Origin: Bizionia paragorgiae
GTDB taxonomy: Bacteria > Bacteroidota > Bacteroidia > Flavobacteriales > Flavobacteriaceae
Direction: 5' to 3'
Length of the DNA: 64,000 nucleotides
NCBI RefSeq assembly: GCF_900107625.1
Contig: NZ_FNQK01000007.1
Coordinates: 62,001 to 126,000 of the forward strand
The translations under genes and the position numbers were made by a program. The notes under the pieces are model-generated. The model was not told the DNA's origin. It did no database searches and saw only the letters and a list, made by a program, of their open reading frames with translations. This document shows, in pieces, positions 1-64,000 of this stretch. Numbering within the stretch: position 1 is the first letter of the stretch; the number at the start of each line of letters is the position of its first letter.

Positions 1-208
1 CTTCCTTTGCCTTAGTAACAATGTTAAAATACCCGTCGAAATCCGTAGATACTCCATTGGTTGTACCTGCTTCAATAACATTTACCCCAGGTAAAGGTTC
101 GTTGGTCTCAGGGTCTAGAACAGTACCTGTTACAATACTCTGAGCCATTGTGTTAGCAGACAACATTAGCGTCACTGCAAAAAACAAAAATTTGATTGTG
201 TTCTTCAT
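1..208 (-). CDS. TonB-dependent receptor, N-terminal fragment cut by window edge
   Basis: Only the first 69 codons are inside the window. Reading from the ATG at 206-208, a Lys-containing start and a hydrophobic stretch form a signal peptide ending near Met-Ala-Gln (residue 22). A carboxypeptidase-regulatory-like beta-sandwich follows: a VTGTVLD start, then PLPGVNV and a GVSTDFDGYF strand. This order is the standard N-terminus of Bacteroidota TonB-dependent outer-membrane receptors (SusC/RagA type or simple CarboxypepD_reg-like receptors). The plug and barrel lie beyond base 1, so the substrate cannot be judged. A TAnnTTTG element sits 38 bases upstream of the start codon. Confidence 0.8.
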   Translation of the reverse strand, partial: MKNTIKFLFFAVTLMLSANTMAQSIVTGTVLDPETNEPLPGVNVIEAGTTNGVSTDFDGYFNIVTKAKE

Positions 209-245
209 TTTGTTAGATTGATTGTTGTTGTTTTTAAATTTTGTG

Positions 246-253
246 CAAAATTA
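246..253 (-). promoter_or_regulatory. Bacteroidota -7 element of the TonB receptor
   Basis: On the minus strand this reads TAATTTTG, an exact match to the TAnnTTTG -7 element, about 38 bases before the receptor ATG. No clear -33 TTG box was seen at the expected distance. Confidence 0.45.
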
Positions 254-379
254 CGGTTTATCTTAAAGTTATACTATTAACTTAAGGTTAACATTAATAA
301 TATTAATCAAAAATAATTCAACAATCTGTTAATCAATAATTTAAATGATTAACATATCAACAAAGTTTTCAACAAACTG

Positions 380-2023
380 CTATTTAAAGGACTTGTAGTG
401 GGCTAAAAGCTGACTTGTAGACGTGTCATGAACGCTAGTTTTCTCTTCTTTTATCTCCGAAAGAATGGTATTCGCTAATTGCTTACCTAATTCTACACCA
501 TATTGGTCATAACTATAGATGTTCCATATAATACCTTGAACAAATATTTTATGTTCGTACATGGCTAACAACTCACCTAAACTTCCTGGTGTAAGTTTAT
601 TAATAAAGATAGAATTTGTTGGTTTATTACCTTTAAACACTTTAAAAGGAAGAATTCGCTCTATTGTCTCTTGGGCTACATTTTTAGCCTCCAAATCTTT
701 AATAATATCCGCTTTCTTTTTGCCGTGTAATAAGGCTTCGGTTTGCGCCACATAATTAGAAATTAACTTATCGTGATGCGCTTGATTTCCATATAGGCTT
801 TGAGCAAAACCAATAAAATCGACAGGTATTAACTTTGTTCCCTGGTGTATTAGCTGAAAAAAGGCATGTTGTGAATTGGTTCCTGGCTCTCCCCAAATAA
901 TAGTTCCCGTTTGATATTGAATGGGTTTACCCGTGCGATCCACACCTTTACCATTACTTTCCATAATACCTTGCTGTAAGTAACTCGTTAACTTATTTAG
1001 GTATTGAGAATACGCAATAACAGCTTCCGTTTCAGATTTAAAAAAGTTATTATACCAAACACTTAGCAGTGCTAAAACTACAGGGATATTAGATTTAAAG
1101 TCTTCAGTTTTAAAATGGGTATCCATTTTTTGAGCTCCTAGTAACAGCTTTTCGAAGTTTGAAAAGCCTAGAGACAAGCTAATTGTTAGCCCTACAGCGC
1201 TCCATAACGAAAAACGACCTCCAACCCAATTCCACATTGCAAAAATATTATCCTGGTGGATACCAAAAGCTTTAACTTTTTTAATATTGGAAGACACGGC
1301 AACAAAATGCTTTTCGATATCTTGCTGCGTCCCTGTTTTTAGAAACCAACTTTTCACAGTATTTGCATTGGCTAAAGTCTCTTGAGTAGAAAAACTTTTA
1401 GAGACAATAACAAAAAGTGTTGTTTCTGGGTTGAGTTCCTCTAGGGTTTCATTAATATGATCACCGTCTATATTACTTATAAAATGAGCGTTCAGATGGT
1501 TTTTATAATAGCGAAGTGAATCGACTACCATAGCGGGACCTAAATCGCTACCACCAACACCAATGTTTACCACATCGGTAAAAGGTTTACCTGTAAACCC
1601 TATTTGCTTTCCACTAACGATGCGCTGCGTAAAGTCTTTAATTTTTTCTTTTACCTGATTGATTCCAGGGATAACATTTTCTCCTTTAACAAAAACTTCA
1701 GACGAAGCACTAGCTCGTAAAGCGGTATGCAAAACGGCTCTGTTTTCGGTATGGTTAATAGCATCACCTGAAAAGTAAGACGCCATAGCTTCTTTTAATT
1801 TAACCTCATCGGCTAAATCTAAAAGCAATTGCATCGTTTCTTCGGTAATTCTATTTTTAGAATAATCGACATAGAAATCCTCCCATTTGATCGTAAACTT
1901 TTCAGCACGACTTGAATCTTCAGAAAACAAGGTGCTCATTTCAACCTCTTTAATAGCGTTAAAATGGTTTTCTAAAGCTTTCCAAGACTTTGTTTGGGTA
2001 GGGTTTACAGCGGGCAATTTCAT
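380..2023 (-). CDS. pgi: Glucose-6-phosphate isomerase
   Basis: Interconverts glucose 6-phosphate and fructose 6-phosphate in the cytosol. The 547-residue length is normal for the bacterial long form. It carries two SIS-type sugar-isomerase domains. The PGI signatures are visible: VGGSDLGPAM in the N-terminal phosphate-binding loop, the GGRFSLWSAVG signature, and the IIWGEPGTNSQHAFFQL segment that contains the catalytic Glu (E379). It is the last gene of a minus-strand run and starts 7 bases after the M23 lipoprotein stop, so it is probably co-transcribed. No strong terminator is visible between its stop and the receptor promoter at 246-253. Confidence 0.97.
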   Translation of the reverse strand: MKLPAVNPTQTKSWKALENHFNAIKEVEMSTLFSEDSSRAEKFTIKWEDFYVDYSKNRITEETMQLLLDLADEVKLKEAMASYFSGDAINHTENRAVLHTALRASASSEVFVKGENVIPGINQVKEKIKDFTQRIVSGKQIGFTGKPFTDVVNIGVGGSDLGPAMVVDSLRYYKNHLNAHFISNIDGDHINETLEELNPETTLFVIVSKSFSTQETLANANTVKSWFLKTGTQQDIEKHFVAVSSNIKKVKAFGIHQDNIFAMWNWVGGRFSLWSAVGLTISLSLGFSNFEKLLLGAQKMDTHFKTEDFKSNIPVVLALLSVWYNNFFKSETEAVIAYSQYLNKLTSYLQQGIMESNGKGVDRTGKPIQYQTGTIIWGEPGTNSQHAFFQLIHQGTKLIPVDFIGFAQSLYGNQAHHDKLISNYVAQTEALLHGKKKADIIKDLEAKNVAQETIERILPFKVFKGNKPTNSIFINKLTPGSLGELLAMYEHKIFVQGIIWNIYSYDQYGVELGKQLANTILSEIKEEKTSVHDTSTSQLLAHYKSFK

Positions 2024-2030
2024 TTTTTGG

Positions 2031-3362
2031 TTATTCTAAATTAGCAACAGTATCTGTACTTAAGGTTTCACTAAGTGCATTCTCTATGGTTTCAGTCTGC
2101 TGAATAGGAATGTACTCGATAGCCTCTAATTGTTGCTTTATTGGCTGAATATATTTTAAGAATTTAGTTTTTAAACTATCAGAAATAGGCTCTGCATCTG
2201 GTAAATCTTGTTTAAAAGGATCGACTTGCTTTCCATTTTTCCAAAAGCGATAACACACGTGTGGACCTGAAGTGTTTCCAGTCATTCCAACCCAACCGAT
2301 AACATCACCTTGTTTAACATAATCACCAACTTTAGATTTTCGCTTACTCATATGAAGGTACTGCGTGGAGTAGGTTGCATTATGCTTAATTTTCACATAG
2401 TTACCATTACCACCACGTTTTTCTGAGGCGATTACCGTTCCATTTGCCGTGGCCATAATTGGAGTTCCGACAGCCGCAGCGAAATCGGTACCTTTATGCG
2501 GGCGCACTCTATTTCCGTATAAAGCAATACGTCTGTTTAAATTATAACGCGATGAAATACGCTTAAACTTTACAGGTGCCTTTAAAAAAGCACGTCGTAA
2601 GTTTTTAGCCTCATCATTAAAATAATCTTTTATTCCTTTAACACTATCTGTTTCAAACTCGAAAGCATAAAACGGTTGCTTGTTATGTTCGAAAAAGGCC
2701 GCTTTAATATTTTCTATTCCAGCATAAATAGAATCGTCAATATATTTCTCGGTATAAATAACTTTAAACTTATCATTTTTTTGAAGTCTAGTAAAGTCGA
2801 TGGTCCACGCATACACATCGGCCATTTTATATGCTAAGGCAATACTTTTTCCTTGCGCACTCAAGGCTTCTGATATATTTGATGTAATCACACCAGAAAT
2901 CTCTCTCTCGACATATTTTATAGGCTTAGAACTTGTATAAGCATGTATAGAATCTTGAAAGTTTATAACCACATAATCTGTTTTATTGGGCTGATAAATA
3001 AAACATTTTGGTTGTTGTAAAGAGTCGTTAGAACACAAAATAGTATAGGGCTTCCCGACCTGTAGCTTCCTAATATCGAAAGTGTCCCTAGCGCGTTCAG
3101 CGATTTTAAAAATCTCTGAATACCCCAATTGATTACGTTCTAATATCTGACCAAAACTATCGCCTTTCTTAACCGTATCTCTTTTAACTATATAATCATT
3201 AAGATTAAAACCGAATTCATAGACATCTTCTGGTTCTTCTATTAATGCTGTTTCTAAAGTATCTACGTGTTGCTCCTCCTTTTTACAACTGTAAAAGCTT
3301 ATAAAAAGTACAACTAAAATTATACACCTTTGCCCCAATCTTCTTGCTCTTGTTCGCTCCAT
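2031..3362 (-). CDS. M23-family peptidase, predicted lipoprotein
   Basis: Probable murein endopeptidase of the MepM/LytM type. A basic n-region (residues 1-12), a hydrophobic core and Phe-Tyr-Ser-Cys26 make a lipoprotein signal, so it should be anchored in the periplasm. Residues 55-150 resemble the LysM/OapA-like region found before M23 domains. The peptidase domain covers about 270-385, with zinc ligands H289 and D293 (HKGTD) and catalytic H337 (QYLHM). The usual C-terminal HxH motif reads HVC (H368, C370), so the third zinc ligand is Cys. The ATG lies inside the 3' end of the dioxygenase gene (43-base overlap). The only later in-frame candidate is a TTG at codon 9, which would shorten the basic n-region. 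Confidence 0.85.
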   Translation of the reverse strand: MERTRARRLGQRCIILVVLFISFYSCKKEEQHVDTLETALIEEPEDVYEFGFNLNDYIVKRDTVKKGDSFGQILERNQLGYSEIFKIAERARDTFDIRKLQVGKPYTILCSNDSLQQPKCFIYQPNKTDYVVINFQDSIHAYTSSKPIKYVEREISGVITSNISEALSAQGKSIALAYKMADVYAWTIDFTRLQKNDKFKVIYTEKYIDDSIYAGIENIKAAFFEHNKQPFYAFEFETDSVKGIKDYFNDEAKNLRRAFLKAPVKFKRISSRYNLNRRIALYGNRVRPHKGTDFAAAVGTPIMATANGTVIASEKRGGNGNYVKIKHNATYSTQYLHMSKRKSKVGDYVKQGDVIGWVGMTGNTSGPHVCYRFWKNGKQVDPFKQDLPDAEPISDSLKTKFLKYIQPIKQQLEAIEYIPIQQTETIENALSETLSTDTVANLE

Positions 3363-4243
3363 AAATCTGGAAAAAATATTCTTTTTTGGTATTTAGGGTG
3401 CATGTATTTTACCCATTCACTTCCTCCTGTTGCCTCTGCTGTTTTACCACCAATATTTAAATAGTGATTCGCCGTATTGTAGTGTGCCATAACCCAGGTA
3501 ATATTAACCGTGTAATCTAAATGACGCATCGCTTTTACGAGCTTTTCATCTTCTCTAACCGCTTGAGGTAACCCTTTAAAGATAGACCACAAATTGTGCG
3601 TGTTATAGAATTCGACAAATCTAATAAATTCATCTTTGTATTTCTCTTCGAAAACTGTTAATGTATAGGATTTTTTTCCTGTTTTATAATCTTTTCCTGC
3701 TGCTTGCCAATACAAGTGCTCGAAAGCGTGTTCAAAAGAAGTATTGCGATCTATAGTTGCTCTAAATCGGTTATCGATTAAGTTAATTAACTCTGTAGAA
3801 GCAAATTCTATCTTTCTATACTGTGCACTTTGAAATCCGCTAGCCGGCGTTAAAGTGTTTCGAAACTTATTGTACTGCGCCACGTCCATACCTTCTCGCA
3901 TGACATTAAAAGACGAAGTTAGCATATCAAAATAACGACTTACCCGCATAAGTTTATCCTCGAAAAATGCAGCATCTATAGCTTCATTTTTTGCGACCTG
4001 CTCAATTTCCCAAAGAATCATTTTAAACAACAATTCATTCACTTGGTGATACATTAAAAACACCATTTCATCTGGTAAGGTGGTGCGCTGATTTTGAAGA
4101 CTTAAAAGGGCATCTGTTTGAATGTACTCCCAATAATTAATTGGCTTAGAATGTAGCAAGCCCTCTAAATGAACGTCTAAATCTTGATTTAATGCTTCGT
4201 ATTTATCTTTAAGTTGGTTGGTTATATCTTTCTTGGTATTCAT
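3320..4243 (-). CDS. kynA: Tryptophan 2,3-dioxygenase family protein
   Basis: Haem-dependent enzyme that opens the indole ring of tryptophan to N-formylkynurenine, the first step of the kynurenine route. The 307 residues match the family length. The TDO hallmark helix is present at about residues 58-80 (DEMVFLMYHQVNELLFK, with H66), and an SGFQSAQYRKIE segment corresponds to the conserved SGFQS-x-Q-R-x-E region. No kynurenine formamidase or kynureninase gene is nearby, so the later steps would be encoded elsewhere. Its ATG overlaps the stop of the DUF3108 gene (TAATG), which indicates translational coupling, and its 3' end overlaps the start of the M23 gene. Confidence 0.9.
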   Translation of the reverse strand: MNTKKDITNQLKDKYEALNQDLDVHLEGLLHSKPINYWEYIQTDALLSLQNQRTTLPDEMVFLMYHQVNELLFKMILWEIEQVAKNEAIDAAFFEDKLMRVSRYFDMLTSSFNVMREGMDVAQYNKFRNTLTPASGFQSAQYRKIEFASTELINLIDNRFRATIDRNTSFEHAFEHLYWQAAGKDYKTGKKSYTLTVFEEKYKDEFIRFVEFYNTHNLWSIFKGLPQAVREDEKLVKAMRHLDYTVNITWVMAHYNTANHYLNIGGKTAEATGGSEWVKYMHPKYQKRIFFPDLWSEQEQEDWGKGV

Positions 4244-5022
4244 TAGTTATTTACTAAAATTTTAAATGGATGCTTAAGACCTCTAAAAGCGTCTAAATCT
4301 GCTCTTAAAGAACCTACAGCTAAATCTGCTTTGATGCGTAAAGGTACTTTATTTTTATCTTTTGATACCCATAGCGTTAAACTTTCTTCTTCTTTAAAAA
4401 CACGGCCTGCCATAACATAAGGTCTAAATTTAAGGGATTCAATCTCACCAAATTCGGTATTTATTGTTTCCTCTCCTAGATATTGCAATTTAAAACCATA
4501 ATTCTCTTCATCAAAAAACATATCGAGTTTTATTTCATCTCCAATTCTAAGGGTTGAAATATCTAGCTTATTACGTAAATAGTAAAAAGTAGAAACCATA
4601 TCTTGAATATTAGGCTTGGTGGCAATGGTCTTTTTTGTATTGTGTTTTTTATTGTGTACTAAGGCTTCATTTTTCGCCTGATTAAAATCAATTTCTAGAT
4701 TTTTTTTATGTCCGCCTTCGTTTATATCTCTAATAAACTTGTAAGGTAACATTGTACGCCTATCGAAAAAACTTTCATAACGGTCTTTCACTTTAAAAAA
4801 CCACTTTGCCATTCCTGTGGTCCATCCTTTTCCCACAACATGATAAACATCTTTACCATCTAGAGCCGTTTCGCTAACAGACAAGGTGGCGTTTCCTGCT
4901 TTAAGAAAACCACTGTAGCTCATTTTAAATCTAAACCACTCACCTTCGCCAAAAGCACTTTCTTGAGAGACCGCAAACTGAATCGTTAGAACTGCAGCGA
5001 TTAATAATATTATTTTTTTCAT
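4243..5022 (-). CDS. DUF3108 domain-containing exported protein
   Basis: 259 residues with a clear Sec signal peptide (MKKIILLIAAVL to AVSQ at about residue 20). The mature part looks like a DUF3108 protein, a lipocalin-like beta-rich periplasmic family of unknown function. Visible family features are the GEWFRFKMSYSGFLKAGNATLSV start, a DMVSTFYYLRN helix in the middle and an LTLWVSKDKNKVPLRI strand near the end. First gene of a minus-strand operon with the dioxygenase, M23 peptidase and pgi. No enzymatic motif is seen, and the link to tryptophan breakdown or wall turnover is only by position. Confidence 0.8.
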   Translation of the reverse strand: MKKIILLIAAVLTIQFAVSQESAFGEGEWFRFKMSYSGFLKAGNATLSVSETALDGKDVYHVVGKGWTTGMAKWFFKVKDRYESFFDRRTMLPYKFIRDINEGGHKKNLEIDFNQAKNEALVHNKKHNTKKTIATKPNIQDMVSTFYYLRNKLDISTLRIGDEIKLDMFFDEENYGFKLQYLGEETINTEFGEIESLKFRPYVMAGRVFKEEESLTLWVSKDKNKVPLRIKADLAVGSLRADLDAFRGLKHPFKILVNN

Positions 5023-5086
5023 ATCGATTGGATATTGTATTAAACTGTATTTAAAACTATTATACTCTAGAATACAATTACTATTC

Positions 5087-5094
5087 CAAAAGTA
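5087..5094 (-). promoter_or_regulatory. -7 promoter element of the DUF3108-kynA-M23-pgi operon
   Basis: On the minus strand this reads TACTTTTG, an exact TAnnTTTG match, about 65 bases before the DUF3108 ATG and just downstream of the hppD terminator. Confidence 0.45.
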
Positions 5095-5100
5095 TAAAAC

Positions 5101-5136
5101 AAAAAAATGCCACCGACAAATGTGGTGGCATTTTTT
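5101..5136 (-). terminator. Intrinsic terminator after hppD
   Basis: Hairpin with a 7-bp GC-rich stem (TGCCACC pairing with GGTGGCA, 9-base loop), flanked by an A-run on one side and a T-run on the other. It lies about 24 bases past the hppD stop. On the minus strand the stem is followed by seven T residues. Confidence 0.85.
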
Positions 5137-5159
5137 AATCTATTTTTAATACTACTGTC

Positions 5160-6323
5160 TTAAAGAGTTCCTCTTAATTCTTGTTCTCTTTCTATAGATT
5201 CGAACAATGCTTTAAAGTTACCTGCACCAAAGCCTTTAGCCCCCATTCTCTGAATTATCTCAAAGAACAATGTTGGTCTATCTTCTAATGGTTTTGTAAA
5301 AATTTGAAGTAAATACCCTTCTTCATCGGCATCAATCATAATACCTAATTTCTTTAGGGCTTCTATATCTTCTCTAAGCTCATGACTATGCTCTTCTAAT
5401 CGTCCTGGCACAGCATTATAGTACTCTTCTGGTGGGGTTGATAAAAACTCAATACCACGAGATCGTAAATCGGCTACAGTTTTAATAATATCATCTGTTG
5501 CCACAGCAATATGCTGCACTCCTGGGCCTTCGTAAAAATCTAAATACTCTTCAATTTGAGAGCGTTTTTTACCTTCTGCTGGCTCGTTAATTGGAAACTT
5601 AATTCGTCCGTTACCATTACTCATCACCTTACTCATTAATGCTGAATATTCGGTGTGGATTTGCTTATCATCGAAAGATAAAAAGTTAACAAAGCCCATA
5701 ACGTCTTCGTACCATTTTACCCAAGTATTCATTTCGTTCCAACCCACATTTCCAACCATATGGTCTATAAATTTTAAACCTGTTGGCTCTGGGTTATAAT
5801 CTGATTTCCACTCGACAAAACCAGGCATAAATGTCCCTTTGTAGTTTTTACGTTCTACGAACATGTGTACCGTTTCTCCGTAAGTATAAATTCCTGAACG
5901 CACGACCTCTCCAAACTCATCTTTTTCTACGGTTGGCTCCATATACGATTTTGCACCACGCTTTGTTGTTTCTTCGTATGATTTAGTAGCATCATCAACC
6001 CATAAAGCAACCACTTTCACACCGTCTCCGTGCTTAACAATATGATCGTTTATTGGAGACTTACTGTTTAAAGGTGTTGTTAATACTAAACGGATTTTAT
6101 CTTGTTTTAATACATAACTCACAGAATCTCTAGATCCTGTTTCCAATCCTTTATAAGCATACGATTGAAAACCGAATGCTGTTTTATAAAAGTGAGCCGC
6201 TTGTTTTGCGTTTCCCACATAAAACTCTACATAATCGGTTCCTAATAAAGGCAAGAAGTCTTGTGCGCCTTCAAATATTTTCTCTAATCCGTATTCTACT
6301 GATTGTATTTCTTTTTTACTCAT
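5160..6323 (-). CDS. hppD: 4-Hydroxyphenylpyruvate dioxygenase
   Basis: Non-haem Fe(II) enzyme that converts 4-hydroxyphenylpyruvate to homogentisate in tyrosine breakdown. Two vicinal-oxygen-chelate domains are visible. The C-terminal one supplies the iron ligands: His in FIDHMVGNV, His in GVQHIAVAT and Glu in LFFEIIQR, followed by the GAKGFGAGNFKALFESIE tail. The reading frame is open upstream to 6368, but I place the start at 6323 (MSKKEIQ). That start is preceded by an A/T-rich leader, gives a 387-residue protein of normal length, and the extra 15 residues look unlike the family. A strong terminator follows, and homogentisate dioxygenase lies just upstream on the same strand. Confidence 0.95.
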   Translation of the reverse strand: MSKKEIQSVEYGLEKIFEGAQDFLPLLGTDYVEFYVGNAKQAAHFYKTAFGFQSYAYKGLETGSRDSVSYVLKQDKIRLVLTTPLNSKSPINDHIVKHGDGVKVVALWVDDATKSYEETTKRGAKSYMEPTVEKDEFGEVVRSGIYTYGETVHMFVERKNYKGTFMPGFVEWKSDYNPEPTGLKFIDHMVGNVGWNEMNTWVKWYEDVMGFVNFLSFDDKQIHTEYSALMSKVMSNGNGRIKFPINEPAEGKKRSQIEEYLDFYEGPGVQHIAVATDDIIKTVADLRSRGIEFLSTPPEEYYNAVPGRLEEHSHELREDIEALKKLGIMIDADEEGYLLQIFTKPLEDRPTLFFEIIQRMGAKGFGAGNFKALFESIEREQELRGTL

Positions 6324-6509
6324 AATATATTTTAAATTTAATGATGAATTAGCAAACACCGAAATCATTTTGATGCTCTGATTGCGTTTGTAATGCCAAT
6401 TTCATCTGTAATTGTGTTTTTATTTCTATGTCTAGCCCTGATTGATGCGACATCCTTTTTTATTTTCAAAAAAGATATAGCGGAAAGCAGGATCTAGCTC
6501 CTAATTATT

Positions 6510-7667
6510 TTATTCTAACCATGATTTAAAGTAATCTTCATCGGCAATTTTCATAGCTTCTTCGGTTACTTTTAAAGGCTTAAATGTATCTACCATAACA
6601 GCAAGCTCATCGGTTTTTACTTTACCAATACTGCGCTCGGTTGCTCCCGGGTGCGGACCGTGTGGTATCCCTGCGGGGTGTAACGAAATATGACCAGCAT
6701 CGATATCGTTTCGACTCATAAAATCACCATCGACATAATACAACACCTCATCACTGTCGATATTACTGTGATTGTATGGCGCTGGAATACTGTCTGGGTG
6801 ATAATCGTATAAACGCGGCACAAAACTGCAAACTACGAAGGCATCGGTTTCGAAAGTTTGATGTACTGGTGGCGGTTGGTGAATGCGCCCAGTAATGGGT
6901 TCGAAATCGTGGATTGAAAAGGCGTAAGGGTAGTTATACCCATCGTAACCTACCACATCAAAAGGATGTGTGGCATACACCATTTCGAAAATATCGTCCT
7001 GTTTTTTCACCTTGATAACAAAATCTCCGATTTCGTTATGTGTTTCTAACTCTTGTGGTTGGCGTAAATCGCGCTCACAAAACGGAGCATGCTCTAATAA
7101 TTGCCCAAACCAGTTGCGGTAACGCTTTGGTGTGTAAATAGGACGTCGAGACTCGACAATAAACAAACGATTATCTTCGGTATCGAAATCTATTTTATAA
7201 ATTATACCTCTTGGCACCAATAAATAATCGCCATATTTAAAATCCAAATTCCCTAAGTGCGTACGTAACTTACCCGTTCCTTTATGGACAAAAATAAGCT
7301 CGTCGGCATCTGAGTTTTTATAGAAGTACTCGGTTTGCAATTGTTTAGGGGCGGCTAAAATTATACTACAATCGCTATTGGTTAAAACCGTTTTACGACT
7401 TTCTAAGTAATCGTTTTCGGGCTTAACTTGGAATCCTCTTAATCGGTAGGATTGTATATGGTTTTCCTTCGCTATTTTAGGAGCAACACTATATTGCTTT
7501 CTAATTTCTTTAACTTGTGTTGGCCTGTGTTCGTGATACGAATTTGTAGACATCCCATCAAAACCTATGGTTCCAAATAGTTGCTCGGCATATAGGCTAC
7601 CATCAGGTTTTCTAAACTGTGTATGGCGCTTGGGTGGGATTTTTCCTAACTTGTGATAAAAAGGCAT
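6510..7667 (-). CDS. hmgA: Homogentisate 1,2-dioxygenase
   Basis: Fe(II) cupin enzyme that opens the ring of homogentisate to maleylacetoacetate, the step after HppD. The 385-residue protein begins with the family-typical MPFYHKLGKIPPKRHTQFR and has two cupin regions (about 100-170 and 285-350). The C-terminal cupin holds the GIPHGPHPGATERSIG segment with the metal-binding His residues. It lies 186 bases upstream of hppD on the same strand. The gap is longer than in a tight operon, so hppD may have its own promoter. Fumarylacetoacetase and maleylacetoacetate isomerase are not in the window. Confidence 0.93.
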   Translation of the reverse strand: MPFYHKLGKIPPKRHTQFRKPDGSLYAEQLFGTIGFDGMSTNSYHEHRPTQVKEIRKQYSVAPKIAKENHIQSYRLRGFQVKPENDYLESRKTVLTNSDCSIILAAPKQLQTEYFYKNSDADELIFVHKGTGKLRTHLGNLDFKYGDYLLVPRGIIYKIDFDTEDNRLFIVESRRPIYTPKRYRNWFGQLLEHAPFCERDLRQPQELETHNEIGDFVIKVKKQDDIFEMVYATHPFDVVGYDGYNYPYAFSIHDFEPITGRIHQPPPVHQTFETDAFVVCSFVPRLYDYHPDSIPAPYNHSNIDSDEVLYYVDGDFMSRNDIDAGHISLHPAGIPHGPHPGATERSIGKVKTDELAVMVDTFKPLKVTEEAMKIADEDYFKSWLE

Positions 7668-7683
7668 GATAATCTAAATTAAT

Positions 7684-7710
7684 AATTAAACAATGATTTG
7701 ATTGTTAATT
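7684..7710. repeat. Imperfect inverted repeat in the hmgA leader
   Basis: AATTAaACAAT and ATTGTTAATT form arms around a 6-base spacer, 17-43 bases before the hmgA ATG. The region is AT-rich, so chance is possible. It could be an operator or a leader hairpin. A near-match to the -7 element (TACTTTCG on the minus strand) lies upstream at 7755-7762. Confidence 0.3.
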
Positions 7711-7904
7711 ATATAGCGTCACTCAGGATTTCTTTTTATAAGAAATTTTAAATGCGAAAGTAAGTCTTGCCAAAAGTGTTTCATTACGAACAAATATCGT
7801 CATTTTTTTGGAGTTTATAAAATGTAATTCAAAAACCCTGACTTAGATTATACAAATCTGCTGATTTAGAATTACATATTAGACGATTCTATTTAAGGGC
7901 TATC

Positions 7905-10145
7905 TTAAAACCAGAATCCTAAATTAAAAAACCAATAGCTTTCTTTGGTATCTGGAGACCAAGTGTAACGCGCTTCTATGGGACCTAAAAACGACTCCAT
8001 ACCATAGCCTACAGCATAACCAGAATACTTAGGCCAAGAAAACCAATCTGCAGTTTCAAAAAGATCGTTTTCGACATTCGCGAAATTGGCAGCTAATAAA
8101 ATATGATTTTTCCTAAACACCTCATAATCGGTTTGAATGGTAGATTTAATATAACTATTACCACGGATAGATAAAAAATCATAACCGTAAAAAGAAGTGA
8201 AATTATTTACGAAGTTTTTAGCATACCCTCCAAGAATAAAATCGAATGAAGAACTTTCATTAGAATTTATACTCAATCCTGCTTCTGTTTTTATGGATGC
8301 ACTAAAGTTATTAGTAATACTATGGGCATAACCCATCTCACCGCTTAACACTGAAAATTCTGAAAAGTCTTTATTATAATCTGACGAATAGAGATAAATA
8401 TTAAAATCACCATTAAAATAAAACCCTCTTGTAGGATAGTACTTATTATCGAAAGAATCATACCTTAAATTTCCATATAAACTTAGATAATCGCTCTTAT
8501 CGAAAAATGTTTTTTTATTAGGGTCTAAAATCACTGTTTCTGTACTCACTTTTAAGCGTTGGTGTTGCGTTCCTAAAGTAACTTTTAAATCATTCTTATA
8601 CTGTGTTTGCACAAAGAAACGATTGCTTAAGTCGGTTAATTTTGTATTTAATTTATTAACACCAGCTTCTGCGTATTGATCTGGGGTTAATAAACCCGAT
8701 GCGGACACATTGGTCTGAAATTCGGAATATTTAGAACTCACCCCTATACTCCAATAATGTCCTTTATCTATATAATAATCAAAATTATACCGCACATTAT
8801 CACCAGCAATTAAATCGAACGACAGCACATCACTTTTAAACAGTAATTGTTTACTGGTAATATTAGCTAAAACAGCACTCTTATATAAGCCGTCGTAGTG
8901 CAAGCCTAATTTTAAGGCGGTTGTTTTCTTAGTCTCTTTTAACTCTGCATATAAATCATAACCTTCCACTCCGTTTTTATTTGAGGGTTTTAATTTATAA
9001 TTAAAACTATCAAAGTTGTTTGTTCCCACCAAGTTATTAGTACCGCTCACAAAGGCATTATAGCTTATTTTTTGATCGGGTCTAAATTTAAACTTACCTA
9101 ACACATAAGAAATCGTATAATTATTTAAGCCTTCAAAATACACGTCATTAATCTGAAGACTATCCGGGACTTTGTGATCGGTAAATTCTAAAGGTGCTTT
9201 GATTTGTTTTTGCGCCAAGGCTTCTAATTCCGGTATTTTTAAAACCGCTGCAATCTTACCGTTTTCAATAATTTTTTCTCCCAAATCGAAAGACACTACA
9301 GTAAAATTAGTAATATCGGGTTTGATATAAATATCGGTTTTTTTAGATTTCACCTTCATATCATTAATGGTACGAAAGTTATTGATTTGAAACAGAATGG
9401 CTGCTGCTGAAGACAAATCGTTCCTATTCGCAAGACCATCTTGTACGTCGACACCGATAATTACATCCATACCTTTAACCTTTAACTCATCTAAAGGATA
9501 ATTATTAACCACACCACCGTCTATTAATAACTCATTATTTATTAGTACGGGCTGAAATAAAGAAGGAAAAGCACCACTAGCTTTTACTGCTAAGGCTAAA
9601 TTTCCTTTGTCTAAAACAACAGGTCGTCCGTTTTCTATATTTGTAGCGATACAGAAAAAGGGTATCGGAAGCTTGCTAAAATCTTCAACATCTGAAACAT
9701 GAAGTGTTAATTTAGACAATAAATTAAATGTGTTTTGACCGCGAGACAAAGCCGATGGTAATTTTACCGAGAAGTTATCAAAGGGTAGGGTAACAGCATA
9801 CTTTTCACTGTTTTCACGCTCATAAAAGGTTTTAGCTTCTCGAGGTATATTATCGTTAATAATAGCTCCAAAATCGACCTCTTTAAAAATAGAATCCAAT
9901 TGTTTTCCAGAATATCCTGAAGCGTATAAAGACCCCACAATAGCCCCCATACTTGTACCAGCAACATAATCTACACGAATACCCAAGCTATCCATTACTT
10001 TTAACACTCCTATATGAGCTAGTCCTTTTGCTCCACCACCACTTAAAACCAAACCGACTTTAAGCTCTTTTTTCACAGGCTCTTGGGCATAAACACGACC
10101 GGAAAACACAACTAGGAATAGTGTTAAAATAAGTAATTGCTTCAT
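7905..10145 (-). CDS. Patatin-like phospholipase with outer-membrane barrel (PlpD-like, type Vd)
   Basis: 746-residue exported protein in the PlpD order: signal peptide (1-20), patatin domain (about 29-310), a POTRA-like segment (about 330-400) and a C-terminal bacterial-surface-antigen beta-barrel ending in a Phe-rich terminal strand (NLGFWF). The patatin dyad and oxyanion loop are intact: GGGAKG at 36-41, nucleophile S65 in GTSMG and D209 in DGG. The family is predicted to expose or deliver a lipase at the outer membrane (type Vd autotransporters). Bacteroidota copies are often annotated only as patatin-like proteins. It starts 3 bases after the uvrC stop, so the two are probably co-transcribed. 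Confidence 0.9.
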   Translation of the reverse strand: MKQLLILTLFLVVFSGRVYAQEPVKKELKVGLVLSGGGAKGLAHIGVLKVMDSLGIRVDYVAGTSMGAIVGSLYASGYSGKQLDSIFKEVDFGAIINDNIPREAKTFYERENSEKYAVTLPFDNFSVKLPSALSRGQNTFNLLSKLTLHVSDVEDFSKLPIPFFCIATNIENGRPVVLDKGNLALAVKASGAFPSLFQPVLINNELLIDGGVVNNYPLDELKVKGMDVIIGVDVQDGLANRNDLSSAAAILFQINNFRTINDMKVKSKKTDIYIKPDITNFTVVSFDLGEKIIENGKIAAVLKIPELEALAQKQIKAPLEFTDHKVPDSLQINDVYFEGLNNYTISYVLGKFKFRPDQKISYNAFVSGTNNLVGTNNFDSFNYKLKPSNKNGVEGYDLYAELKETKKTTALKLGLHYDGLYKSAVLANITSKQLLFKSDVLSFDLIAGDNVRYNFDYYIDKGHYWSIGVSSKYSEFQTNVSASGLLTPDQYAEAGVNKLNTKLTDLSNRFFVQTQYKNDLKVTLGTQHQRLKVSTETVILDPNKKTFFDKSDYLSLYGNLRYDSFDNKYYPTRGFYFNGDFNIYLYSSDYNKDFSEFSVLSGEMGYAHSITNNFSASIKTEAGLSINSNESSSFDFILGGYAKNFVNNFTSFYGYDFLSIRGNSYIKSTIQTDYEVFRKNHILLAANFANVENDLFETADWFSWPKYSGYAVGYGMESFLGPIEARYTWSPDTKESYWFFNLGFWF

Positions 10146-10148
10146 GGG

Positions 10149-11948
10149 TTATTCTTCGTTTTTATGGTAATAATTATAAATTTTTTCTGCTCGTGACACA
10201 CTAATAACAGCTTCTAACTCATCTAATTTAGCATTAGCAACGCGTTTCGCCGATTTAAAAACTTTTAACAAATCTACGATTGTTTTCTCACCAATACCCG
10301 GAATCGTTTCCATTTCTGTATTTAGCGCAGCTTTACTTCGTTTATTTCTATGGTGCTCAATTCCAAAACGATGCGCTTCGTTTCGCAACTGCTGAATTAT
10401 TTTTAAAGTTTCACTCTTTTTATCTAGGTATAAAGGCACAGAATCGCCAGGATAAAACAGCTCTTCTAAACGCTTCGCAATACCAATAATAGCAATCTTA
10501 CCTCTTAAATCTAAGGCCTCCAAACTTTTTAGTGCCGATGACAATTGCCCTTTCCCTCCGTCAATAATTATAAGTTGTGGCAAGGGTTCATTTTCTTCGA
10601 GCAACCGCTTATAGCGTCGGTAGACAACCTCTTCCATAGAAGCAAAATCGTCTGGACCTTCCACTGTTTTAATGTTAAAATTCCTGTACTCTTTTTTACT
10701 CGGTTTACCATTTCTAAATACCACGCAGGCGGCTACCGGATTTGTGCCTTGGATATTAGAATTATCAAAACACTCTATATGTCTTGGCTCTACACTTAAT
10801 CGCAAGTCGGTTTTCATTTGTGCCATTATACGCTTTACATGGCGATCTGGATCGGTAATTTTCACTTGTTTAAAACGCTCCATTCGGTAATATTTCGCAT
10901 TGCGAATAGACAAATCTAAAATATGTTTTTTATCTCCAAGTTGCGGAACAGTCACTTTTACCTCATTTCCTATATTGACGTTAAAAGGTACATATATTTC
11001 TTTAGAATTAGAATTAAAACGCTGCCTAATTTCAATGATTGCAAGCTCTAAAAGCGCTTTATCAGATTCGTCTAATTTCTTTTTAATCTCCAAGGTATGA
11101 GACCTAATAATCGAACCATAAGATATTTGAAGAAAATTAATATAACCGTAACTATCATCACTAACAATAGAAAACACGTCTACATTACTAATTCGCGGAT
11201 TAATTATCGTTGATTTGGCTTGATAATTTTCTAAAACTTCTAGTTTCTCTTTTATTTTCTGCGCCTCTTCAAACTGCATATTCTGAGCAAACACCTGCAT
11301 TTGTTCGCGAAACACACCTATAGAATCTTTAAAATTACCCTTTAGAATTTCTTTTATAGCTACAATATTTTCCTGGTAGTGCGCCTCTGATTCTAGTCCC
11401 TCACAAGGCCCTAGACAATTACCCAAATGATACTCTAAACACACTTTATACTTGTCTGCCGCAATTTTTTCTGACACCAAATCATAATTACAAGTACGCA
11501 ACTGGTAGAGTCCTTTTATTAAATCTAAAAGTGTTGACACCGTTTTCATACTGGTATAAGGTCCGAAATACTGACTCCCGTCTTTAATAACACGACGGGT
11601 AGAAAAAATTCTAGGAAAGCGCTCGTTTTTAATACAAATCCAAGGATAGGATTTATCATCCTTAAGCAAGACATTATAACGCGGTTTGTGCTTCTTAATT
11701 AGGTTGTTTTCTAGTAAAAGGGCATCAGTTTCCGTAGCTACCACGATATGTTTTATACTTGCTATTTTTCTTACAAGCACCCGCGTTTTGCCACTATCGT
11801 GGGTTTTTGTAAAATACGAACTCACTCTTTTCTTTAAATTCTTAGCTTTTCCCACATAAATAATAGTCCCATCCGCATCAAAGTACTGGTATACACCTGG
11901 TGCGTTTGGTAAGGTTTTAAGCTGTAAATCTAAGGTCGTTTCACTCAT
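10149..11948 (-). CDS. uvrC: Excinuclease ABC subunit C
   Basis: Nucleotide-excision-repair endonuclease that makes both incisions after UvrA and UvrB have marked damage. 599 residues. The N-terminal GIY-YIG nuclease runs from about residue 13 to 95 (PGVYQYFDADGTIIYVGKAK), a UVR segment lies near 205-240 (EEAQKIKEKLEVLENYQ), the RNase-H-like nuclease has ECFDNSNIQG and IIIDGGKGQL, and a helix-hairpin-helix tail has ETIPGIGEKT. Divergent from the RimB gene, with 131 bases between them. A near-match to the -7 element (TACCTTTA) is unusually close to the ATG, so the true promoter is uncertain. Confidence 0.97.
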   Translation of the reverse strand: MSETTLDLQLKTLPNAPGVYQYFDADGTIIYVGKAKNLKKRVSSYFTKTHDSGKTRVLVRKIASIKHIVVATETDALLLENNLIKKHKPRYNVLLKDDKSYPWICIKNERFPRIFSTRRVIKDGSQYFGPYTSMKTVSTLLDLIKGLYQLRTCNYDLVSEKIAADKYKVCLEYHLGNCLGPCEGLESEAHYQENIVAIKEILKGNFKDSIGVFREQMQVFAQNMQFEEAQKIKEKLEVLENYQAKSTIINPRISNVDVFSIVSDDSYGYINFLQISYGSIIRSHTLEIKKKLDESDKALLELAIIEIRQRFNSNSKEIYVPFNVNIGNEVKVTVPQLGDKKHILDLSIRNAKYYRMERFKQVKITDPDRHVKRIMAQMKTDLRLSVEPRHIECFDNSNIQGTNPVAACVVFRNGKPSKKEYRNFNIKTVEGPDDFASMEEVVYRRYKRLLEENEPLPQLIIIDGGKGQLSSALKSLEALDLRGKIAIIGIAKRLEELFYPGDSVPLYLDKKSETLKIIQQLRNEAHRFGIEHHRNKRSKAALNTEMETIPGIGEKTIVDLLKVFKSAKRVANAKLDELEAVISVSRAEKIYNYYHKNEE

Positions 11949-12079
11949 TTTGTAAAGGTAATTATTTATCTGTTTTTAAAACGTATATTAAAACGCGTAG
12001 GACGTTAATTTTTTTTTAAAAATTAAATATGAAGCACTAACTATTTTACTACATTGCAACACTTTATTATCTTATAAAG

Positions 12080-12505
12080 ATGGAAAAAAAAATTATTGGT
12101 CGCGTAGACAAAGTCGATTTCCCAAAACTTAATTTGTATTGTATTGACGTTAAGATAGATTCTGGCGCTTATACATCAGCCATTCATTGCTCAAAAATAA
12201 AAGAAGAAAACAACCAACTTAAATGTACTTTCTACAGTAAAGGGCACCCTAATTTTAGTGGTAAAGAGGTTATTTTTGACAGTTATTCTTTTACTAATGT
12301 GAAGAGTAGTAATGGCCAAGTAGAAACTAGATATAAAATTAAATCGGAAATTGTACTGTTTGGAAAAACATATAAAATTAATTTAACCCTAAGCACACGA
12401 GCAGAGATGAAATTCCCTGTTTTAATAGGAAGGCAGTTTATAAGTCGCAAATTTATGATAGATGTAGACAAAGAAAATCTATCTTATAAAAAATCACAAG
12501 AATGA
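12080..12505 (+). CDS. RimB-type retropepsin-like protease (putative ATP-dependent zinc protease family)
   Basis: 141-residue protein of the family annotated as putative ATP-dependent zinc protease (PF05618) and better described as retropepsin-like RimB. The aspartic-protease-like motif D27-S28-G29-A30 follows KI, and the C-terminal [10 protein letters not shown] matches the family signature of a single-domain retropepsin fold, which would act as a dimer. In other bacteria RimB cuts poly-glutamate tails added by RimK. Its stop overlaps the rimK start (ATGA, 4 bases), so the two are translated together. Confidence 0.85.
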
Positions 12506-13380
12506 ATATTGTAATATTATCAAGAAACCCACATTTATACTCTACAAAACGCTTAATTGAAGAAGGCGAAAAAAGAGGTCATAAACTTGAAGTTATAGAC
12601 CCTTTACGTTGCGACATTATTATTGAAAAAGAAAGACCTCGTATATATTACAAAAACAGATACCTTGATTATGTAGACGCTGTCATTCCTAGAATTGGAG
12701 CTTCTGTAACTTTTTACGGTTGTGCTGTGGTACGTCAATTTGAAATGATGGGTGTCTTTTCGACAGCCTCATCGGAAGCTATTTTACGATCTAGAGACAA
12801 ACTAAAAAGTCTTCAGATTTTAAGTAAGGCGGGAATTGGCATGCCAAAAACAGTATTTACTAACTATTCTAGAGACGTTGAAGAAGTGGTTGCTCATGTT
12901 GGCGGAACACCTTTAATTATAAAACTTTTAGAAGGCACCCAAGGTTTAGGTGTGGTTTTGGCTGAAACCAAAAACGCAGCAGAATCTGTACTAGAGGCTT
13001 TTAATGGCCTACAAGCTCGCGTTATAGTACAAGAGTTTATTAAAGAAGCTAAAGGCGCTGATTTAAGAGCTTTGGTGGTAGATGGTCAAGTGGTAGGCGC
13101 TATGAAACGCCAAGGAAAGGAAGGTGAATTTAGATCCAATCTACATCGTGGAGGCTCGGCAAATATTATTACGCTAAGCGACGCCGAACTTGCTGTTGCC
13201 ATGAAAGCTTCGAAAGCTTTAAAGCTTCCTGTTTGTGGGGTAGACATGCTACAATCTGCTCGTGGTCCACTTTTACTTGAGGTTAACTCGACGCCAGGAT
13301 TAGAAGGGATTGAAATCGCAACCGAAAAAAATATCGCTAAAAATATTATTAGCTACATCGAAAAAAACCACAAACACTAA
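12502..13380 (+). CDS. rimK: RimK family alpha-L-glutamate ligase
   Basis: ATP-grasp ligase of 292 residues. Family features are the [10 protein letters not shown] start, the [10 protein letters not shown] loop, [15 protein letters not shown] (ATP-grasp glycine loop), a [18 protein letters not shown] segment and the Mg-binding [15 protein letters not shown] near the end. RimK adds glutamate residues to the C-terminus of ribosomal protein S6 in some proteobacteria. Whether S6 is the substrate here cannot be told. It lies between a RimB-like protease and an aspartoacylase-like hydrolase, with a 4-base overlap and a 1-base gap. Confidence 0.9.
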
Positions 13381-13381
13381 T

Positions 13382-14356
13382 ATGAAAGATAGCGCTACTA
13401 TTTTAAAGATTCTTGGGGAAACTATAAAACCTGGGGAAAACAAAGAGGCGGCGCTAAATATCGCCAAACTCCACACGCAAACCCCTGTCGATGTTCCGGT
13501 AATTATTTCACGCTCTAAAAAACCAGGGCCTACCGTACTTTTTACTGCAGGCATTCATGGCGATGAGGTGAACGGTGTAGAGATTGTACGTCAGCTCATT
13601 GCCAAAGGCATTAATAAGCCTAAAAAAGGAACCATTATTTGTATTCCGGTAATAAATATTTTCGGATTTATTAATATGAGTCGCTCGTTTCCGGATGGCC
13701 GAGATTTAAACCGCGTGTTTCCCGGTGTAAAATCAGGCTCCTTAGCGAGCAGGCTGGCAAATGAATTGATTACGGAAATAATTCCGCACGTCGATTTTGT
13801 TTTAGACTTTCATACTGGTGGTGCCTTGCGTTTTAATGCTCCACAAATACGTATTGAAGAAGGCAATCCCGAATACGATGCGATGGCCGAATTATTTGGA
13901 GCGCCTTTTATCGTGTATTCAAAAAACCTAGGACGCTCATTTAGAAACACATGCAACCAAATGGGAAAACCTATTTTATTGTATGAAGGTGGCAAATCGC
14001 TACATATTGATGCCAATGTAACCAATACCGGTGTTAATGGAGCCAAGCGTATTTTACACCATTTTGGTATGTTACGCAGCAATTTTAAAGTCTCAAAACC
14101 TAAAAAAGATCCGATATACGTTACAGATAGTAAATGGATTCGTGCAAAATATTCTGGAATGTTCAAATCTATTACACGCATTGAAAAATTAGTTAAAAAA
14201 GGGGAAGTTTTAGGACACATTACCGATCCTTATGGTAAGTTTAATCACTTTGTAAAAGCGCCAAACACCGGGTATATCATCAATATTAACGACGCCCCAT
14301 TAATTTATCAAGGAGATGCGTTATTTCATATTTCATTAGAACACGAAAAGCAATGA
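13382..14356 (+). CDS. Succinylglutamate desuccinylase/aspartoacylase family protein
   Basis: Predicted zinc amidohydrolase of the M14-like AstE/AspA group, 324 residues. Zinc ligands are H59 and E62 (GIHGDE) and H144 (DFHTGG), and the likely catalytic Glu is E202 (YEGGKS). A C-terminal beta domain (about 235-320) carries the KKGEVLGHITDPYG hairpin. The frame is open upstream into rimK, but ATG at 13382, one base after the rimK stop, is the sensible start. Family members remove an acyl group from an amino acid. Here the substrate is unknown, and the neighbours suggest a Glu- or peptide-linked conjugate. Confidence 0.88.
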   Translation: MKDSATILKILGETIKPGENKEAALNIAKLHTQTPVDVPVIISRSKKPGPTVLFTAGIHGDEVNGVEIVRQLIAKGINKPKKGTIICIPVINIFGFINMSRSFPDGRDLNRVFPGVKSGSLASRLANELITEIIPHVDFVLDFHTGGALRFNAPQIRIEEGNPEYDAMAELFGAPFIVYSKNLGRSFRNTCNQMGKPILLYEGGKSLHIDANVTNTGVNGAKRILHHFGMLRSNFKVSKPKKDPIYVTDSKWIRAKYSGMFKSITRIEKLVKKGEVLGHITDPYGKFNHFVKAPNTGYIININDAPLIYQGDALFHISLEHEKQ

Positions 14357-14360
14357 GATT

Positions 14361-14924
14361 ATGACTAAAGCAGCATTACGAAAAAAGTATAAAACATTAC
14401 GAAATCAGTTAACTGAAGACCAGATAGAAGCCTTTAGCTTAGAGATAGCCAATCAATTGCTTTCGCTTCCTATTTGGGAAAAAGATTTCTACCACCTATT
14501 TCTTTCTATTGAAACACAACGGGAGATAAACACCGATTACATTTTAAATATTTTATCTGGCAAGGATAAAAACATCGTCATTTCAAGAAGTAATTTTAAA
14601 ACAACCACTTTAGAGAATGTACTATTAACCGATAGTACTCGAATAAAACTAAACGCTTATAACATTCCCGAACCTATAGGAGGCATTCCCATAGCGACTA
14701 CTGCTATAGATGTTGTTTTTATACCCTTACTAGCCTTCGACGTAAAAGGGAATCGCATTGGATACGGAAAAGGCTTTTACGATAATTTTCTAGCAGATTG
14801 CAAAGCTGAAACATTAAAAATTGGACTTTCATTTTTTGACCCTGAACCCGAGATAAAAGACGTATACTCTAAAGATATTCCTTTAGACTACTGTATCACA
14901 CCAAACAAAATTTACAGGTTTTAA
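14361..14924 (+). CDS. 5-Formyltetrahydrofolate cyclo-ligase
   Basis: 187 residues, normal for the MTHFS/YgfA family. The enzyme uses ATP to convert 5-formyl-THF to 5,10-methenyl-THF, clearing a dead-end folate. Visible signatures are KAALRKKYKTLRNQL at the N-terminus, the VFIPLLAFDVKGNRIGYGKG substrate/ATP segment and FYDNFL after it. It follows the aspartoacylase-like gene by 4 bases and closes the plus-strand operon. Its stop overlaps the lspA stop (convergent genes sharing TTAA). Confidence 0.93.
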   Translation: MTKAALRKKYKTLRNQLTEDQIEAFSLEIANQLLSLPIWEKDFYHLFLSIETQREINTDYILNILSGKDKNIVISRSNFKTTTLENVLLTDSTRIKLNAYNIPEPIGGIPIATTAIDVVFIPLLAFDVKGNRIGYGKGFYDNFLADCKAETLKIGLSFFDPEPEIKDVYSKDIPLDYCITPNKIYRF

Positions 14925-15565
14925 ACAGACTGCTCTACACCGGCCTCTTGCACAGGGAACGCTTTTTTATTAAAGAAGATAAGGAGGATAAACCCGATAC
15001 TTATCGCCACATCGGCAATATTAAAAACCGGTTCGAAAAAAGTAAAAAATTCACCACCATAAAAGGGAATCCATTCGGGCAAATACCCTTTCCATAAGGG
15101 GAAATACAACATATCTACAACCTTACCGTGAAACAAGCTATCATAACCGCCTTCTTTAGGCAAAAAGCTTGCTATTTGAGCGTAACTATGATCGAAAATC
15201 ACACCGTAAAACACAGAGTCTATAATATTCCCTAACGCCCCAGAGAAAATAAAAGACAACGCAATAATAAGCACACGAGAGCCTGCTTTTTGAAGTGTTG
15301 AAAACAACCAATAGCCAATACCAAAAATGGCTAATATTCTAAATAAAGTTAAGCTTAACTTGGCTAAACGATCACTAATAAATGGAAATATATCACTTAA
15401 TTTTGTTCCCCAAGCCATACCGTCATTTTCGATAAAATAAATTCTAAATTTATCGAAAACAGTCAGACTTTCCCCCAGTTGAAAATGGGTTTTAATATAC
15501 ACCTTACTAATCTGATCGATAAGCAAAATTAAAAGGATAAGAAAAGTGGCTTTTTTAAAAGTCAT
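14921..15565 (-). CDS. lspA: Lipoprotein signal peptidase (signal peptidase II)
   Basis: Inner-membrane aspartic protease that removes signal peptides from prolipoproteins. Four membrane segments are apparent. The catalytic aspartates lie in GNIIDSVFYG and FNIADVAIS. The protein is 214 residues, longer than the roughly 165 of E. coli, because of an extra stretch of about 30 residues between the two Asp motifs (through SFLPKEGGYDSLFHG). From memory, this is common in Bacteroidota. It ends the ileS - DksA-like - hypothetical - lspA run, the order commonly seen in flavobacteria. The N-terminus at MTFKKATFLILL gives a good first membrane helix. Confidence 0.93.
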   Translation of the reverse strand: MTFKKATFLILLILLIDQISKVYIKTHFQLGESLTVFDKFRIYFIENDGMAWGTKLSDIFPFISDRLAKLSLTLFRILAIFGIGYWLFSTLQKAGSRVLIIALSFIFSGALGNIIDSVFYGVIFDHSYAQIASFLPKEGGYDSLFHGKVVDMLYFPLWKGYLPEWIPFYGGEFFTFFEPVFNIADVAISIGFILLIFFNKKAFPVQEAGVEQSV

Positions 15566-15591
15566 ACGAGGGATTTACAACAAAAATAAGG

Positions 15592-16215
15592 TTATTTTTC
15601 GATTTTTATTAGCTTAATATCACCGTGAATACTATTGAGTTCGATGGTATTGGCACCATAAACTAGTGGAACTTTAGTTAAAGTCCCATATTTTGAATGC
15701 GCTTTAACTCGGGCATAGTTGGTATGCACTTCGACATCACCATTAATTGTATTAATTAGAGCACTCCCAAAAAAGTCTGTTAGCAGACAATTTCCTTGAG
15801 CTAATTCTACAGTAAAAAATGTATAATCCCCTTTTGCTTTTACCGACCCAATATCACTTTTCACATACACTTTTAAATGTTTTGGAATTTTCAATACCAC
15901 CTCTATAGACACTACTTTATGCGCGCTTAGTTTATCATTATGATTTGCAAAAGAAGGCTTGAATACGCTAGAAATATATAGCGTGCTGTCGGTAATTTGT
16001 TGGAAAACCGCAATTTCCGGAGTATACTCCCCTTCAATTTTAGTTAGCAATTGAACCATTTTAGAATCTTGAGTTTGTATGTCTATTTTAAACATAGAAT
16101 TCCCATCAACTACAACACTATTCACTTCCGAGGCATCAAAAGTCTCATCTACTTGCTTTTGAGCTACAAGATACGAACTAAAACACAGACATAATACAAT
16201 TAAAAAAGCCTTCAT
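15592..16215 (-). CDS. Exported beta-strand-rich hypothetical protein (DUF4097-like)
   Basis: 207 residues with a Sec signal peptide (MKAFLIVLCLCFSSYLVAQ). The rest is made of short beta strands with repeated VKS/VKA-D-G turns (VYVKSDIGSVKAKGDYTF, ALINTINGDVEVHTNYA, ELNSIHGDIKLIKI). This resembles the single-stranded right-handed beta folds of DUF4097 or head-GIN-type putative adhesins, but I could not assign it firmly. It sits between the DksA-like gene and lspA. A strong hairpin separates it from the upstream gene, so it may have its own promoter. Confidence 0.7.
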   Translation of the reverse strand: MKAFLIVLCLCFSSYLVAQKQVDETFDASEVNSVVVDGNSMFKIDIQTQDSKMVQLLTKIEGEYTPEIAVFQQITDSTLYISSVFKPSFANHNDKLSAHKVVSIEVVLKIPKHLKVYVKSDIGSVKAKGDYTFFTVELAQGNCLLTDFFGSALINTINGDVEVHTNYARVKAHSKYGTLTKVPLVYGANTIELNSIHGDIKLIKIEK

Positions 16216-16255
16216 TTAGATGTTAAAATAGGAATGTAATATAAGGATTCAAAAC

Positions 16256-16290
16256 ACAAAACGCTTCAATTTAGAGTTGAAGCGTTTTGT
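16256..16290 (-). terminator. Strong hairpin between the DksA-like gene and its downstream neighbour
   Basis: A perfect 14-bp inverted repeat (ACAAAACGCTTCAA with its complement) around a 7-base loop. On the minus strand the stem ends in TTTTGT and is followed by GTTTTG. It lies 32 bases past the stop of the DksA-like gene and would end or attenuate ileS-DksA transcription before the next gene. Confidence 0.75.
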
Positions 16291-16321
16291 AATGGTGTAA
16301 ATTTAAAACAACGGTGCTGTA

Positions 16322-16705
16322 TTACTTCTGCAAGTTTTTAGCTTCTATACTAAGCGTTGCATGAGGTACGAGCTCCAAACGTTTTTTATTAATAAGCTTA
16401 CCTGTAACTCGGCAAATACCGTAGGTTTTATTCTCAATTCTTATTAATGCATTTTTAAGATCGCGAATAAACTTCTCTTGTCTAATAGCTAATTGAGAGT
16501 TAGATTCTTTACTATTAACTGCACTCCCTTCATCGAAGGCTTTAAACGTTGGCGAGGTGTCGTCCGTTCCGTTATTCTGATCGTTAATATAAGCACTCTT
16601 AATAAGCTCTAAATCGTGTTGTGCTTTTTCAATTTTATCTAGAATTAATGTTTTAAATTCTAATAAATCTTTATCTGAATATCTCGATGTGTTTTCTATT
16701 GTCAT
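16322..16705 (-). CDS. DksA/TraR-family protein lacking most zinc cysteines
   Basis: 127 residues with a long N-terminal coiled-coil helix pair (about 12-90) and a C-terminal zinc-finger-like fold ending in the highly conserved PHATLSIEAK. DksA-type proteins bind the RNA polymerase secondary channel and modulate promoters during the stringent response. Only one of the four usual zinc Cys residues remains (C98 in YGICRVTG, with T101 where a second Cys would be), which I recall as common in Bacteroidota copies. It starts 5 bases after the ileS stop. Confidence 0.88.
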   Translation of the reverse strand: MTIENTSRYSDKDLLEFKTLILDKIEKAQHDLELIKSAYINDQNNGTDDTSPTFKAFDEGSAVNSKESNSQLAIRQEKFIRDLKNALIRIENKTYGICRVTGKLINKKRLELVPHATLSIEAKNLQK

Positions 16706-16710
16706 AATTT

Positions 16711-19700
16711 CTAAATTTTTTGAATAAACAACTTGGTATGTACTGTATCGAATTCAACATCTATACCGTTATTTAATTCGTCCATAATTACAAGCTCATT
16801 GGTTAAAGTTTCTGCTTTTATGTAAGCTTCATTCGCTTTTACCGCCTCATTAACTTGCTCGTCCTTTAGAAGTTTCACATTAATTCTATCTGTAACTTCA
16901 AAACCAGAATCTTTTCTTAAGTTTTGAATACGATTTACGAGTTCTCTTGCGACACCTTCTTTTCGTAATTCGCTAGATATGGTAACATCTAAAGCAACGG
17001 TGTAAGCGCCTTCATTTGCAACTAACCAACCTGCTATATCTTGTGAGGTAATCTCTACATCACTGACTTCTAAAGTAATAATTTTTCCGTTACAATTTAC
17101 ATCATGTTGCCCTTTTTGCTCAATATTTTTAATATCCTCAGCAGTCATTTTAAGTATCTCGCTGGCAATCAACTTCATATCCTTCCCAAAACGTGGCCCT
17201 AAAGCTTTAAAATTTGGCTTTACTTGCTTCACTAATATGTCTGAAGCATCGTCTAACAGCTCTACTTCCTTAACATTAACCTCGTGTTTTATTAAATCTG
17301 CTACCGCCAAAATCTCCTCACGTTGCTGTTCGCTATCGATAGGAATCATAATTTTTTGTAATGGCTGGCGTACTTTTATCTTCTCTTTAGCTCTTAATGA
17401 CAACACTAAAGATGAAATGGTTTGCGCAGCTTCCATTTTACGTTCTAAAGCTTTATCAATAAACGCAGAATCACTTTCTGGGAACCTTGACAAATGTACA
17501 CTTTCAAACGCTTCTGATTGTGTCGTTTTTGTTAAGTCTAGGTAAAGTTTATCCATAAAGAAAGGAGCTATTGGCGCACCTAGCTTCGCAATGGTTAACA
17601 TACACGTATATAGGGTTTGGTAGGCCGATATTTTATCTGTTTGATAATCACCTTTCCAAAAACGCCTTCTACTTAAACGCACATACCAGTTACTTAAGTA
17701 ATCTTGAGTAAAATTAGATATTGCTCGTGCAGCCTTTGTAGGCTCGTATTCGGCGTAGAAAGCATCTACTTTTTCAATAAGCGTATGTAACTCTGAAAGA
17801 ATCCAACGGTCTATTTCAGGGCGTTCTTCTAGAGGCACATCGTCTTCAGCATACGTAAACTTATCGATATTTGTATATAATTGAAAGAACGAATAGGTAT
17901 TGTATAAGGTTCCAAAAAACTTGCGTTTCACTTCTTCTATACCATCCACATCAAACTTTAAGTTATCCCACGGATTAGCATTTCCAATCATATACCAACG
18001 TGTCGCATCGGCACCGTAAGTCTCTAAAGTCTCAAAAGGATCTGTAGCATTCCCTAGACGTTTCGACATTTTTTGACCGTTTTTGTCTAACACTAATCCG
18101 TTAGACACCACATTTTTATAAGCCACAGAGTCGAAAACCATAGTTCCAATGGCATGTAGCGTATAAAACCAACCACGTGTTTGGTCTACCCCTTCCGCAA
18201 TGAAATCGGCAGGAAAGGCTTTATTATCATCTATATTCTCTTTGTTTTCGAATGGGTAATGCCATTGTGCATAAGGCATAGAACCAGAATCGAACCATAC
18301 ATCTATTAAATCACTCTCACGACGCATTGGTTGTCCCGATGCAGAAACTAAGGTTATCTCGTCGACAATATTTTTATGTAAATCTAGTTTCGCATAGTTT
18401 TCTTCTGAGTTATCACCCACCTGAAAATCTTCAAAAATATCTTTTTCTAAAACGCCCGCAGCAACTGCTTTAGCCATTTCAGATTTTAGCTCTTCTACCG
18501 AACCAATACAAATTTCTTCTTTACCATCTTCGGTTCTCCAGATAGGCAAAGGAATTCCCCAATATCTAGAACGCGATAAATTCCAATCGTTAGCGTTTGC
18601 CAACCAGTTTCCAAAACGTCCTTCACCTGTAGACTTCGGTTTCCAGTTAATGGTTTTATTAAGCTCGTGCATACGATCTTTAACATCGGTAACTTTAATA
18701 AACCAAGAATCTAACGGGTAGTATAATATAGGCTTATCGGTTCTCCAACAGTTAGGGTAACTGTGTTTATATTTTTCAACTTTAAATGCTTTATTCTCTT
18801 CTTTTAATTGAATAGCAAGCTCCACGTCTACAGAACGCTCGGGTGCTTCACCATCGGCATAGTACTCATTCTTAACGTATTTACCGGCATACTCCCCCAT
18901 TTCCGGTCTAAATTTACCTTGTAAATCTACTAAAGGCACCAGATTATCGTTTTCATCTTTAACTAGCATTGGTGGAATTTCTGGAGAAGCTTGTTTTGCT
19001 ACCAAAGCATCATCGGCACCAAATGTTGGTGCGGTATGTACAATTCCTGTTCCGTCTTCGGTAGTTACGAAATCACCAGAAATCACTCTAAAAGCATTCT
19101 CAGGATTATCGTTTGGCAACGCATACGGCAGTAACTGCTCGTATTTAATACCTACAAGATCTTTACCTATAAACTCTTTAACCACGAAGTAAGGTATTTT
19201 CTTATCTCCATTGTTATAGTCTAACAATTCAGCTTTGGTTTCTACCCGCTTAAATTTACCGTCAAACTGTTTATTCACTAAGGGTTTTGCCAAAATCACA
19301 TTCATAGGTTTAAATGTGTATTGGTTATAAGTTTCTACTAAAACATACTCTATTTTAGGCCCTACAGTCAAGGCTGTATTACTCGGTAAGGTCCACGGTG
19401 TGGTCGTCCACGCTAAAAAGAAAATATCGCCTTCATTCTGTAAAAAATCTGGTAATGTATTTTCTACGGCTTTAAATTGAGCAACCACAGTAGTATCGGT
19501 AACATCTTGATAAGTTCCCGGCTGATTCAGCTCGTGAGAACTTAAACCTGTACCCGCTTTTGGCGAATAAGGCTGAATCGTATAGCCCTTGTATATTAAG
19601 TTTTTATTATAAATTTCTTTAAGCAACCACCATACACTTTCCATGTATTTAGGCTCGTAAGTGACGTACGGATTATCCATATCAACCCAATATCCCATTT

Positions 19701-20115
19701 TCTGGGTCAGGTCATTCCACACATCGGTATAACGCATTACGGCTTTACGGCACGTTGCGTTATAATCTTCAACAGAAATTGTTTTCCCAATGTCCTCTTT
19801 AGTAATACCGAGTTCTTTTTCCACACCAAGTTCTATAGGTAAACCGTGAGTATCCCATCCGGCCTTACGCTTCACTTGAAACCCTTTCATGGTTTTATAA
19901 CGCGGAAAAATATCTTTAATAGCACGTGCTAGAACGTGGTGCACACCTGGTAATCCATTTGCAGAGGGAGGTCCTTCAAAAAACACGTAAGGTTGGCTAC
20001 CTTCACGTGAAGTAACACTCTTTTCAAAAATATCATTCTCCTTCCAGTAACTTAGAATTTCTTCTGCTACATTTGGTAAGTTAAGTCCTTTATATTCAGG
20101 GAATCCTGTGCTCAT
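16711..20115 (-). CDS. ileS: Isoleucine--tRNA ligase, IleS2 type with rearranged HIGH motif
   Basis: Charges tRNA-Ile with isoleucine. 1134 residues, the length of the eukaryote-like IleS2 class. The class I catalytic core, the CP1 editing domain (about 200-410, with TTPWTLPSNTALTV) and the anticodon-binding region (from about 780) are all present. KMSKR starts at residue 682. The N-terminal signature, normally HxGH, reads G57-V58-H59-H60 here; the canonical order at this place would be HYGH. The codons are unambiguous (GGT GTG CAC CAC). This GxHH arrangement has been described in a subset of IleS2 enzymes with very high mupirocin resistance. A near-consensus promoter element (TAATTTCG) lies at 20141-20148. 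Confidence 0.97.
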   Translation of the reverse strand: MSTGFPEYKGLNLPNVAEEILSYWKENDIFEKSVTSREGSQPYVFFEGPPSANGLPGVHHVLARAIKDIFPRYKTMKGFQVKRKAGWDTHGLPIELGVEKELGITKEDIGKTISVEDYNATCRKAVMRYTDVWNDLTQKMGYWVDMDNPYVTYEPKYMESVWWLLKEIYNKNLIYKGYTIQPYSPKAGTGLSSHELNQPGTYQDVTDTTVVAQFKAVENTLPDFLQNEGDIFFLAWTTTPWTLPSNTALTVGPKIEYVLVETYNQYTFKPMNVILAKPLVNKQFDGKFKRVETKAELLDYNNGDKKIPYFVVKEFIGKDLVGIKYEQLLPYALPNDNPENAFRVISGDFVTTEDGTGIVHTAPTFGADDALVAKQASPEIPPMLVKDENDNLVPLVDLQGKFRPEMGEYAGKYVKNEYYADGEAPERSVDVELAIQLKEENKAFKVEKYKHSYPNCWRTDKPILYYPLDSWFIKVTDVKDRMHELNKTINWKPKSTGEGRFGNWLANANDWNLSRSRYWGIPLPIWRTEDGKEEICIGSVEELKSEMAKAVAAGVLEKDIFEDFQVGDNSEENYAKLDLHKNIVDEITLVSASGQPMRRESDLIDVWFDSGSMPYAQWHYPFENKENIDDNKAFPADFIAEGVDQTRGWFYTLHAIGTMVFDSVAYKNVVSNGLVLDKNGQKMSKRLGNATDPFETLETYGADATRWYMIGNANPWDNLKFDVDGIEEVKRKFFGTLYNTYSFFQLYTNIDKFTYAEDDVPLEERPEIDRWILSELHTLIEKVDAFYAEYEPTKAARAISNFTQDYLSNWYVRLSRRRFWKGDYQTDKISAYQTLYTCMLTIAKLGAPIAPFFMDKLYLDLTKTTQSEAFESVHLSRFPESDSAFIDKALERKMEAAQTISSLVLSLRAKEKIKVRQPLQKIMIPIDSEQQREEILAVADLIKHEVNVKEVELLDDASDILVKQVKPNFKALGPRFGKDMKLIASEILKMTAEDIKNIEQKGQHDVNCNGKIITLEVSDVEITSQDIAGWLVANEGAYTVALDVTISSELRKEGVARELVNRIQNLRKDSGFEVTDRINVKLLKDEQVNEAVKANEAYIKAETLTNELVIMDELNNGIDVEFDTVHTKLFIQKI

Positions 20116-20219
20116 TTTTTCTAATTTCTGATTCGAGTTGCGAAATTAAGGAATTTTACGAAAAAAAGATGTGTGTTCCCGCTTAAAAACAGTCTATTAT
20201 AAAAATTATAAATAGAGAC

Positions 20220-20681
20220 CTAACGCGCTGATTTAAATTGTTTTTTAAAAAGTTTGGCTTTATTGAGTAGGATTTTCTCATAAGACTTGCTCAGATTAAC
20301 TCGAGACAAGGTCGAACCCTTTTTAACATATAACTTTTTCGCAGCTTCCGAATTTGTATTTACAGTTATAAAAACCAATCTATTATCTTTATAGTAATAG
20401 TTTTCTGTAATGGTCCGGTCTGTTTTTTCAACATTTTTTATATGAAATAACTCCCGTCCATCCGGACTCATTCTTTCTTGATAACTAAAAGTTCCTACGT
20501 CATTAAATCCTGAATCGTCGGTTAATACCCCCTGGCTTAGGTTAGTTTTCAAACGCGTATCTGCAGCAAGTTTAGACACATATCTATCAATATCCTTGAC
20601 ATAGGCATCATTATTTATTTTGGGCCCACACGCGACGATACTTAAAGCTACAAGAACTAATAAAATAGAGTTTACTTTCAT
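20220..20681 (-). CDS. Small predicted lipoprotein of unknown function
   Basis: 153 residues. A lipoprotein signal peptide (MKVNSILLVLVALSIVAC, Cys18) is followed by a soluble region with no family I can name. Visible features are a KDIDRYVSKLAADTRLK helix, a MSPDGRELFHIKNVEKTDRT hairpin and a basic C-terminus (KLFKKQFKSAR). The frame extends to 20714, but ATG at 20681 gives the signal peptide directly at its N-terminus and follows an ACCAACAA leader typical of this group. It stands alone between ileS and the divergent MscS gene. Confidence 0.7.
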   Translation of the reverse strand: MKVNSILLVLVALSIVACGPKINNDAYVKDIDRYVSKLAADTRLKTNLSQGVLTDDSGFNDVGTFSYQERMSPDGRELFHIKNVEKTDRTITENYYYKDNRLVFITVNTNSEAAKKLYVKKGSTLSRVNLSKSYEKILLNKAKLFKKQFKSAR

Positions 20682-20898
20682 TTGTTGGTTTTTGAATGAT
20701 TCTAAAAATAACATCTTTTTATGTTTTTGAAATAGTTATTATGATAATCTTAAGTTTTAATACGCCATAAACCCATCACATTCTCTTTCTTTTACCCTAG
20801 CCACCCTAACACACTCACAAAAAAATCACTGCTAAACCAAAAAATGGGTCCTAATTTAGTATCTTAAATGACGAAAACAATAGTCTAAAATCTACGCA

Positions 20899-21828
20899 AT
20901 GCTTATACTCAATCTGGCATCTCAAAATTTCTCAGAAACCATCACACAATCTTTCGCTAATTTTTATACGGAATTTACCAACCAACTCCCGGGAATTGGA
21001 ATGGGGATACTAATAGTCATTATTGGTACTTTAATAGCTACCTGGCTTGGTCAATTTGCAAGAAAGCGTATCGCTTTTAGAACCCAAGACCCTTTAATGA
21101 GCCAGTTTTTAAGTAAAGCTTTAAAATACACCTTAATAACAATTGCCATTATTTTAGCTTTAAAAGCAGCGGGCCTAGGTGCGATTGCTTCGGGGATATT
21201 TACAGCCGCAGGTGCTAGCGCCGTTGTTTTAGGGTTCGCCTTTAAAGATATTGGACAGAATTTTATTGCAGGAATCATCTTAGCTTTTAGCCGACCTTAT
21301 GATATTAATGACACAGTGGAGATTGGGGAGAACTTCGGAAAGGTAAAAGCCCTAGAATTTCGATATACTAAATTAAAAACTTTTGATGGTAAAGACGTTT
21401 ACATTCCAAACAGCGACGTCTTAACAAAACCTGTAACTAACTACACTGAAGACGGTTTTTTTCGTTGGGATTTTGTAGTTGGAATAGCTTATGAAAATAA
21501 CATTACTGAAGCCAAGCAAATCATTCTAGAAACCTTAAAAAAGGAGCCGAATGTTATTACCGATGCCGATCATCAAAATTTTGTTGTAGAAGATGCTTTA
21601 GACACAAGCACCGTAAACTTAAAAGTCTATTTTTGGGTTGACACCAAGGACTTTAGAAAAATGGCGCTAACTACTAAAGGTTCGGTAATTAGAAGCGTAA
21701 AAGAAGCACTAATAGCCGGTGATTTTTACATGCCTGCCGATATTCAAGAAGTTAAAATCTATGGCGCCGAAAAAGATTTCCCTATCCGTATTTCTAGAGA
21801 TGAAATTGAAGATATAAAAAACAACTAA
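20899..21828 (+). CDS. Mechanosensitive ion channel, MscS family
   Basis: 309-residue small-conductance mechanosensitive channel. An N-terminal segment is followed by about three membrane helices (35-55, 80-95, 103-130), the pore-lining one rich in Gly and Ala (GAIASGIFTAAGASAVVLGFAFKDIG). Then comes the MscS beta domain (FSRPYDINDTVEIGENFGKV, VYIPNSDVLTKPVTNYT) and a cytosolic C-terminal domain to about 300. It would release solutes during hypo-osmotic shock. Single-gene unit: divergent from the lipoprotein and convergent with radA. The 217 bases upstream hold no clear regulatory site. Confidence 0.93.
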   Translation: MLILNLASQNFSETITQSFANFYTEFTNQLPGIGMGILIVIIGTLIATWLGQFARKRIAFRTQDPLMSQFLSKALKYTLITIAIILALKAAGLGAIASGIFTAAGASAVVLGFAFKDIGQNFIAGIILAFSRPYDINDTVEIGENFGKVKALEFRYTKLKTFDGKDVYIPNSDVLTKPVTNYTEDGFFRWDFVVGIAYENNITEAKQIILETLKKEPNVITDADHQNFVVEDALDTSTVNLKVYFWVDTKDFRKMALTTKGSVIRSVKEALIAGDFYMPADIQEVKIYGAEKDFPIRISRDEIEDIKNN

Positions 21829-21881
21829 TCGATTTTTACTAATCTACAAACCCATACTAAAACTCTTAAAGCATAGTTATT

Positions 21882-23240
21882 CTAGCTCAGGTAATCGACT
21901 AAGTCTTCTACTTTAGAAATCAATTGTATTTTTATCGCGGTATTTTTCAGGGCTATCTTATTATATTTAGACACAAAAATGGTTGAAAACCCTAATTTTT
22001 CAGCTTCTAGAATCCGCTGTTCCACGCGTTGCACAGGTCTAATTTCTCCAGACAGCCCTACCTCTCCTGCAAAGCAGTAATCACTAGGCAGCGCATCGTC
22101 TTCATTAGACGATAAAATAGAAGCTACCACTGCCAAATCAATCGCGGGATCATCGACGGTTATTCCCCCAGTAATATTTAGAAACACATCTTTAGCCCCT
22201 AGGCGAAACCCTGCACGCTTTTCTAGGACAGCCAATAACATATTAAGACGCTTTGCATTAAACCCTGTTGCACTACGCTGAGGTGTACCATAAACTGCTG
22301 TACTTACCAATGCCTGAACTTCAATCATTAAAGGACGCATACCTTCAAGCGTTGCAGCGACCGCGTTACCAGAAAGCTCTTCATCTTTTTTAGAGATTAA
22401 AATTTCACTCGGATTAGTAACTTCACGCAATCCAGAGCCTTGCATTTCATAAATCCCCAATTCGTTAGTAGAACCAAATCGATTTTTCTGCGCTCTCAAT
22501 ATGCGAAACACGTGATTGCGATCGCCTTCAAAATGAAGTACCGTATCGACCATATGTTCCAAAATTTTAGGACCTGCTATATTACCATCTTTAGTAATAT
22601 GACCTATTAAAATCACTGGTGTCGCGGTTTCTTTTGCGAATTTTATTAGTTCGGTAGTACATTCTTTAATTTGAGAAATACTTCCACTCGACGACTCGAT
22701 ATAATCACTATGGAGGGTCTGGATAGAATCTATAATCACAATATCGGGCTCTAATGCCTCAATTTGCTTAAAGATATTTTGCGTTTTTGTTTCGGTTAAA
22801 ATGTAACAACTTTCATTATCAGGATTAATCCTATCGGCACGCATTTTAATTTGCTTCTGACTCTCTTCACCAGAAACATACAACGTTTTATAGGGTAATT
22901 GTAACGATATCTGCAGCAGCAGTGTACTCTTTCCAATTCCCGGTTCTCCTCCTAGCAAGGTTAATGAACCCGGTACAATCCCACCACCCATCACACGGTT
23001 AAACTCACCATCACGGCTGTCTAATCGGGCCTCCTGAGAGGCATCGATATCTTTAATTTTTAAAGGTTTTGATGCGCGTTTATTTGTACGTGAAGGACTT
23101 TTCCAACTGCTTTTTTCGGGCGTCTGAATCACTTCTTCCACGATAGTATTCCACTCTTTACACGCAGAACATTGTCCTTGCCATTTAGAGTATTGCGAAC
23201 CGCAACTCTGACAAAAAAATGTTGTTTTTACCTTTGCCAT
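21882..23240 (-). CDS. radA: DNA repair protein RadA
   Basis: RecA-like ATPase that drives branch migration in homologous recombination. 452 residues. The N-terminal C4 zinc finger has C10, C13, C24 and C27. Walker A is GGEPGIGKST (about 93-102), Walker B is DIVIIDSIQTL, and the RadA-specific KNRFG motif is present (QKNRFGSTNELG). The C-terminal Lon-protease-like domain (about 290-450) ends near LISKVEDLVDYL. It is the distal gene of the panC-panD-flippase-like-esterase-radA run, starting 33 bases after the esterase stop. Confidence 0.97.
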   Translation of the reverse strand: MAKVKTTFFCQSCGSQYSKWQGQCSACKEWNTIVEEVIQTPEKSSWKSPSRTNKRASKPLKIKDIDASQEARLDSRDGEFNRVMGGGIVPGSLTLLGGEPGIGKSTLLLQISLQLPYKTLYVSGEESQKQIKMRADRINPDNESCYILTETKTQNIFKQIEALEPDIVIIDSIQTLHSDYIESSSGSISQIKECTTELIKFAKETATPVILIGHITKDGNIAGPKILEHMVDTVLHFEGDRNHVFRILRAQKNRFGSTNELGIYEMQGSGLREVTNPSEILISKKDEELSGNAVAATLEGMRPLMIEVQALVSTAVYGTPQRSATGFNAKRLNMLLAVLEKRAGFRLGAKDVFLNITGGITVDDPAIDLAVVASILSSNEDDALPSDYCFAGEVGLSGEIRPVQRVEQRILEAEKLGFSTIFVSKYNKIALKNTAIKIQLISKVEDLVDYLS

Positions 23241-23273
23241 AAATATAATTCCTTAAAACGAAAATTTTATAGG

Positions 23274-24419
23274 TTATAATCCGAAATCTACTTTTAATTG
23301 CTGAGAAAGCTCTAGCATTTGATCTTTAGTAATACCACCGACCTCTTGAAGCACATAGCCCGATTGATAGGTTTTCATCGCCTTTTTAGGATGCCCTGTA
23401 GTTTCATAATAGCGACCTAAATAATAATGACCTAGAAGTGTTTCCGGATATTGTTTCCTAGCTAATTTCCCTAAGTCCTCGAAGTAATCAAACTGCTCTG
23501 TTTTATTAATTGTAGCCGCAATAGCTCTAAAATCATTAATTGAAATTTGCTTTTTAATACCAAACAACTCCTCGATAGTTTCATACTTTTCTATCAAATA
23601 ATCGACAGGGGAGCTATCCAACTTCAACAGGGTATTTTGATACTCTTCTTTTGAAATAGGCTGAAAGACTAAAAAGATACTTTCTAAAGCTTTTGGAAGC
23701 GCATAAGCCGGTAATGAGTAATGTGAAGGACCGTCGAAATTATCGTAGGCCTTTAATACATTTTTATTATCTATTGCCGCTAACTTTACTTGTAAGGCTT
23801 CAGTTTTTTCTTTTAAACTTTTTACATCGTTAGAAGACGTTGCTAAGTAATAAAAGATTTTAGACTCGATACCATTTAATCGATCGCTTAAAAAACTCTC
23901 CATATCGGGAGCTAAATCTGGACTTAAAGCAATATAAGCCTGAAATAAAGGGTCTTCTTTAAATAAAAAATAATTTATAAAGTTTGCAGTTTTATCATGA
24001 CCAATAGCCACTTTAAACTTTTCGGTTCTGTACGTTTTATTTATGTAAGGCATCAACTCCTGACCAACAAAATTAAAAAAAGCTTCCCCTTTATCTATAG
24101 GTAAGGAATTTAACTCTGAAAAAGCAGTGTCGTCATCTCGCTTACTAAATTGGCTCACCCCAACAACGATGCACTCTGGAATATCATCCCAATAGGCATA
24201 GTAGTCAACAGTTCCTGCAACCAATTCAAATAAATAATCACCATCGAAAGTAAATACAATAGGATAGCTTTTATCGCTTTTATCGTAACCTCTAGGCAAC
24301 TGAATTTTTAACTGTCTCGACTCCCCTAAAATTTGGGATTCAAAATTTTTATAACTTATTTGAGCTGTTATTTGTTGAAAAGAAAATACAACTATAAAAA
24401 GGAAAATGAGTTTTCGCAT
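23274..24419 (-). CDS. Exported alpha/beta-hydrolase-fold esterase-like protein
   Basis: 381 residues from the ATG at 24419. The frame is open further up, but this Met begins a clean signal peptide (MRKLIFLFIVVFSFQQITAQ). The body resembles the esterase-D/Fes group: QLPRGYDKSDKSYPIVFTFDGD strand-turn, IVVGVSQ, and a nucleophile-elbow position at AIGHDKTANF. The elbow reads GHDKT where GxSxG is expected, so the catalytic Ser is not evident. The C-terminal third (about 290-375) is helical and TPR-like (GHYYLGRYYETTGHPKKAMKTYQSG). Esterase activity is doubtful; it could be a binding protein. Confidence 0.75.
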   Translation of the reverse strand: MRKLIFLFIVVFSFQQITAQISYKNFESQILGESRQLKIQLPRGYDKSDKSYPIVFTFDGDYLFELVAGTVDYYAYWDDIPECIVVGVSQFSKRDDDTAFSELNSLPIDKGEAFFNFVGQELMPYINKTYRTEKFKVAIGHDKTANFINYFLFKEDPLFQAYIALSPDLAPDMESFLSDRLNGIESKIFYYLATSSNDVKSLKEKTEALQVKLAAIDNKNVLKAYDNFDGPSHYSLPAYALPKALESIFLVFQPISKEEYQNTLLKLDSSPVDYLIEKYETIEELFGIKKQISINDFRAIAATINKTEQFDYFEDLGKLARKQYPETLLGHYYLGRYYETTGHPKKAMKTYQSGYVLQEVGGITKDQMLELSQQLKVDFGL

Positions 24420-24459
24420 TAATCGTATATTTTTTGAATTTAAGTACGCAAGGTACAAA

Positions 24460-25413
24460 TTATTTCTTTCGATTGTAGATCGGCAAATACAATAACGATG
24501 CTCCTCCTAAAACTATAATCATTAAGGTTTGTGAGGTCCACATAATCCAACCAAATGCGCGACTTGGATCTTCTGAAAGTCCGAATAATAAAAAGGCAAT
24601 TACTATAGCTTCTGGATACGACCCAATACCGCCATTTGTAGCAGCAATACTAAAAGTCGCTAATATAAAACCCACTAAAATAGCTCCTACAGGCACCGCA
24701 TTAAGCCCTGCAACAGATAAACTTGTAACATAAAACATTAACAAATACATCCCCCAAATAAAGAAGGTATGAAAAATGAACGCCCCTTTTTTCTTCATTT
24801 TAAAAATACTAAGAGCTCCTTCTATTATACCATTAACGAATTGCTTGATTTTTAACCCAATACCTGCTTTACTTCGTCTAATAAAGAAAAGAAACACCCC
24901 CATTAAAAGCAACAGTAAAACACCGCCGACTATTAATTTTGAAGAATCAAATTTTTCAATAAAAAAGGCATAGATAAAATCGAATTGTAAAAATAGAGTT
25001 ACAGTAATAATCAATAGTAGAACAATTAAATCAGCAACGCGCTCGGCAACAATAGACCCAAAGCCCTTATCAAAAGGCACATTTTCGTAATTGGTTAAAA
25101 TACTTGCTCTAGCAACTTCTCCTGCTCTTGGTATGGTATAATTTACGAGATATGTAGCAAAAACGGCCATTATACTATTTCCTAATTTCACTTTATACCC
25201 CATAGGCTCCAGCATAAACAGCCAGCGATAGGCACGAGACAAGTGACTTAACAAGCCTAAAAACAGACCTAAAACAATATAAGTGTAGTTGGCAGTTTTA
25301 AAGTAACCCAACAGGTCTTGAAAAGATAATTTTGACAACGAATAGCCTATTAAAAAAACTCCCAAAAGAATTGGGAGTAGTATTTTAAGTATTTTTAATA
25401 GGCTTTTATTCAC
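24460..25413 (-). CDS. Integral membrane protein, LPG-synthase transmembrane/UPF0104 family
   Basis: 317 residues with about eight membrane helices and the family features HLSRAYRWLFML, NYTIPRAGEVARASIL, FDKGFGSIVAERVADL and AATNGGIGSYPEAIV. Relatives include the flippase domain of MprF and AglD/GtrA-like lipid transporters. These proteins are thought to move or modify membrane lipids, but the substrate is unknown. It follows panD by 4 bases and precedes the esterase-like gene by 40, so it shares their transcript. Confidence 0.88.
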   Translation of the reverse strand: MNKSLLKILKILLPILLGVFLIGYSLSKLSFQDLLGYFKTANYTYIVLGLFLGLLSHLSRAYRWLFMLEPMGYKVKLGNSIMAVFATYLVNYTIPRAGEVARASILTNYENVPFDKGFGSIVAERVADLIVLLLIITVTLFLQFDFIYAFFIEKFDSSKLIVGGVLLLLLMGVFLFFIRRSKAGIGLKIKQFVNGIIEGALSIFKMKKKGAFIFHTFFIWGMYLLMFYVTSLSVAGLNAVPVGAILVGFILATFSIAATNGGIGSYPEAIVIAFLLFGLSEDPSRAFGWIMWTSQTLMIIVLGGASLLYLPIYNRKK

Positions 25414-25417
25414 GTAT

Positions 25418-25768
25418 CTAATTTAATAGGTTAGTCTCCTCATTAGGAAAGACTAACGACGGTTTAAACACTTTAGCTTCTTCAATATCCATAAACGCAT
25501 AAGTTATTAAAATAAGCACATCGCCTGGCGACACTAGTCGCGCTGCGGCACCATTTAAAGTGATTTCTCCAGAGTTTCTAGGTCCAGGAATAGCGTACGT
25601 TTCTAAACGCGCTCCGTTATTATTATTTACAATTTGAACTTTTTCGCCTTGAATAATATTTGCGGCTTCCATTAAATCTTCATCAATAGTAATACTGCCA
25701 ATATAATTAAGATCAGCACCTGTAACTTTTACTCTGTGAATTTTAGATTTTACTACTTGTATTTGCAT
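25418..25768 (-). CDS. panD: Aspartate 1-decarboxylase
   Basis: Pyruvoyl enzyme that makes beta-alanine from aspartate for pantothenate synthesis. 116 residues, normal length. Self-processing at G24-S25 (NYIGSITID) would create the pyruvoyl group. Other conserved parts are the [15 protein letters not shown] segment, the [12 protein letters not shown] strand, and [20 protein letters not shown] with the catalytic-site Tyr. It lies 13 bases after panC, the preceding step partner. A TATCTTTG element lies in that tiny gap (25773-25780). Confidence 0.96.
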
Positions 25769-25772
25769 GTTG

Positions 25773-25780
25773 CAAAGATA
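25773..25780 (-). promoter_or_regulatory. Exact -7 element 4 bases before the panD ATG
   Basis: On the minus strand TATCTTTG is followed by CAAC and the panD ATG. If used, the transcript would start at or inside the first codons (near-leaderless). It could also be chance, since panD is probably read from the panC promoter. Confidence 0.25.
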
Positions 25781-25781
25781 A

Positions 25782-26630
25782 TTAATTAAGTGCTAGATTA
25801 TCTATTAATCTTATGTCGTCTGCGTATGCCGCAACAAAAGCACGATAGTTAGTATTATTTTCTTTTGTTTCAATAGGTTTTAAGGTCTTTACATCGGCTA
25901 TTATAAAATATTCTAAGTCTAATAACTCATGCCTAGCAAACTCATCTTCAACCCATTTCACTATGTCATCAGCATTTTTTATGCCAAACTGCTCTTTGGC
26001 AGCCATTAGTGTTTTATAAATAAATGGAGCCTCTTTTTTATAATCGGGCTTTAGTCGCACGTTTCGAGAACTCATAGCTAAACCAGAAGCTTCCCGATGA
26101 ATTTCACAACCTACGATATTGACAGGTATTTGGTGTTTCTCGACTAATTTTTTAATGATTGCTAATTGCTGGAAATCCTTTTCTCCGAAATACGCGTTAT
26201 CGGGAGTAACAATTTCAAACAACCGTTTAACAATGGTACCAACACCGTCAAAATGACCATCGCGAAATTTTCCTTCCATTTCGTGTTCTAGACCATCAAA
26301 ATCAAACTGCTCTGCTTTTGTTTGTCCTTCGTAAACATCTTCTACAGAAGGAGCATAAACGATAATGTTTTCAGATAAAGTTTTCAAAAGATCAACATCG
26401 CGATCCAATGTTCTAGGGTATTTTTCAAGATCTGACGCATTATCAAATTGTGTCGGATTGACAAAAATACTTACCACGGCAAAATCATTGTGCGATAACG
26501 CTTCATTAACCAACGACAAATGCCCTTCGTGTAGCGCCCCCATAGTCGGTACAAAACCAAACGTAAACCCTTCATACTTAAGTTTGTTAATATGGTTTTG
26601 TATTTCGACTTTATTATTGTAAACAGTCAT
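25782..26630 (-). CDS. panC: Pantoate--beta-alanine ligase (pantothenate synthetase)
   Basis: ATP-dependent ligase joining pantoate to beta-alanine. 282 residues. The nucleotidyl-transferase HIGH-like motif is in [15 protein letters not shown] (about 27-41). Further signatures are [31 protein letters not shown] and the KMSKS-like SSRNVRL at about 183-189. First gene of the panC-panD operon and divergent from the starch-synthase-like gene. An exact -7 element (TAAGTTTG) lies at 26654-26661. Confidence 0.96.
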
Positions 26631-26653
26631 ATTTAATATAAAATTAACGGGTG

Positions 26654-26661
26654 CAAACTTA
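26654..26661 (-). promoter_or_regulatory. -7 promoter element of the panC operon
   Basis: On the minus strand TAAGTTTG matches TAnnTTTG exactly, 24 bases upstream of the panC ATG. Confidence 0.5.
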
Positions 26662-26692
26662 ATATATTAGTGGCAATCTGCATAAAATTTTG

Positions 26693-26700
26693 TACTTTTG
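26693..26700 (+). promoter_or_regulatory. -7 promoter element of the starch-synthase-like/DUF4270/glmS operon
   Basis: TACTTTTG, an exact TAnnTTTG match, 42 bases before the ATG at 26742. It forms a divergent pair with the panC promoter 40 bases away. Confidence 0.5.
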
Positions 26701-26741
26701 CGTGTTTTTTATTTTGAATTTCAAAAAAAACCATACAATTT

Positions 26742-27551
26742 ATGAAAGATAAGAGAATATTATATGTGTCGTCTGAAGTGGTACCTTACTTACCTGAAAC
26801 AGAAATTTCTTCAATGTCGTTTGAAACACCAAGAATGGTTAACCAGCAAGGGGGACAGATACGAATATTTATGCCTCGCTATGGTAACATAAATGAAAGA
26901 AGACACCAGTTACATGAAGTTATTCGTTTATCTGGAATTAACTTAGTTATTAACGATCTTGATATGCCACTAATTATAAAAGTAGCCTCTATACCAAAAG
27001 AGCGTATTCAAGTCTATTTTATTGACAATGACGAGTATTTTAAGAGAAAAGCAACTTTAACAGACGAGGACGGCAAACTGTTTAGCGATAATGATGAACG
27101 TGCTATATTTTTTGCGAAAGGCGTTATTGAAACCGTTAAAAAATTAAACTGGTCTCCAGATATTATACACATCCACGGATGGTTAGCTTCATTATTACCT
27201 TTGTACTTAAAGCAATTTTATAAAGACGAACCTTTATTTAACGAAAGTAAAATTGTAACCTCTGTATACAATCAAAGCTTCGAAGACACGTTAAATAAAG
27301 ACATGATTAACAAAATAAAGTTTGATAATATCGCAGACGAGGCTATAAAAGTATTAGAGAAACCCACTTATAATAATATAATGAAAGTCGCTATAGACAA
27401 TTCTGATGCCTTAATTATAGGGTCGGAAACTATACCTGATGAATTAAGTGATTACCTAAAGGACTCAAATAAACCGGTATTAGACTTTAAAGAAAAAGAC
27501 GAGTTTGCGGAAGCTTACACTGAATTCTACAACACTAGTGTTTTAGATTAA
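26742..27551 (+). CDS. Half-length glycogen/starch synthase-like protein (GT5 N-terminal domain only)
   Basis: 269 residues resembling only the N-terminal Rossmann domain of GT5 glycogen/starch synthases (full enzymes are about 470-500). Matching parts are RILYVSSEVVPYLPE at the start, IRIFMPRYGNINER, DIIHIHGWLASLLPLYLK and IVTSVYNQSFEDTL. The ADP-glucose-binding K-x-G-G loop is missing: the region reads SEVVPYLPETEISSMSFE. The C-terminal nucleotide-binding domain is absent altogether. Glycogen synthesis is therefore unlikely, and a regulatory or structural role is more plausible. It leads an operon with a DUF4270 lipoprotein (18-base gap) and glmS. Confidence 0.82.
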   Translation: MKDKRILYVSSEVVPYLPETEISSMSFETPRMVNQQGGQIRIFMPRYGNINERRHQLHEVIRLSGINLVINDLDMPLIIKVASIPKERIQVYFIDNDEYFKRKATLTDEDGKLFSDNDERAIFFAKGVIETVKKLNWSPDIIHIHGWLASLLPLYLKQFYKDEPLFNESKIVTSVYNQSFEDTLNKDMINKIKFDNIADEAIKVLEKPTYNNIMKVAIDNSDALIIGSETIPDELSDYLKDSNKPVLDFKEKDEFAEAYTEFYNTSVLD

Positions 27552-27569
27552 TTCGACCTCATTTACATT

Positions 27570-29225
27570 ATGAAAAAAATAAAATTTAGCTATAAATCTT
27601 TAGCTTTTCTAAGCTTAATTTCAGTATTTACAACATCCTGTGACAAGGACTTTACTAATATAGAAAGTGGTTTAGAAGGTATTAAGAATTTCGATGGTTT
27701 AAGCCAGTCATTCCCCTTGGTAACATACACAAAATCAGCAACTCCTTTTTCCTCGAGTCCTAATGATTTAGTTGGTATTCAAACAAATAATTTATCAAGT
27801 GGCTTTTTAGGTGTTTACGCTGACCCAAATTTAAACGAATTTGGAAGAACGACTGCCTCAATAGTGACACAAATAATTCCTAATCAATTCAATCCTACGT
27901 TTGGAACAAATCCTGTTATAAAGTCGGTTGTATTAAACATTCCTTATTATTCAAATGCTTTAGAAACCGATGAAGACGGAAACACAACTTATGAACTGGA
28001 TTCTGTAGTAGGTGACACTTCAGTAGCATTTAAAGTTGCTGTTTATAAAAATAATTATTTATTAAGAGACTTAGATCCTTCAACCAATTTTGAAGATCCT
28101 CAATCTTATTTTTCTAATCAAGAAGATCTATTTTACAGTCAACAAGGAGAATTGTTATTTGAGGACAATGCTTTTAAAATATCAAATTCAGAGACTAAGG
28201 TCATGAACCCGAATGACACTTCTCAAATTCTTGCCCGTTATGCCCCATCATTTAGAGCGGAACTCCATGATCCATTTGGAGCAAATGGGTCATTTTGGAA
28301 CGATGCCATAATTGCTTTAGAAGGCGGATCAGAGTTAACCAACGCTAATAACTTTACCAACTATTTTAGAGGTTTAATCATCAAGATAGACCCGGATGGA
28401 ATCGCGACAAATGGTAGTTTAGCTCTTTTAGATTTTAGTAAAGCAACCTTAACATTAGATTACACTAATGATGAAGAGATCGAACAAGAGATACAGGATG
28501 AAAGTGATGATGTAACACGTCTCATATTTAATTTAAATGGTAATCGCGTTAATTTATTAAAGACAACAAATAACACTGTCGACCTAAACGGAGACCCTAA
28601 TGCCGGTGATGACAATTTATACCTTAAAGGTGGTGACGGTACAATGGCAGTAATCGATTTATTTAACGGTTATACTGAAGATGAAGAAGGCAACCTAATT
28701 CCTTCTCTTGAGTATTTTAAAAGCAAAAAAAATAAATGGATAATCAATGAGGCTAATCTTATATTTTACGTCAATCAAAATGAAGTGCTAGGTGACGAAC
28801 CAGACCGTGTAACACTCTTCAATTTAAAAAATAACGAACCTATTATTGATTTTTATTTAGACGGAGGTATAAGCACAACATCTCCTATAGACTCAAAAAC
28901 AAGTTTTTCTGAAGTTCTAGATAGAGACAGTAATGGCAATGGAGTAAAGTACAAGTTTAGACTAACTGAGCACATTAATAACATTTTTTTAAAGGATTCC
29001 ACTAATGCTAAATTAGGTCTATATATTGCTTCTAATATAAACATAGCACAAACTTCAAAAATCCAAGGGAGTATTACTGATGAAGAGGATGAAACTGTAT
29101 TAACGAAAATACCATCGACTTCTGTTTTATCTCCCAAGGGAACTATATTACATGGAAGTAAATCAACTTTACCTGAAGGGCAACGTGCAGAATTTGAAAT
29201 TTATTATACTAAACCAAAAAACTAA
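27570..29225 (+). CDS. DUF4270 domain-containing lipoprotein
   Basis: 551 residues. A lipoprotein signal peptide ends at Cys24 (FTTSC), placing it in the envelope. The mature part is DUF4270-like, with KSVVLNIPYYS, the LYLKGGDGTMAVIDLF segment, NKWIINEANLIFYVN and a PKGTILHGSKST tail; the family is beta-rich and restricted to Bacteroidota. Function unknown. The gene order half-starch-synthase - DUF4270 - glmS is, from memory, widely kept in Flavobacteriia, which suggests a link to amino-sugar supply or surface polysaccharide. Confidence 0.85.
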   Translation: MKKIKFSYKSLAFLSLISVFTTSCDKDFTNIESGLEGIKNFDGLSQSFPLVTYTKSATPFSSSPNDLVGIQTNNLSSGFLGVYADPNLNEFGRTTASIVTQIIPNQFNPTFGTNPVIKSVVLNIPYYSNALETDEDGNTTYELDSVVGDTSVAFKVAVYKNNYLLRDLDPSTNFEDPQSYFSNQEDLFYSQQGELLFEDNAFKISNSETKVMNPNDTSQILARYAPSFRAELHDPFGANGSFWNDAIIALEGGSELTNANNFTNYFRGLIIKIDPDGIATNGSLALLDFSKATLTLDYTNDEEIEQEIQDESDDVTRLIFNLNGNRVNLLKTTNNTVDLNGDPNAGDDNLYLKGGDGTMAVIDLFNGYTEDEEGNLIPSLEYFKSKKNKWIINEANLIFYVNQNEVLGDEPDRVTLFNLKNNEPIIDFYLDGGISTTSPIDSKTSFSEVLDRDSNGNGVKYKFRLTEHINNIFLKDSTNAKLGLYIASNINIAQTSKIQGSITDEEDETVLTKIPSTSVLSPKGTILHGSKSTLPEGQRAEFEIYYTKPKN

Positions 29226-29236
29226 ATTAAGCTATT

Positions 29237-31084
29237 ATGTGTGGAATAGTTGGATATATTGGCCATCGCGAGGCCTTCCCAATCGTACTTGAAGGGTTAA
29301 AACGATTAGAATATAGAGGTTATGATAGTGCAGGAATTGCAGTATATAACGGAGAGAACATTGAGCTTTGTAAAACCAAAGGCAAAGTTTCAGACTTAGA
29401 AAACAAAGTTAAGGCAGAGATGAATACATCCGGAACCGTTGCCATAGGTCATACAAGATGGGCTACTCACGGTGTACCTAACGATGTTAACTCACACCCA
29501 CATTACTCAAACTCTGGAGAGTTAGTAATTATTCACAATGGTATTATTGAAAACTATGCGTCTCTAAAAAAGGAATTAATTGCAAGAGGCTATACCTTTA
29601 AATCGGATACGGATACTGAAGTTCTTATTAATTTAATAGAGGACGTTCAGAAGAACGAAAACGTAAAGCTTGGTAAAGCAGTACAAATCGCATTAAACCA
29701 AGTTATTGGTGCTTATGCTATTGCTGTATTCGACAAAAAGAAACCCAATGAGATTGTTGTTGCCAAACTAGGAAGCCCACTGGCTATTGGTGTTGGTGAA
29801 AACGAATTTTTTATTGCTAGTGATGCGACTCCATTTTTAGAATACACGAAAAAAGCCATTTACCTTGAAGATGAGCAAATGGCCATTGTACGCCTTAAAA
29901 AGGGTATTAAAATAAGAAAAATTAAAACAGATTCTGTTGTTGCACCTTACGTTCAAGAATTGCAAATGAATCTAGAGCAAATTGTAAAAGGTGGCTACGA
30001 GCATTTTATGCTTAAAGAAATCCATGAGCAACCAAATGCAATTAAAGACACCTACCGTGGACGTCTAAATGCAAAAGAAGGTTTAATTAGAATGGCTGGG
30101 ATTGATGATAATATCGAAAGATTCCTAAATGCTAATAGAATTATAATTATTGCTTGCGGAACGTCGTGGCACGCAGGATTAGTAGCCGAATATATTTTTG
30201 AAGACTTAGCTAGAATACCTGTAGAAGTGGAATACGCTTCTGAATTTAGATATAGAAATCCAGTTATTACAGAAAACGATGTCGTTATTGCGATTTCTCA
30301 ATCTGGAGAAACTGCTGATACCTTAGCCGCTATTAAATTAGCTAAATCTAAAGGAGCCTTTGTATTTGGTGTATGTAATGTGGTTGGATCATCAATCGCA
30401 AGAGAAACACATGCTGGTGCTTACACACATGCCGGTCCAGAAATTGGAGTAGCATCAACAAAAGCCTTTACGACTCAGATTACTGTATTAACACTAATCG
30501 CTTTAAAATTAGCTAAAGAAAAAGGAAGTATTTCACATTCTAATTTCCATTATCACTTACAGGAACTAGAGCTAATTCCTGCTAAAGTAGAGAAGGCTTT
30601 ACTACAAGATGATCATATTAAGAAAATAGCAGACATCTATAAAGATGCTAAAAACTGTTTATATTTAGGAAGAGGGTTTAATTTCCCTGTTGCATTAGAA
30701 GGTGCATTAAAACTTAAAGAAATTTCTTACATCCATGCCGAAGGTTACCCAGCTGCAGAAATGAAACACGGCCCTATTGCTTTAATTGACGAGCATATGC
30801 CTGTATTTGTTATAGCTACAAAAAAGGGTCACTACGAAAAAGTAGTGAGTAATATAGAAGAAATAAAAGCACGTAAAGGAAAAATTATTGGTATCGTTAC
30901 CGAAGGTGATGAAGCAGTTAAATCTATAGCTGATCATGTGATTGAGGTTCCTGAAACCTTAGAATCACTATCACCACTATTAACAACAATACCGCTACAA
31001 CTCCTTTCCTACCATATTGCAGTTCTATTAGATCGCAATGTAGATCAACCAAGGAATTTAGCTAAATCGGTGACGGTGGAATAA
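29237..31084 (+). CDS. glmS: Glutamine--fructose-6-phosphate aminotransferase (isomerizing)
   Basis: First committed step to UDP-N-acetylglucosamine for peptidoglycan and LPS. 615 residues. The N-terminal Ntn-hydrolase glutaminase domain begins with the nucleophile Cys2 (MCGIVGYIG) and has the GHTRWATHG and HNGIIEN motifs. Two SIS isomerase domains follow (about 295-425 and 465-605), with ACGTSWHAG, ISQSGETADT and a C-terminal DQPRNLAKSVTVE that matches the family end. No glmS ribozyme-like leader is apparent: only 11 bases separate it from the DUF4270 stop. A long terminator follows. Confidence 0.98.
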   Translation: MCGIVGYIGHREAFPIVLEGLKRLEYRGYDSAGIAVYNGENIELCKTKGKVSDLENKVKAEMNTSGTVAIGHTRWATHGVPNDVNSHPHYSNSGELVIIHNGIIENYASLKKELIARGYTFKSDTDTEVLINLIEDVQKNENVKLGKAVQIALNQVIGAYAIAVFDKKKPNEIVVAKLGSPLAIGVGENEFFIASDATPFLEYTKKAIYLEDEQMAIVRLKKGIKIRKIKTDSVVAPYVQELQMNLEQIVKGGYEHFMLKEIHEQPNAIKDTYRGRLNAKEGLIRMAGIDDNIERFLNANRIIIIACGTSWHAGLVAEYIFEDLARIPVEVEYASEFRYRNPVITENDVVIAISQSGETADTLAAIKLAKSKGAFVFGVCNVVGSSIARETHAGAYTHAGPEIGVASTKAFTTQITVLTLIALKLAKEKGSISHSNFHYHLQELELIPAKVEKALLQDDHIKKIADIYKDAKNCLYLGRGFNFPVALEGALKLKEISYIHAEGYPAAEMKHGPIALIDEHMPVFVIATKKGHYEKVVSNIEEIKARKGKIIGIVTEGDEAVKSIADHVIEVPETLESLSPLLTTIPLQLLSYHIAVLLDRNVDQPRNLAKSVTVE

Positions 31085-31106
31085 CCCCCTTAGATTTACA
31101 ACTTAT

Positions 31107-31157
31107 AAAAACCTCTAATTAATCATTTTAAAAATGATTAATTAGAGGTTTTTTTTT
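31107..31157 (+). terminator. Intrinsic terminator of the glmS operon
   Basis: A near-perfect palindrome with arms of about 20 bases (AAACCTCTAATTAATCATTT and its complement), followed by a run of nine T. It starts 23 bases after the glmS stop. Confidence 0.88.
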
Positions 31158-31253
31158 ATTTGGAATTAGTATGCAAGCATAATTATATTAACTTTTTTTT
31201 AAGATAATGTTAAAAAACGTATATTGTTCTAATAATTTAACTAAATCTATATC

Positions 31254-34055
31254 ATGAAAACAATTTTATCACTCCTTTTTATGCTTTTTTGCGGGGTCAG
31301 CTTTTCGCAAACAACACTCACTGGAACGGTTCTCGATAGTAACAGCCAACCCATACCAGGGGCCAATGTTATAGTGTTAGGATCTTCGGTGGGTACCGTA
31401 AGTGACTTTGATGGAAATTTCACATTAAAAGTCAACCAAGACCCTCCATTTACAGTGCAAGCAAGTAGCGTAGGTTTCTCTACAGAGAACATCGCGGTAA
31501 CCTCAAGCAGTCAAACCTTAGACTTTATATTAAGCGAAGGTAGTATACTAGATGAAGTGGTAATCTCCGCATCACGAACACCAGAGCGTATTTTCGAATC
31601 GCCAGTAACCGTGGAAAGATTTGGTTTAAAAGAAATAAAAAACACGGCCTCGGCAGATTTTTACGATGGACTAGAAAACTTAAAAGGCGTAGATGTAAAC
31701 ACCAACAGTTTAACCTTTAAATCGATAAACACTCGTGGATTTGCAACTTTTGCAAACACACGTTTTATGCAATTAGTGGATGGTATGGACAACTCATCTC
31801 CAGCACTTAACTTTCCTATTGGTAACCTAGTAGGTATGATAGAAACCGATGTTCTTAGCGTCGAGCTTCTTCCAGGAGCATCATCAGCACTATATGGTGC
31901 CAATGCCTTTAATGGTATTTTATTTATGAGAAGTAAAAACCCCTTTGAACACCAAGGTATAAGTGCTTTTATTAAAAAAGGAATCACTTCACAAGAAGCT
32001 TCTGGAGATAATGATTACACCGACTTAGGGATTAGAATGGCACATAAGTTTACAGATAAATTTGCTGTTAAAGTTAATTTCGGATATTTAAAAGGTACAG
32101 ATTGGGCAGCGACTAATGAAACCGACAAATTTTCTCCAGGCCGAACGCGTGCCGCATATAACTATGACGGTATTAATGTTTATGGAGATGAAGTTTCTAC
32201 AAACATTCGCGCTGCTTCTGGTTTAGGAATTATACCTGATGTAGAAGTTTCTAGAACAGGTTATAACGAAAACGTCTTAACCGATTATAAAGCAGAAAGT
32301 ATTAAAACCGACTGGGGACTTTACTTTAGACCTATTACAGATAACAGCTTAGAATTATCCTATGTGGGTAAATACGGTACGGGGTCTACAATCTATCAAG
32401 GAACTAACCGATATAATATTGATGGTTTCTCTCAGCAACAACATAAGCTAGAAGTTAAAAATGACAATTTTACTCTACGAGGCTATGTGGTTTCTGATAA
32501 AGCAGGAGATTCTTACGACATGGTATTTACTGGAATTAATATAAACCGCGCATGGAAAAGTGACAAACAATGGTTTCAGGAATACATCCAAACATTTGCA
32601 GGAATTAACCTTAGTGGAAATCCTTTAAATCTAACTGAACAACAAAAACATGATGCTTCTAGAGCCGTTGCAGACACCGGCCGCTACCTACCAGGAACTC
32701 CTGAGTTTAAAAACGCATTTAACAAATCCATTCAAGACCCTGATTTATCTACAGGATCACGATTTCAAGATCAATCAAAGTACTATCACGCGGATGGAAA
32801 TTACAACCTCAGTCATTTAATTGATTTTGCTGAAATTCAAGTAGGTGGATCATACAGACGCTACAGTTTAAACTCTTCCGGAACTATTTATACCGATAAG
32901 GATGGTGCAATTGACTATTCTGAAGCAGGAATATACACTCAAATTCAAAAAAACCTTGATCTTAACGACACTATGGAGTTAAAACTAACAGGGTCGGTAC
33001 GCTATGATAAATCAGAATTTTTCGACGGTTTCTTCTCTCCTCGTCTTTCTGCAGGTTTAACAGTTAACCGAGACCACAACATTAGAGCCTCGGTACAAAC
33101 AGGTTTTAGAAACCCGACTACTCAAGATTTATTTATAGGATTAGACGCAGGTAGAGCTGTTCTTATTGGATCGGCACCAACAAATTTAGATCGCTATTCT
33201 AGAACATACGATGTTAGTACTGAAGGACAAATGGATGTCTCTAATGGTGGTGCAGGACAACCTTCTACACTAATCCAAACCGGACGAGCAGCATACGAGA
33301 ATTCGTATTCAGCATCATCTGTTGAAGCCTTTGCTTTATCTGGAAACACTAATGATTTAAAAATTGGAAATTCAGCAATAGTAAAACCGGAACAAGTTAC
33401 CTCTGCCGAAGTCGGATATAGAGGAAAACTTAACAAGGTCATCGCTGATGTTAGTGTGTACTACAACACTTATAAGGATTTCATTTCAGGAGAAAACGTT
33501 GTTGCGCCATTATATGGTAATGTTGACGCCAATGGTGATGGTGTTGTAGACTTAGACCCGATGGCACTTAAAGCTTTACAAAACGCAGATTTTAATGCTT
33601 ACCAAACGTACACCAATTCTAAAGCTAATGTTAATTCTTATGGTGCCTCTTTAGGTTTATCGACTAAAGTATTAGGAGATTTTGATTTATCTGGAAATTA
33701 TACTTTTTCAAAACTAGATTTTGATGAAAATGCATTTCCTGATTTCGAAACTAGCTTTAACACGCCAGAACACAAAGTAAAAGCCTCTTTTGGTCACACC
33801 AATTTATTCGAAAACTTCGGATTTAACTTGGCGTGGAGATGGAGTGATAATTATGTATGGCAAGCTACATTTGGTGACGGAGAAGTTCCTGCACACAATG
33901 TGGTCGATGCTCAAATCAACTATAAGATTCCTAGTTTAAAATCTACTTTTAAAGCCGGTGCTACAAATATACTAGGTGATGAATATTTCACAGCTTTTGG
34001 AACCGGATTTATCGGGTCTCAGTACTATGTATCTTGGACAATTAATAATTTATAA
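31254..34055 (+). CDS. TonB-dependent receptor with N-terminal carboxypeptidase-like domain
   Basis: 933-residue outer-membrane receptor. Signal peptide to about residue 18 (VSFSQ), CarboxypepD_reg-like domain (about 20-100, TLTGTVLDSNSQPIPGANV), plug domain (about 115-230, with TPERIFESPVTVERFG and the ELLPGASSALYGANAFNGI segment), then a beta-barrel to the C-terminus. No SusD partner follows. Instead a GDSL-like lipoprotein starts 6 bases downstream, which suggests the pair handles an ester- or lipid-like substrate. TonB-dependent uptake is the family role; the ligand is unknown. A near-consensus -7 (TATATTGT) is visible upstream. Confidence 0.92.
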   Translation: MKTILSLLFMLFCGVSFSQTTLTGTVLDSNSQPIPGANVIVLGSSVGTVSDFDGNFTLKVNQDPPFTVQASSVGFSTENIAVTSSSQTLDFILSEGSILDEVVISASRTPERIFESPVTVERFGLKEIKNTASADFYDGLENLKGVDVNTNSLTFKSINTRGFATFANTRFMQLVDGMDNSSPALNFPIGNLVGMIETDVLSVELLPGASSALYGANAFNGILFMRSKNPFEHQGISAFIKKGITSQEASGDNDYTDLGIRMAHKFTDKFAVKVNFGYLKGTDWAATNETDKFSPGRTRAAYNYDGINVYGDEVSTNIRAASGLGIIPDVEVSRTGYNENVLTDYKAESIKTDWGLYFRPITDNSLELSYVGKYGTGSTIYQGTNRYNIDGFSQQQHKLEVKNDNFTLRGYVVSDKAGDSYDMVFTGININRAWKSDKQWFQEYIQTFAGINLSGNPLNLTEQQKHDASRAVADTGRYLPGTPEFKNAFNKSIQDPDLSTGSRFQDQSKYYHADGNYNLSHLIDFAEIQVGGSYRRYSLNSSGTIYTDKDGAIDYSEAGIYTQIQKNLDLNDTMELKLTGSVRYDKSEFFDGFFSPRLSAGLTVNRDHNIRASVQTGFRNPTTQDLFIGLDAGRAVLIGSAPTNLDRYSRTYDVSTEGQMDVSNGGAGQPSTLIQTGRAAYENSYSASSVEAFALSGNTNDLKIGNSAIVKPEQVTSAEVGYRGKLNKVIADVSVYYNTYKDFISGENVVAPLYGNVDANGDGVVDLDPMALKALQNADFNAYQTYTNSKANVNSYGASLGLSTKVLGDFDLSGNYTFSKLDFDENAFPDFETSFNTPEHKVKASFGHTNLFENFGFNLAWRWSDNYVWQATFGDGEVPAHNVVDAQINYKIPSLKSTFKAGATNILGDEYFTAFGTGFIGSQYYVSWTINNL

Positions 34056-34061
34056 TAGAAA

Positions 34062-35678
34062 ATGACTATGAAAACTAAATATATATGGCTTCTTGCCGGA
34101 ATTATTAGCTTTACAGCATGTAGTAGCGATGATGATGCTGCACTTTCTGTACAACCCCTACCAGAATTAACTCGCGGAAGCGCAAATTTCTCAACTTATG
34201 TTTCCTTAGGAAACTCGCTAACTGCAGGCTACTCTGATGGCGCCCTATTTAAAATAGCACAAGAAAACTCTATGCCACGCATTCTAGCCTCACAATTCGC
34301 ACTTACTGGAGGTGGTGAATTCACACAACCATTAACCAATGATAATGTTGGCGGCTTATTAGCTGGAGGCTCACCACTCCCTGGCTTTGGTCCGCGATTG
34401 GTTTTTGATGGCGCCGGACCCGTGCCCATCACAAATCTTAACCCTGGGGCAACTATTACAACAGACATTGTATTAAATAATCCGACAGGTCCGTTTAATA
34501 ATATGGGCGTTCCTGGAGCTAAAAGCTATCATTTATTAGCACCTAATTACGGTGAGTTATCGGGTTTATTTGCCTCACCACCAACAGCCAACCCTTATTT
34601 TGTAAGGATGGCTAGTTCATCATCAACCTCTGTGCTTGCCGATGCTATGGCTCAAGCACCAACCTTCTTTTCATTATGGATAGGAAACAACGACGTATTA
34701 GGTTACGCGGTATCTGGTGGCGATGGTACTAACCCAATTACAGACCAAGCGACTTTTGATTTTGCATATAACACCTTAATAAGCACACTAACCACAGGAG
34801 GTACAAAAGGCGTTGTCGCAAATATTCCAAACGTAGCTTCTACACCGCATTTTACTACGGTACCCTACAACCCTCTTTCGCCTTTAGACCCTAACTTCGG
34901 ACCGCAAATTCCAACATTAAACATGGTATTTGGAGCTTTAAACCCAATATTTAGTGCGGTAGATCCGGATCGTGTGATTATTTTTTCAGAAACAGATGCT
35001 AGTGCAGTTGTTATTAAAGACGAATCGTTAGCAGACATATCAGGGATCATTACTCAACAACTAAATAACAGCCCGACATTTCCTGCGTTTTTAGCACAGT
35101 TTGGATTACCACCATCAGCAGCTCCAACGGTAGCCGCTTATTTAGGTAATGCTTACGGACAATCCAGACAAGCAACTCCAGAAGATTTATTTGTGTTACC
35201 AAGTTCTAAGGTTATAGGTACAATCAATACTTCATCGGTAGCCGCATTAATGCAGCAAGGCTTTTCTCAAGCACTAGCAGCTCAGTTTTCGGTAGAAGGC
35301 GTTACGCTTCCGCTAGAAGACAAGTGGGTGTTAATTCCTAGTGAGCAAGCAGAAATATCGGCAGCGACAGCAAGTTTTAATGCCACCATTCAAGCAGCAG
35401 CAAACAATGCTGACCTTGCTTTTGTAGATGCTAATAACATATTAAATCAACTTGCACAATCGGGATTACAATCGGGAGATTATATTTTAACATCCGATTT
35501 GGTAACTGGTGGCGCTTTCTCTTTAGATGGGGTTCACCTAACGTCTCGAGGCTATGCTGCGATGGCCAATGAATTCCTAAAAAGTATCGATGCAAAGTAC
35601 AATTCCAATTTTGAAGCCTCAGGTCATTTAGTAAATATAGCAAATTTCAACACAAACTATTCGGCTGGATTGCAATAA
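34062..35678 (+). CDS. SGNH/GDSL-like hydrolase lipoprotein
   Basis: 538 residues; lipoprotein signal ending at Cys20 (SFTAC). The SGNH blocks can be followed: block I reads G50-N51-S52 (SLGNSLTAGYSDG, so GNS instead of GDS), block II has the Gly in NMGVPGAKSY, block III is GNND (208-211) and block V is D489-G-V-H492 (LDGVHLTSRGYA). The catalytic Ser, Asn and Asp-His are therefore retained. A Thr/Ser/Ala-rich middle part (about 215-480) makes it larger than simple GDSL esterases. Coupled to the TonB receptor (6-base gap). Translation could also start at the second ATG two codons on. Confidence 0.83.
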   Translation: MTMKTKYIWLLAGIISFTACSSDDDAALSVQPLPELTRGSANFSTYVSLGNSLTAGYSDGALFKIAQENSMPRILASQFALTGGGEFTQPLTNDNVGGLLAGGSPLPGFGPRLVFDGAGPVPITNLNPGATITTDIVLNNPTGPFNNMGVPGAKSYHLLAPNYGELSGLFASPPTANPYFVRMASSSSTSVLADAMAQAPTFFSLWIGNNDVLGYAVSGGDGTNPITDQATFDFAYNTLISTLTTGGTKGVVANIPNVASTPHFTTVPYNPLSPLDPNFGPQIPTLNMVFGALNPIFSAVDPDRVIIFSETDASAVVIKDESLADISGIITQQLNNSPTFPAFLAQFGLPPSAAPTVAAYLGNAYGQSRQATPEDLFVLPSSKVIGTINTSSVAALMQQGFSQALAAQFSVEGVTLPLEDKWVLIPSEQAEISAATASFNATIQAAANNADLAFVDANNILNQLAQSGLQSGDYILTSDLVTGGAFSLDGVHLTSRGYAAMANEFLKSIDAKYNSNFEASGHLVNIANFNTNYSAGLQ

Positions 35679-35706
35679 TTTACAATAAAATCCAAGCATT
35701 TTAAAG

Positions 35707-35741
35707 GCCTTTAACCGTGTAAAACAGTTAAAGGCTTTTTT
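35707..35741 (+). terminator. Intrinsic terminator after the receptor/GDSL pair
   Basis: A 9-bp perfect stem (GCCTTTAAC with GTTAAAGGC), 11-base loop, then six T. It starts 29 bases after the stop codon. Confidence 0.85.
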
Positions 35742-35790
35742 GCTTTCAAAAAAGGTTTAAAAAACCACTTTATTTTTAAATTAAATCCAC

Positions 35791-35798
35791 TATCTTTG
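35791..35798 (+). promoter_or_regulatory. -7 promoter element of atpD
   Basis: TATCTTTG, an exact TAnnTTTG match, about 60 bases before the atpD ATG and downstream of the preceding terminator. Confidence 0.6.
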
Positions 35799-35855
35799 CA
35801 CGCGAAAACAAGTCGTGTTTTCTGTTAATTAAACAGCATAATATTAAATAGATAA

Positions 35856-37367
<1,512 letters not shown>

Positions 37368-37451
37368 TTAGTAGTGAGAAATTAGTACTGAGACTTATTA
37401 ATCTCAATATTTCAAAATGACTAATCGCTCAATACACAATACTTAAACACT

Positions 37452-37745
37452 ATGTATTTAGAAATTGTATCACCAGAAGCAACATTATTTAGCAGCGACA
37501 TCGATTCTGTTACTGTACCAGGTATCAACGGTGAATTTCAAATGTTAAATAATCACGTTCCTATCGTATCGCTTTTAGCTCCAGGAACTATTAAAATTAG
37601 TACGCATAATCAAGGTCAAATCGCATCTGATAAATTACATGCTACTATTGTTCCGCATAAGGATGATAACAAAGTGCTTACCGTAGCTATACAGTCGGGA
37701 ACACTTGAATTAAAAGATAATAAAGTTATTATATTAGTAGAATAA
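37452..37745 (+). CDS. atpC: F0F1 ATP synthase subunit epsilon, short form
   Basis: 97 residues, only the N-terminal beta-sandwich domain (MYLEIVSPEATLFSSDIDSVTVPGINGEFQMLNNHVPIVSLL). The C-terminal inhibitory helical hairpin of longer epsilon subunits is absent, as is usual in Bacteroidota, so inhibition by that arm is not possible. It begins 84 bases after atpD, a longer gap than normal, with nothing notable in it. A strong bidirectional hairpin follows. Confidence 0.93.
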   Translation: MYLEIVSPEATLFSSDIDSVTVPGINGEFQMLNNHVPIVSLLAPGTIKISTHNQGQIASDKLHATIVPHKDDNKVLTVAIQSGTLELKDNKVIILVE

Positions 37746-37764
37746 TAATCCCATTATAAGGTAT

Positions 37765-37799
37765 AAAAAACGCGAAGTTCTAAGCTTCGCGTTTTTTTT
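37765..37799. terminator. Bidirectional intrinsic terminator between atpC and umuD
   Basis: A CGCGAAG/CTTCGCG stem with a 7-base loop, flanked by six A on one side and eight T on the other. It can serve both converging transcripts: 19 bases after atpC and 24 bases after umuD. Confidence 0.9.
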
Positions 37800-37823
37800 G
37801 TGTTTATATTTTAGTATTACAAA

Positions 37824-38264
37824 CTATACTTTTTTAATCACATTCGTAACAATTCCCCAAATCACAAAATCGTTAGCATCGGTGATTTTAATTATCGGAT
37901 AGTCTGGATTCTCAGGTTGCAACCAGACTTCCCCTCTCTCGACACGCAAACGTTTAACCGTAAACTCACCGTCTAAAAAACACACAGCTATTTTATTATT
38001 CGCTGGTTGTAAACTGCGATCAATAACCAAAAGATCGTTATCATCGAGCCCTGCTCCCACCATCGACTGTCCGCTAACCTTCGCATAAAAGGTCGTTTCC
38101 TTATTTTTTACTAGGGTTTCATCTAATGACAATCGGTTTTCAACAAACTCATCAGCAACCGATGGAAAACCAGCAGAAATACCTGCATCGACAAAATGAG
38201 CACCCAGCCCTTCAATATGGTCGGGTGTAAAAAATGTTAGGTGTTCTGACTTGTGTAAAATCAT
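37824..38264 (-). CDS. umuD: UmuD-like autoproteolytic protein (S24 peptidase), orphan
   Basis: 146 residues. A LexA/UmuD S24 peptidase with cleavage site A31-G32 (ISAGFPS), nucleophile S67 (VSGQSMVGAG) and general-base K104 (FTVKRL). The start AGFPS-x-A and the VDRSL-like IDRSLQPA place it with UmuD rather than LexA; there is no HTH domain. UmuD normally partners UmuC to form the translesion polymerase PolV, but the next gene downstream is the convergent atpC, so no umuC is attached. Its promoter region contains a TATCTTTG element and a dyad that could bind an SOS repressor. Confidence 0.9.
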   Translation of the reverse strand: MILHKSEHLTFFTPDHIEGLGAHFVDAGISAGFPSVADEFVENRLSLDETLVKNKETTFYAKVSGQSMVGAGLDDNDLLVIDRSLQPANNKIAVCFLDGEFTVKRLRVERGEVWLQPENPDYPIIKITDANDFVIWGIVTNVIKKV

Positions 38265-38327
38265 ATAACAAGGATTTTTGGCGTATTAATGAAAAATTAT
38301 CTCCTAAAGATACGGTATTTTAATACA

Positions 38328-38345
38328 GTTCTAAAAATGTAGAAC
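38328..38345. promoter_or_regulatory. SOS-box-like inverted repeat at the predicted umuD start site
   Basis: A perfect GTTCTA-N6-TAGAAC dyad. It touches the downstream edge of the umuD -7 element, so a protein bound here would cover the predicted transcription start. The size is right for a LexA-type dimer, but Bacteroidota SOS boxes are poorly known, so the assignment is inferred. Confidence 0.5.
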
Positions 38346-38352
38346 AAAGATA
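38345..38352 (-). promoter_or_regulatory. -7 promoter element of umuD
   Basis: On the minus strand TATCTTTG matches TAnnTTTG exactly, about 80 bases before the umuD ATG, with the dyad at 38328-38345 directly downstream. Confidence 0.55.
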
Positions 38353-38394
38353 AACAAAATAAGACTCGGCAAACCCATCTATAACCCCGCTATA

Positions 38395-38601
38395 CTAATC
38401 TGCTACGTATTCCATAATATCACCGGGCTGGCAAGCCAAAGTCTCGCAAATCGCTTCAAGGGTAGAAAATCGAACAGCCTTTGCTTTACCCGTTTTTAAA
38501 ATAGAAAGATTAGCCGTTGTAATCCCTATACGCTCCGCCAATTCGTAACTTTTCATATTCCGCTTCTCCAACATCACATCTAAATTAATACGTATAGGCA
38601 T
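38395..38601 (-). CDS. Small Cro/C1-type HTH regulator (YozG-like)
   Basis: 68 residues, essentially one HTH domain: RINLDVMLEKRNMKSYELAERIGITTANLSILKTGKAKAVRF, with the recognition helix around ITTANLSILKTG. It is followed by the STLEAICETLACQPGDIMEY tail typical of small Xre proteins paired with DUF2975 membrane proteins. It starts 2 bases after the DUF2975 stop, so the two are one transcript. Two matching palindromes at 39214-39264 in front of the operon are good candidates for its own binding sites (negative autoregulation). Confidence 0.9.
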   Translation of the reverse strand: MPIRINLDVMLEKRNMKSYELAERIGITTANLSILKTGKAKAVRFSTLEAICETLACQPGDIMEYVAD

Positions 38602-38603
38602 AA

Positions 38604-39110
38604 TTAAATAGTTAGTTGATTTTCTTCTTTTGCTAGTTTCGCAATTTTGAAGGTTTCACTTAAGATTAAAAAAAACAGTCCTAAACAGATTGTAAATAAA
38701 TACGGAATTATTCCTAGGTTAATTTGTAGCTCACTTTTTACTAATAAATGAAATAAAAAGAAAAATACGGCACTTAAAATGCCCGAAACAATAAGTAAAT
38801 TTCCTATTTTCTTATAGGTGTTTATAACATAAGTGTCAAAAGGTTTAACCTGTTGAAAATAACGCAAAGTCTTCCTAAACAAATAAAAGCTATATATTAA
38901 AACATACAGCATTACCAATAGAAATACCGTCACCAGCTTTAAATACCATGGCGTAATAACAACACCTTGCTCTAAAACATTATAAATTTTTAGAGCCTCT
39001 ACATCAAAAAAGATATATACGCTAAAAAATAAACCTAAAAGCAAAAAGGGTATACAGGATACAAACCAAATAAAGTCTACTAACGATTTTAAAATAATAA
39101 GTTTTCTCAT
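38604..39110 (-). CDS. DUF2975 membrane protein
   Basis: 168 residues with four predicted membrane helices (about 13-33, 53-77, 103-125, 134-158). Family-typical features are the central FRKTLRYFQQVKPFDTYVINTYKKIG between helices 2 and 3, and a short charged tail. Function is unknown; members are almost always paired with a small HTH gene, as here. The 121 bases between the predicted -7 element and the ATG would give a long leader. Confidence 0.85.
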   Translation of the reverse strand: MRKLIILKSLVDFIWFVSCIPFLLLGLFFSVYIFFDVEALKIYNVLEQGVVITPWYLKLVTVFLLVMLYVLIYSFYLFRKTLRYFQQVKPFDTYVINTYKKIGNLLIVSGILSAVFFFLFHLLVKSELQINLGIIPYLFTICLGLFFLILSETFKIAKLAKEENQLTI

Positions 39111-39213
39111 ACCATACCGATTTAAAAATTAATACTGACCAATTAAATTGACAGTCTAGGGGGAATAGAATAAAACAGCTAAGATCAGGTCGCTGTTATT
39201 CGGAACCTAAAAC

Positions 39214-39230
39214 TTATCGTTTAACGATAA
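39214..39230. promoter_or_regulatory. Operator-like palindrome 1
   Basis: A perfect TTATCGT-TTA-ACGATAA dyad. It lies directly downstream of the -7 element at 39231-39238 (minus strand), over the predicted transcription start. Its sequence matches the second palindrome at 39242-39264. Confidence 0.6.
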
Positions 39231-39238
39231 CAAATATA
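39231..39238 (-). promoter_or_regulatory. -7 promoter element of the DUF2975-HTH operon
   Basis: On the minus strand TATATTTG matches TAnnTTTG exactly. It fits exactly between the two palindromes. Confidence 0.5.
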
Positions 39239-39241
39239 CAT

Positions 39242-39264
39242 AAATTATTGTAAAACGATAATTT
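39242..39264. promoter_or_regulatory. Operator-like palindrome 2
   Basis: AAATTATTGT-AAA-ACGATAATTT, 10-base arms with one mismatch, same core as palindrome 1. Its centre is 31 bp from the centre of palindrome 1, about three helical turns, so bound dimers would face the same side. It covers the spacer upstream of the -7 element. Confidence 0.6.
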
Positions 39265-39364
39265 CCTATAAAAAATAGTTTACAAATTTTTAATTTAAGC
39301 CAGAACAGTCCTTCATTTAAAATATGAACCCATAAAAACTGATGCTTTATTATATATTTACTAC

Positions 39365-39907
39365 ATGGAAAAACGACCTGTAATTATTTCTGAAAGAAAA
39401 CGTCCTTTTTGGCGATTAATACTTGCCTCTATTTGTTTTACATTGGCCTTTACCTATATTTTAGATTTTATTCTCCTTGTTTTTTTCGACTTATCCTTCC
39501 TAAATCATTCAACGCCACAACTTATTTCCCCATTGTATTTAATTGGTTTTGGGGTATCCCTAAGTATACATCAGCGTATTTACATTGACATAGAACATTC
39601 TAAATTTAGAACCACAAAAGAAATAGGCCCATTAAAAATTGGACGATGGATAACCATAAAAAATTATGAGTACGTGTCCTTATTCACCGAAAAATTACGT
39701 GATGGATCTACCACCTTTAGCGTTAATTTATGGTATGACAACAATTGCCATTTCTCCTTATACAGCGAACCTTATTTTGAATCGGCTTTAGAGATTGCCT
39801 ATCATCTCTCAGAAGAATTAAATATTGATTTACTGGATGCTACAATAGCTCATGACTTCAAATGGATAGATAAAGAGGCGCTAAAAGCCCAAGAAACCAC
39901 ACCCTAA
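39365..39907 (+). CDS. Small membrane protein of unknown function
   Basis: 180 residues. Two hydrophobic helices (about 17-40 and 50-68) follow a basic N-terminus (EKRPVIISERKRPFWR). The cytosolic part (about 70-180) has HQRIYIDIEHSKFRTTKEIGPLKIGRW, which looks like a bacterial-PH-like or photosystem-assembly-like beta domain, but I do not recognise the family with confidence. It is divergent from the DUF2975-HTH operon and might share its operator region, although the palindromes lie 100-150 bases upstream. Confidence 0.7.
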   Translation: MEKRPVIISERKRPFWRLILASICFTLAFTYILDFILLVFFDLSFLNHSTPQLISPLYLIGFGVSLSIHQRIYIDIEHSKFRTTKEIGPLKIGRWITIKNYEYVSLFTEKLRDGSTTFSVNLWYDNNCHFSLYSEPYFESALEIAYHLSEELNIDLLDATIAHDFKWIDKEALKAQETTP

Positions 39908-39970
39908 ACACTTATGATTATAAACCTATAATTCTCCAATAGAAAGCTATTAAGTTATCACGCTCTTCGC

Positions 39971-39978
39971 TACCTTTG
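39971..39978 (+). promoter_or_regulatory. -7 promoter element of the DUF2007 gene
   Basis: TACCTTTG, an exact TAnnTTTG match, 51 bases before the ATG at 40030. Confidence 0.5.
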
Positions 39979-40029
39979 TAAAGCAACCGTTCTACATGTG
40001 GGACACAAGCCATTAATAAACAATCTAAT

Positions 40030-40443
40030 ATGAGTGACCTCTTCAAAACCATAGCGCGATTTCAATACTCCTCGGAAGCCCAGATTATTAAAGGCCGTCT
40101 AGAATCTGAAGGCATTCAAGTGTTTTTAACCGATAATTTAACTATTGACACCGACCCCTTAGTTAGCAATGCTATTGGCGGTGTAAAACTTAAAGTTTAT
40201 GCAACGCAAGCATTAGAGGCTCAACATATTTTAGAAACCATAAGAAAATACGCCATAGACGATGAAGGTGATGTTATAACATGTCCCCAATGCCTTAGCA
40301 AAGGTATTTCTAAAATTTCAACCATTACCGACTTGAAGTCATTTACCTCCTTTTTATTAGGTTTTCTCACTGGTAAACTTCCATTTTATGCTAAAGACAA
40401 CTATCAATGTGACAACTGCCATACCGTAGTTGACATTCATTAA
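40030..40443 (+). CDS. DUF2007 (putative signal-transducing) protein with zinc ribbon
   Basis: 137 residues. The N-terminal DUF2007 fold (about 5-75) has FQYSSEAQIIKGRLESEGIQVFLTDN and GGVKLKVYATQALEAQHIL. A C-terminal zinc-ribbon-like part has two Cys pairs (CPQC near 97 and CDNC near 130) with a short hydrophobic stretch between them. The family resembles PII-like ferredoxin-fold regulators, but no function is established. The alpha/beta-hydrolase gene follows at 19 bases, so they may form one transcript. Confidence 0.82.
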   Translation: MSDLFKTIARFQYSSEAQIIKGRLESEGIQVFLTDNLTIDTDPLVSNAIGGVKLKVYATQALEAQHILETIRKYAIDDEGDVITCPQCLSKGISKISTITDLKSFTSFLLGFLTGKLPFYAKDNYQCDNCHTVVDIH

Positions 40444-40462
40444 TACACTAAATTTATTTTAT

Positions 40463-41440
40463 ATGCAGTCCTTATTTAACACTTTCCTCGCAGTACTTTT
40501 ACTTAGTAGTATTTCTACTATAGCGCAACAAGATCCTACTATTTTTGAAAAATTTGACTCTAAATATTACACCATAGATGGTTATAAAATTAATGTAGAA
40601 TTAAAGGGCAGCGGTGATCCTATTTTCTTCTTACCTGGAGGTCCCGGGAATTCTCACGACTATATGCAAGGTAATTTTGGTCACTATTACAACACCAACA
40701 CTGTCGTGTTTTTTGATTGGTTGGGCAGAGGGTTAAGTGATGATGCCAAAGAGCGTTCAGAATACACCGTAGAAAACGACGTTTTACTAATTGAAAAACT
40801 TAGAAAACTATTAAACTTTGATAAAATATCTTTAGTCGGACATTCTTATGGCACTGTTCCGGCACAAGCCTATTCACTACAATACCCTAATAATGTAGAC
40901 AAAATGGTATTGATAAATGGCTTTCATTCCGGCGCGATGTGGCAAGCCAATTGTGATAGTTACAACCATTATGCAAAAACCCATTTTCCAGAAAAATGGA
41001 AAAAAGTAGACTCATTACGCGCTTTAGGTTATGTATCTAGCGAAGAGCCTTTAAAAACAGTTTACGGGAATTTCCCTACCAAATATATCTATTATCACAA
41101 CACCCAATTAAAGCAAAATACACCTAAAAAAAGATTTAGAGGTTGGGCTAATGATGTGTATACTACAATTATTGGATTAGATGGCGACTTTCATGTGGCA
41201 GGGAGCATGATAAACCAAGATTACAGACGTCAATTAAAAGATATAAAAGCAAAAACGTTAATCATTGCTGGGCGATATGATGGTGTATCGACTCCTGAGT
41301 TTGCCGTACAATACAAAACCTTTATGCCACAAGCACAATTTGAAATGTTTGAAAAAAGTGGTCACAATCCCTATTTAGAAGAACCTGAAAAATTTTACTC
41401 GATATTTAATGTGTTTATGGGCATTAAATCGTTCAATTAG
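40463..41440 (+). CDS. Exported alpha/beta hydrolase (S33 proline iminopeptidase-like)
   Basis: 325 residues from ATG 40463. The open frame begins at 40430, but this Met starts the signal peptide (MQSLFNTFLAVLLLSSISTIAQ). The S33 hallmark oxyanion segment FLPGGPGNSHDY, the DWLGRGLSDD strand turn, the nucleophile elbow GHSYGTVPAQ, the acid in AGRYDGVSTPEF and the His in KSGHNPYLEEP make a complete catalytic triad. It is probably a periplasmic aminopeptidase or esterase. Its stop overlaps the stop of the convergent regulator gene by 4 bases. Confidence 0.88.
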   Translation: MQSLFNTFLAVLLLSSISTIAQQDPTIFEKFDSKYYTIDGYKINVELKGSGDPIFFLPGGPGNSHDYMQGNFGHYYNTNTVVFFDWLGRGLSDDAKERSEYTVENDVLLIEKLRKLLNFDKISLVGHSYGTVPAQAYSLQYPNNVDKMVLINGFHSGAMWQANCDSYNHYAKTHFPEKWKKVDSLRALGYVSSEEPLKTVYGNFPTKYIYYHNTQLKQNTPKKRFRGWANDVYTTIIGLDGDFHVAGSMINQDYRRQLKDIKAKTLIIAGRYDGVSTPEFAVQYKTFMPQAQFEMFEKSGHNPYLEEPEKFYSIFNVFMGIKSFN

Positions 41441-42933
41441 ACTAGCAATTCATTATAGGCCATTTTTAAAATCTCAACAACAGTTTCTATTTCCTCTTCG
41501 TTTAAATGACCAAATCCCAAGCGAATGGCACAGATGCTCTTATTTTGATACAGTATAGTTTTAGGTAAGAACAAGTTTTTTTGTTTCGCGATTTCAGCTA
41601 GTTTTATCAGTGATATGGTAGGATAAAAATGCAACCAAATAGCTAAGCCTCCCGAAGGAACCTGCCAAGATGCACACCCTTTAAAACACCTTGTTAAACT
41701 CGCACACAAAACGTCTCGTCGTTGCTTGTAGACGGTGGTGTTTTTTTTAATTAATCGATGTATTTCGCCCTCTGTGATTAACTCTTGCAGGATTTGTTTC
41801 TGAATTAAATCTCCTTGTTTATCTAAGATTTGCAAGTAGTTTTTGGCTTCCTTAATTATATTCTCGGGGGCAACCACAAAACCTATTTGAAAGCTTGGAA
41901 AAAACGACTGTCCCAAACGGCCTAAGTAAATAACAACACCCTCACCATCGGCACTTGCCATAGGTAACATGGCAGAACTATCGAACTGGAAATCGTAATC
42001 AAAGTCGTCTTCTATTATAGCAAATCCATAAGCCTTTGCTAGTTTTAATAGCTTTAATCGGCGTTCGGCAGAAAGCGTAACCGTTGTAGGATATTGCCTA
42101 TGTGCGCAAACATACACACAGCGAATACTATGTCGCGTAAAATTCTGCTCGATAAAATCGACATCAATACCCTGCTCATCAACAGGAATAGTAATAATGT
42201 TAGCCCCTGCCTGTTGGAAAATCATATTCGATTTATAATGACTTAAGCGCCCCACCAAAACAACATCATTTTTTTTCACCAAAAGCTGAGATACTATATA
42301 TAAGCTCATTTCTGTACTTCGCGTACTTACACTATTTTGTGGTTTGATATGAAAACCACGGGTTGCATTTAAATAGTTACATAAAGCCGCACTAAATGAA
42401 GAGTAGGAGTGCTCTTGGGGTTGATTCCATTTAGAAATTAATGACGCGCGTTTCATAGATGCACTATACCAACGCGAAAACTGATGCGTAGGATGTAATC
42501 TCAAATCTGGCTGACCGTCATTAAGTACATACTTACAAGTAGACTCTTCTTCGGTAGACGCTAAATTAAAAGACGGTTGAAACGGAAATCCAGCCGTACT
42601 AGGATAAGCGTTTAATAATTCTAAACCTTGGGTACTTCCTTTTATAGCCGCCGTTTTCTTCTCAGGCTTTAAAATATAAGTCCCTTTATTTGCTACAATT
42701 TCAACCCAACCTTGCGAAGCCAACTCATCATAAACCGCAACAGCCGTATTTCTATTAATAGAAAATAGAGTACTAAACGTTCTAGTTCCAGGTAAAGCCG
42801 TACCTTCAGGGAGGTAACCTCGTTGAATAGCATTAATGATCTGTTGTGCTATTTGAATATAAATTGCCGTATTTGGCGACTTTTCAAAGTGTACAAGTGA
42901 TTTCAGCATGGCATTAACCGGACTATCTATCAT
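41437..42933 (-). CDS. MocR-type GntR/aminotransferase regulator without the PLP lysine
   Basis: 498 residues in the MocR/PdxR order: an N-terminal GntR winged helix (about 20-90, with LPEGTALPGTRTFSTLFSINRNT) and a class I aminotransferase-like domain (about 135-495). The acidic motif for the pyridine ring is kept (EDDFDYDF, 308-315). However, the residue that forms the Schiff base is replaced: the region YLGRLGQSFFPSFQIGF has Q342 where S-K-S is normal, and Q349 where the phosphate-binding Arg is expected. The protein should still bind DNA but cannot hold PLP covalently. Divergent from a TonB receptor with 77 bases between the starts. Confidence 0.9.
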   Translation of the reverse strand: MIDSPVNAMLKSLVHFEKSPNTAIYIQIAQQIINAIQRGYLPEGTALPGTRTFSTLFSINRNTAVAVYDELASQGWVEIVANKGTYILKPEKKTAAIKGSTQGLELLNAYPSTAGFPFQPSFNLASTEEESTCKYVLNDGQPDLRLHPTHQFSRWYSASMKRASLISKWNQPQEHSYSSFSAALCNYLNATRGFHIKPQNSVSTRSTEMSLYIVSQLLVKKNDVVLVGRLSHYKSNMIFQQAGANIITIPVDEQGIDVDFIEQNFTRHSIRCVYVCAHRQYPTTVTLSAERRLKLLKLAKAYGFAIIEDDFDYDFQFDSSAMLPMASADGEGVVIYLGRLGQSFFPSFQIGFVVAPENIIKEAKNYLQILDKQGDLIQKQILQELITEGEIHRLIKKNTTVYKQRRDVLCASLTRCFKGCASWQVPSGGLAIWLHFYPTISLIKLAEIAKQKNLFLPKTILYQNKSICAIRLGFGHLNEEEIETVVEILKMAYNELLV

Positions 42934-42970
42934 TTTAAAACTGGACTATTTTAATGATCCGGAAAGTTAG

Positions 42971-42978
42971 TAGTTTTG
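42971..42978 (+). promoter_or_regulatory. -7 promoter element of the divergent TonB receptor
   Basis: TAGTTTTG, an exact TAnnTTTG match, 32 bases before the receptor ATG at 43011. A near-match for the opposite strand (TAACTTTC, 42962-42969) lies next to it, so the two divergent promoters overlap. Confidence 0.45.
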
Positions 42979-43010
42979 CCGCTCTTAAAAAAACAAGAAT
43001 ACTTAAAATT

Positions 43011-44825
43011 ATGAAACGTCATCCCTTATTTATCTTGCTTGTACTACTTTCAATAACAACGCAAGCCCAAAAGCTAGACCAAGAACAGGTTTTAGATTCT
43101 GTAATAATCACTTCCAATAGAATTGATTTACCATTTTCTGAAAACTCAAGAACCATAACCGTTATTACCAAAGAGGATATAAAAAGAAGCGCCACTAATA
43201 CTGTAGCGGACTTATTACAACAGTTTGCTGGCGTAGATGTAAGACGTAGAGGAACTGCAGGTATGCAAGCCGACTTATACATACGCGGTGGTGGATTTGA
43301 TCAAACTTTATTATTAATTGATGGGATAAAAGTAGATGATGCTCAAACTGGTCACCACACCCTAAACATGGCTTTACCCATAGAGTTAATCGAACGTGTT
43401 GAGATTATTAAAGGCCCCGCAGCACGTGTATTTGGACAAAATGCATTTACAGGAGCCGTTAATATTGTAACCAAAAAGAATACTGGAGATCAAGTTTCGG
43501 TAAAGGCCCAAGCAGGTTCCTTTGGTCAACTTCACGGTTCTGTTTTAGTCTCTAACCAATTCGAAAACTCCTCACATATTGTACAGGTCTCTAGAAATAC
43601 TTCGGAAGGGTACCGACATAATACAGATTATGACAACCAAAATTATTTTATAAAAAGTGCTTTCAATACGAAACACACGCCTATAAATTTAATTGCGTCA
43701 TTTCAAGAAAGAAAATTCGGTGCCAATGGTTTTTATGCCAGTCCATCTGCTATAAACCAATACGAAGAAACACAAGCCAGTTTAGTTGGTGTTTCCACCG
43801 AAATTAGATCTAAGAATCTAATTTTAAGACCAAAACTTTATTGGAAAAGAAACCAAGACACCTACGTCTTTGTAAGAGAGAATCCGTCTATATACAGAAA
43901 CTTACACCAAACCAATAAGGTGGGGGCAGCTGTAGATGCATCATACACTTCAAATATTGGTGTTACTGGTTTTGGTGTAGATGTTGCAAAAGTGTATTTA
44001 TCTAGTAATAATCTAGGAGATAGAAACAGATTTATGACCACTCTATTTTTAGAACATCGCTTTAAAGTATTAAATAATAAATTAGATATTACGCCTGGAG
44101 TAGCTCTAAACTACTTCTCAGATTTTAAATTTCATGCGTTCCCAGGGATAGATTTAGGATATAGATTAAACGACGATTTAAAAATCTATGGAAACATAGG
44201 TTACACGTACAGAATCCCTACCTACACTGATTTATATTACAGTGATCCAACAACTATAGGAAATGAAAACTTAGACCCAGAAGAAGCAATAGCTGAAGAA
44301 TTAGGAATAAAATATAACCACGGAAAATTTAATGCTTCAGTAGCCTTTTTTAACAGGGATTCTAAGAAATTAATTGACTACGTTAAGGAAAACGAAACCG
44401 ATTTATGGGAAGCAACCAATACGAGAGATTTAAACACAAAAGGGGTAGAAATTAACACCTCATACGGCTTTAAACTTGGTGGCTTTAATCAACATATAAA
44501 AGCGGGATACACCTTTTTAGAAGATGATTTAAAAGCCTTTAATAATTTCTCTAAATACTCAATAAATTCATTAAAACATCATGCTACTGCCGCTTTACAA
44601 ACGCAGTTTCTAAAAAACATTACTCACAATATTGTTTATAAATATGCAGAAAGAACCTCGGGAGAAAGCTACACTGTAGTAGATGCTGGCGTAAATTACA
44701 CACTAGAAACACTAGAATTTTCTATACTAGCTAACAATATATTCAACACAGAATATACGGAAACCAATTTAGTTCCGATGCCAAAAGGGAATCTGCTATT
44801 TGGTTTGAAATATAATTTTAAATAA
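43011..44825 (+). CDS. TonB-dependent receptor, BtuB-like (vitamin or cofactor type)
   Basis: 604 residues from ATG 43011. The frame extends to 42954, but this Met starts the signal peptide (MKRHPLFILLVLLSITTQAQ). There is no carboxypeptidase-like domain: the plug follows directly (about 25-150, DSVIITSNRIDLPFSENSRTI, DLYIRGGGFDQTLLLIDGIKV, GPAARVFGQNAFTGAVNI), then a 22-strand barrel ending in FGLKYNFK. The compact, BtuB-like size suggests a small ligand such as a vitamin, haem or metal complex. Divergent from a MocR regulator and upstream of bioB. Confidence 0.88.
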   Translation: MKRHPLFILLVLLSITTQAQKLDQEQVLDSVIITSNRIDLPFSENSRTITVITKEDIKRSATNTVADLLQQFAGVDVRRRGTAGMQADLYIRGGGFDQTLLLIDGIKVDDAQTGHHTLNMALPIELIERVEIIKGPAARVFGQNAFTGAVNIVTKKNTGDQVSVKAQAGSFGQLHGSVLVSNQFENSSHIVQVSRNTSEGYRHNTDYDNQNYFIKSAFNTKHTPINLIASFQERKFGANGFYASPSAINQYEETQASLVGVSTEIRSKNLILRPKLYWKRNQDTYVFVRENPSIYRNLHQTNKVGAAVDASYTSNIGVTGFGVDVAKVYLSSNNLGDRNRFMTTLFLEHRFKVLNNKLDITPGVALNYFSDFKFHAFPGIDLGYRLNDDLKIYGNIGYTYRIPTYTDLYYSDPTTIGNENLDPEEAIAEELGIKYNHGKFNASVAFFNRDSKKLIDYVKENETDLWEATNTRDLNTKGVEINTSYGFKLGGFNQHIKAGYTFLEDDLKAFNNFSKYSINSLKHHATAALQTQFLKNITHNIVYKYAERTSGESYTVVDAGVNYTLETLEFSILANNIFNTEYTETNLVPMPKGNLLFGLKYNFK

Positions 44826-44845
44826 ACAGCATCTTACTATTCTCT

Positions 44846-44878
44846 AGCCCTAAAGTTATAGTAACTCTAGGGCTTTTT
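44846..44878 (+). terminator. Intrinsic terminator between the TonB receptor and bioB
   Basis: An AGCCCTA/TAGGGCT outer stem and an AGTTA/TAACT inner stem around a 3-base loop, followed by five T. It lies 20 bases after the receptor stop and 26 before the bioB ATG, so it may also limit read-through into bioB. Confidence 0.8.
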
Positions 44879-44903
44879 ACATACAACCTAGCTTTATATT
44901 CCC

Positions 44904-45998
44904 ATGAGTAAACCAAAACACAATTGGTCCACCCAAGACATTCTAGATATTTATAATAAGCCAATGATGGAGCTACTTTACGAAGCAGCTACAATTCACC
45001 GTTTGCATCACGACCCCAATACTGTTCAAGTAAGCACCTTATTATCCATTAAAACTGGAGGGTGTTCGGAAGACTGTGGATATTGTCCGCAAGCAGCACG
45101 TTACCACACGAATGTAGAGGGAAACAACCTCATGACTGTACAACAAGTTAAAGCACAAGCCTTACGTGCAAAATCTGGAGGAAGTTCTCGCGTTTGTATG
45201 GGTGCCGCTTGGAGAAATGTAAAAGATGGTGAGGAATTTGATCAGGTATTAGAGATGGTGAGAACCATTAATAAACTGGATATGGAAGTTTGCTGCACCT
45301 TAGGAATGATTACAGAAAACCAAGCCAAAAGGTTAGCTGAAGCTGGTTTGTATGCTTACAATCATAATTTAGATTCCTCGGAAGACTACTATAAAGAAGT
45401 TATTTCTACCCGTGGCTTCGAAGACCGCTTACAAACCATAGATAACGTTAGAAAAACAAATGTAACCGTTTGTTCGGGCGGTATTATTGGAATGGGCGAA
45501 AAAATTGAAGACCGCGCCGGTATGCTAGTCGCACTTTCCACTTTAAATCCTCAACCCGAATCGACACCTATTAATGCCTTAGTGGCGGTAGAAGGGACGC
45601 CATTAGAGAACCAAGAGCCTATAGCCATTTGGGATATGATTAGAATGGTGGCTACCACTAGAATTGTTTTACCAGAAACCCAAGTTAGATTGAGCGCTGG
45701 TAGAACACAAATGACAAAAGAAGGACAGGCTTTATGCTTTTTTGCTGGAGCGAACTCCATATTTGCGGGAGACAAGCTACTAACAACTCCTAACCCAGAC
45801 GTCGATGAGGATATGGAATTATTTAGAGCTTTAGGATTAACACCACAAAAGCCATTCACAAAAAAAACACAACCACAAACGGTAGAAGCTTCAGATTCTG
45901 AATACGAATCATTAGGCGAAAAACCGAAATGGACACGACCAAATCATAAAATAGAACGTAACGAGTTAGCAAAACATAAACATAAGACCCTAAAATAG
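44904..45998 (+). CDS. bioB: Biotin synthase
   Basis: Radical-SAM enzyme that inserts sulfur into dethiobiotin. 364 residues. The radical-SAM cluster ligands are C54, C58 and C61 (GGCSEDCGYCPQ). Further signatures are SRVCMGAAWRN, YNHNLDSSEDYY and the RTQMTKEGQALCFFAGANSIFAGDKLLTT end. About 45 charged residues after FTKKTQ extend the C-terminus beyond E. coli BioB. No other bio genes are in the window. No obvious -7 element lies in the short gap, so it may be read partly from the receptor promoter. Confidence 0.97.
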   Translation: MSKPKHNWSTQDILDIYNKPMMELLYEAATIHRLHHDPNTVQVSTLLSIKTGGCSEDCGYCPQAARYHTNVEGNNLMTVQQVKAQALRAKSGGSSRVCMGAAWRNVKDGEEFDQVLEMVRTINKLDMEVCCTLGMITENQAKRLAEAGLYAYNHNLDSSEDYYKEVISTRGFEDRLQTIDNVRKTNVTVCSGGIIGMGEKIEDRAGMLVALSTLNPQPESTPINALVAVEGTPLENQEPIAIWDMIRMVATTRIVLPETQVRLSAGRTQMTKEGQALCFFAGANSIFAGDKLLTTPNPDVDEDMELFRALGLTPQKPFTKKTQPQTVEASDSEYESLGEKPKWTRPNHKIERNELAKHKHKTLK

Positions 45999-46040
45999 TT
46001 AAAGTATTATTATAAGACTTTTGGTTTAATAACGTTTTCA

Positions 46041-46048
46041 TAACTTTG
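46041..46048 (+). promoter_or_regulatory. -7 promoter element of the cupin-like gene
   Basis: TAACTTTG, an exact match, with a TTTG -33-like box at 46020-46023 (17-base spacer). It lies 26 bases before the TTG start at 46075. Confidence 0.5.
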
Positions 46049-46074
46049 TAGGCTAAACTTATAACACTTTAAAT

Positions 46075-46926
46075 TTGAACCTTAAAAATATACCACGTGT
46101 AGAGACTATTTCGAAAGATGACTTTATACGTCATTATTTTAAGCCTCAAAAACCGGTAATTATAGAGCGTTTCATAGAAGATTGGCCAGCTTATTCCAAA
46201 TGGAATTTAGACTATATGAAACAGGTTGCGGGAGAGAAAACTGTTCCGCTATACGACGATAGACCGGTAGATTACAAAGACGGGTTTAACGAACCTCACG
46301 CCACTATGAAAATGAGTGAGTATATAGATTTACTAAAAAGTAAACCTACGAAATACCGTATTTTTTTATGGAATATTTTAAAAGAAGTCCCCGAGCTGCA
46401 AAAGGATTTTAACTTCCCCGATTTTGGCCTAAAGCTAATGAAAGGCTTACCCATGTTGTTCTTTGGAGGAAAAGACTCCTATACCTTTATGCATTACGAT
46501 ATTGATTTGGCCAATATTTTCCATTTTCATTTTGAAGGTAAAAAAGAAATTATCCTTTTTGATCAAAATCAAAACAAGTACTTATATAAAATTCCTCATT
46601 CACTAATTACCAGGGAAGATATTGATTTCTCTAATCCTGATTTTGAAAAATGGCCAGCTTTAAAACAAGCAAACGGCTGGCACGGCGAATTAAATCACGG
46701 TGAAATCTTATACATGCCGGAAGGGTATTGGCATTATATGCGTTATATAACCCCCGGATTCTCTATGAGCTTAAGAGCCATTGCAAGACGACCTAAAAAT
46801 TTAGGAAAAGCCTTATATAATATAATTGTAATGCGTAATTTTGACAACTTAATGAGACGTTTAAAAGGTCAGCAATGGATTGATTGGAAAAACGAAAAAG
46901 CATTAACTAATATTAATAAATCATAA
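46075..46926 (+). CDS. Cupin-like (JmjC-related) domain protein with TTG start
   Basis: 283 residues. A cupin-8/JmjC-like fold with a facial triad H140, D142 (FMHYDID) and H220 (YWHYMRYI). The TTG at 46075 is the only reasonable start: the next in-frame upstream codons lead to a stop, and the first ATG is codon 48, inside the conserved region. The N-terminal KPQKPVIIERFIEDWPAYSKW matches cupin-like hydroxylases, which are Fe(II)/2-oxoglutarate dioxygenases. It may hydroxylate a protein, but the substrate is unknown. A small envelope protein gene follows by 7 bases. Confidence 0.85.
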   Translation: MNLKNIPRVETISKDDFIRHYFKPQKPVIIERFIEDWPAYSKWNLDYMKQVAGEKTVPLYDDRPVDYKDGFNEPHATMKMSEYIDLLKSKPTKYRIFLWNILKEVPELQKDFNFPDFGLKLMKGLPMLFFGGKDSYTFMHYDIDLANIFHFHFEGKKEIILFDQNQNKYLYKIPHSLITREDIDFSNPDFEKWPALKQANGWHGELNHGEILYMPEGYWHYMRYITPGFSMSLRAIARRPKNLGKALYNIIVMRNFDNLMRRLKGQQWIDWKNEKALTNINKS

Positions 46927-46933
46927 TTTAAAC

Positions 46934-47425
46934 ATGAAAAAAATACTACTTATAGCCCTGTTATTTTCTGCATTTATAGCAAATAGCCAATCGTTTACCG
47001 GTAAAGGTGACCAGAAATTTTTTATTGGAGCAAACTTACAAAATAATGCCTCCGGACTTAATATTGGGTACGATTACGGACTGGGAGAAAACTTCTCGAT
47101 AGGTATGAATTCTACCTACGCTTTAAACGTATACAATGGTGTTGACAAAGCTTTTATTGAACGTTTCGATTTAAAAGCAAGGTTTAATGCAAACCTAGGA
47201 AATGTTGTAAACATTAGCGAAAACCTTGATTTCTATCCAGGATTAAGCTTAAGTTTAAAGAATTTTGGTGGGCATTTTGGTATGCGTTATTTCTTTACTA
47301 GTGGTTTCGGAATTTATTCAGAATTCAACACGCCATTAGCAAAATATGACACCGACCGTTTAACACCAGCAGAAAAAATTCACAATCAATTTACAGTAAA
47401 TATTGGCGCTATTTTTAATCTTTAA
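46934..47425 (+). CDS. Small predicted outer-membrane beta-barrel protein
   Basis: 163 residues with a signal peptide (MKKILLIALLFSAFIANSQ). The rest alternates hydrophobic and polar residues in short strands ending with aromatic residues (FFIGANLQ, GLNIGYDYG, FNANLG, FGIYSEFN, QFTVNIGAIFNL), as in an eight-stranded barrel. It looks like a Flavobacteriia-specific family (possibly DUF6646), which I cannot confirm. It starts 7 bases after the cupin-like gene. A strong terminator follows. Confidence 0.72.
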   Translation: MKKILLIALLFSAFIANSQSFTGKGDQKFFIGANLQNNASGLNIGYDYGLGENFSIGMNSTYALNVYNGVDKAFIERFDLKARFNANLGNVVNISENLDFYPGLSLSLKNFGGHFGMRYFFTSGFGIYSEFNTPLAKYDTDRLTPAEKIHNQFTVNIGAIFNL

Positions 47426-47446
47426 GAAAGCCCCACTATAAAGCAT

Positions 47447-47487
47447 AAAAAAAGTCTTTCAAGAGCATCTTGAAAGACTTTTTTTTT
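47447..47487. terminator. Strong bidirectional terminator
   Basis: An 11-bp perfect stem (GTCTTTCAAGA with TCTTGAAAGAC), 3-base loop, seven A before and nine T after. It lies 21 bases after the barrel-protein stop and 8 bases past the recX stop, so it serves both converging genes. Confidence 0.92.
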
Positions 47488-47494
47488 ATATCCT

Positions 47495-47971
47495 TTACTT
47501 AATGAGCTCATTCACCTTATCAAATACCAAATGAGACTCCCAACCACGGTATAACAAATAATCAATTAGCTTTTTCTTTTTCTTATACACATCCTTTTCT
47601 TCTATCAAAAGTGCTTTTTTTTCGGCGAGTTCATTAAAGACTTTATAGTATTCGTCTTCATCGATTTCTTTCATTGCCTGTGTTACATTGTACTTAGAAA
47701 TATCTTTCTTCTTAAGCTCTCTTGTTAGCCGATGTTTGCCCCATTTTTTTATATTAAACTTTCCGCGGACAAAGGTTTTAGCAAAGCGCTCTTCGTTAAG
47801 AAAATTGTGCTCCAATAAATGAACGATAATAAGATCGACCGCTTCTGGTATCATATTCATACCGTATAACTTTTGCTGTACCTCCTGGTGACAGCGCTCT
47901 TGATAGGCACAGTAATGCTCTAGCTTTCTTTTAGCCTCCTCTATGGTATAGGTCTTAGGGTTATGAAACAT
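47495..47971 (-). CDS. recX: Regulatory protein RecX
   Basis: 158 residues, all-helical RecX (three-repeat HTH-like bundle). It binds the RecA filament and limits recombination and the SOS response. Family features are the EEAKRKLEHYCAYQERCHQEVQQKL start, the LLEHNFLNEERFAKTFVRGKF repeat and the C-terminal YLLYRGWESHLVFDKVNE. recA is not next to it. It ends at a shared terminator. Confidence 0.92.
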   Translation of the reverse strand: MFHNPKTYTIEEAKRKLEHYCAYQERCHQEVQQKLYGMNMIPEAVDLIIVHLLEHNFLNEERFAKTFVRGKFNIKKWGKHRLTRELKKKDISKYNVTQAMKEIDEDEYYKVFNELAEKKALLIEEKDVYKKKKKLIDYLLYRGWESHLVFDKVNELIK

Positions 47972-48029
47972 AGGGTAAAAATAAACTATTAGAACAAAAC
48001 AACACGAAGTAGTAAGCCTGCTCTTCTTT

Positions 48030-50462
48030 TTACAGTGTGTATTTTAAGGATAAAATAAGATTTCTACCTGGAGCAGCAATTCCTGACGAATACGTTTTGT
48101 AACGCTCATCGGTTATATTCTCTAAACTAGAGGTTAACATAATAGCCTCGTTAACTTGGTACTGCAATCTAAAATTAAGTGTATACCACGATGGCGAATA
48201 GGGCTGACCATTAGCATCTAAGGCATAGATATAGTCTTTATTTATTTCTGAAGGTGCTAACTTGTAAAACGACAGTTCGCTATTGTATTTTAAATAGGCA
48301 TCGGTAGTCAATTTATTATTTTGCCATATAAAGTGTGTATTTCCAAAATTGGGAGCAACGTGTCTTACAGGTACCTCAACAGTATTTGTAGTTTCAGAAC
48401 CACTTACGACTGAGTACTGAGAGGTTATTTTAAAAGCTTCTGAAATATTAATTTTTGTCCCCAGTTCGAATCCGTAAATACGGGCCTCAGAAGCATTTTG
48501 AAGGGATTGTACTGTACTTAACTCGCCATTATACATAATCTCTGTCTCTCCGTTTAAATCACCATCTTTACGCACTAAAGCATCATCTAAATAGGTATAA
48601 TACGTAGCGGCATCAAGTACCACCTTATCACTAAAGTTTAAAGTTAACCCCAACTCCCCACCATAGGCATACTCCGATTTCAAATTAGCATTTGGCACAA
48701 CAACAGCACCAGGCTCAGAATCGAATACCTTACCTATATCATCAATATTCGGTGCTCTAAAAGCAGTCGATAAATTAAAGCGCCATTGCAGCGTTTCATT
48801 AGGCAACCAACTAACCCCTGCCGACCCTGTTAAGGCATCTGCCGTATTTTTAGACTCTGAAAAGGGTAAATTTAAATAAGCGTTATTGGCTTTAAAATCG
48901 GCAAAAGAAGTGATGTAATTATACCTCAAGCCCGTTTGAAAAACAAAGTTAGTATTGGGTTTGTATTTTAAACTCGAATAAATTGCTGCCGATTGCCATC
49001 GTGCACCATTAGGATATCTAGATACCGTGTGTGCCGTTTCGCCTGTTAGTATATTCTCCTTTTTAGCACTAGACCCCACGTGGTTATAAATATATTCTGC
49101 ACCGTAATGAAATACGGTCTTATCGCTTAATCTTTTCTCTAAATCTAAATTAAAAGACAAGGCATTGACAGCTTCCTCTTTAATGGATCGTGAAATCGAA
49201 TTAAAATTTCTATCTACCCTACTTTCTTGAAAATTTTGGAACGCCACAGTAGCCTGAATTTTATCGTATAAATTTGAACCACTACTTAGTTTCGTCACGT
49301 TTAAATTAGTCATAAACCATCGTTGAGGCCCATAATACCACTCGGCAGATTTTAAAACATCTCCCTTATAGCGAATCAAGCGATCGTATCTTGGAGTATT
49401 TGACGTTGTGGTATAAAACACTCCCAAATCAAAACTTAAATTTTCTTTGGGCTCAAAACGCACTTTTTGCATGAGATTGATTTGCTCGTAACCCGTTTGC
49501 TTTTGAAGTCTAGGGTTTGCATTTTTAATCACCACATCTTCTCCTTGTTGCGTCACAACATACTCTGGTCTTAAATAGTCCGTAGGTCCGTTTGTACCCA
49601 TTCGCAAATCATCGAAATAGCTATAACTCACATGAGATAAAAACGCCCATTTTTCTTTTCCAAAATTAAAATCTACATGCGCTGTTTTTTCCTGATTTGC
49701 ACTGGCATAGCGTATAACAGCTTGGGCTTTTGTGTATAGTTTATCTGAATAAGAGAGTTGCGGCTTTTGTGTATAAAAACTCATAACACCCCCGATAGCA
49801 TCACTACCATAAATAATAGATCCTGCACCTAAGGTTACCTCCGTTTTTTGTATTGAAAAAGGATCGATAGCAATCACATTTTGAAGGTTGCCTCCTCTAA
49901 AGATAGCATTATTCATACGCACACCATCTACAGTAATCAAAAGTCTATTGGTCGAAAACCCTCTAATTATAGGACTACCACCACCCAACTGACTTTTCTG
50001 AATATACACTTGTCCGGTATTCTCTAAAGCATCAGCACTAGTTTGCGGATTACTTAAGGCTATAGATTTAGCATTTAAACTAATAATTTTATTGGGAATA
50101 TCGCGCTTGTCCTGCTTAAATCGAGAGGCAGAAATAACTATTTCGTCTAGAGCTTCATTATTCGCTTCAAGAACGACTACTGACTTTTTAAGTGTTGATT
50201 TTTTAATTTTTTTTAGCTGATATGCTATATGCTTAAAATAAACTTTATCGTCAAAATTAAAACGTGAGAGATTAACTTCTCCCTTAAAATCACTCACCTC
50301 GCTTAATGTTTTCTCTTTATTAAAAACAGCAACTCCGGCTATAGGCTCATGGGTGTCGTGATCTACTATTTGAATCGTCTGTCCGTGTACCAAACATGAG
50401 AGTAACACTGCACATAACACACTAAAATATTTTTTATTTACACACTTAGCTAAATACTTCAT
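48030..50462 (-). CDS. TonB-dependent receptor
   Basis: 810 residues. Signal peptide to about residue 27 (CLVHGQ), a short CarboxypepD_reg-like domain (about 28-105, IQIVDHDTHEPIAGVAVF), plug (about 110-235, IVISASRFKQDKRDIPNKI, GGGSPIIRGFSTNRLLITVDGV, GAGSIIYGSDAIGGVMSF) and barrel. The SASRF and GSDAIGG motifs resemble haem/vitamin-type receptors, but the ligand is unknown. The start overlaps the 3' end of recO by 17 bases, so it is translated from the porZ-recO transcript. Confidence 0.93.
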   Translation of the reverse strand: MKYLAKCVNKKYFSVLCAVLLSCLVHGQTIQIVDHDTHEPIAGVAVFNKEKTLSEVSDFKGEVNLSRFNFDDKVYFKHIAYQLKKIKKSTLKKSVVVLEANNEALDEIVISASRFKQDKRDIPNKIISLNAKSIALSNPQTSADALENTGQVYIQKSQLGGGSPIIRGFSTNRLLITVDGVRMNNAIFRGGNLQNVIAIDPFSIQKTEVTLGAGSIIYGSDAIGGVMSFYTQKPQLSYSDKLYTKAQAVIRYASANQEKTAHVDFNFGKEKWAFLSHVSYSYFDDLRMGTNGPTDYLRPEYVVTQQGEDVVIKNANPRLQKQTGYEQINLMQKVRFEPKENLSFDLGVFYTTTSNTPRYDRLIRYKGDVLKSAEWYYGPQRWFMTNLNVTKLSSGSNLYDKIQATVAFQNFQESRVDRNFNSISRSIKEEAVNALSFNLDLEKRLSDKTVFHYGAEYIYNHVGSSAKKENILTGETAHTVSRYPNGARWQSAAIYSSLKYKPNTNFVFQTGLRYNYITSFADFKANNAYLNLPFSESKNTADALTGSAGVSWLPNETLQWRFNLSTAFRAPNIDDIGKVFDSEPGAVVVPNANLKSEYAYGGELGLTLNFSDKVVLDAATYYTYLDDALVRKDGDLNGETEIMYNGELSTVQSLQNASEARIYGFELGTKINISEAFKITSQYSVVSGSETTNTVEVPVRHVAPNFGNTHFIWQNNKLTTDAYLKYNSELSFYKLAPSEINKDYIYALDANGQPYSPSWYTLNFRLQYQVNEAIMLTSSLENITDERYKTYSSGIAAPGRNLILSLKYTL

Positions 50463-51165
50463 TGAAGACTTGTAGAGATTTTGGTTTTTTAAATGCCCCT
50501 AAATGCAACTCAAAATACAGCAACATAACCCCTAAAAAGGCTTGCCGTTGAGACCCATTTATTTTCACTAATTCTAAAGCATCAAAATTTGTGCCCAATA
50601 GCTGTTTTAAAAGTATTAAGTTTTCTCCCGAAATGCAATACTTACTTTCTTTCAAATATTGGAACTCGCCATCATACAAATTAAAGTACGGTGCATCTAT
50701 CGCTGTTTTATCGGGATAAAACCCAAGATGCTTAGATAGGTTTAATAGAAATAGCAGATGAAAATTAGCGTAAGTTTCATTAGTATCAAGCCATTGCAAG
50801 GTGGCCTCTAAAAAGTTAAAGAGCGTATCGTTTTGCTCTTCTTCTTGTAAAGAACTGGATAGCACTTCAGCTAAAAACATCACAATAGCACTTTTTAAAA
50901 CATGCGTATGCAAAGTACTGTACAAGTAACTCGTTTTAACTTCTTTAATATATTGTAATCCGCGTTTCTCTTTGTGGTCGGTAACCAAATGAAGTTGTGA
51001 TAACTCCTGAAAATAAGCGACTTTAGAATAGGCTTTTTTTGATTTGAAAACACCGCGTAATAAATAACTAACAATGCCCTCCTTTTGAGTATAGCATTTA
51101 ACAATTAAGTCATTGTCTTTATACTTAATTTTCGATAGCACTATTGCTTTTGTGGCCGTAAACAT
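50446..51165 (-). CDS. recO: DNA repair protein RecO
   Basis: 239 residues. An N-terminal OB fold (about 1-80, TKAIVLSKIKYKDNDLIVKCYTQ) is followed by an all-helical domain. RecO works with RecR to load RecA onto SSB-coated DNA. The zinc-binding CxxC pair of some RecO proteins is not visible. The ATG overlaps the stop of porZ (TAATG, one base), and its own 3' end overlaps the start of the next TonB receptor. Confidence 0.93.
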   Translation of the reverse strand: MFTATKAIVLSKIKYKDNDLIVKCYTQKEGIVSYLLRGVFKSKKAYSKVAYFQELSQLHLVTDHKEKRGLQYIKEVKTSYLYSTLHTHVLKSAIVMFLAEVLSSSLQEEEQNDTLFNFLEATLQWLDTNETYANFHLLFLLNLSKHLGFYPDKTAIDAPYFNLYDGEFQYLKESKYCISGENLILLKQLLGTNFDALELVKINGSQRQAFLGVMLLYFELHLGAFKKPKSLQVFNEVFS

Positions 51166-53516
51166 TAGCGTACCACCATTATTTTTAGCACTTTGGTTTC
51201 AAAGCTATCTAAATCTGATAATAAAATGAGGTAAACTCCAGACGCCACGGTTTTACCGGCTAAATTTTTACCATTCCATAAGGCTGTTCCCCCATCAACT
51301 TCTAAATTATAGCCTCTAAATTTAGTATTCGTTCGCGATTCAGCTTCAGTCACTAAATTCCCTTCAATATCCGTGATTTTTATATTTACATTTTTGGTAA
51401 GACCTTTAATTTTTACTTTTTCTTGATTAATATTAAAGGTAGGACGTACTGGATTTGGATAAACAAATGCGTTTTCTAAACTTTCTTGTGCCTTGGAAGT
51501 ATCACTCTTAAAGGACACAACACCTTTATCGGTAGCCATATAAACTATACCATTAACCTCATCTAAAGCAATATCTACTATGTTGTTTGATGGTAGTGGT
51601 GAGTTATCCATAGTAAAATGGTAAATGGTTTTCTGTCCATCGGCAGATAAATAGTACACCCCCGTTCCTAATGTTGAAATCCATTTATTATTAGATCCAT
51701 CCACTTCGATACTCGTTATAAACTGCTGGTAAAGTAATTCGCTTGCCGTACCATTATCTAAAACAATAATTGAAGACACCTTAAAGTTAGGATTGCTAAA
51801 AAAATCTGATCCACTATAAATTACTCGCAATCCCTTTCCCGTACCTATCCAAACGGTGTTACTATTATCTACAGCAACACTATACACCTGGGCTATAGGC
51901 ATGTTTAAGTCTTCTGTAGAAATATTTTTTAATAGGTTTTCACCTCCAGTATTATCGAAACCAATAATTCCTGATTTATAACCACCTATCCATTTCACTC
52001 CATTATCGTCCACATCCATATCGCCATATCCAAACTCCGAGTTTGCCGTAGGAAGTATCGCACTAAAATTATAACTCCCCCAAGCTCCAGTACTCATATT
52101 AAAGGACTTTAAAGGACTAGTCGTTTTTGCATTGGTACACCACAAAACACCGTCTTTATCGATTACCGAAGCACTATTGCGTATATCAATTACGGACGCG
52201 CTAGAGGATTGAAAACTACTATTATTCACACTGTATAATACTTCTGGAATGTCATTATTAACTTCCAACAAGCCATGTACAAAAGAGTTGATAAAAACCT
52301 GATTATAATTTAAAGGGTTTACATTAATCTTATTTAAATTCACTGCTCCTAACACACTATCGAACGGGATATTAACCCATTCGTCTTGTTTTAAATGACT
52401 AAATCCTCGTGTTCTTAAAGGAAAAGGATTAAAAGACACGGAATAATCACCATACGTTATCCATAGATTTTTATCTGCAGCAGCTATAGCAAAAGCATTA
52501 TTTGAAATTGGGCTATCAGGATGAACTTCTTTATACTCTAAAGGCGCATTAAATGAAGCTTTTAAAACACCAAATCCAATACGTCCAGTATCAAAATCAC
52601 CTTTTGTTCCAATATATGCATAGTCTCCGATACTAATTCCTGAAGTAAACTCTGTATTAAAGTCACTCACCACATCAGACTGCGATAGAAGGCTTAAATT
52701 TTCATCATAAACATAAAAGGATTTTAAGGTTGTAATTTGTAATCTATTTTCTTCAGATTGTATTTGAACAGACGTTGTATTATACGACACACGCTCAACG
52801 AATGTAGTATTTACCAATTCATATAATTTATTCACATTTCGCAATGCATAGAGTTTATTATTTAAAGACTCCACACCAACCCAATTAAAAGCATTAATTA
52901 ACTGCCACTCTTGAAAATTAACCAAGTTAGGACTGGATACATCTGCTCTTCGCATTCCGGAAGTTGTAGCGGCATAAATAAAACCATCATTTATTGCCGT
53001 TTGATTCACCTTTAATTGCGCTCCGCCATTTCCAATAAAATAAGTGTCTCCAAACTCTAAATTTTGAATGTCGTATAAGGAAATTCCATAATCTGTAGAA
53101 ATATAGGCAAAACCATTATACACTCTAAAATGGTTTATTTTTTTATCTATGGGAGGAATCGACGGTTTATTTAAAATATCGACAACCGTAGTAAATTTAT
53201 TTGTAGACTCGCTATAGACTTGCACTAAACCATTATCAAAACCAATTAATAAAACACCTTGATTCTCGGCATATTTAATTGCAGAAATAGGCTCTCCAGA
53301 CAACCCATTAATGGTAGAAAGCTTATCCATTTCATTGGTTTGAGTATTGTAAATAAAAATAGCATTATCTGCTGCACCAAACACCAGATTAGCGCTTTGA
53401 GAAATATCCTTAATATCTAAATAACTGAAATACCCTTGCCAATCTCTAGTAAAATCTTGAGCATAGTTTAATGCAGGAATTAAAAATAAAAGTATAAGTA
53501 AGGTTTTAATTTTCAT
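51165..53516 (-). CDS. porZ: PorZ-like type IX secretion protein
   Basis: 783 residues from ATG 53516 (MKIKTLLILLFLIPALNYAQ, a good signal peptide; the frame is open to 53579). Two seven-bladed beta-propellers cover about 20-650, with repeated blades of the two-component-regulator-propeller type (ITSIEVDGSNNKWISTLGTGVYYL). A C-terminal T9SS-type-A sorting domain (FVYPNPVRPTFNINQ to the end) closes the protein. This matches PorZ, part of the attachment complex that links T9SS cargo to anionic LPS. An exact -7 element lies at 53558-53565. recO overlaps its stop. Confidence 0.85.
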   Translation of the reverse strand: MKIKTLLILLFLIPALNYAQDFTRDWQGYFSYLDIKDISQSANLVFGAADNAIFIYNTQTNEMDKLSTINGLSGEPISAIKYAENQGVLLIGFDNGLVQVYSESTNKFTTVVDILNKPSIPPIDKKINHFRVYNGFAYISTDYGISLYDIQNLEFGDTYFIGNGGAQLKVNQTAINDGFIYAATTSGMRRADVSSPNLVNFQEWQLINAFNWVGVESLNNKLYALRNVNKLYELVNTTFVERVSYNTTSVQIQSEENRLQITTLKSFYVYDENLSLLSQSDVVSDFNTEFTSGISIGDYAYIGTKGDFDTGRIGFGVLKASFNAPLEYKEVHPDSPISNNAFAIAAADKNLWITYGDYSVSFNPFPLRTRGFSHLKQDEWVNIPFDSVLGAVNLNKINVNPLNYNQVFINSFVHGLLEVNNDIPEVLYSVNNSSFQSSSASVIDIRNSASVIDKDGVLWCTNAKTTSPLKSFNMSTGAWGSYNFSAILPTANSEFGYGDMDVDDNGVKWIGGYKSGIIGFDNTGGENLLKNISTEDLNMPIAQVYSVAVDNSNTVWIGTGKGLRVIYSGSDFFSNPNFKVSSIIVLDNGTASELLYQQFITSIEVDGSNNKWISTLGTGVYYLSADGQKTIYHFTMDNSPLPSNNIVDIALDEVNGIVYMATDKGVVSFKSDTSKAQESLENAFVYPNPVRPTFNINQEKVKIKGLTKNVNIKITDIEGNLVTEAESRTNTKFRGYNLEVDGGTALWNGKNLAGKTVASGVYLILLSDLDSFETKVLKIMVVR

Positions 53517-53557
53517 GCGTTCAATATTCGATATATCTAGTATAACGTTAATTACTA

Positions 53558-53565
53558 CAAAAATA
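53558..53565 (-). promoter_or_regulatory. -7 promoter element of the porZ-recO-receptor operon
   Basis: On the minus strand TATTTTTG matches TAnnTTTG exactly, 42 bases before the porZ ATG. Confidence 0.45.
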
Positions 53566-53573
53566 TATACAAA

Positions 53574-53604
53574 AAACAATAAAGCCCCTTAGAAGGAGCT
53601 TTTT
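53574..53604 (-). terminator. Terminator after gdhA
   Basis: An AAAGC..CCT/AGG..GCTTT hairpin with one mismatch and a 4-base loop. On the minus strand it is followed by TTTATTGTTTTTT. It starts about 22 bases past the gdhA stop. Confidence 0.65.
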
Positions 53605-53625
53605 ATTACAGTTTAAACATGATCC

Positions 53626-54969
53626 CTATACCACGCCTTGTGCGATGATCGCATCGGCAACTTTTACAAACCCTGCAATATTAGCTCCTTTAACATAGTC
53701 TACACCTCCTATATCATTAACCCCATAAGTTTCACAAGAAGAGTGGATGTGCTTCATTATATCTTTTAGCTTGTTATCGACCTCCTCTTTAGTCCAACTT
53801 AACCGTATAGCATTTTGGCTCATCTCCAACCCCGATGTTGCTACCCCTCCAGCATTCGCTGCTTTTCCTGGAGCGAACAATACATTAGAATTCTGAAAAA
53901 CCGCAATTGCATCGGGGGTTGATGGCATATTTGCACCTTCGGCGACCACCAGCACCTTATTCTTAACCAACACCTCAGCTTCTTCCTTATTTAATTCATT
54001 TTGAGTCGCACAAGGAATAGCAATATCACATGGAACAGCCCAAGGGCGCTCGCCGCTAAAATATTTAGCCTGTTTATACGTATTAAGATAGTCTTGAATA
54101 CGCCCTCTATTTTCATTTTTTATGGTCATAATGACCTTTAACTTTTCAGTGTTGATACCTTCCTTATCATAAATATATCCCGAAGAATCAGACATTGCAA
54201 CAACCTTCCCTCCTAACTCTGTTACTTTTTCACAGGCATACTGAGCGACATTCCCAGAGCCAGATATGACAACCGTTTTATTTTTTATGGCGTCATTTAT
54301 CCGCTGTAACATACTTTGAATAAAATACACACAACCATAACCAGTAGCCTCTGGCCGAATTAAAGACCCTCCATAAGACAAGCCCTTGCCGGTTAACACA
54401 CCTGTAAATTCATTTTTTAATTTTTTATAATACCCAAATAGAAAACCTATTTCACGAGCACCTACTCCCATATCTCCTGCTGGAACATCTGTGTTTTCGC
54501 CAATATGCCTATATAATTCACTCATAAATGACTGACAAAACCGCATCACCTCATTATCACTCTTTCCCTTAGGGTTAAAATCACTCCCTCCTTTACCGCC
54601 TCCTAAAGGCAGACTGGTTAAACTATTTTTAAAAACTTGTTCGAATCCTGAAAATTTTAGAATACTTAAATTAACAGAGGGATGAAATCGTAAACCACCT
54701 TTATACGGTCCGATAGCAGAATTAAACTCAACTCTAAACCCGCGGTTGACTAGCACTTTCCCTGAATCATCCACCCAAGATACACGGAACATAATTACTC
54801 TTTCGGGCTCGACCATCCGCTCCAAAAGCATCCTATTTTGATACTTAGGTGTTTGCTCAATAAAAGGAATTACTATTTCGGCTACTTCATAAACCGCTTG
54901 CAGAAACTCATCTTCATTACGATTCTTATTCTTAACCGCATTAAAAAAGTCTTTAATTTTAGAATCCAT
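53626..54969 (-). CDS. gdhA: NADP-specific glutamate dehydrogenase
   Basis: Reductive amination of 2-oxoglutarate to glutamate. 447 residues, the length of the hexameric NADP-dependent bacterial enzyme. The N-terminal domain has GPYKGGLRFHPSVN, the catalytic LGGGKGGSDFNPKGKS and the DVPAGDMGVGAREIGF segment. The Rossmann domain has the dinucleotide loop VISGSGNVAQYACEK with Ser/Asp after it, and VAEGANMPSTPDA follows. Single-gene unit with a hairpin terminator. The nearest upstream gene is the decayed THC0290_0291-like gene on the other strand. Confidence 0.97.
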   Translation of the reverse strand: MDSKIKDFFNAVKNKNRNEDEFLQAVYEVAEIVIPFIEQTPKYQNRMLLERMVEPERVIMFRVSWVDDSGKVLVNRGFRVEFNSAIGPYKGGLRFHPSVNLSILKFSGFEQVFKNSLTSLPLGGGKGGSDFNPKGKSDNEVMRFCQSFMSELYRHIGENTDVPAGDMGVGAREIGFLFGYYKKLKNEFTGVLTGKGLSYGGSLIRPEATGYGCVYFIQSMLQRINDAIKNKTVVISGSGNVAQYACEKVTELGGKVVAMSDSSGYIYDKEGINTEKLKVIMTIKNENRGRIQDYLNTYKQAKYFSGERPWAVPCDIAIPCATQNELNKEEAEVLVKNKVLVVAEGANMPSTPDAIAVFQNSNVLFAPGKAANAGGVATSGLEMSQNAIRLSWTKEEVDNKLKDIMKHIHSSCETYGVNDIGGVDYVKGANIAGFVKVADAIIAQGVV

Positions 54970-55151
54970 AATTAAAAAAGTTTAAATTAATTACCAGTAA
55001 CACCACTAATTTATAGACCAAAACTTAAATTTATTGTATTACATTTCACCTTACATCAATTTAAAGCTTTTATTATAATAATGTGATAAGATCAATAACT
55101 TTATGAGTTATATTATTAATAACCTTTAAGTTACCATAATTTTAAATCTTT

Positions 55152-55165
55152 GTACTTTAAAGTAC
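55152..55165. repeat. Perfect 14-bp palindrome upstream of the pseudogene
   Basis: GTACTTTAAAGTAC, directly after a near-consensus -7 (AATCTTTG). It may be an operator of the decayed gene or of gdhA 180 bases away on the other strand; otherwise unexplained. The rest of 54970-55200 shows no clear feature. Confidence 0.35.
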
Positions 55166-55200
55166 TCTAAATTTCTCATTTTTATGTTTCGAGATTTGTT

Positions 55201-55952
55201 TTTTCACAAATCAGAATTACCCATGAAACAGGTGTAATTATAGGTCCGGTCGCTTTTAAATCGGATTATGGTGTGCGTACCAACTGGGATACGAATGCTG
55301 GTAACGTAGGCTTAGGAATAGGGATTGTACACTTTTTAGAGTTCGCCTATAGATCTAATCGAGGTAGGTATACTGTCGATTATTTTTATGACCATTTTAA
55401 AATTAGAACAAAGTCATCCTGTAACAAAACCAATTTAGCAGGTTTCGGAATATTTGTAGATCCCTCAAAAACGAGTGATGAAGCGCAACGCTTACGAGAC
55501 CACAAAGGGGAAGCGAATAATTTTAATGTCGGGATGCAATTAGAATATTTCCCATTAAACATTAGGGATTTTCAAGCCTTTTCAAGTCGTTGGGACCCAT
55601 TTATAACTGCTGGTTTCATAATGTTTCTTAAAACCCTAAAGTAAGTACTTCATATATGGGGGAAGGTAACCCGGGTAATATTAAAAATCTAAATAACTTT
55701 TATACCCCTTGGTCCGCTCCTGGATTACCAAATCCAATTAATGTAAGCTCAGCAACCACATGGTCTACTGTAACCAGTGTAGTACGCTATAAATTAAATA
55801 CCATGACGGATTTAATGATAGATCTGCGCGGTCAACATTACCTTAGCGATTGGGTTGATGGTTTAAACTATGGATTAAGCTATAATAAATACAACGATTG
55901 GTTGGTTTGGTTAAATTTTGACTACATTCTTTACCTGGATGAGTACTTATAA
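55201..55952 (+). pseudogene. Decayed THC0290_0291-family outer-membrane protein
   Basis: Two consecutive frames together spell one protein of the flavobacterial THC0290_0291 family. Frame one reads THETGVIIGPVAFKSDYGVR through NVGLGIGIVHFLEFAYRSN, FVDPSKTSDEAQRLRDHKGEA and DPFITAGF, then shifts into FIMFLKTLK and stops. Frame two begins around 55656 with GEGNPGNIKNLNNFYTPW and ends DWLVWLNFDYILYLDEYL. Joining them needs a one-base shift near 55615 plus repair of a TAA (about 55627). The signal peptide is also lost: no in-frame ATG precedes the first part, and an upstream ATG at 55183 is in another frame. Decay is clear; the family name is from memory. Confidence 0.8.
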
Positions 55953-55956
55953 AACA

Positions 55957-57096
55957 CTATCCTAAAGCTTGTTTTAAATCCTTTATTAAATCTTCTATAT
56001 CTTCGATTCCTACACTAAGGCGAATTAAAGAATCTACCACACCTGTTTTTTCACGATCTGCTTTTGGAATACTTGCATGTGTCATACTCGCTGGGTGTCC
56101 GGCCAAAGACTCTACACCTCCTAAGGACTCGGCAAGAGTAAACAGTTTAAATCGCTCTACGGTTTTAATAGCTTCTTTATAATTATTGCCTTTCGTTGTA
56201 AATGAAAGCATCCCACCAAAACCAGTCATTTGTTCTTTTGCAATAGGGTGATTAGGATGTGTTTCGAAACCAGGCCAATACACGCTCTCTACTTTAGGGT
56301 GGGCTGCCAGATACTCCGCTACTGCTTTACCATTTTCACAATGGCGCTGCATTCTAATATGCAAGGTTTTAATTCCTCTTAAAACAAGAAAAGCATCTTG
56401 AGGTCCACAAATTGCACCACAAGCATTTTGAATAAAATATAACTGCTTCGCCAAGGCCTGATCTTTAACTACCAAAGCACCCATAACAACATCACTGTGC
56501 CCACCGAGATATTTAGTCGCAGAGTGCATCACAATATCGGCACCTAACTCCAAAGGTTGTTGCAAATAAGGCGTGGCAAATGTATTATCGACAGCCAATA
56601 ACACCTTGTGTTTTTTAGCTATGGCCACAGCGGCCTTAACATCAATAATATTCAGCATCGGATTTGTAGGCGTTTCTACCCAAATTAGTTTTGTTTTCGC
56701 GTTTATATACTGCTCGATAGTAGATGGCTCTCCCATATTCACGAAATGAAACTTAATACCAAAACCTTCAAAAATAGAGGTAAACAAACGGTAAGACCCA
56801 CCGTATAAATCGCTAGTTGAAATCACTTCATCTCCTGGTTTTAATAGTTTCATAACCGCATCTATCGCGGCTAAGCCAGAACCAAAAGCCAATCCGAACT
56901 CCCCATTTTCTATACTTGCTAAAGCATTTTCTAAAGCCTGACGTGTAGGGTTGCTACTTCTAGAATACTCAAAACCTTTGTGTCCACCAGGAGTAGATTG
57001 GGCATAGGTCGTAGTTTGATATATGGGTGGCATCACTGCTCCGTAAGCTGGATCTGGAGATTGTTTGCCATGAATTGTTTTTGTATTAAATTTCAT
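55957..57096 (-). CDS. metB: Cystathionine gamma-synthase/trans-sulfuration PLP enzyme
   Basis: 379-residue Cys/Met-metabolism PLP enzyme. The PLP-binding lysine is in MHSATKYLGGHSDVVMG (about 190-206). The N-terminal YEYSRSSNPTRQALE-like segment appears as FEYSRSSNPTRQALENALAS, and the C-terminal LAESLGGVESLAGHPASMTH motif separates it from unrelated aminotransferases. It could be a gamma-synthase or gamma-lyase; sequence alone does not decide. No SAM riboswitch is seen in the 73 bases upstream. Divergent from a DUF3298 lipoprotein gene. Confidence 0.9.
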   Translation of the reverse strand: MKFNTKTIHGKQSPDPAYGAVMPPIYQTTTYAQSTPGGHKGFEYSRSSNPTRQALENALASIENGEFGLAFGSGLAAIDAVMKLLKPGDEVISTSDLYGGSYRLFTSIFEGFGIKFHFVNMGEPSTIEQYINAKTKLIWVETPTNPMLNIIDVKAAVAIAKKHKVLLAVDNTFATPYLQQPLELGADIVMHSATKYLGGHSDVVMGALVVKDQALAKQLYFIQNACGAICGPQDAFLVLRGIKTLHIRMQRHCENGKAVAEYLAAHPKVESVYWPGFETHPNHPIAKEQMTGFGGMLSFTTKGNNYKEAIKTVERFKLFTLAESLGGVESLAGHPASMTHASIPKADREKTGVVDSLIRLSVGIEDIEDLIKDLKQALG

Positions 57097-57169
57097 CCTA
57101 ATATTTTTTGATTACAACTAAATTAACGCTTAATTCGTTCTATTCAAATTCCATTAACATCTTTAAACT

Positions 57170-57913
57170 ATGTTTAACAGTTTCGCATTAAAGCCATTTC
57201 AATACCTTTTAATCCTAATGCTTTCAATTAGCTTGTTGAGTTGTGAAAAAGATAACACACTCGTATTTATAACAACTGAAATCATTTCAGAAAACGAAAC
57301 GATTGTGGAGATTAACATCCCCAAAGCTGAAGGGAATACGGAAGCTGCTAAAGCAATAAACAACGCACTAGCAAGCTACACCAATACTGCATTAACAGTC
57401 GACTCCGCAAATACCGCTCACCCAACAATAGAGGAAAACATTTCTGCATTTAACAAGTCTTATACTGCCTTTAAAACTGAAATCGGAAAAACACTTTTAA
57501 CCGAACTTCCCTCTTGGGAAGCCTTAATCGATGGTGAAATAATATATCAAAACGAAGCATTAATTTGCATCGTAATGAACTCGAGTATTAATACCGGTGG
57601 GGCGCAAGGTGTTTTTAATATGAAATTCTTTAATTTTGATACAGAAACCGGTAAAGAATTGGAAACTACCGATTTAATAACCGACATTAACGCTTTTAAA
57701 ACCCTGGTTAAAAAGTATTATGATAAAGAGTTAGAAACAGGGTATAAAGAAAGTAATTTAGAGCTTAACGACGATCCGTTTTCTCTTCCTGACCATTTAG
57801 GGTTTAGCGAAGAAGGCATAATTATTTTCTACGATCGCTTAAGTAGCCCTGCAAATGACCCTTTAGAATTTACAATTCCTTATACTGTTGCCAATTCATA
57901 TTTAAAATTCTAA
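57170..57913 (+). CDS. DUF3298/DUF4163 lipoprotein
   Basis: 247 residues. Lipoprotein signal ending at Cys25 (ISLLSC). The DUF4163 part (about 30-130) has IVEINIPKAEGNTEAAKAINNAL, and the DUF3298 part (about 145-245) has GGAQGVFNMKFFNFDTETGKEL and the EGIIIFYDRL strand. Both are periplasmic domains of unknown function, sometimes linked to heat-shock-type or anti-sigma-like proteins. Its stop overlaps the stop of the convergent DinB gene by 4 bases. Confidence 0.85.
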   Translation: MFNSFALKPFQYLLILMLSISLLSCEKDNTLVFITTEIISENETIVEINIPKAEGNTEAAKAINNALASYTNTALTVDSANTAHPTIEENISAFNKSYTAFKTEIGKTLLTELPSWEALIDGEIIYQNEALICIVMNSSINTGGAQGVFNMKFFNFDTETGKELETTDLITDINAFKTLVKKYYDKELETGYKESNLELNDDPFSLPDHLGFSEEGIIIFYDRLSSPANDPLEFTIPYTVANSYLKF

Positions 57914-58365
57914 AGTGACTTTTTAAGCGCTAAAATATAGCCTAAGTGAATGCCCTCATGGAAGTTATTAAACGCTATTGCATCTTCTACATTACGAAGT
58001 GTACTATTTGTTGACACCGTATAAGCTGTATACGTTTTAAAACGTTGGTTGTTATAGTCCGTTGCCATTTGCTCTACAGTAGAAAACAACAAACTTTTAA
58101 TATCGTCAACTTCTTCTTGGGAAGCCACATGCTCGGTTTTTGTTCCTTTTTTGTATTTGGCAACCATATCATCCGACACATTCATTGGTAATCCTGATAA
58201 GTTATACACCAATAACTGTTGGGTAACAACGGTATGTGCTATATTCCAAATAAGATTATTCTTAAACCCATCGGGTACTTTATTTAAATCCTCTAAGCTA
58301 TAGTTTTCTAAAATACTTTTTAAAAGGGCTCTATTTTTTAAAGTAATATCGAATGCAAATGTCAT
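57910..58365 (-). CDS. DinB family protein
   Basis: 151-residue four-helix bundle of the DinB/YfiT group. A putative metal site is visible: H44 (WNIAHTVVTQQ), H136 and H140 (FHEGIHLGYI). Relatives act as thiol transferases (bacillithiol or mycothiol S-transferases) or are uncharacterised; none is a polymerase despite the name. A near-match to the -7 element (TACTTTTA) lies at 58381-58388. It stands alone on the minus strand. Confidence 0.88.
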   Translation of the reverse strand: MTFAFDITLKNRALLKSILENYSLEDLNKVPDGFKNNLIWNIAHTVVTQQLLVYNLSGLPMNVSDDMVAKYKKGTKTEHVASQEEVDDIKSLLFSTVEQMATDYNNQRFKTYTAYTVSTNSTLRNVEDAIAFNNFHEGIHLGYILALKKSL

Positions 58366-58440
58366 AATTATAATTTTAGATAAAAGTACTCCTTTTTTGT
58401 TAAATTAAATTTATTTTGCACTCACAAACCCACCTGAAAG

Positions 58441-58797
58441 ATGAAAAAAGTATACTATTTAAAAACGTGTAGTACCTGTTCTAGAATTTTAAAAGAATTG
58501 AATCTTCCTTCAGATTTTGTTTTACAGGATATTAAAAGCGAACCCATCACCGAAAAGCAATTAGAACAGATGGGAGAATTAGCAGGAAGCTATGAAGCGC
58601 TGTTTAGTAGACGAGCAACCTTGTACAAAACGATGGATTTAAAAAACAAATCCTTAACCGAATCTGATTATAAAAACTATATTTTAGAACATTACACCTT
58701 TCTAAGCCGCCCTGTTTTTATTATAAACAATACCATATACATAGGAAATTCTAAGAAAAATGTAGAAGCTGTTAAACAGGCTTTAAATGAAGTTTAG
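58441..58797 (+). CDS. ArsC/Spx-family protein
   Basis: 118 residues, thioredoxin fold. The redox CxxC is TCSTC at about 9-13, followed by SRILKELNLPSDFVLQDIKSEP and the TLYKTMDLKNKSLTESDY segment. The cis-Pro loop FLSRPVFIIN is present. In the family this means arsenate reductase or an Spx-like regulator, but annotation as arsenate reductase is often only by homology; no arsenic genes are near. It overlaps the start of the DMT transporter by 11 bases. Confidence 0.88.
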   Translation: MKKVYYLKTCSTCSRILKELNLPSDFVLQDIKSEPITEKQLEQMGELAGSYEALFSRRATLYKTMDLKNKSLTESDYKNYILEHYTFLSRPVFIINNTIYIGNSKKNVEAVKQALNEV

Positions 58798-59680
58798 GGT
58801 TTGGGCGCTCATTGCTGCCTTTACAGTACAGCTGCTTTACGGGTTAAATTTTACCTTTGCTAAAGATGTTATTGCTGGAGGTTATGTAACGCCATTTGCC
58901 TTTATTATTTTTAGAGTTGGCGGGGCTACTTTACTGTTTTGGCTCTTTAGTAGCATGGGGCCTAAAGAAAAAATTCTTCGGAAAGATTTTCTTACCTTAT
59001 TTTTCGCCGCTGTTTTTGGTGTAGCCACCAATATGCTACTATTTTTTAAAGGTTTAGAATACACCACCCCAATTCATGCCGCCGTAATTACCACCATTGT
59101 ACCTATTATAGTTTTAATACTGTCCACTTTTTACTTGAAAGAACGTTTAACAGCGCTTAAAATTACAGGGGTTATTCTCGCCTGTATTGGTGCCATTGTT
59201 TTAACTGTATATGGTAAATCAACACGTATAGCCGACAATGTGCCACTTGGGAATTTATTGGTTTTAATAAATGCAATTTCTTATAGTATTTATATAATAA
59301 TTATTAAAAAATTAACCGATAAATACCATCCTTTCACCTTTATAAAATGGGTGTTTCTATTTGGGTTAATCCTTGTAACGCCCTTTGGAATACGAGACTT
59401 TTTGGCTATAGACTACTCGTCATTCCCTTCTTATATTTACTTCTCTATTGCATTTGTAGTGGTTGGTGCTACGTTTGGAACCTACACCTTAAATCCGTTA
59501 GCACTACGCCATTTAAAAGCTTCAACAGTAAGTATATTTATATACATCCAACCCATAATTGCCGGACTATTTGCAATTATAATGGGAAGCGATAGTTTAA
59601 GTAGTGTAAAACTTATCGCTTCCGCTTTAATATTTTCGGGAGTCTATTTAGTGACTAAAAAACCAAAAGTAGAAGGTTAA
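58787..59680 (+). CDS. DMT-superfamily transporter (EamA)
   Basis: 297 residues, ten predicted membrane helices in two EamA repeats (about 5-140 and 150-290). The typical IIFRVGGATLLFWL, LEYTTPIHAAVITTIVPI and LKASTVSIFIYIQPIIAGLF segments mark it as a drug/metabolite exporter. Substrate unknown. Translation starts inside the last codons of the ArsC-like gene (11-base overlap), so both come from one message. Confidence 0.92.
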   Translation: MKFRVWALIAAFTVQLLYGLNFTFAKDVIAGGYVTPFAFIIFRVGGATLLFWLFSSMGPKEKILRKDFLTLFFAAVFGVATNMLLFFKGLEYTTPIHAAVITTIVPIIVLILSTFYLKERLTALKITGVILACIGAIVLTVYGKSTRIADNVPLGNLLVLINAISYSIYIIIIKKLTDKYHPFTFIKWVFLFGLILVTPFGIRDFLAIDYSSFPSYIYFSIAFVVVGATFGTYTLNPLALRHLKASTVSIFIYIQPIIAGLFAIIMGSDSLSSVKLIASALIFSGVYLVTKKPKVEG

Positions 59681-59681
59681 A

Positions 59682-60161
59682 CTATAGCTCCAAATTTACG
59701 GGTCTGCGTCCTTTAGCTCGCGCATCTTCTTTGGTGAGTATTTTAAAATCTTTCGACTTTGGGAAATGGTTGGCTATGTCCAGTAACTCCTGTGGTAGCT
59801 CTGTTATTTTTCGTTCTTTTAAATCGATCCAAGAGCCAAACATTTCACAAAATGCTAAATTTTCTCCTTTATGGTTGTAAAAATTATGATCAAATTTAAA
59901 AAACGAACCATCTTCACTCAAACCTGAAACTTCAAGACTCACCGTTATTGGCTGCCCCATAAACGCTTCTTTAAAATAAAACATATGCTCGTAAAAAACT
60001 ACAGGACCAATATTATGTATTGCCAATTCTTTCATGGTAAACCCTTTCTCTATTAAAAAAGCCATACGCGTATGACTCATAAAGTTCGTATAAGCAGAAT
60101 TTGCTAGGTGCCTATTCGCATCCACATCACTCCATCGTATTTCAAATTGTTTCGTGTACAT
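59682..60161 (-). CDS. Acyl-CoA thioesterase (4HBT hotdog fold)
   Basis: 159 residues with the single hotdog domain of the 4-hydroxybenzoyl-CoA thioesterase type: IRWSDVDANRHLANSAYTNFM holds the catalytic Asp (WSDVD). Acyl chain or substrate cannot be assigned. Its stop lies 1 base after the DMT stop (convergent). An exact -7 element lies 20 bases upstream of the ATG. Confidence 0.9.
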   Translation of the reverse strand: MYTKQFEIRWSDVDANRHLANSAYTNFMSHTRMAFLIEKGFTMKELAIHNIGPVVFYEHMFYFKEAFMGQPITVSLEVSGLSEDGSFFKFDHNFYNHKGENLAFCEMFGSWIDLKERKITELPQELLDIANHFPKSKDFKILTKEDARAKGRRPVNLEL

Positions 60162-60180
60162 TATCTTTTTTATTTTAGTT

Positions 60181-60188
60181 CAAAACTA
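60181..60188 (-). promoter_or_regulatory. -7 promoter element of the thioesterase
   Basis: On the minus strand TAGTTTTG matches TAnnTTTG exactly, 20 bases before the ATG at 60161. Confidence 0.45.
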
Positions 60189-60247
60189 CATAATTTTACT
60201 GTGCATGCATAATAAATTAAAAGGTTTTCTATACACTCTGTTTTCAT

Positions 60248-60255
60248 TACCTTTG
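60248..60255 (+). promoter_or_regulatory. -7 promoter element of yicC-gmk-nadD
   Basis: TACCTTTG, an exact match, 22 bases before the yicC ATG. Confidence 0.55.
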
Positions 60256-60277
60256 CACAACTTTATACATAAAGCTT

Positions 60278-61135
60278 ATGATACATTCCATGACAGGCTA
60301 CGGTAAATCTGTAGTGCAGTTACCAACAAAAAAGATATCGATAGAACTCAAATCGCTAAATAGTAAAAACCTGGATTTAAATGCCAGAATGCCTTCTATT
60401 TATAGAGAAAAAGAACTCCCACTACGCAAATTAATTGCCCGAGAATTAGACCGTGGAAAGGTCGATTTTTCTATTTATGTTGAAACTACTGCCGAAGACA
60501 CCTCAGCAAAAATTAACACGCCTGTTGTAAAGCAGTATATCGAACAATTAAAAGCCGTTGTAGATGGTGATGAAGTGGAGCTTTTAAAAATGGCGGTCCG
60601 GTTTCCTGATGCTTTAAATACAGAGCGTGAAGAAATCGACGAAACCGAATGGAAGACTATAGAAGCTGAAATTAAAAAGGCTATTGAAAGTATTAAAACC
60701 TACCGATTGGATGAAGGTAAAGTATTGGAAGCCGATTTTAGAAATCGCGTAGCATCGATTGCTAGTGTATTAGAGGAAATCATCGCAATGGATCCTGAAC
60801 GAATCGAAGGCGTTAGAGAACGCTTAAAAAAAGGCGTTGAAGAACTCAAGGAGAAATACGATGAAAACCGCTTTGAACAAGAGTTAGTTTATTACATCGA
60901 AAAATTCGATATAACCGAAGAAAAAGTACGCTTAAAAAACCACTTAGACTATTTTTTAGAGGCTTTAGACTCTGAAGATTCTAACGGAAAAAAATTAGGG
61001 TTTATCTCTCAAGAAATGGGCCGAGAAATTAATACTATAGGCTCAAAAAGCAACTTTGCACCAATGCAACAATTGGTCGTGAAAATGAAGGACGAGTTAG
61101 AAAAAATTAAAGAACAATTACTAAACGTACTGTAA
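60278..61135 (+). CDS. yicC: YicC-family endoribonuclease
   Basis: 285 residues. Family start MIHSMTGYGKS and end MKDELEKIKEQLLNVL (DUF1732), with the SKNLDLNARMP and the HLDYFLEAL segments between. YicC is a ribonuclease in E. coli; here the target is unknown. It leads the yicC-gmk-nadD operon, a common bacterial order. Confidence 0.94.
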   Translation: MIHSMTGYGKSVVQLPTKKISIELKSLNSKNLDLNARMPSIYREKELPLRKLIARELDRGKVDFSIYVETTAEDTSAKINTPVVKQYIEQLKAVVDGDEVELLKMAVRFPDALNTEREEIDETEWKTIEAEIKKAIESIKTYRLDEGKVLEADFRNRVASIASVLEEIIAMDPERIEGVRERLKKGVEELKEKYDENRFEQELVYYIEKFDITEEKVRLKNHLDYFLEALDSEDSNGKKLGFISQEMGREINTIGSKSNFAPMQQLVVKMKDELEKIKEQLLNVL

Positions 61136-61160
61136 TTAGCACGTACCAAAATTAAAATCT

Positions 61161-61751
61161 GTGACCACAGCAAACAACACAAAACAAGGTAAATTAATCG
61201 TTTTTTCTGCTCCCTCAGGATCCGGAAAAACAACAATTGTTAGACATTTATTAAATAACGACGCTCTTAACTTAGCGTTTTCTATCTCTGCCACCTCTCG
61301 CGAAAAACGCGGTGAAGAAGTAGATCAAGAAGACTACTACTTTTTATCGACTGAAGAATTTAAAAGCAAAATTAAAGCTGATGAATTCCTAGAATGGGAA
61401 GAAGTTTATAGAGATAATTTTTACGGAACTTTAAAAGCAGAGGTCGAAAGGCTTTGGGCTTTGGGTAAACACGTGATTTTTGATATTGATGTGTCTGGAG
61501 GATTGCGTATTAAACGAAAATTTCCTGAACAGTGTTTATCTATTTTTGTTAAGCCACCAAGTATCGATGAGCTAAAGATTAGATTAAAAAATAGAAAAAC
61601 AGAAAGCGACGATAAAATTAATATGCGTGTAGCAAAAGCATCGGCAGAACTTGCCACTGCACCTCTTTTTGATGTGATTATAGAAAATGATAATTTAGAC
61701 AAGGCGCTTGCAGAAGCAGAAACTACAGTTGAAAATTTTATAAACAGTTAA
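61161..61751 (+). CDS. gmk: Guanylate kinase, GTG start
   Basis: ATP-dependent phosphorylation of GMP to GDP. 196 residues. P-loop SAPSGSGKTT, the GMP-binding SATSREKRGEEVDQEDYYF and FLEWEEVYRDNFYGT segments, and the lid NRKTESDDKINMR are all present. The start is GTG: the previous in-frame triplets run back to a TAG at 61137-61139 with no ATG, and none occurs before the P-loop. It begins 25 bases after yicC. Confidence 0.96.
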   Translation: MTTANNTKQGKLIVFSAPSGSGKTTIVRHLLNNDALNLAFSISATSREKRGEEVDQEDYYFLSTEEFKSKIKADEFLEWEEVYRDNFYGTLKAEVERLWALGKHVIFDIDVSGGLRIKRKFPEQCLSIFVKPPSIDELKIRLKNRKTESDDKINMRVAKASAELATAPLFDVIIENDNLDKALAEAETTVENFINS

Positions 61752-61769
61752 AATTAAAACACCGTAATT

Positions 61770-62348
61770 ATGAAAATAGGTCTGTTTTTTGGCTCTTTTA
61801 ACCCCATTCATGTTGGCCATTTAATTATCGCCAATCAAATGGCAGAAAACAGCGACTTAGATCAGGTTTGGTTTGTTGTCACACCTCATAGTCCGTTTAA
61901 AAAGAAAAGCACCCTACTCGATAACTACGACCGTTTAGAAATGGTGCATCTGGCAACAAAAGACTACGACAATCTAAAACCTAGTGACATCGAGTTTAAT
62001 TTACCTCAGCCTAACTATACGATCAACACACTCACCTATTTAAAGGAGAAATTTCCAAATCATGATTTTTCCCTTATCATGGGAGAAGATAATTTAAAAG
62101 GGTTTCATAAGTGGAAAAATTACGAGCTCATATTAGAATACCATTCTATTTATGTGTACCCTAGAATCGCTGAAGGCACTGTTGATACCCAGTTTAATAG
62201 CCACCCAAAAATTCAACGGGTAGATGCGCCAATTATGCAATTGTCTTCAACATATATTCGCAACGCTATAAAAGAAGGTAAAAACATAAGGCCGCTAGTA
62301 CCAGAACACGTATGGAAGTATATTGACGACATGCAGTTTTACCGCTAA
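61770..62348 (+). CDS. nadD: Nicotinate-nucleotide adenylyltransferase
   Basis: Makes deamido-NAD from nicotinate mononucleotide. 192 residues. The T/HxGH motif is in GLFFGSFNPIHVGHLIIAN, and the SSTYIRNAI motif (ISxTxxR type) binds the phosphates near residue 170. Third gene of the yicC-gmk-nadD operon, 18 bases after gmk. Confidence 0.95.
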   Translation: MKIGLFFGSFNPIHVGHLIIANQMAENSDLDQVWFVVTPHSPFKKKSTLLDNYDRLEMVHLATKDYDNLKPSDIEFNLPQPNYTINTLTYLKEKFPNHDFSLIMGEDNLKGFHKWKNYELILEYHSIYVYPRIAEGTVDTQFNSHPKIQRVDAPIMQLSSTYIRNAIKEGKNIRPLVPEHVWKYIDDMQFYR

Positions 62349-62363
62349 AAGCACCTTCTAGCA

Positions 62364-62416
62364 AATGGTTTTATTCAGGCTTTAAATGCCTAATCACTAT
62401 TGGGTGAATAACCATT
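62364..62416. repeat. Nested inverted repeat between nadD and the LysR gene
   Basis: Outer arms AATGGTTTTATTCA and TGAATAACCATT (one bulge) enclose a small AGGC/GCCT hairpin. There is no T-run at the end, so it is a poor terminator. It could be an operator for the LysR gene or a folded leader. Confidence 0.4.
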
Positions 62417-62451
62417 AAATAGGCTGGGGAATCAGAAAAACAGCTCGTCTT

Positions 62452-63333
62452 ATGAAAACGAAATTACAAATTTTTAAAACCGTTGCTAATCATTTAAGCT
62501 TTACAAAAGCCGCCGAAGATTTGTATATTTCTCAACCTGCGGTTTCTAAAGCGATTAGAACTTTAGAATCTGAATATAAATCCACCTTCTTTTTAAGACA
62601 CCGCAATGCCATTGAACTTACAGAAAACGGCAAAGCCTTTTTAATTTATGCGGACAGAATTTTAGCCATTTATTCTGAAATCGACAATCAGTTTTTAAAT
62701 TTAAGAGAAGACCTACCAAAACAAATCACTTTTGGTGTGAGTACCACCTTGGCCAATTATATCATTCCAAAAATAATTGCTAAGTTTAGACTACAATATC
62801 CGGAAATAACTTTTAAAATTAAAAGTGGGAACTCGGAAGATATCGAAGCGCTAATTGTAAACCAACACTTAGATTTTGGGATTACCGAAGGTAAAGAGTC
62901 GAATAGAATACTTCAGTTCACGCCATTTATAAAAGATGAAATTGTACTGGTCACCCATGCTAATAATCCCGATTTTAAAAACGGAATTATTAATCGTGAA
63001 ATCCTACAACAATTACCTATAATAGAACGTGAGTCTGGCTCTGGCACACGAGATATTATGTATGACTTTCTAAACAAAAATGGTATTTCAAACCTCAATA
63101 CTGTGGTCACTTTAAACAGTACCGAAGCTATTAAAAACTACTTATATTACTCTAACAACTATGCCTTAATCTCTATAAATGCTGTTAGTGAAGATTTAAA
63201 AAATAATAAACTTCGCATAATAGATATTTCAGATTTAACTATGGAACGCTGGTTTCATTTTGTCTGTCGCACTGGTTATCAGTCAAGAGTCATGGATACC
63301 ATCGAAAAATTCTTCCGCAACAACCATTCATAA
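62452..63333 (+). CDS. LysR-family transcriptional regulator
   Basis: 293 residues. The N-terminal winged helix (about 4-62, FTKAAEDLYISQPAVSKAIRTLESE) and the type-2 periplasmic-binding effector domain (about 88-290) follow the CbbR/CysB-like pattern, with ESGSGTRDIMYDFL. Tandem with, and 84 bases upstream of, a YeiH-family transporter; in E. coli the LysR protein YeiE neighbours YeiH. Regulation of the transporter is a reasonable guess. Confidence 0.92.
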   Translation: MKTKLQIFKTVANHLSFTKAAEDLYISQPAVSKAIRTLESEYKSTFFLRHRNAIELTENGKAFLIYADRILAIYSEIDNQFLNLREDLPKQITFGVSTTLANYIIPKIIAKFRLQYPEITFKIKSGNSEDIEALIVNQHLDFGITEGKESNRILQFTPFIKDEIVLVTHANNPDFKNGIINREILQQLPIIERESGSGTRDIMYDFLNKNGISNLNTVVTLNSTEAIKNYLYYSNNYALISINAVSEDLKNNKLRIIDISDLTMERWFHFVCRTGYQSRVMDTIEKFFRNNHS

Positions 63334-63387
63334 CTTATAGTTATCCCACATCACTTTTTAATGTGCATAAAGGTTATAACAGTAGTG

Positions 63388-63395
63388 TAAATTTG
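63388..63395 (+). promoter_or_regulatory. -7 promoter element of the YeiH-like gene
   Basis: TAAATTTG, an exact TAnnTTTG match, 22 bases before the ATG at 63418. It gives the transporter its own promoter after the LysR gene. Confidence 0.4.
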
Positions 63396-63417
63396 CTGTT
63401 TTAATAATTTAGTCACA

Positions 63418-64000
63418 ATGAAAACCCTGTTACACAAAACCCTTTTTTTTGTCCTTGCCGCTATTGCAATATTAGGTTTTATCGATAGTGTTATGGCCTT
63501 AGTTTTAGGTTTTAGCTTTGCTATACTTCTCAAAAACCCATTTAAGTCTCAAAGTAAAAAAGCGGTTGGCTACTTATTAAAAATAGCTATTGTAGGTTTG
63601 GGGTTTGGCATGTTTATAAAAGAAACCTTAGTAACGAGCACAGAGAGTTTTACGCTCACCCTCCTTTCTATTTTACTCACAGTGAGCCTCGGAATACTAC
63701 TAACACATGCCTTTAAAACAGACCGGAAACTGGGGCATTTAATCACCTCTGGAACGGCTATTTGTGGAGGTAGCGCTATAGCGGCAATTTCACCCGTAAT
63801 AAAAGCTAAGAGTGAAACTATTAGTATGGCTCTAGCAATCATTTTCTTATTAAACTCGGTTGCGCTACTGGTGTTCCCTCCTTTAGGGCATTATTTTGAA
63901 CTCTCCCAAGAGCAATTTGGCCTTTGGTGCGCCATTGCCATTCATGATACAAGCTCGGTAGTGGGCGCTGCGTTAAGTTATGGCGACGAAGCGCTGCGCA
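63418..64000 (+). CDS. YeiH-family putative sulfate/anion exporter, cut by window edge
   Basis: 194 codons from ATG 63418 run to the end of the window without a stop. Several membrane helices and the UPF0324 signatures are visible: LKIAIVGLGFGMFIKET, ICGGSAIAAISPVIKAK and WCAIAIHDTSSVVGAA. Full-length members have about 330-350 residues, so the C-terminal half is missing only because of the window. The family is predicted to transport sulfate or related anions; evidence for this is weak. Confidence 0.88.
   Translation, partial: MKTLLHKTLFFVLAAIAILGFIDSVMALVLGFSFAILLKNPFKSQSKKAVGYLLKIAIVGLGFGMFIKETLVTSTESFTLTLLSILLTVSLGILLTHAFKTDRKLGHLITSGTAICGGSAIAAISPVIKAKSETISMALAIIFLLNSVALLVFPPLGHYFELSQEQFGLWCAIAIHDTSSVVGAALSYGDEALR

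Follow-up and report, generated by a model that had tools for sequence, protein, structure and literature searches.

The ileS gene of Bizionia paragorgiae raises the question of whether an altered signature motif in an isoleucyl-tRNA synthetase (IleRS) marks an acquired mupirocin resistance determinant or belongs to an inherited core gene. We analysed the gene within a stretch of 64,000 nucleotides (the window); the features discussed below are located in Table 1.

Table 1. Positions of ileS, its motif codons and neighbouring genes in the window
Feature	Positions	Strand	Basis
ileS, isoleucyl-tRNA synthetase type 2 (IleRS2), 1134 aa	16711..20115	minus	ORF, TIGR00392, Pfam, tree
GVHH, non-canonical class I signature replacing HxGH, residues 57-60	19936..19947	minus	codons GGTGTGCACCAC, alignment
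His654 of IleRS	18154-18156	minus	
Leu674 of IleRS	18094-18096	minus	
KMSKR (KMSKS loop), residues 682-686, intact	18058..18072	minus	translation, alignment
DksA/TraR C4 zinc-finger protein, directly downstream of ileS	16322..16705	minus	PF01258
Unassigned ORF between lspA and dksA/traR	15592-16215		
lspA, signal peptidase II, downstream of ileS	14921..15565	minus	PF01252

Signature motif and enzyme type

Residues 45-66 of the window IleRS read FFEGPPSANGLPGVHHVLARAI. Within this region, residues 48-60 (GPPSANGLPGVHH) end in G57-V58-H59-H60, encoded by GGT GTG CAC CAC. The exchange of HxGH for GxHH in this 1134-residue enzyme was thus confirmed, as was the intact KMSKR, while the position given for the site in the original prediction (19937-19948) proved one base too high. 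GVHH aligns exactly with the HAGH, HIGH or HMGH of the enzymes of MupA, Sutcliffiella, Paenibacillus, E. coli and Bacillus velezensis, so that a canonical HxGH displaced to another position, which an alignment had been expected to reveal if present, was not found.

The protein scored 1006.9 bits against the TIGR00392 ileS profile (cut-off 621.4), which identifies it as an isoleucyl-tRNA synthetase, and contains the Pfam domains tRNA-synt_1 and Anticodon_1 and a C-terminal DUF5915. Its scores with the NCBIfam models MupA (752.9 bits) and MupB (771.3 bits) both lie below the cut-offs of 1900 bits, which places it outside these acquired mupirocin-resistance IleRSs. The best PDB matches were four Priestia megaterium IleRS2 entries (779.8-792.7 bits), headed by 8c8w with 792.7 bits, compared with 317.5 bits for the best Priestia IleRS1 entry. 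According to the entry identities in PMC10485003, 8c8w is the GVHH mutant of the Priestia IleRS2.

A tree of 60 IleRS rows was computed after removal of the motif columns. In it, 56 IleRS2 rows, including that of the window, were separated from four IleRS1 or IleRS1-like rows by a split with an SH-aLRT support of 100%. This was a quick tree without bootstrap and is dominated by one phylum; 15 of its 57 inner branches are weak, 13 rows have an unusual composition, and long-branch warnings apply to L242 with L244 and to L067 with L070 and others. The four rows on the IleRS1 side are E. coli, whose enzyme is a named IleRS1 (PMC4861432), Bacillus velezensis and Shinella, which are classed as IleRS1 by similarity, and L244. 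The latter, a class I tRNA ligase-family protein from plasmid 2 of Variovorax sp. SRS16, reads HLGH, and its branch, next to IleRS1, is very long; the motif script returned no KMSK-type match in it. A 1039-residue ileS frame with HIGH from a faecal record (L241, MT835484.1), which carries the unverified label Bacteriophage sp., fell on the IleRS2 side; this phage-filed record is possibly a bacterial contig.

By tree and best PDB match the window enzyme is assigned to IleRS2, as the original prediction had it. The nearest tree rows were Aestuariibaculum and Tenacibaculum; the trio has a support of 98, and the pairing of the window row with Aestuariibaculum a support of only 87. The IleRSs of Aestuariibaculum marinum and Tenacibaculum aquimarinum are 84% and 82% identical to that of the window over nearly the whole length. 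Both carry GxHH, and among the three the motif differs in its second residue alone (GIHH and GVHH). A genome of the same genus carries an ileS that is 94% identical.

A profile search of the window genome (G000, 3.14 Mb, 99.9% complete) yielded 10 matches, one of which exceeded the ileS cut-off. The other nine remained under it and fall in four further frames of 898, 1017, 714 and 508 residues, which from size and score are taken as ValRS, LeuRS, MetRS and CysRS. A second ileS in this genome was therefore rejected, in agreement with the earlier suspicion that the gene is the only one.

These results bear on the reading that the exchange either destroys the activity of the enzyme or stems from a sequencing error. 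In IleRS1 the swap does abolish activity (PMC10485003). The window enzyme, however, is an IleRS2 and the sole ileS found in a genome that is 99.9% complete, and the same swap was present in all 99 genomes of a phylum sample (see below). We therefore consider inactivation, chance or error to be next to negligible as an explanation.

Distribution of GxHH and descent of the gene

The phylum sample comprised 88 fetched genes and 11 further genes already in the comparison set. The sampled phylum corresponds, judged from named relatives and the tree, in which its rows fall beside Ignavibacteria, to what are probably the Bacteroidota in the wide sense. GxHH was present in 99 of the 99 genomes (60 genera); the motif script read 72 GIHH and 26 GVHH and found no match in the longest frame of one genome. 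In this genome (G067, locus L226) GVHH lies ahead of an internal stop and was counted as GxHH. The TAG interrupts its sole ileS match after the motif region, though the gene should be essential, and is perhaps an assembly error. Every genome of the sample contained one IleRS frame at E ≤ 1e-90, with up to eight candidates scored per genome; the two rows of G057 belong to one frame of 1177 residues.

The family gave the same picture. Among 119 Flavobacteriaceae genomes (118 genera), with up to six candidates scored per genome, 115 had one ileS row and four had two rows in one frame. All 104 ileS motifs that were read were GxHH, with 15 genomes left out; 100 genes divided into 59 GIHH and 41 GVHH, and four more were GxHH.

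An earlier phylum search placed 294 of 296 genomes above the cut-off; the motif readings from it cover the 30 best genomes and seven outliers, a set that partially overlaps the 99-genome sample. GxHH was found in 30 of the best 30. Eight low-scoring genomes were considered as candidate HxGH or IleRS1 exceptions and rejected as such: the seven that could be read were all GxHH, with split or fragmented matches, and the eighth (G176) gave a 74-residue fragment at a contig end, matching profile positions 2-70, which is probably the cut-off start of an ileS. In a genome scan whose patterns did not contain the motif, 75 of the 76 loci bearing an N-terminus among the best 80 named loci, a set biased to close relatives, were GxHH. 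The remaining four of the 80 were without N-terminus, and the single deviating locus, from a Clostridia MAG, reads HVGH. GxHH is thus not distinctive of this genome. It occurs in every sampled relative of the phylum whose motif was read and is an old lineage trait, universal in the phylum as far as sampled.

The surroundings of the gene are likewise shared. The next genes after ileS in Riemerella and Parabacteroides are dksA/traR and lspA, in this order; the window has the same arrangement with one unassigned ORF between the two. In E. coli, too, lspA lies downstream of ileS. The G+C content at 16001-20000, the stretch containing ileS, is 0.370, within the range of 0.338-0.387 across the 16 stretches of the window. 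The sole ileS found lies in a conserved chromosomal neighbourhood, as expected of a housekeeping gene. Elsewhere in the window, at 6430-6498 on the plus strand, a Flavo-1 RNA, a member of an Rfam sRNA family, scored 65.8 bits (gathering score 42).

Two records that carry close ileS relatives, Riemerella anatipestifer L062 (NZ_CP081938.1) and Parabacteroides distasonis L063 (NZ_OY725767.1), are filed as plasmids. They were examined as possible cases of a plasmid-borne GxHH ileS and rejected: the neighbours are core chromosomal genes (dksA/traR and lspA, with lepA in Riemerella), and the records look like pieces of chromosomes.

IleRS2 genes do occur on plasmids, which would be in line with horizontal acquisition of the window ileS as a resistance determinant, as for mupA. 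MupA, encoded on pUSA03, is of the IleRS2 type and confers mupirocin resistance, but its motif is HAGH and it is 38% identical to the window enzyme. On the Pseudoalteromonas plasmid pTML1, an ileS (L239) lies beside polyketide genes; the plasmid presumably makes thiomarinol and its ileS, we assume, gives self-resistance. This enzyme reads HHGH and hence does not use the motif swap. Both plasmid enzymes are thus of the HxGH type. Moreover, the tree places the window gene within those of the Flavobacteriaceae, and none of the family's ileS fall outside the group; the gene's dksA/traR and lspA neighbours are those of its relatives, it is the sole ileS found, and its stretch has the usual G+C content of the window. 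Acquisition from outside is accordingly very improbable. With the neighbours found in relatives and a place in the tree among its own family, the window ileS is an inherited housekeeping gene, neither an acquired nor an unusual determinant of resistance.

Mupirocin and the residues accompanying the motif

A study of 2023 (PMC10485003) described the G/AXHH motif, reported it in IleRS2 and connected it with mupirocin hyper-resistance, which bears out the reference to published work in the original prediction; the finding in the window IleRS is of a kind that already has an explanation. According to the tree legend of that paper, 86 of 379 prokaryotic IleRSs are G/AXHH IleRS2 enzymes, and no IleRS1 carries the motif. 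The motif was exchanged in both directions, accompanied by crystal structures (PMC10485003). Exchange of the natural ALHH of the Deinococcus IleRS2 for HVGH lowered the Ki from 6.6 mM to 8.1 µM, an 823-fold fall, and the reverse exchange to GVHH raised it from 0.20 to 35 µM in Thermus IleRS2 and from 1.08 to 460 µM in Priestia IleRS2; IleRS1 did not tolerate the swap (PMC10485003). For the IleRS of Streptomyces griseus a Ki of 10 mM is given (PMC4861432), so that mM values are on record for the G/AXHH enzymes of both Deinococcus radiodurans and S. griseus (PMC10485003, PMC4861432).

The window GVHH, with glycine at the first and histidine at the third position, has the sequence hallmark of these non-canonical IleRS2 enzymes, and the most reasonable assumption is that the enzyme works by the same mechanism. 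By analogy with the enzymes studied, His59 at the third position would probably stand in for the missing first histidine in catalysis and probably also clash with bound mupirocin, and the core IleRS should be intrinsically very insensitive to the antibiotic. Published studies of other IleRS2s are the source of both predictions, catalysis by His59 and insensitivity; on this footing, hyper-resistance at the level of the enzyme is a well-grounded expectation. We assign a probability of about 0.88 to the reading that the window encodes a vertically inherited, single-copy housekeeping IleRS2 with a G/AXHH motif, in which His59 is probably catalytic and which should be intrinsically insensitive to mupirocin.

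The level of resistance is not predictable from the motif alone, because the GVHH forms of the Thermus and Priestia enzymes reach Ki values of only 35 and 460 µM. The window motif also differs from the ALHH of Deinococcus radiodurans. The best solved relative is the Priestia megaterium IleRS2 (8C8U, 8C8V, 8C8W), the GVHH mutant structure of which shows how the motif is accommodated; its natural motif, in contrast to the GVHH of the window IleRS, is HVGH, with a wild-type Ki of about 1 µM.

The enzymes studied in PMC10485003 and PMC4861432 are those of Deinococcus, Streptomyces, Thermus, Priestia, E. coli and yeast; neither main text contains the term 'bacteroid'. Mupirocin MICs of different species are compiled in Fig. 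7 of PMC4861432, and PMC7564983 describes mupirocin tests on Staphylococcaceae only. A literature search of titles and the beginnings of abstracts found neither a mupirocin Ki nor a MIC measured on an enzyme or strain of the Bacteroidota. PMC13085705 predicts a higher diversity of Bacteroidaceae with mupirocin and also more Enterobacteriaceae isolates. Growth in the presence of mupirocin does not identify the mechanism, since Enterobacteriaceae are also predicted to yield more isolates, yet their member E. coli has an IleRS1.

Columns were then selected by two thresholds: the same residue had to occur in 90% or more of 50 GxHH rows, but in no more than one of six HxGH IleRS2 rows. Besides the two motif positions, 18 columns passed this filter, 16 of them other than positions 654 and 674. 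His654 is present in 48 of the 50 GxHH rows and in none of the six HxGH IleRS2 rows. Leu674 occurs in 45 of the 50 and likewise in none of the six, which have five His and one Ile at this position; one exception is Thermoflexus (L148), which reads GIHH yet has His at 674. The structure 1ile, which we take to be the HxGH enzyme of Thermus (HVGH), has Leu and His at the positions matching 674 and 654. Counted in the alignment of the PDB match, residue 674 corresponds to His582 of the Priestia IleRS2, so that the pocket of the window IleRS, with Leu at this position, is not identical to the Priestia one. His582 is described as the analogue of the mupirocin-stacking Phe586 of the Priestia IleRS1 (PMC10485003). 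The association of Leu674 and His654 with GxHH may well reflect the shared ancestry of the rows and is to be regarded as a lead.

These data also touch on why the swap is there at all. It might be an ancestral, neutral or catalytically motivated state of the IleRS2 clade, with mupirocin insensitivity as a by-product without ecological role. The presence of GxHH in 99 of 99 genomes from 60 genera fits this proposal, and so does parsimony, which counts three changes on the 60-row tree, the starred branches forcing only one. Positions 654 and 674, moreover, mostly accompany the motif, as if the pocket had settled, and Thermus, the published natural revertant to HxGH (PMC10485003), has both residues. 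On the other hand, the ancestral reconstruction in the same paper has HxGH in most early IleRS ancestors and places the swap later, presumably under antibiotic pressure. In addition, our tree is dominated by one phylum, as many as 18 non-motif columns passed the same covariation filter, and the Thermoflexus row combines GxHH with His at 674. We regard an ancestral or neutral origin as a serious contender that falls somewhat short of even odds.

It is also conceivable, though rather doubtful, that the swapped motif has been locked in phylum-wide by compensating active-site residues, with Leu674 and His654 as candidates. If so, the residues that permit GxHH could be found by comparison with the Thermus revertant, which has both together with HVGH.

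For the preferred reading of an inherited core IleRS2, what is new is the phylum-wide and family-wide count added to the published motif distribution: a motif that is striking in a raw genome read turned out to be a trait of the whole phylum, to the extent of the sampling. Where a resistome table places a Bacteroidota ileS under mupirocin resistance, as does one from Ornithobacterium hominis (Flavobacteriaceae), it is thus likely to list a core gene. Were the lock-in to hold, the Bacteroidota would be intrinsically mupirocin-blind by ancestry and not by selection.
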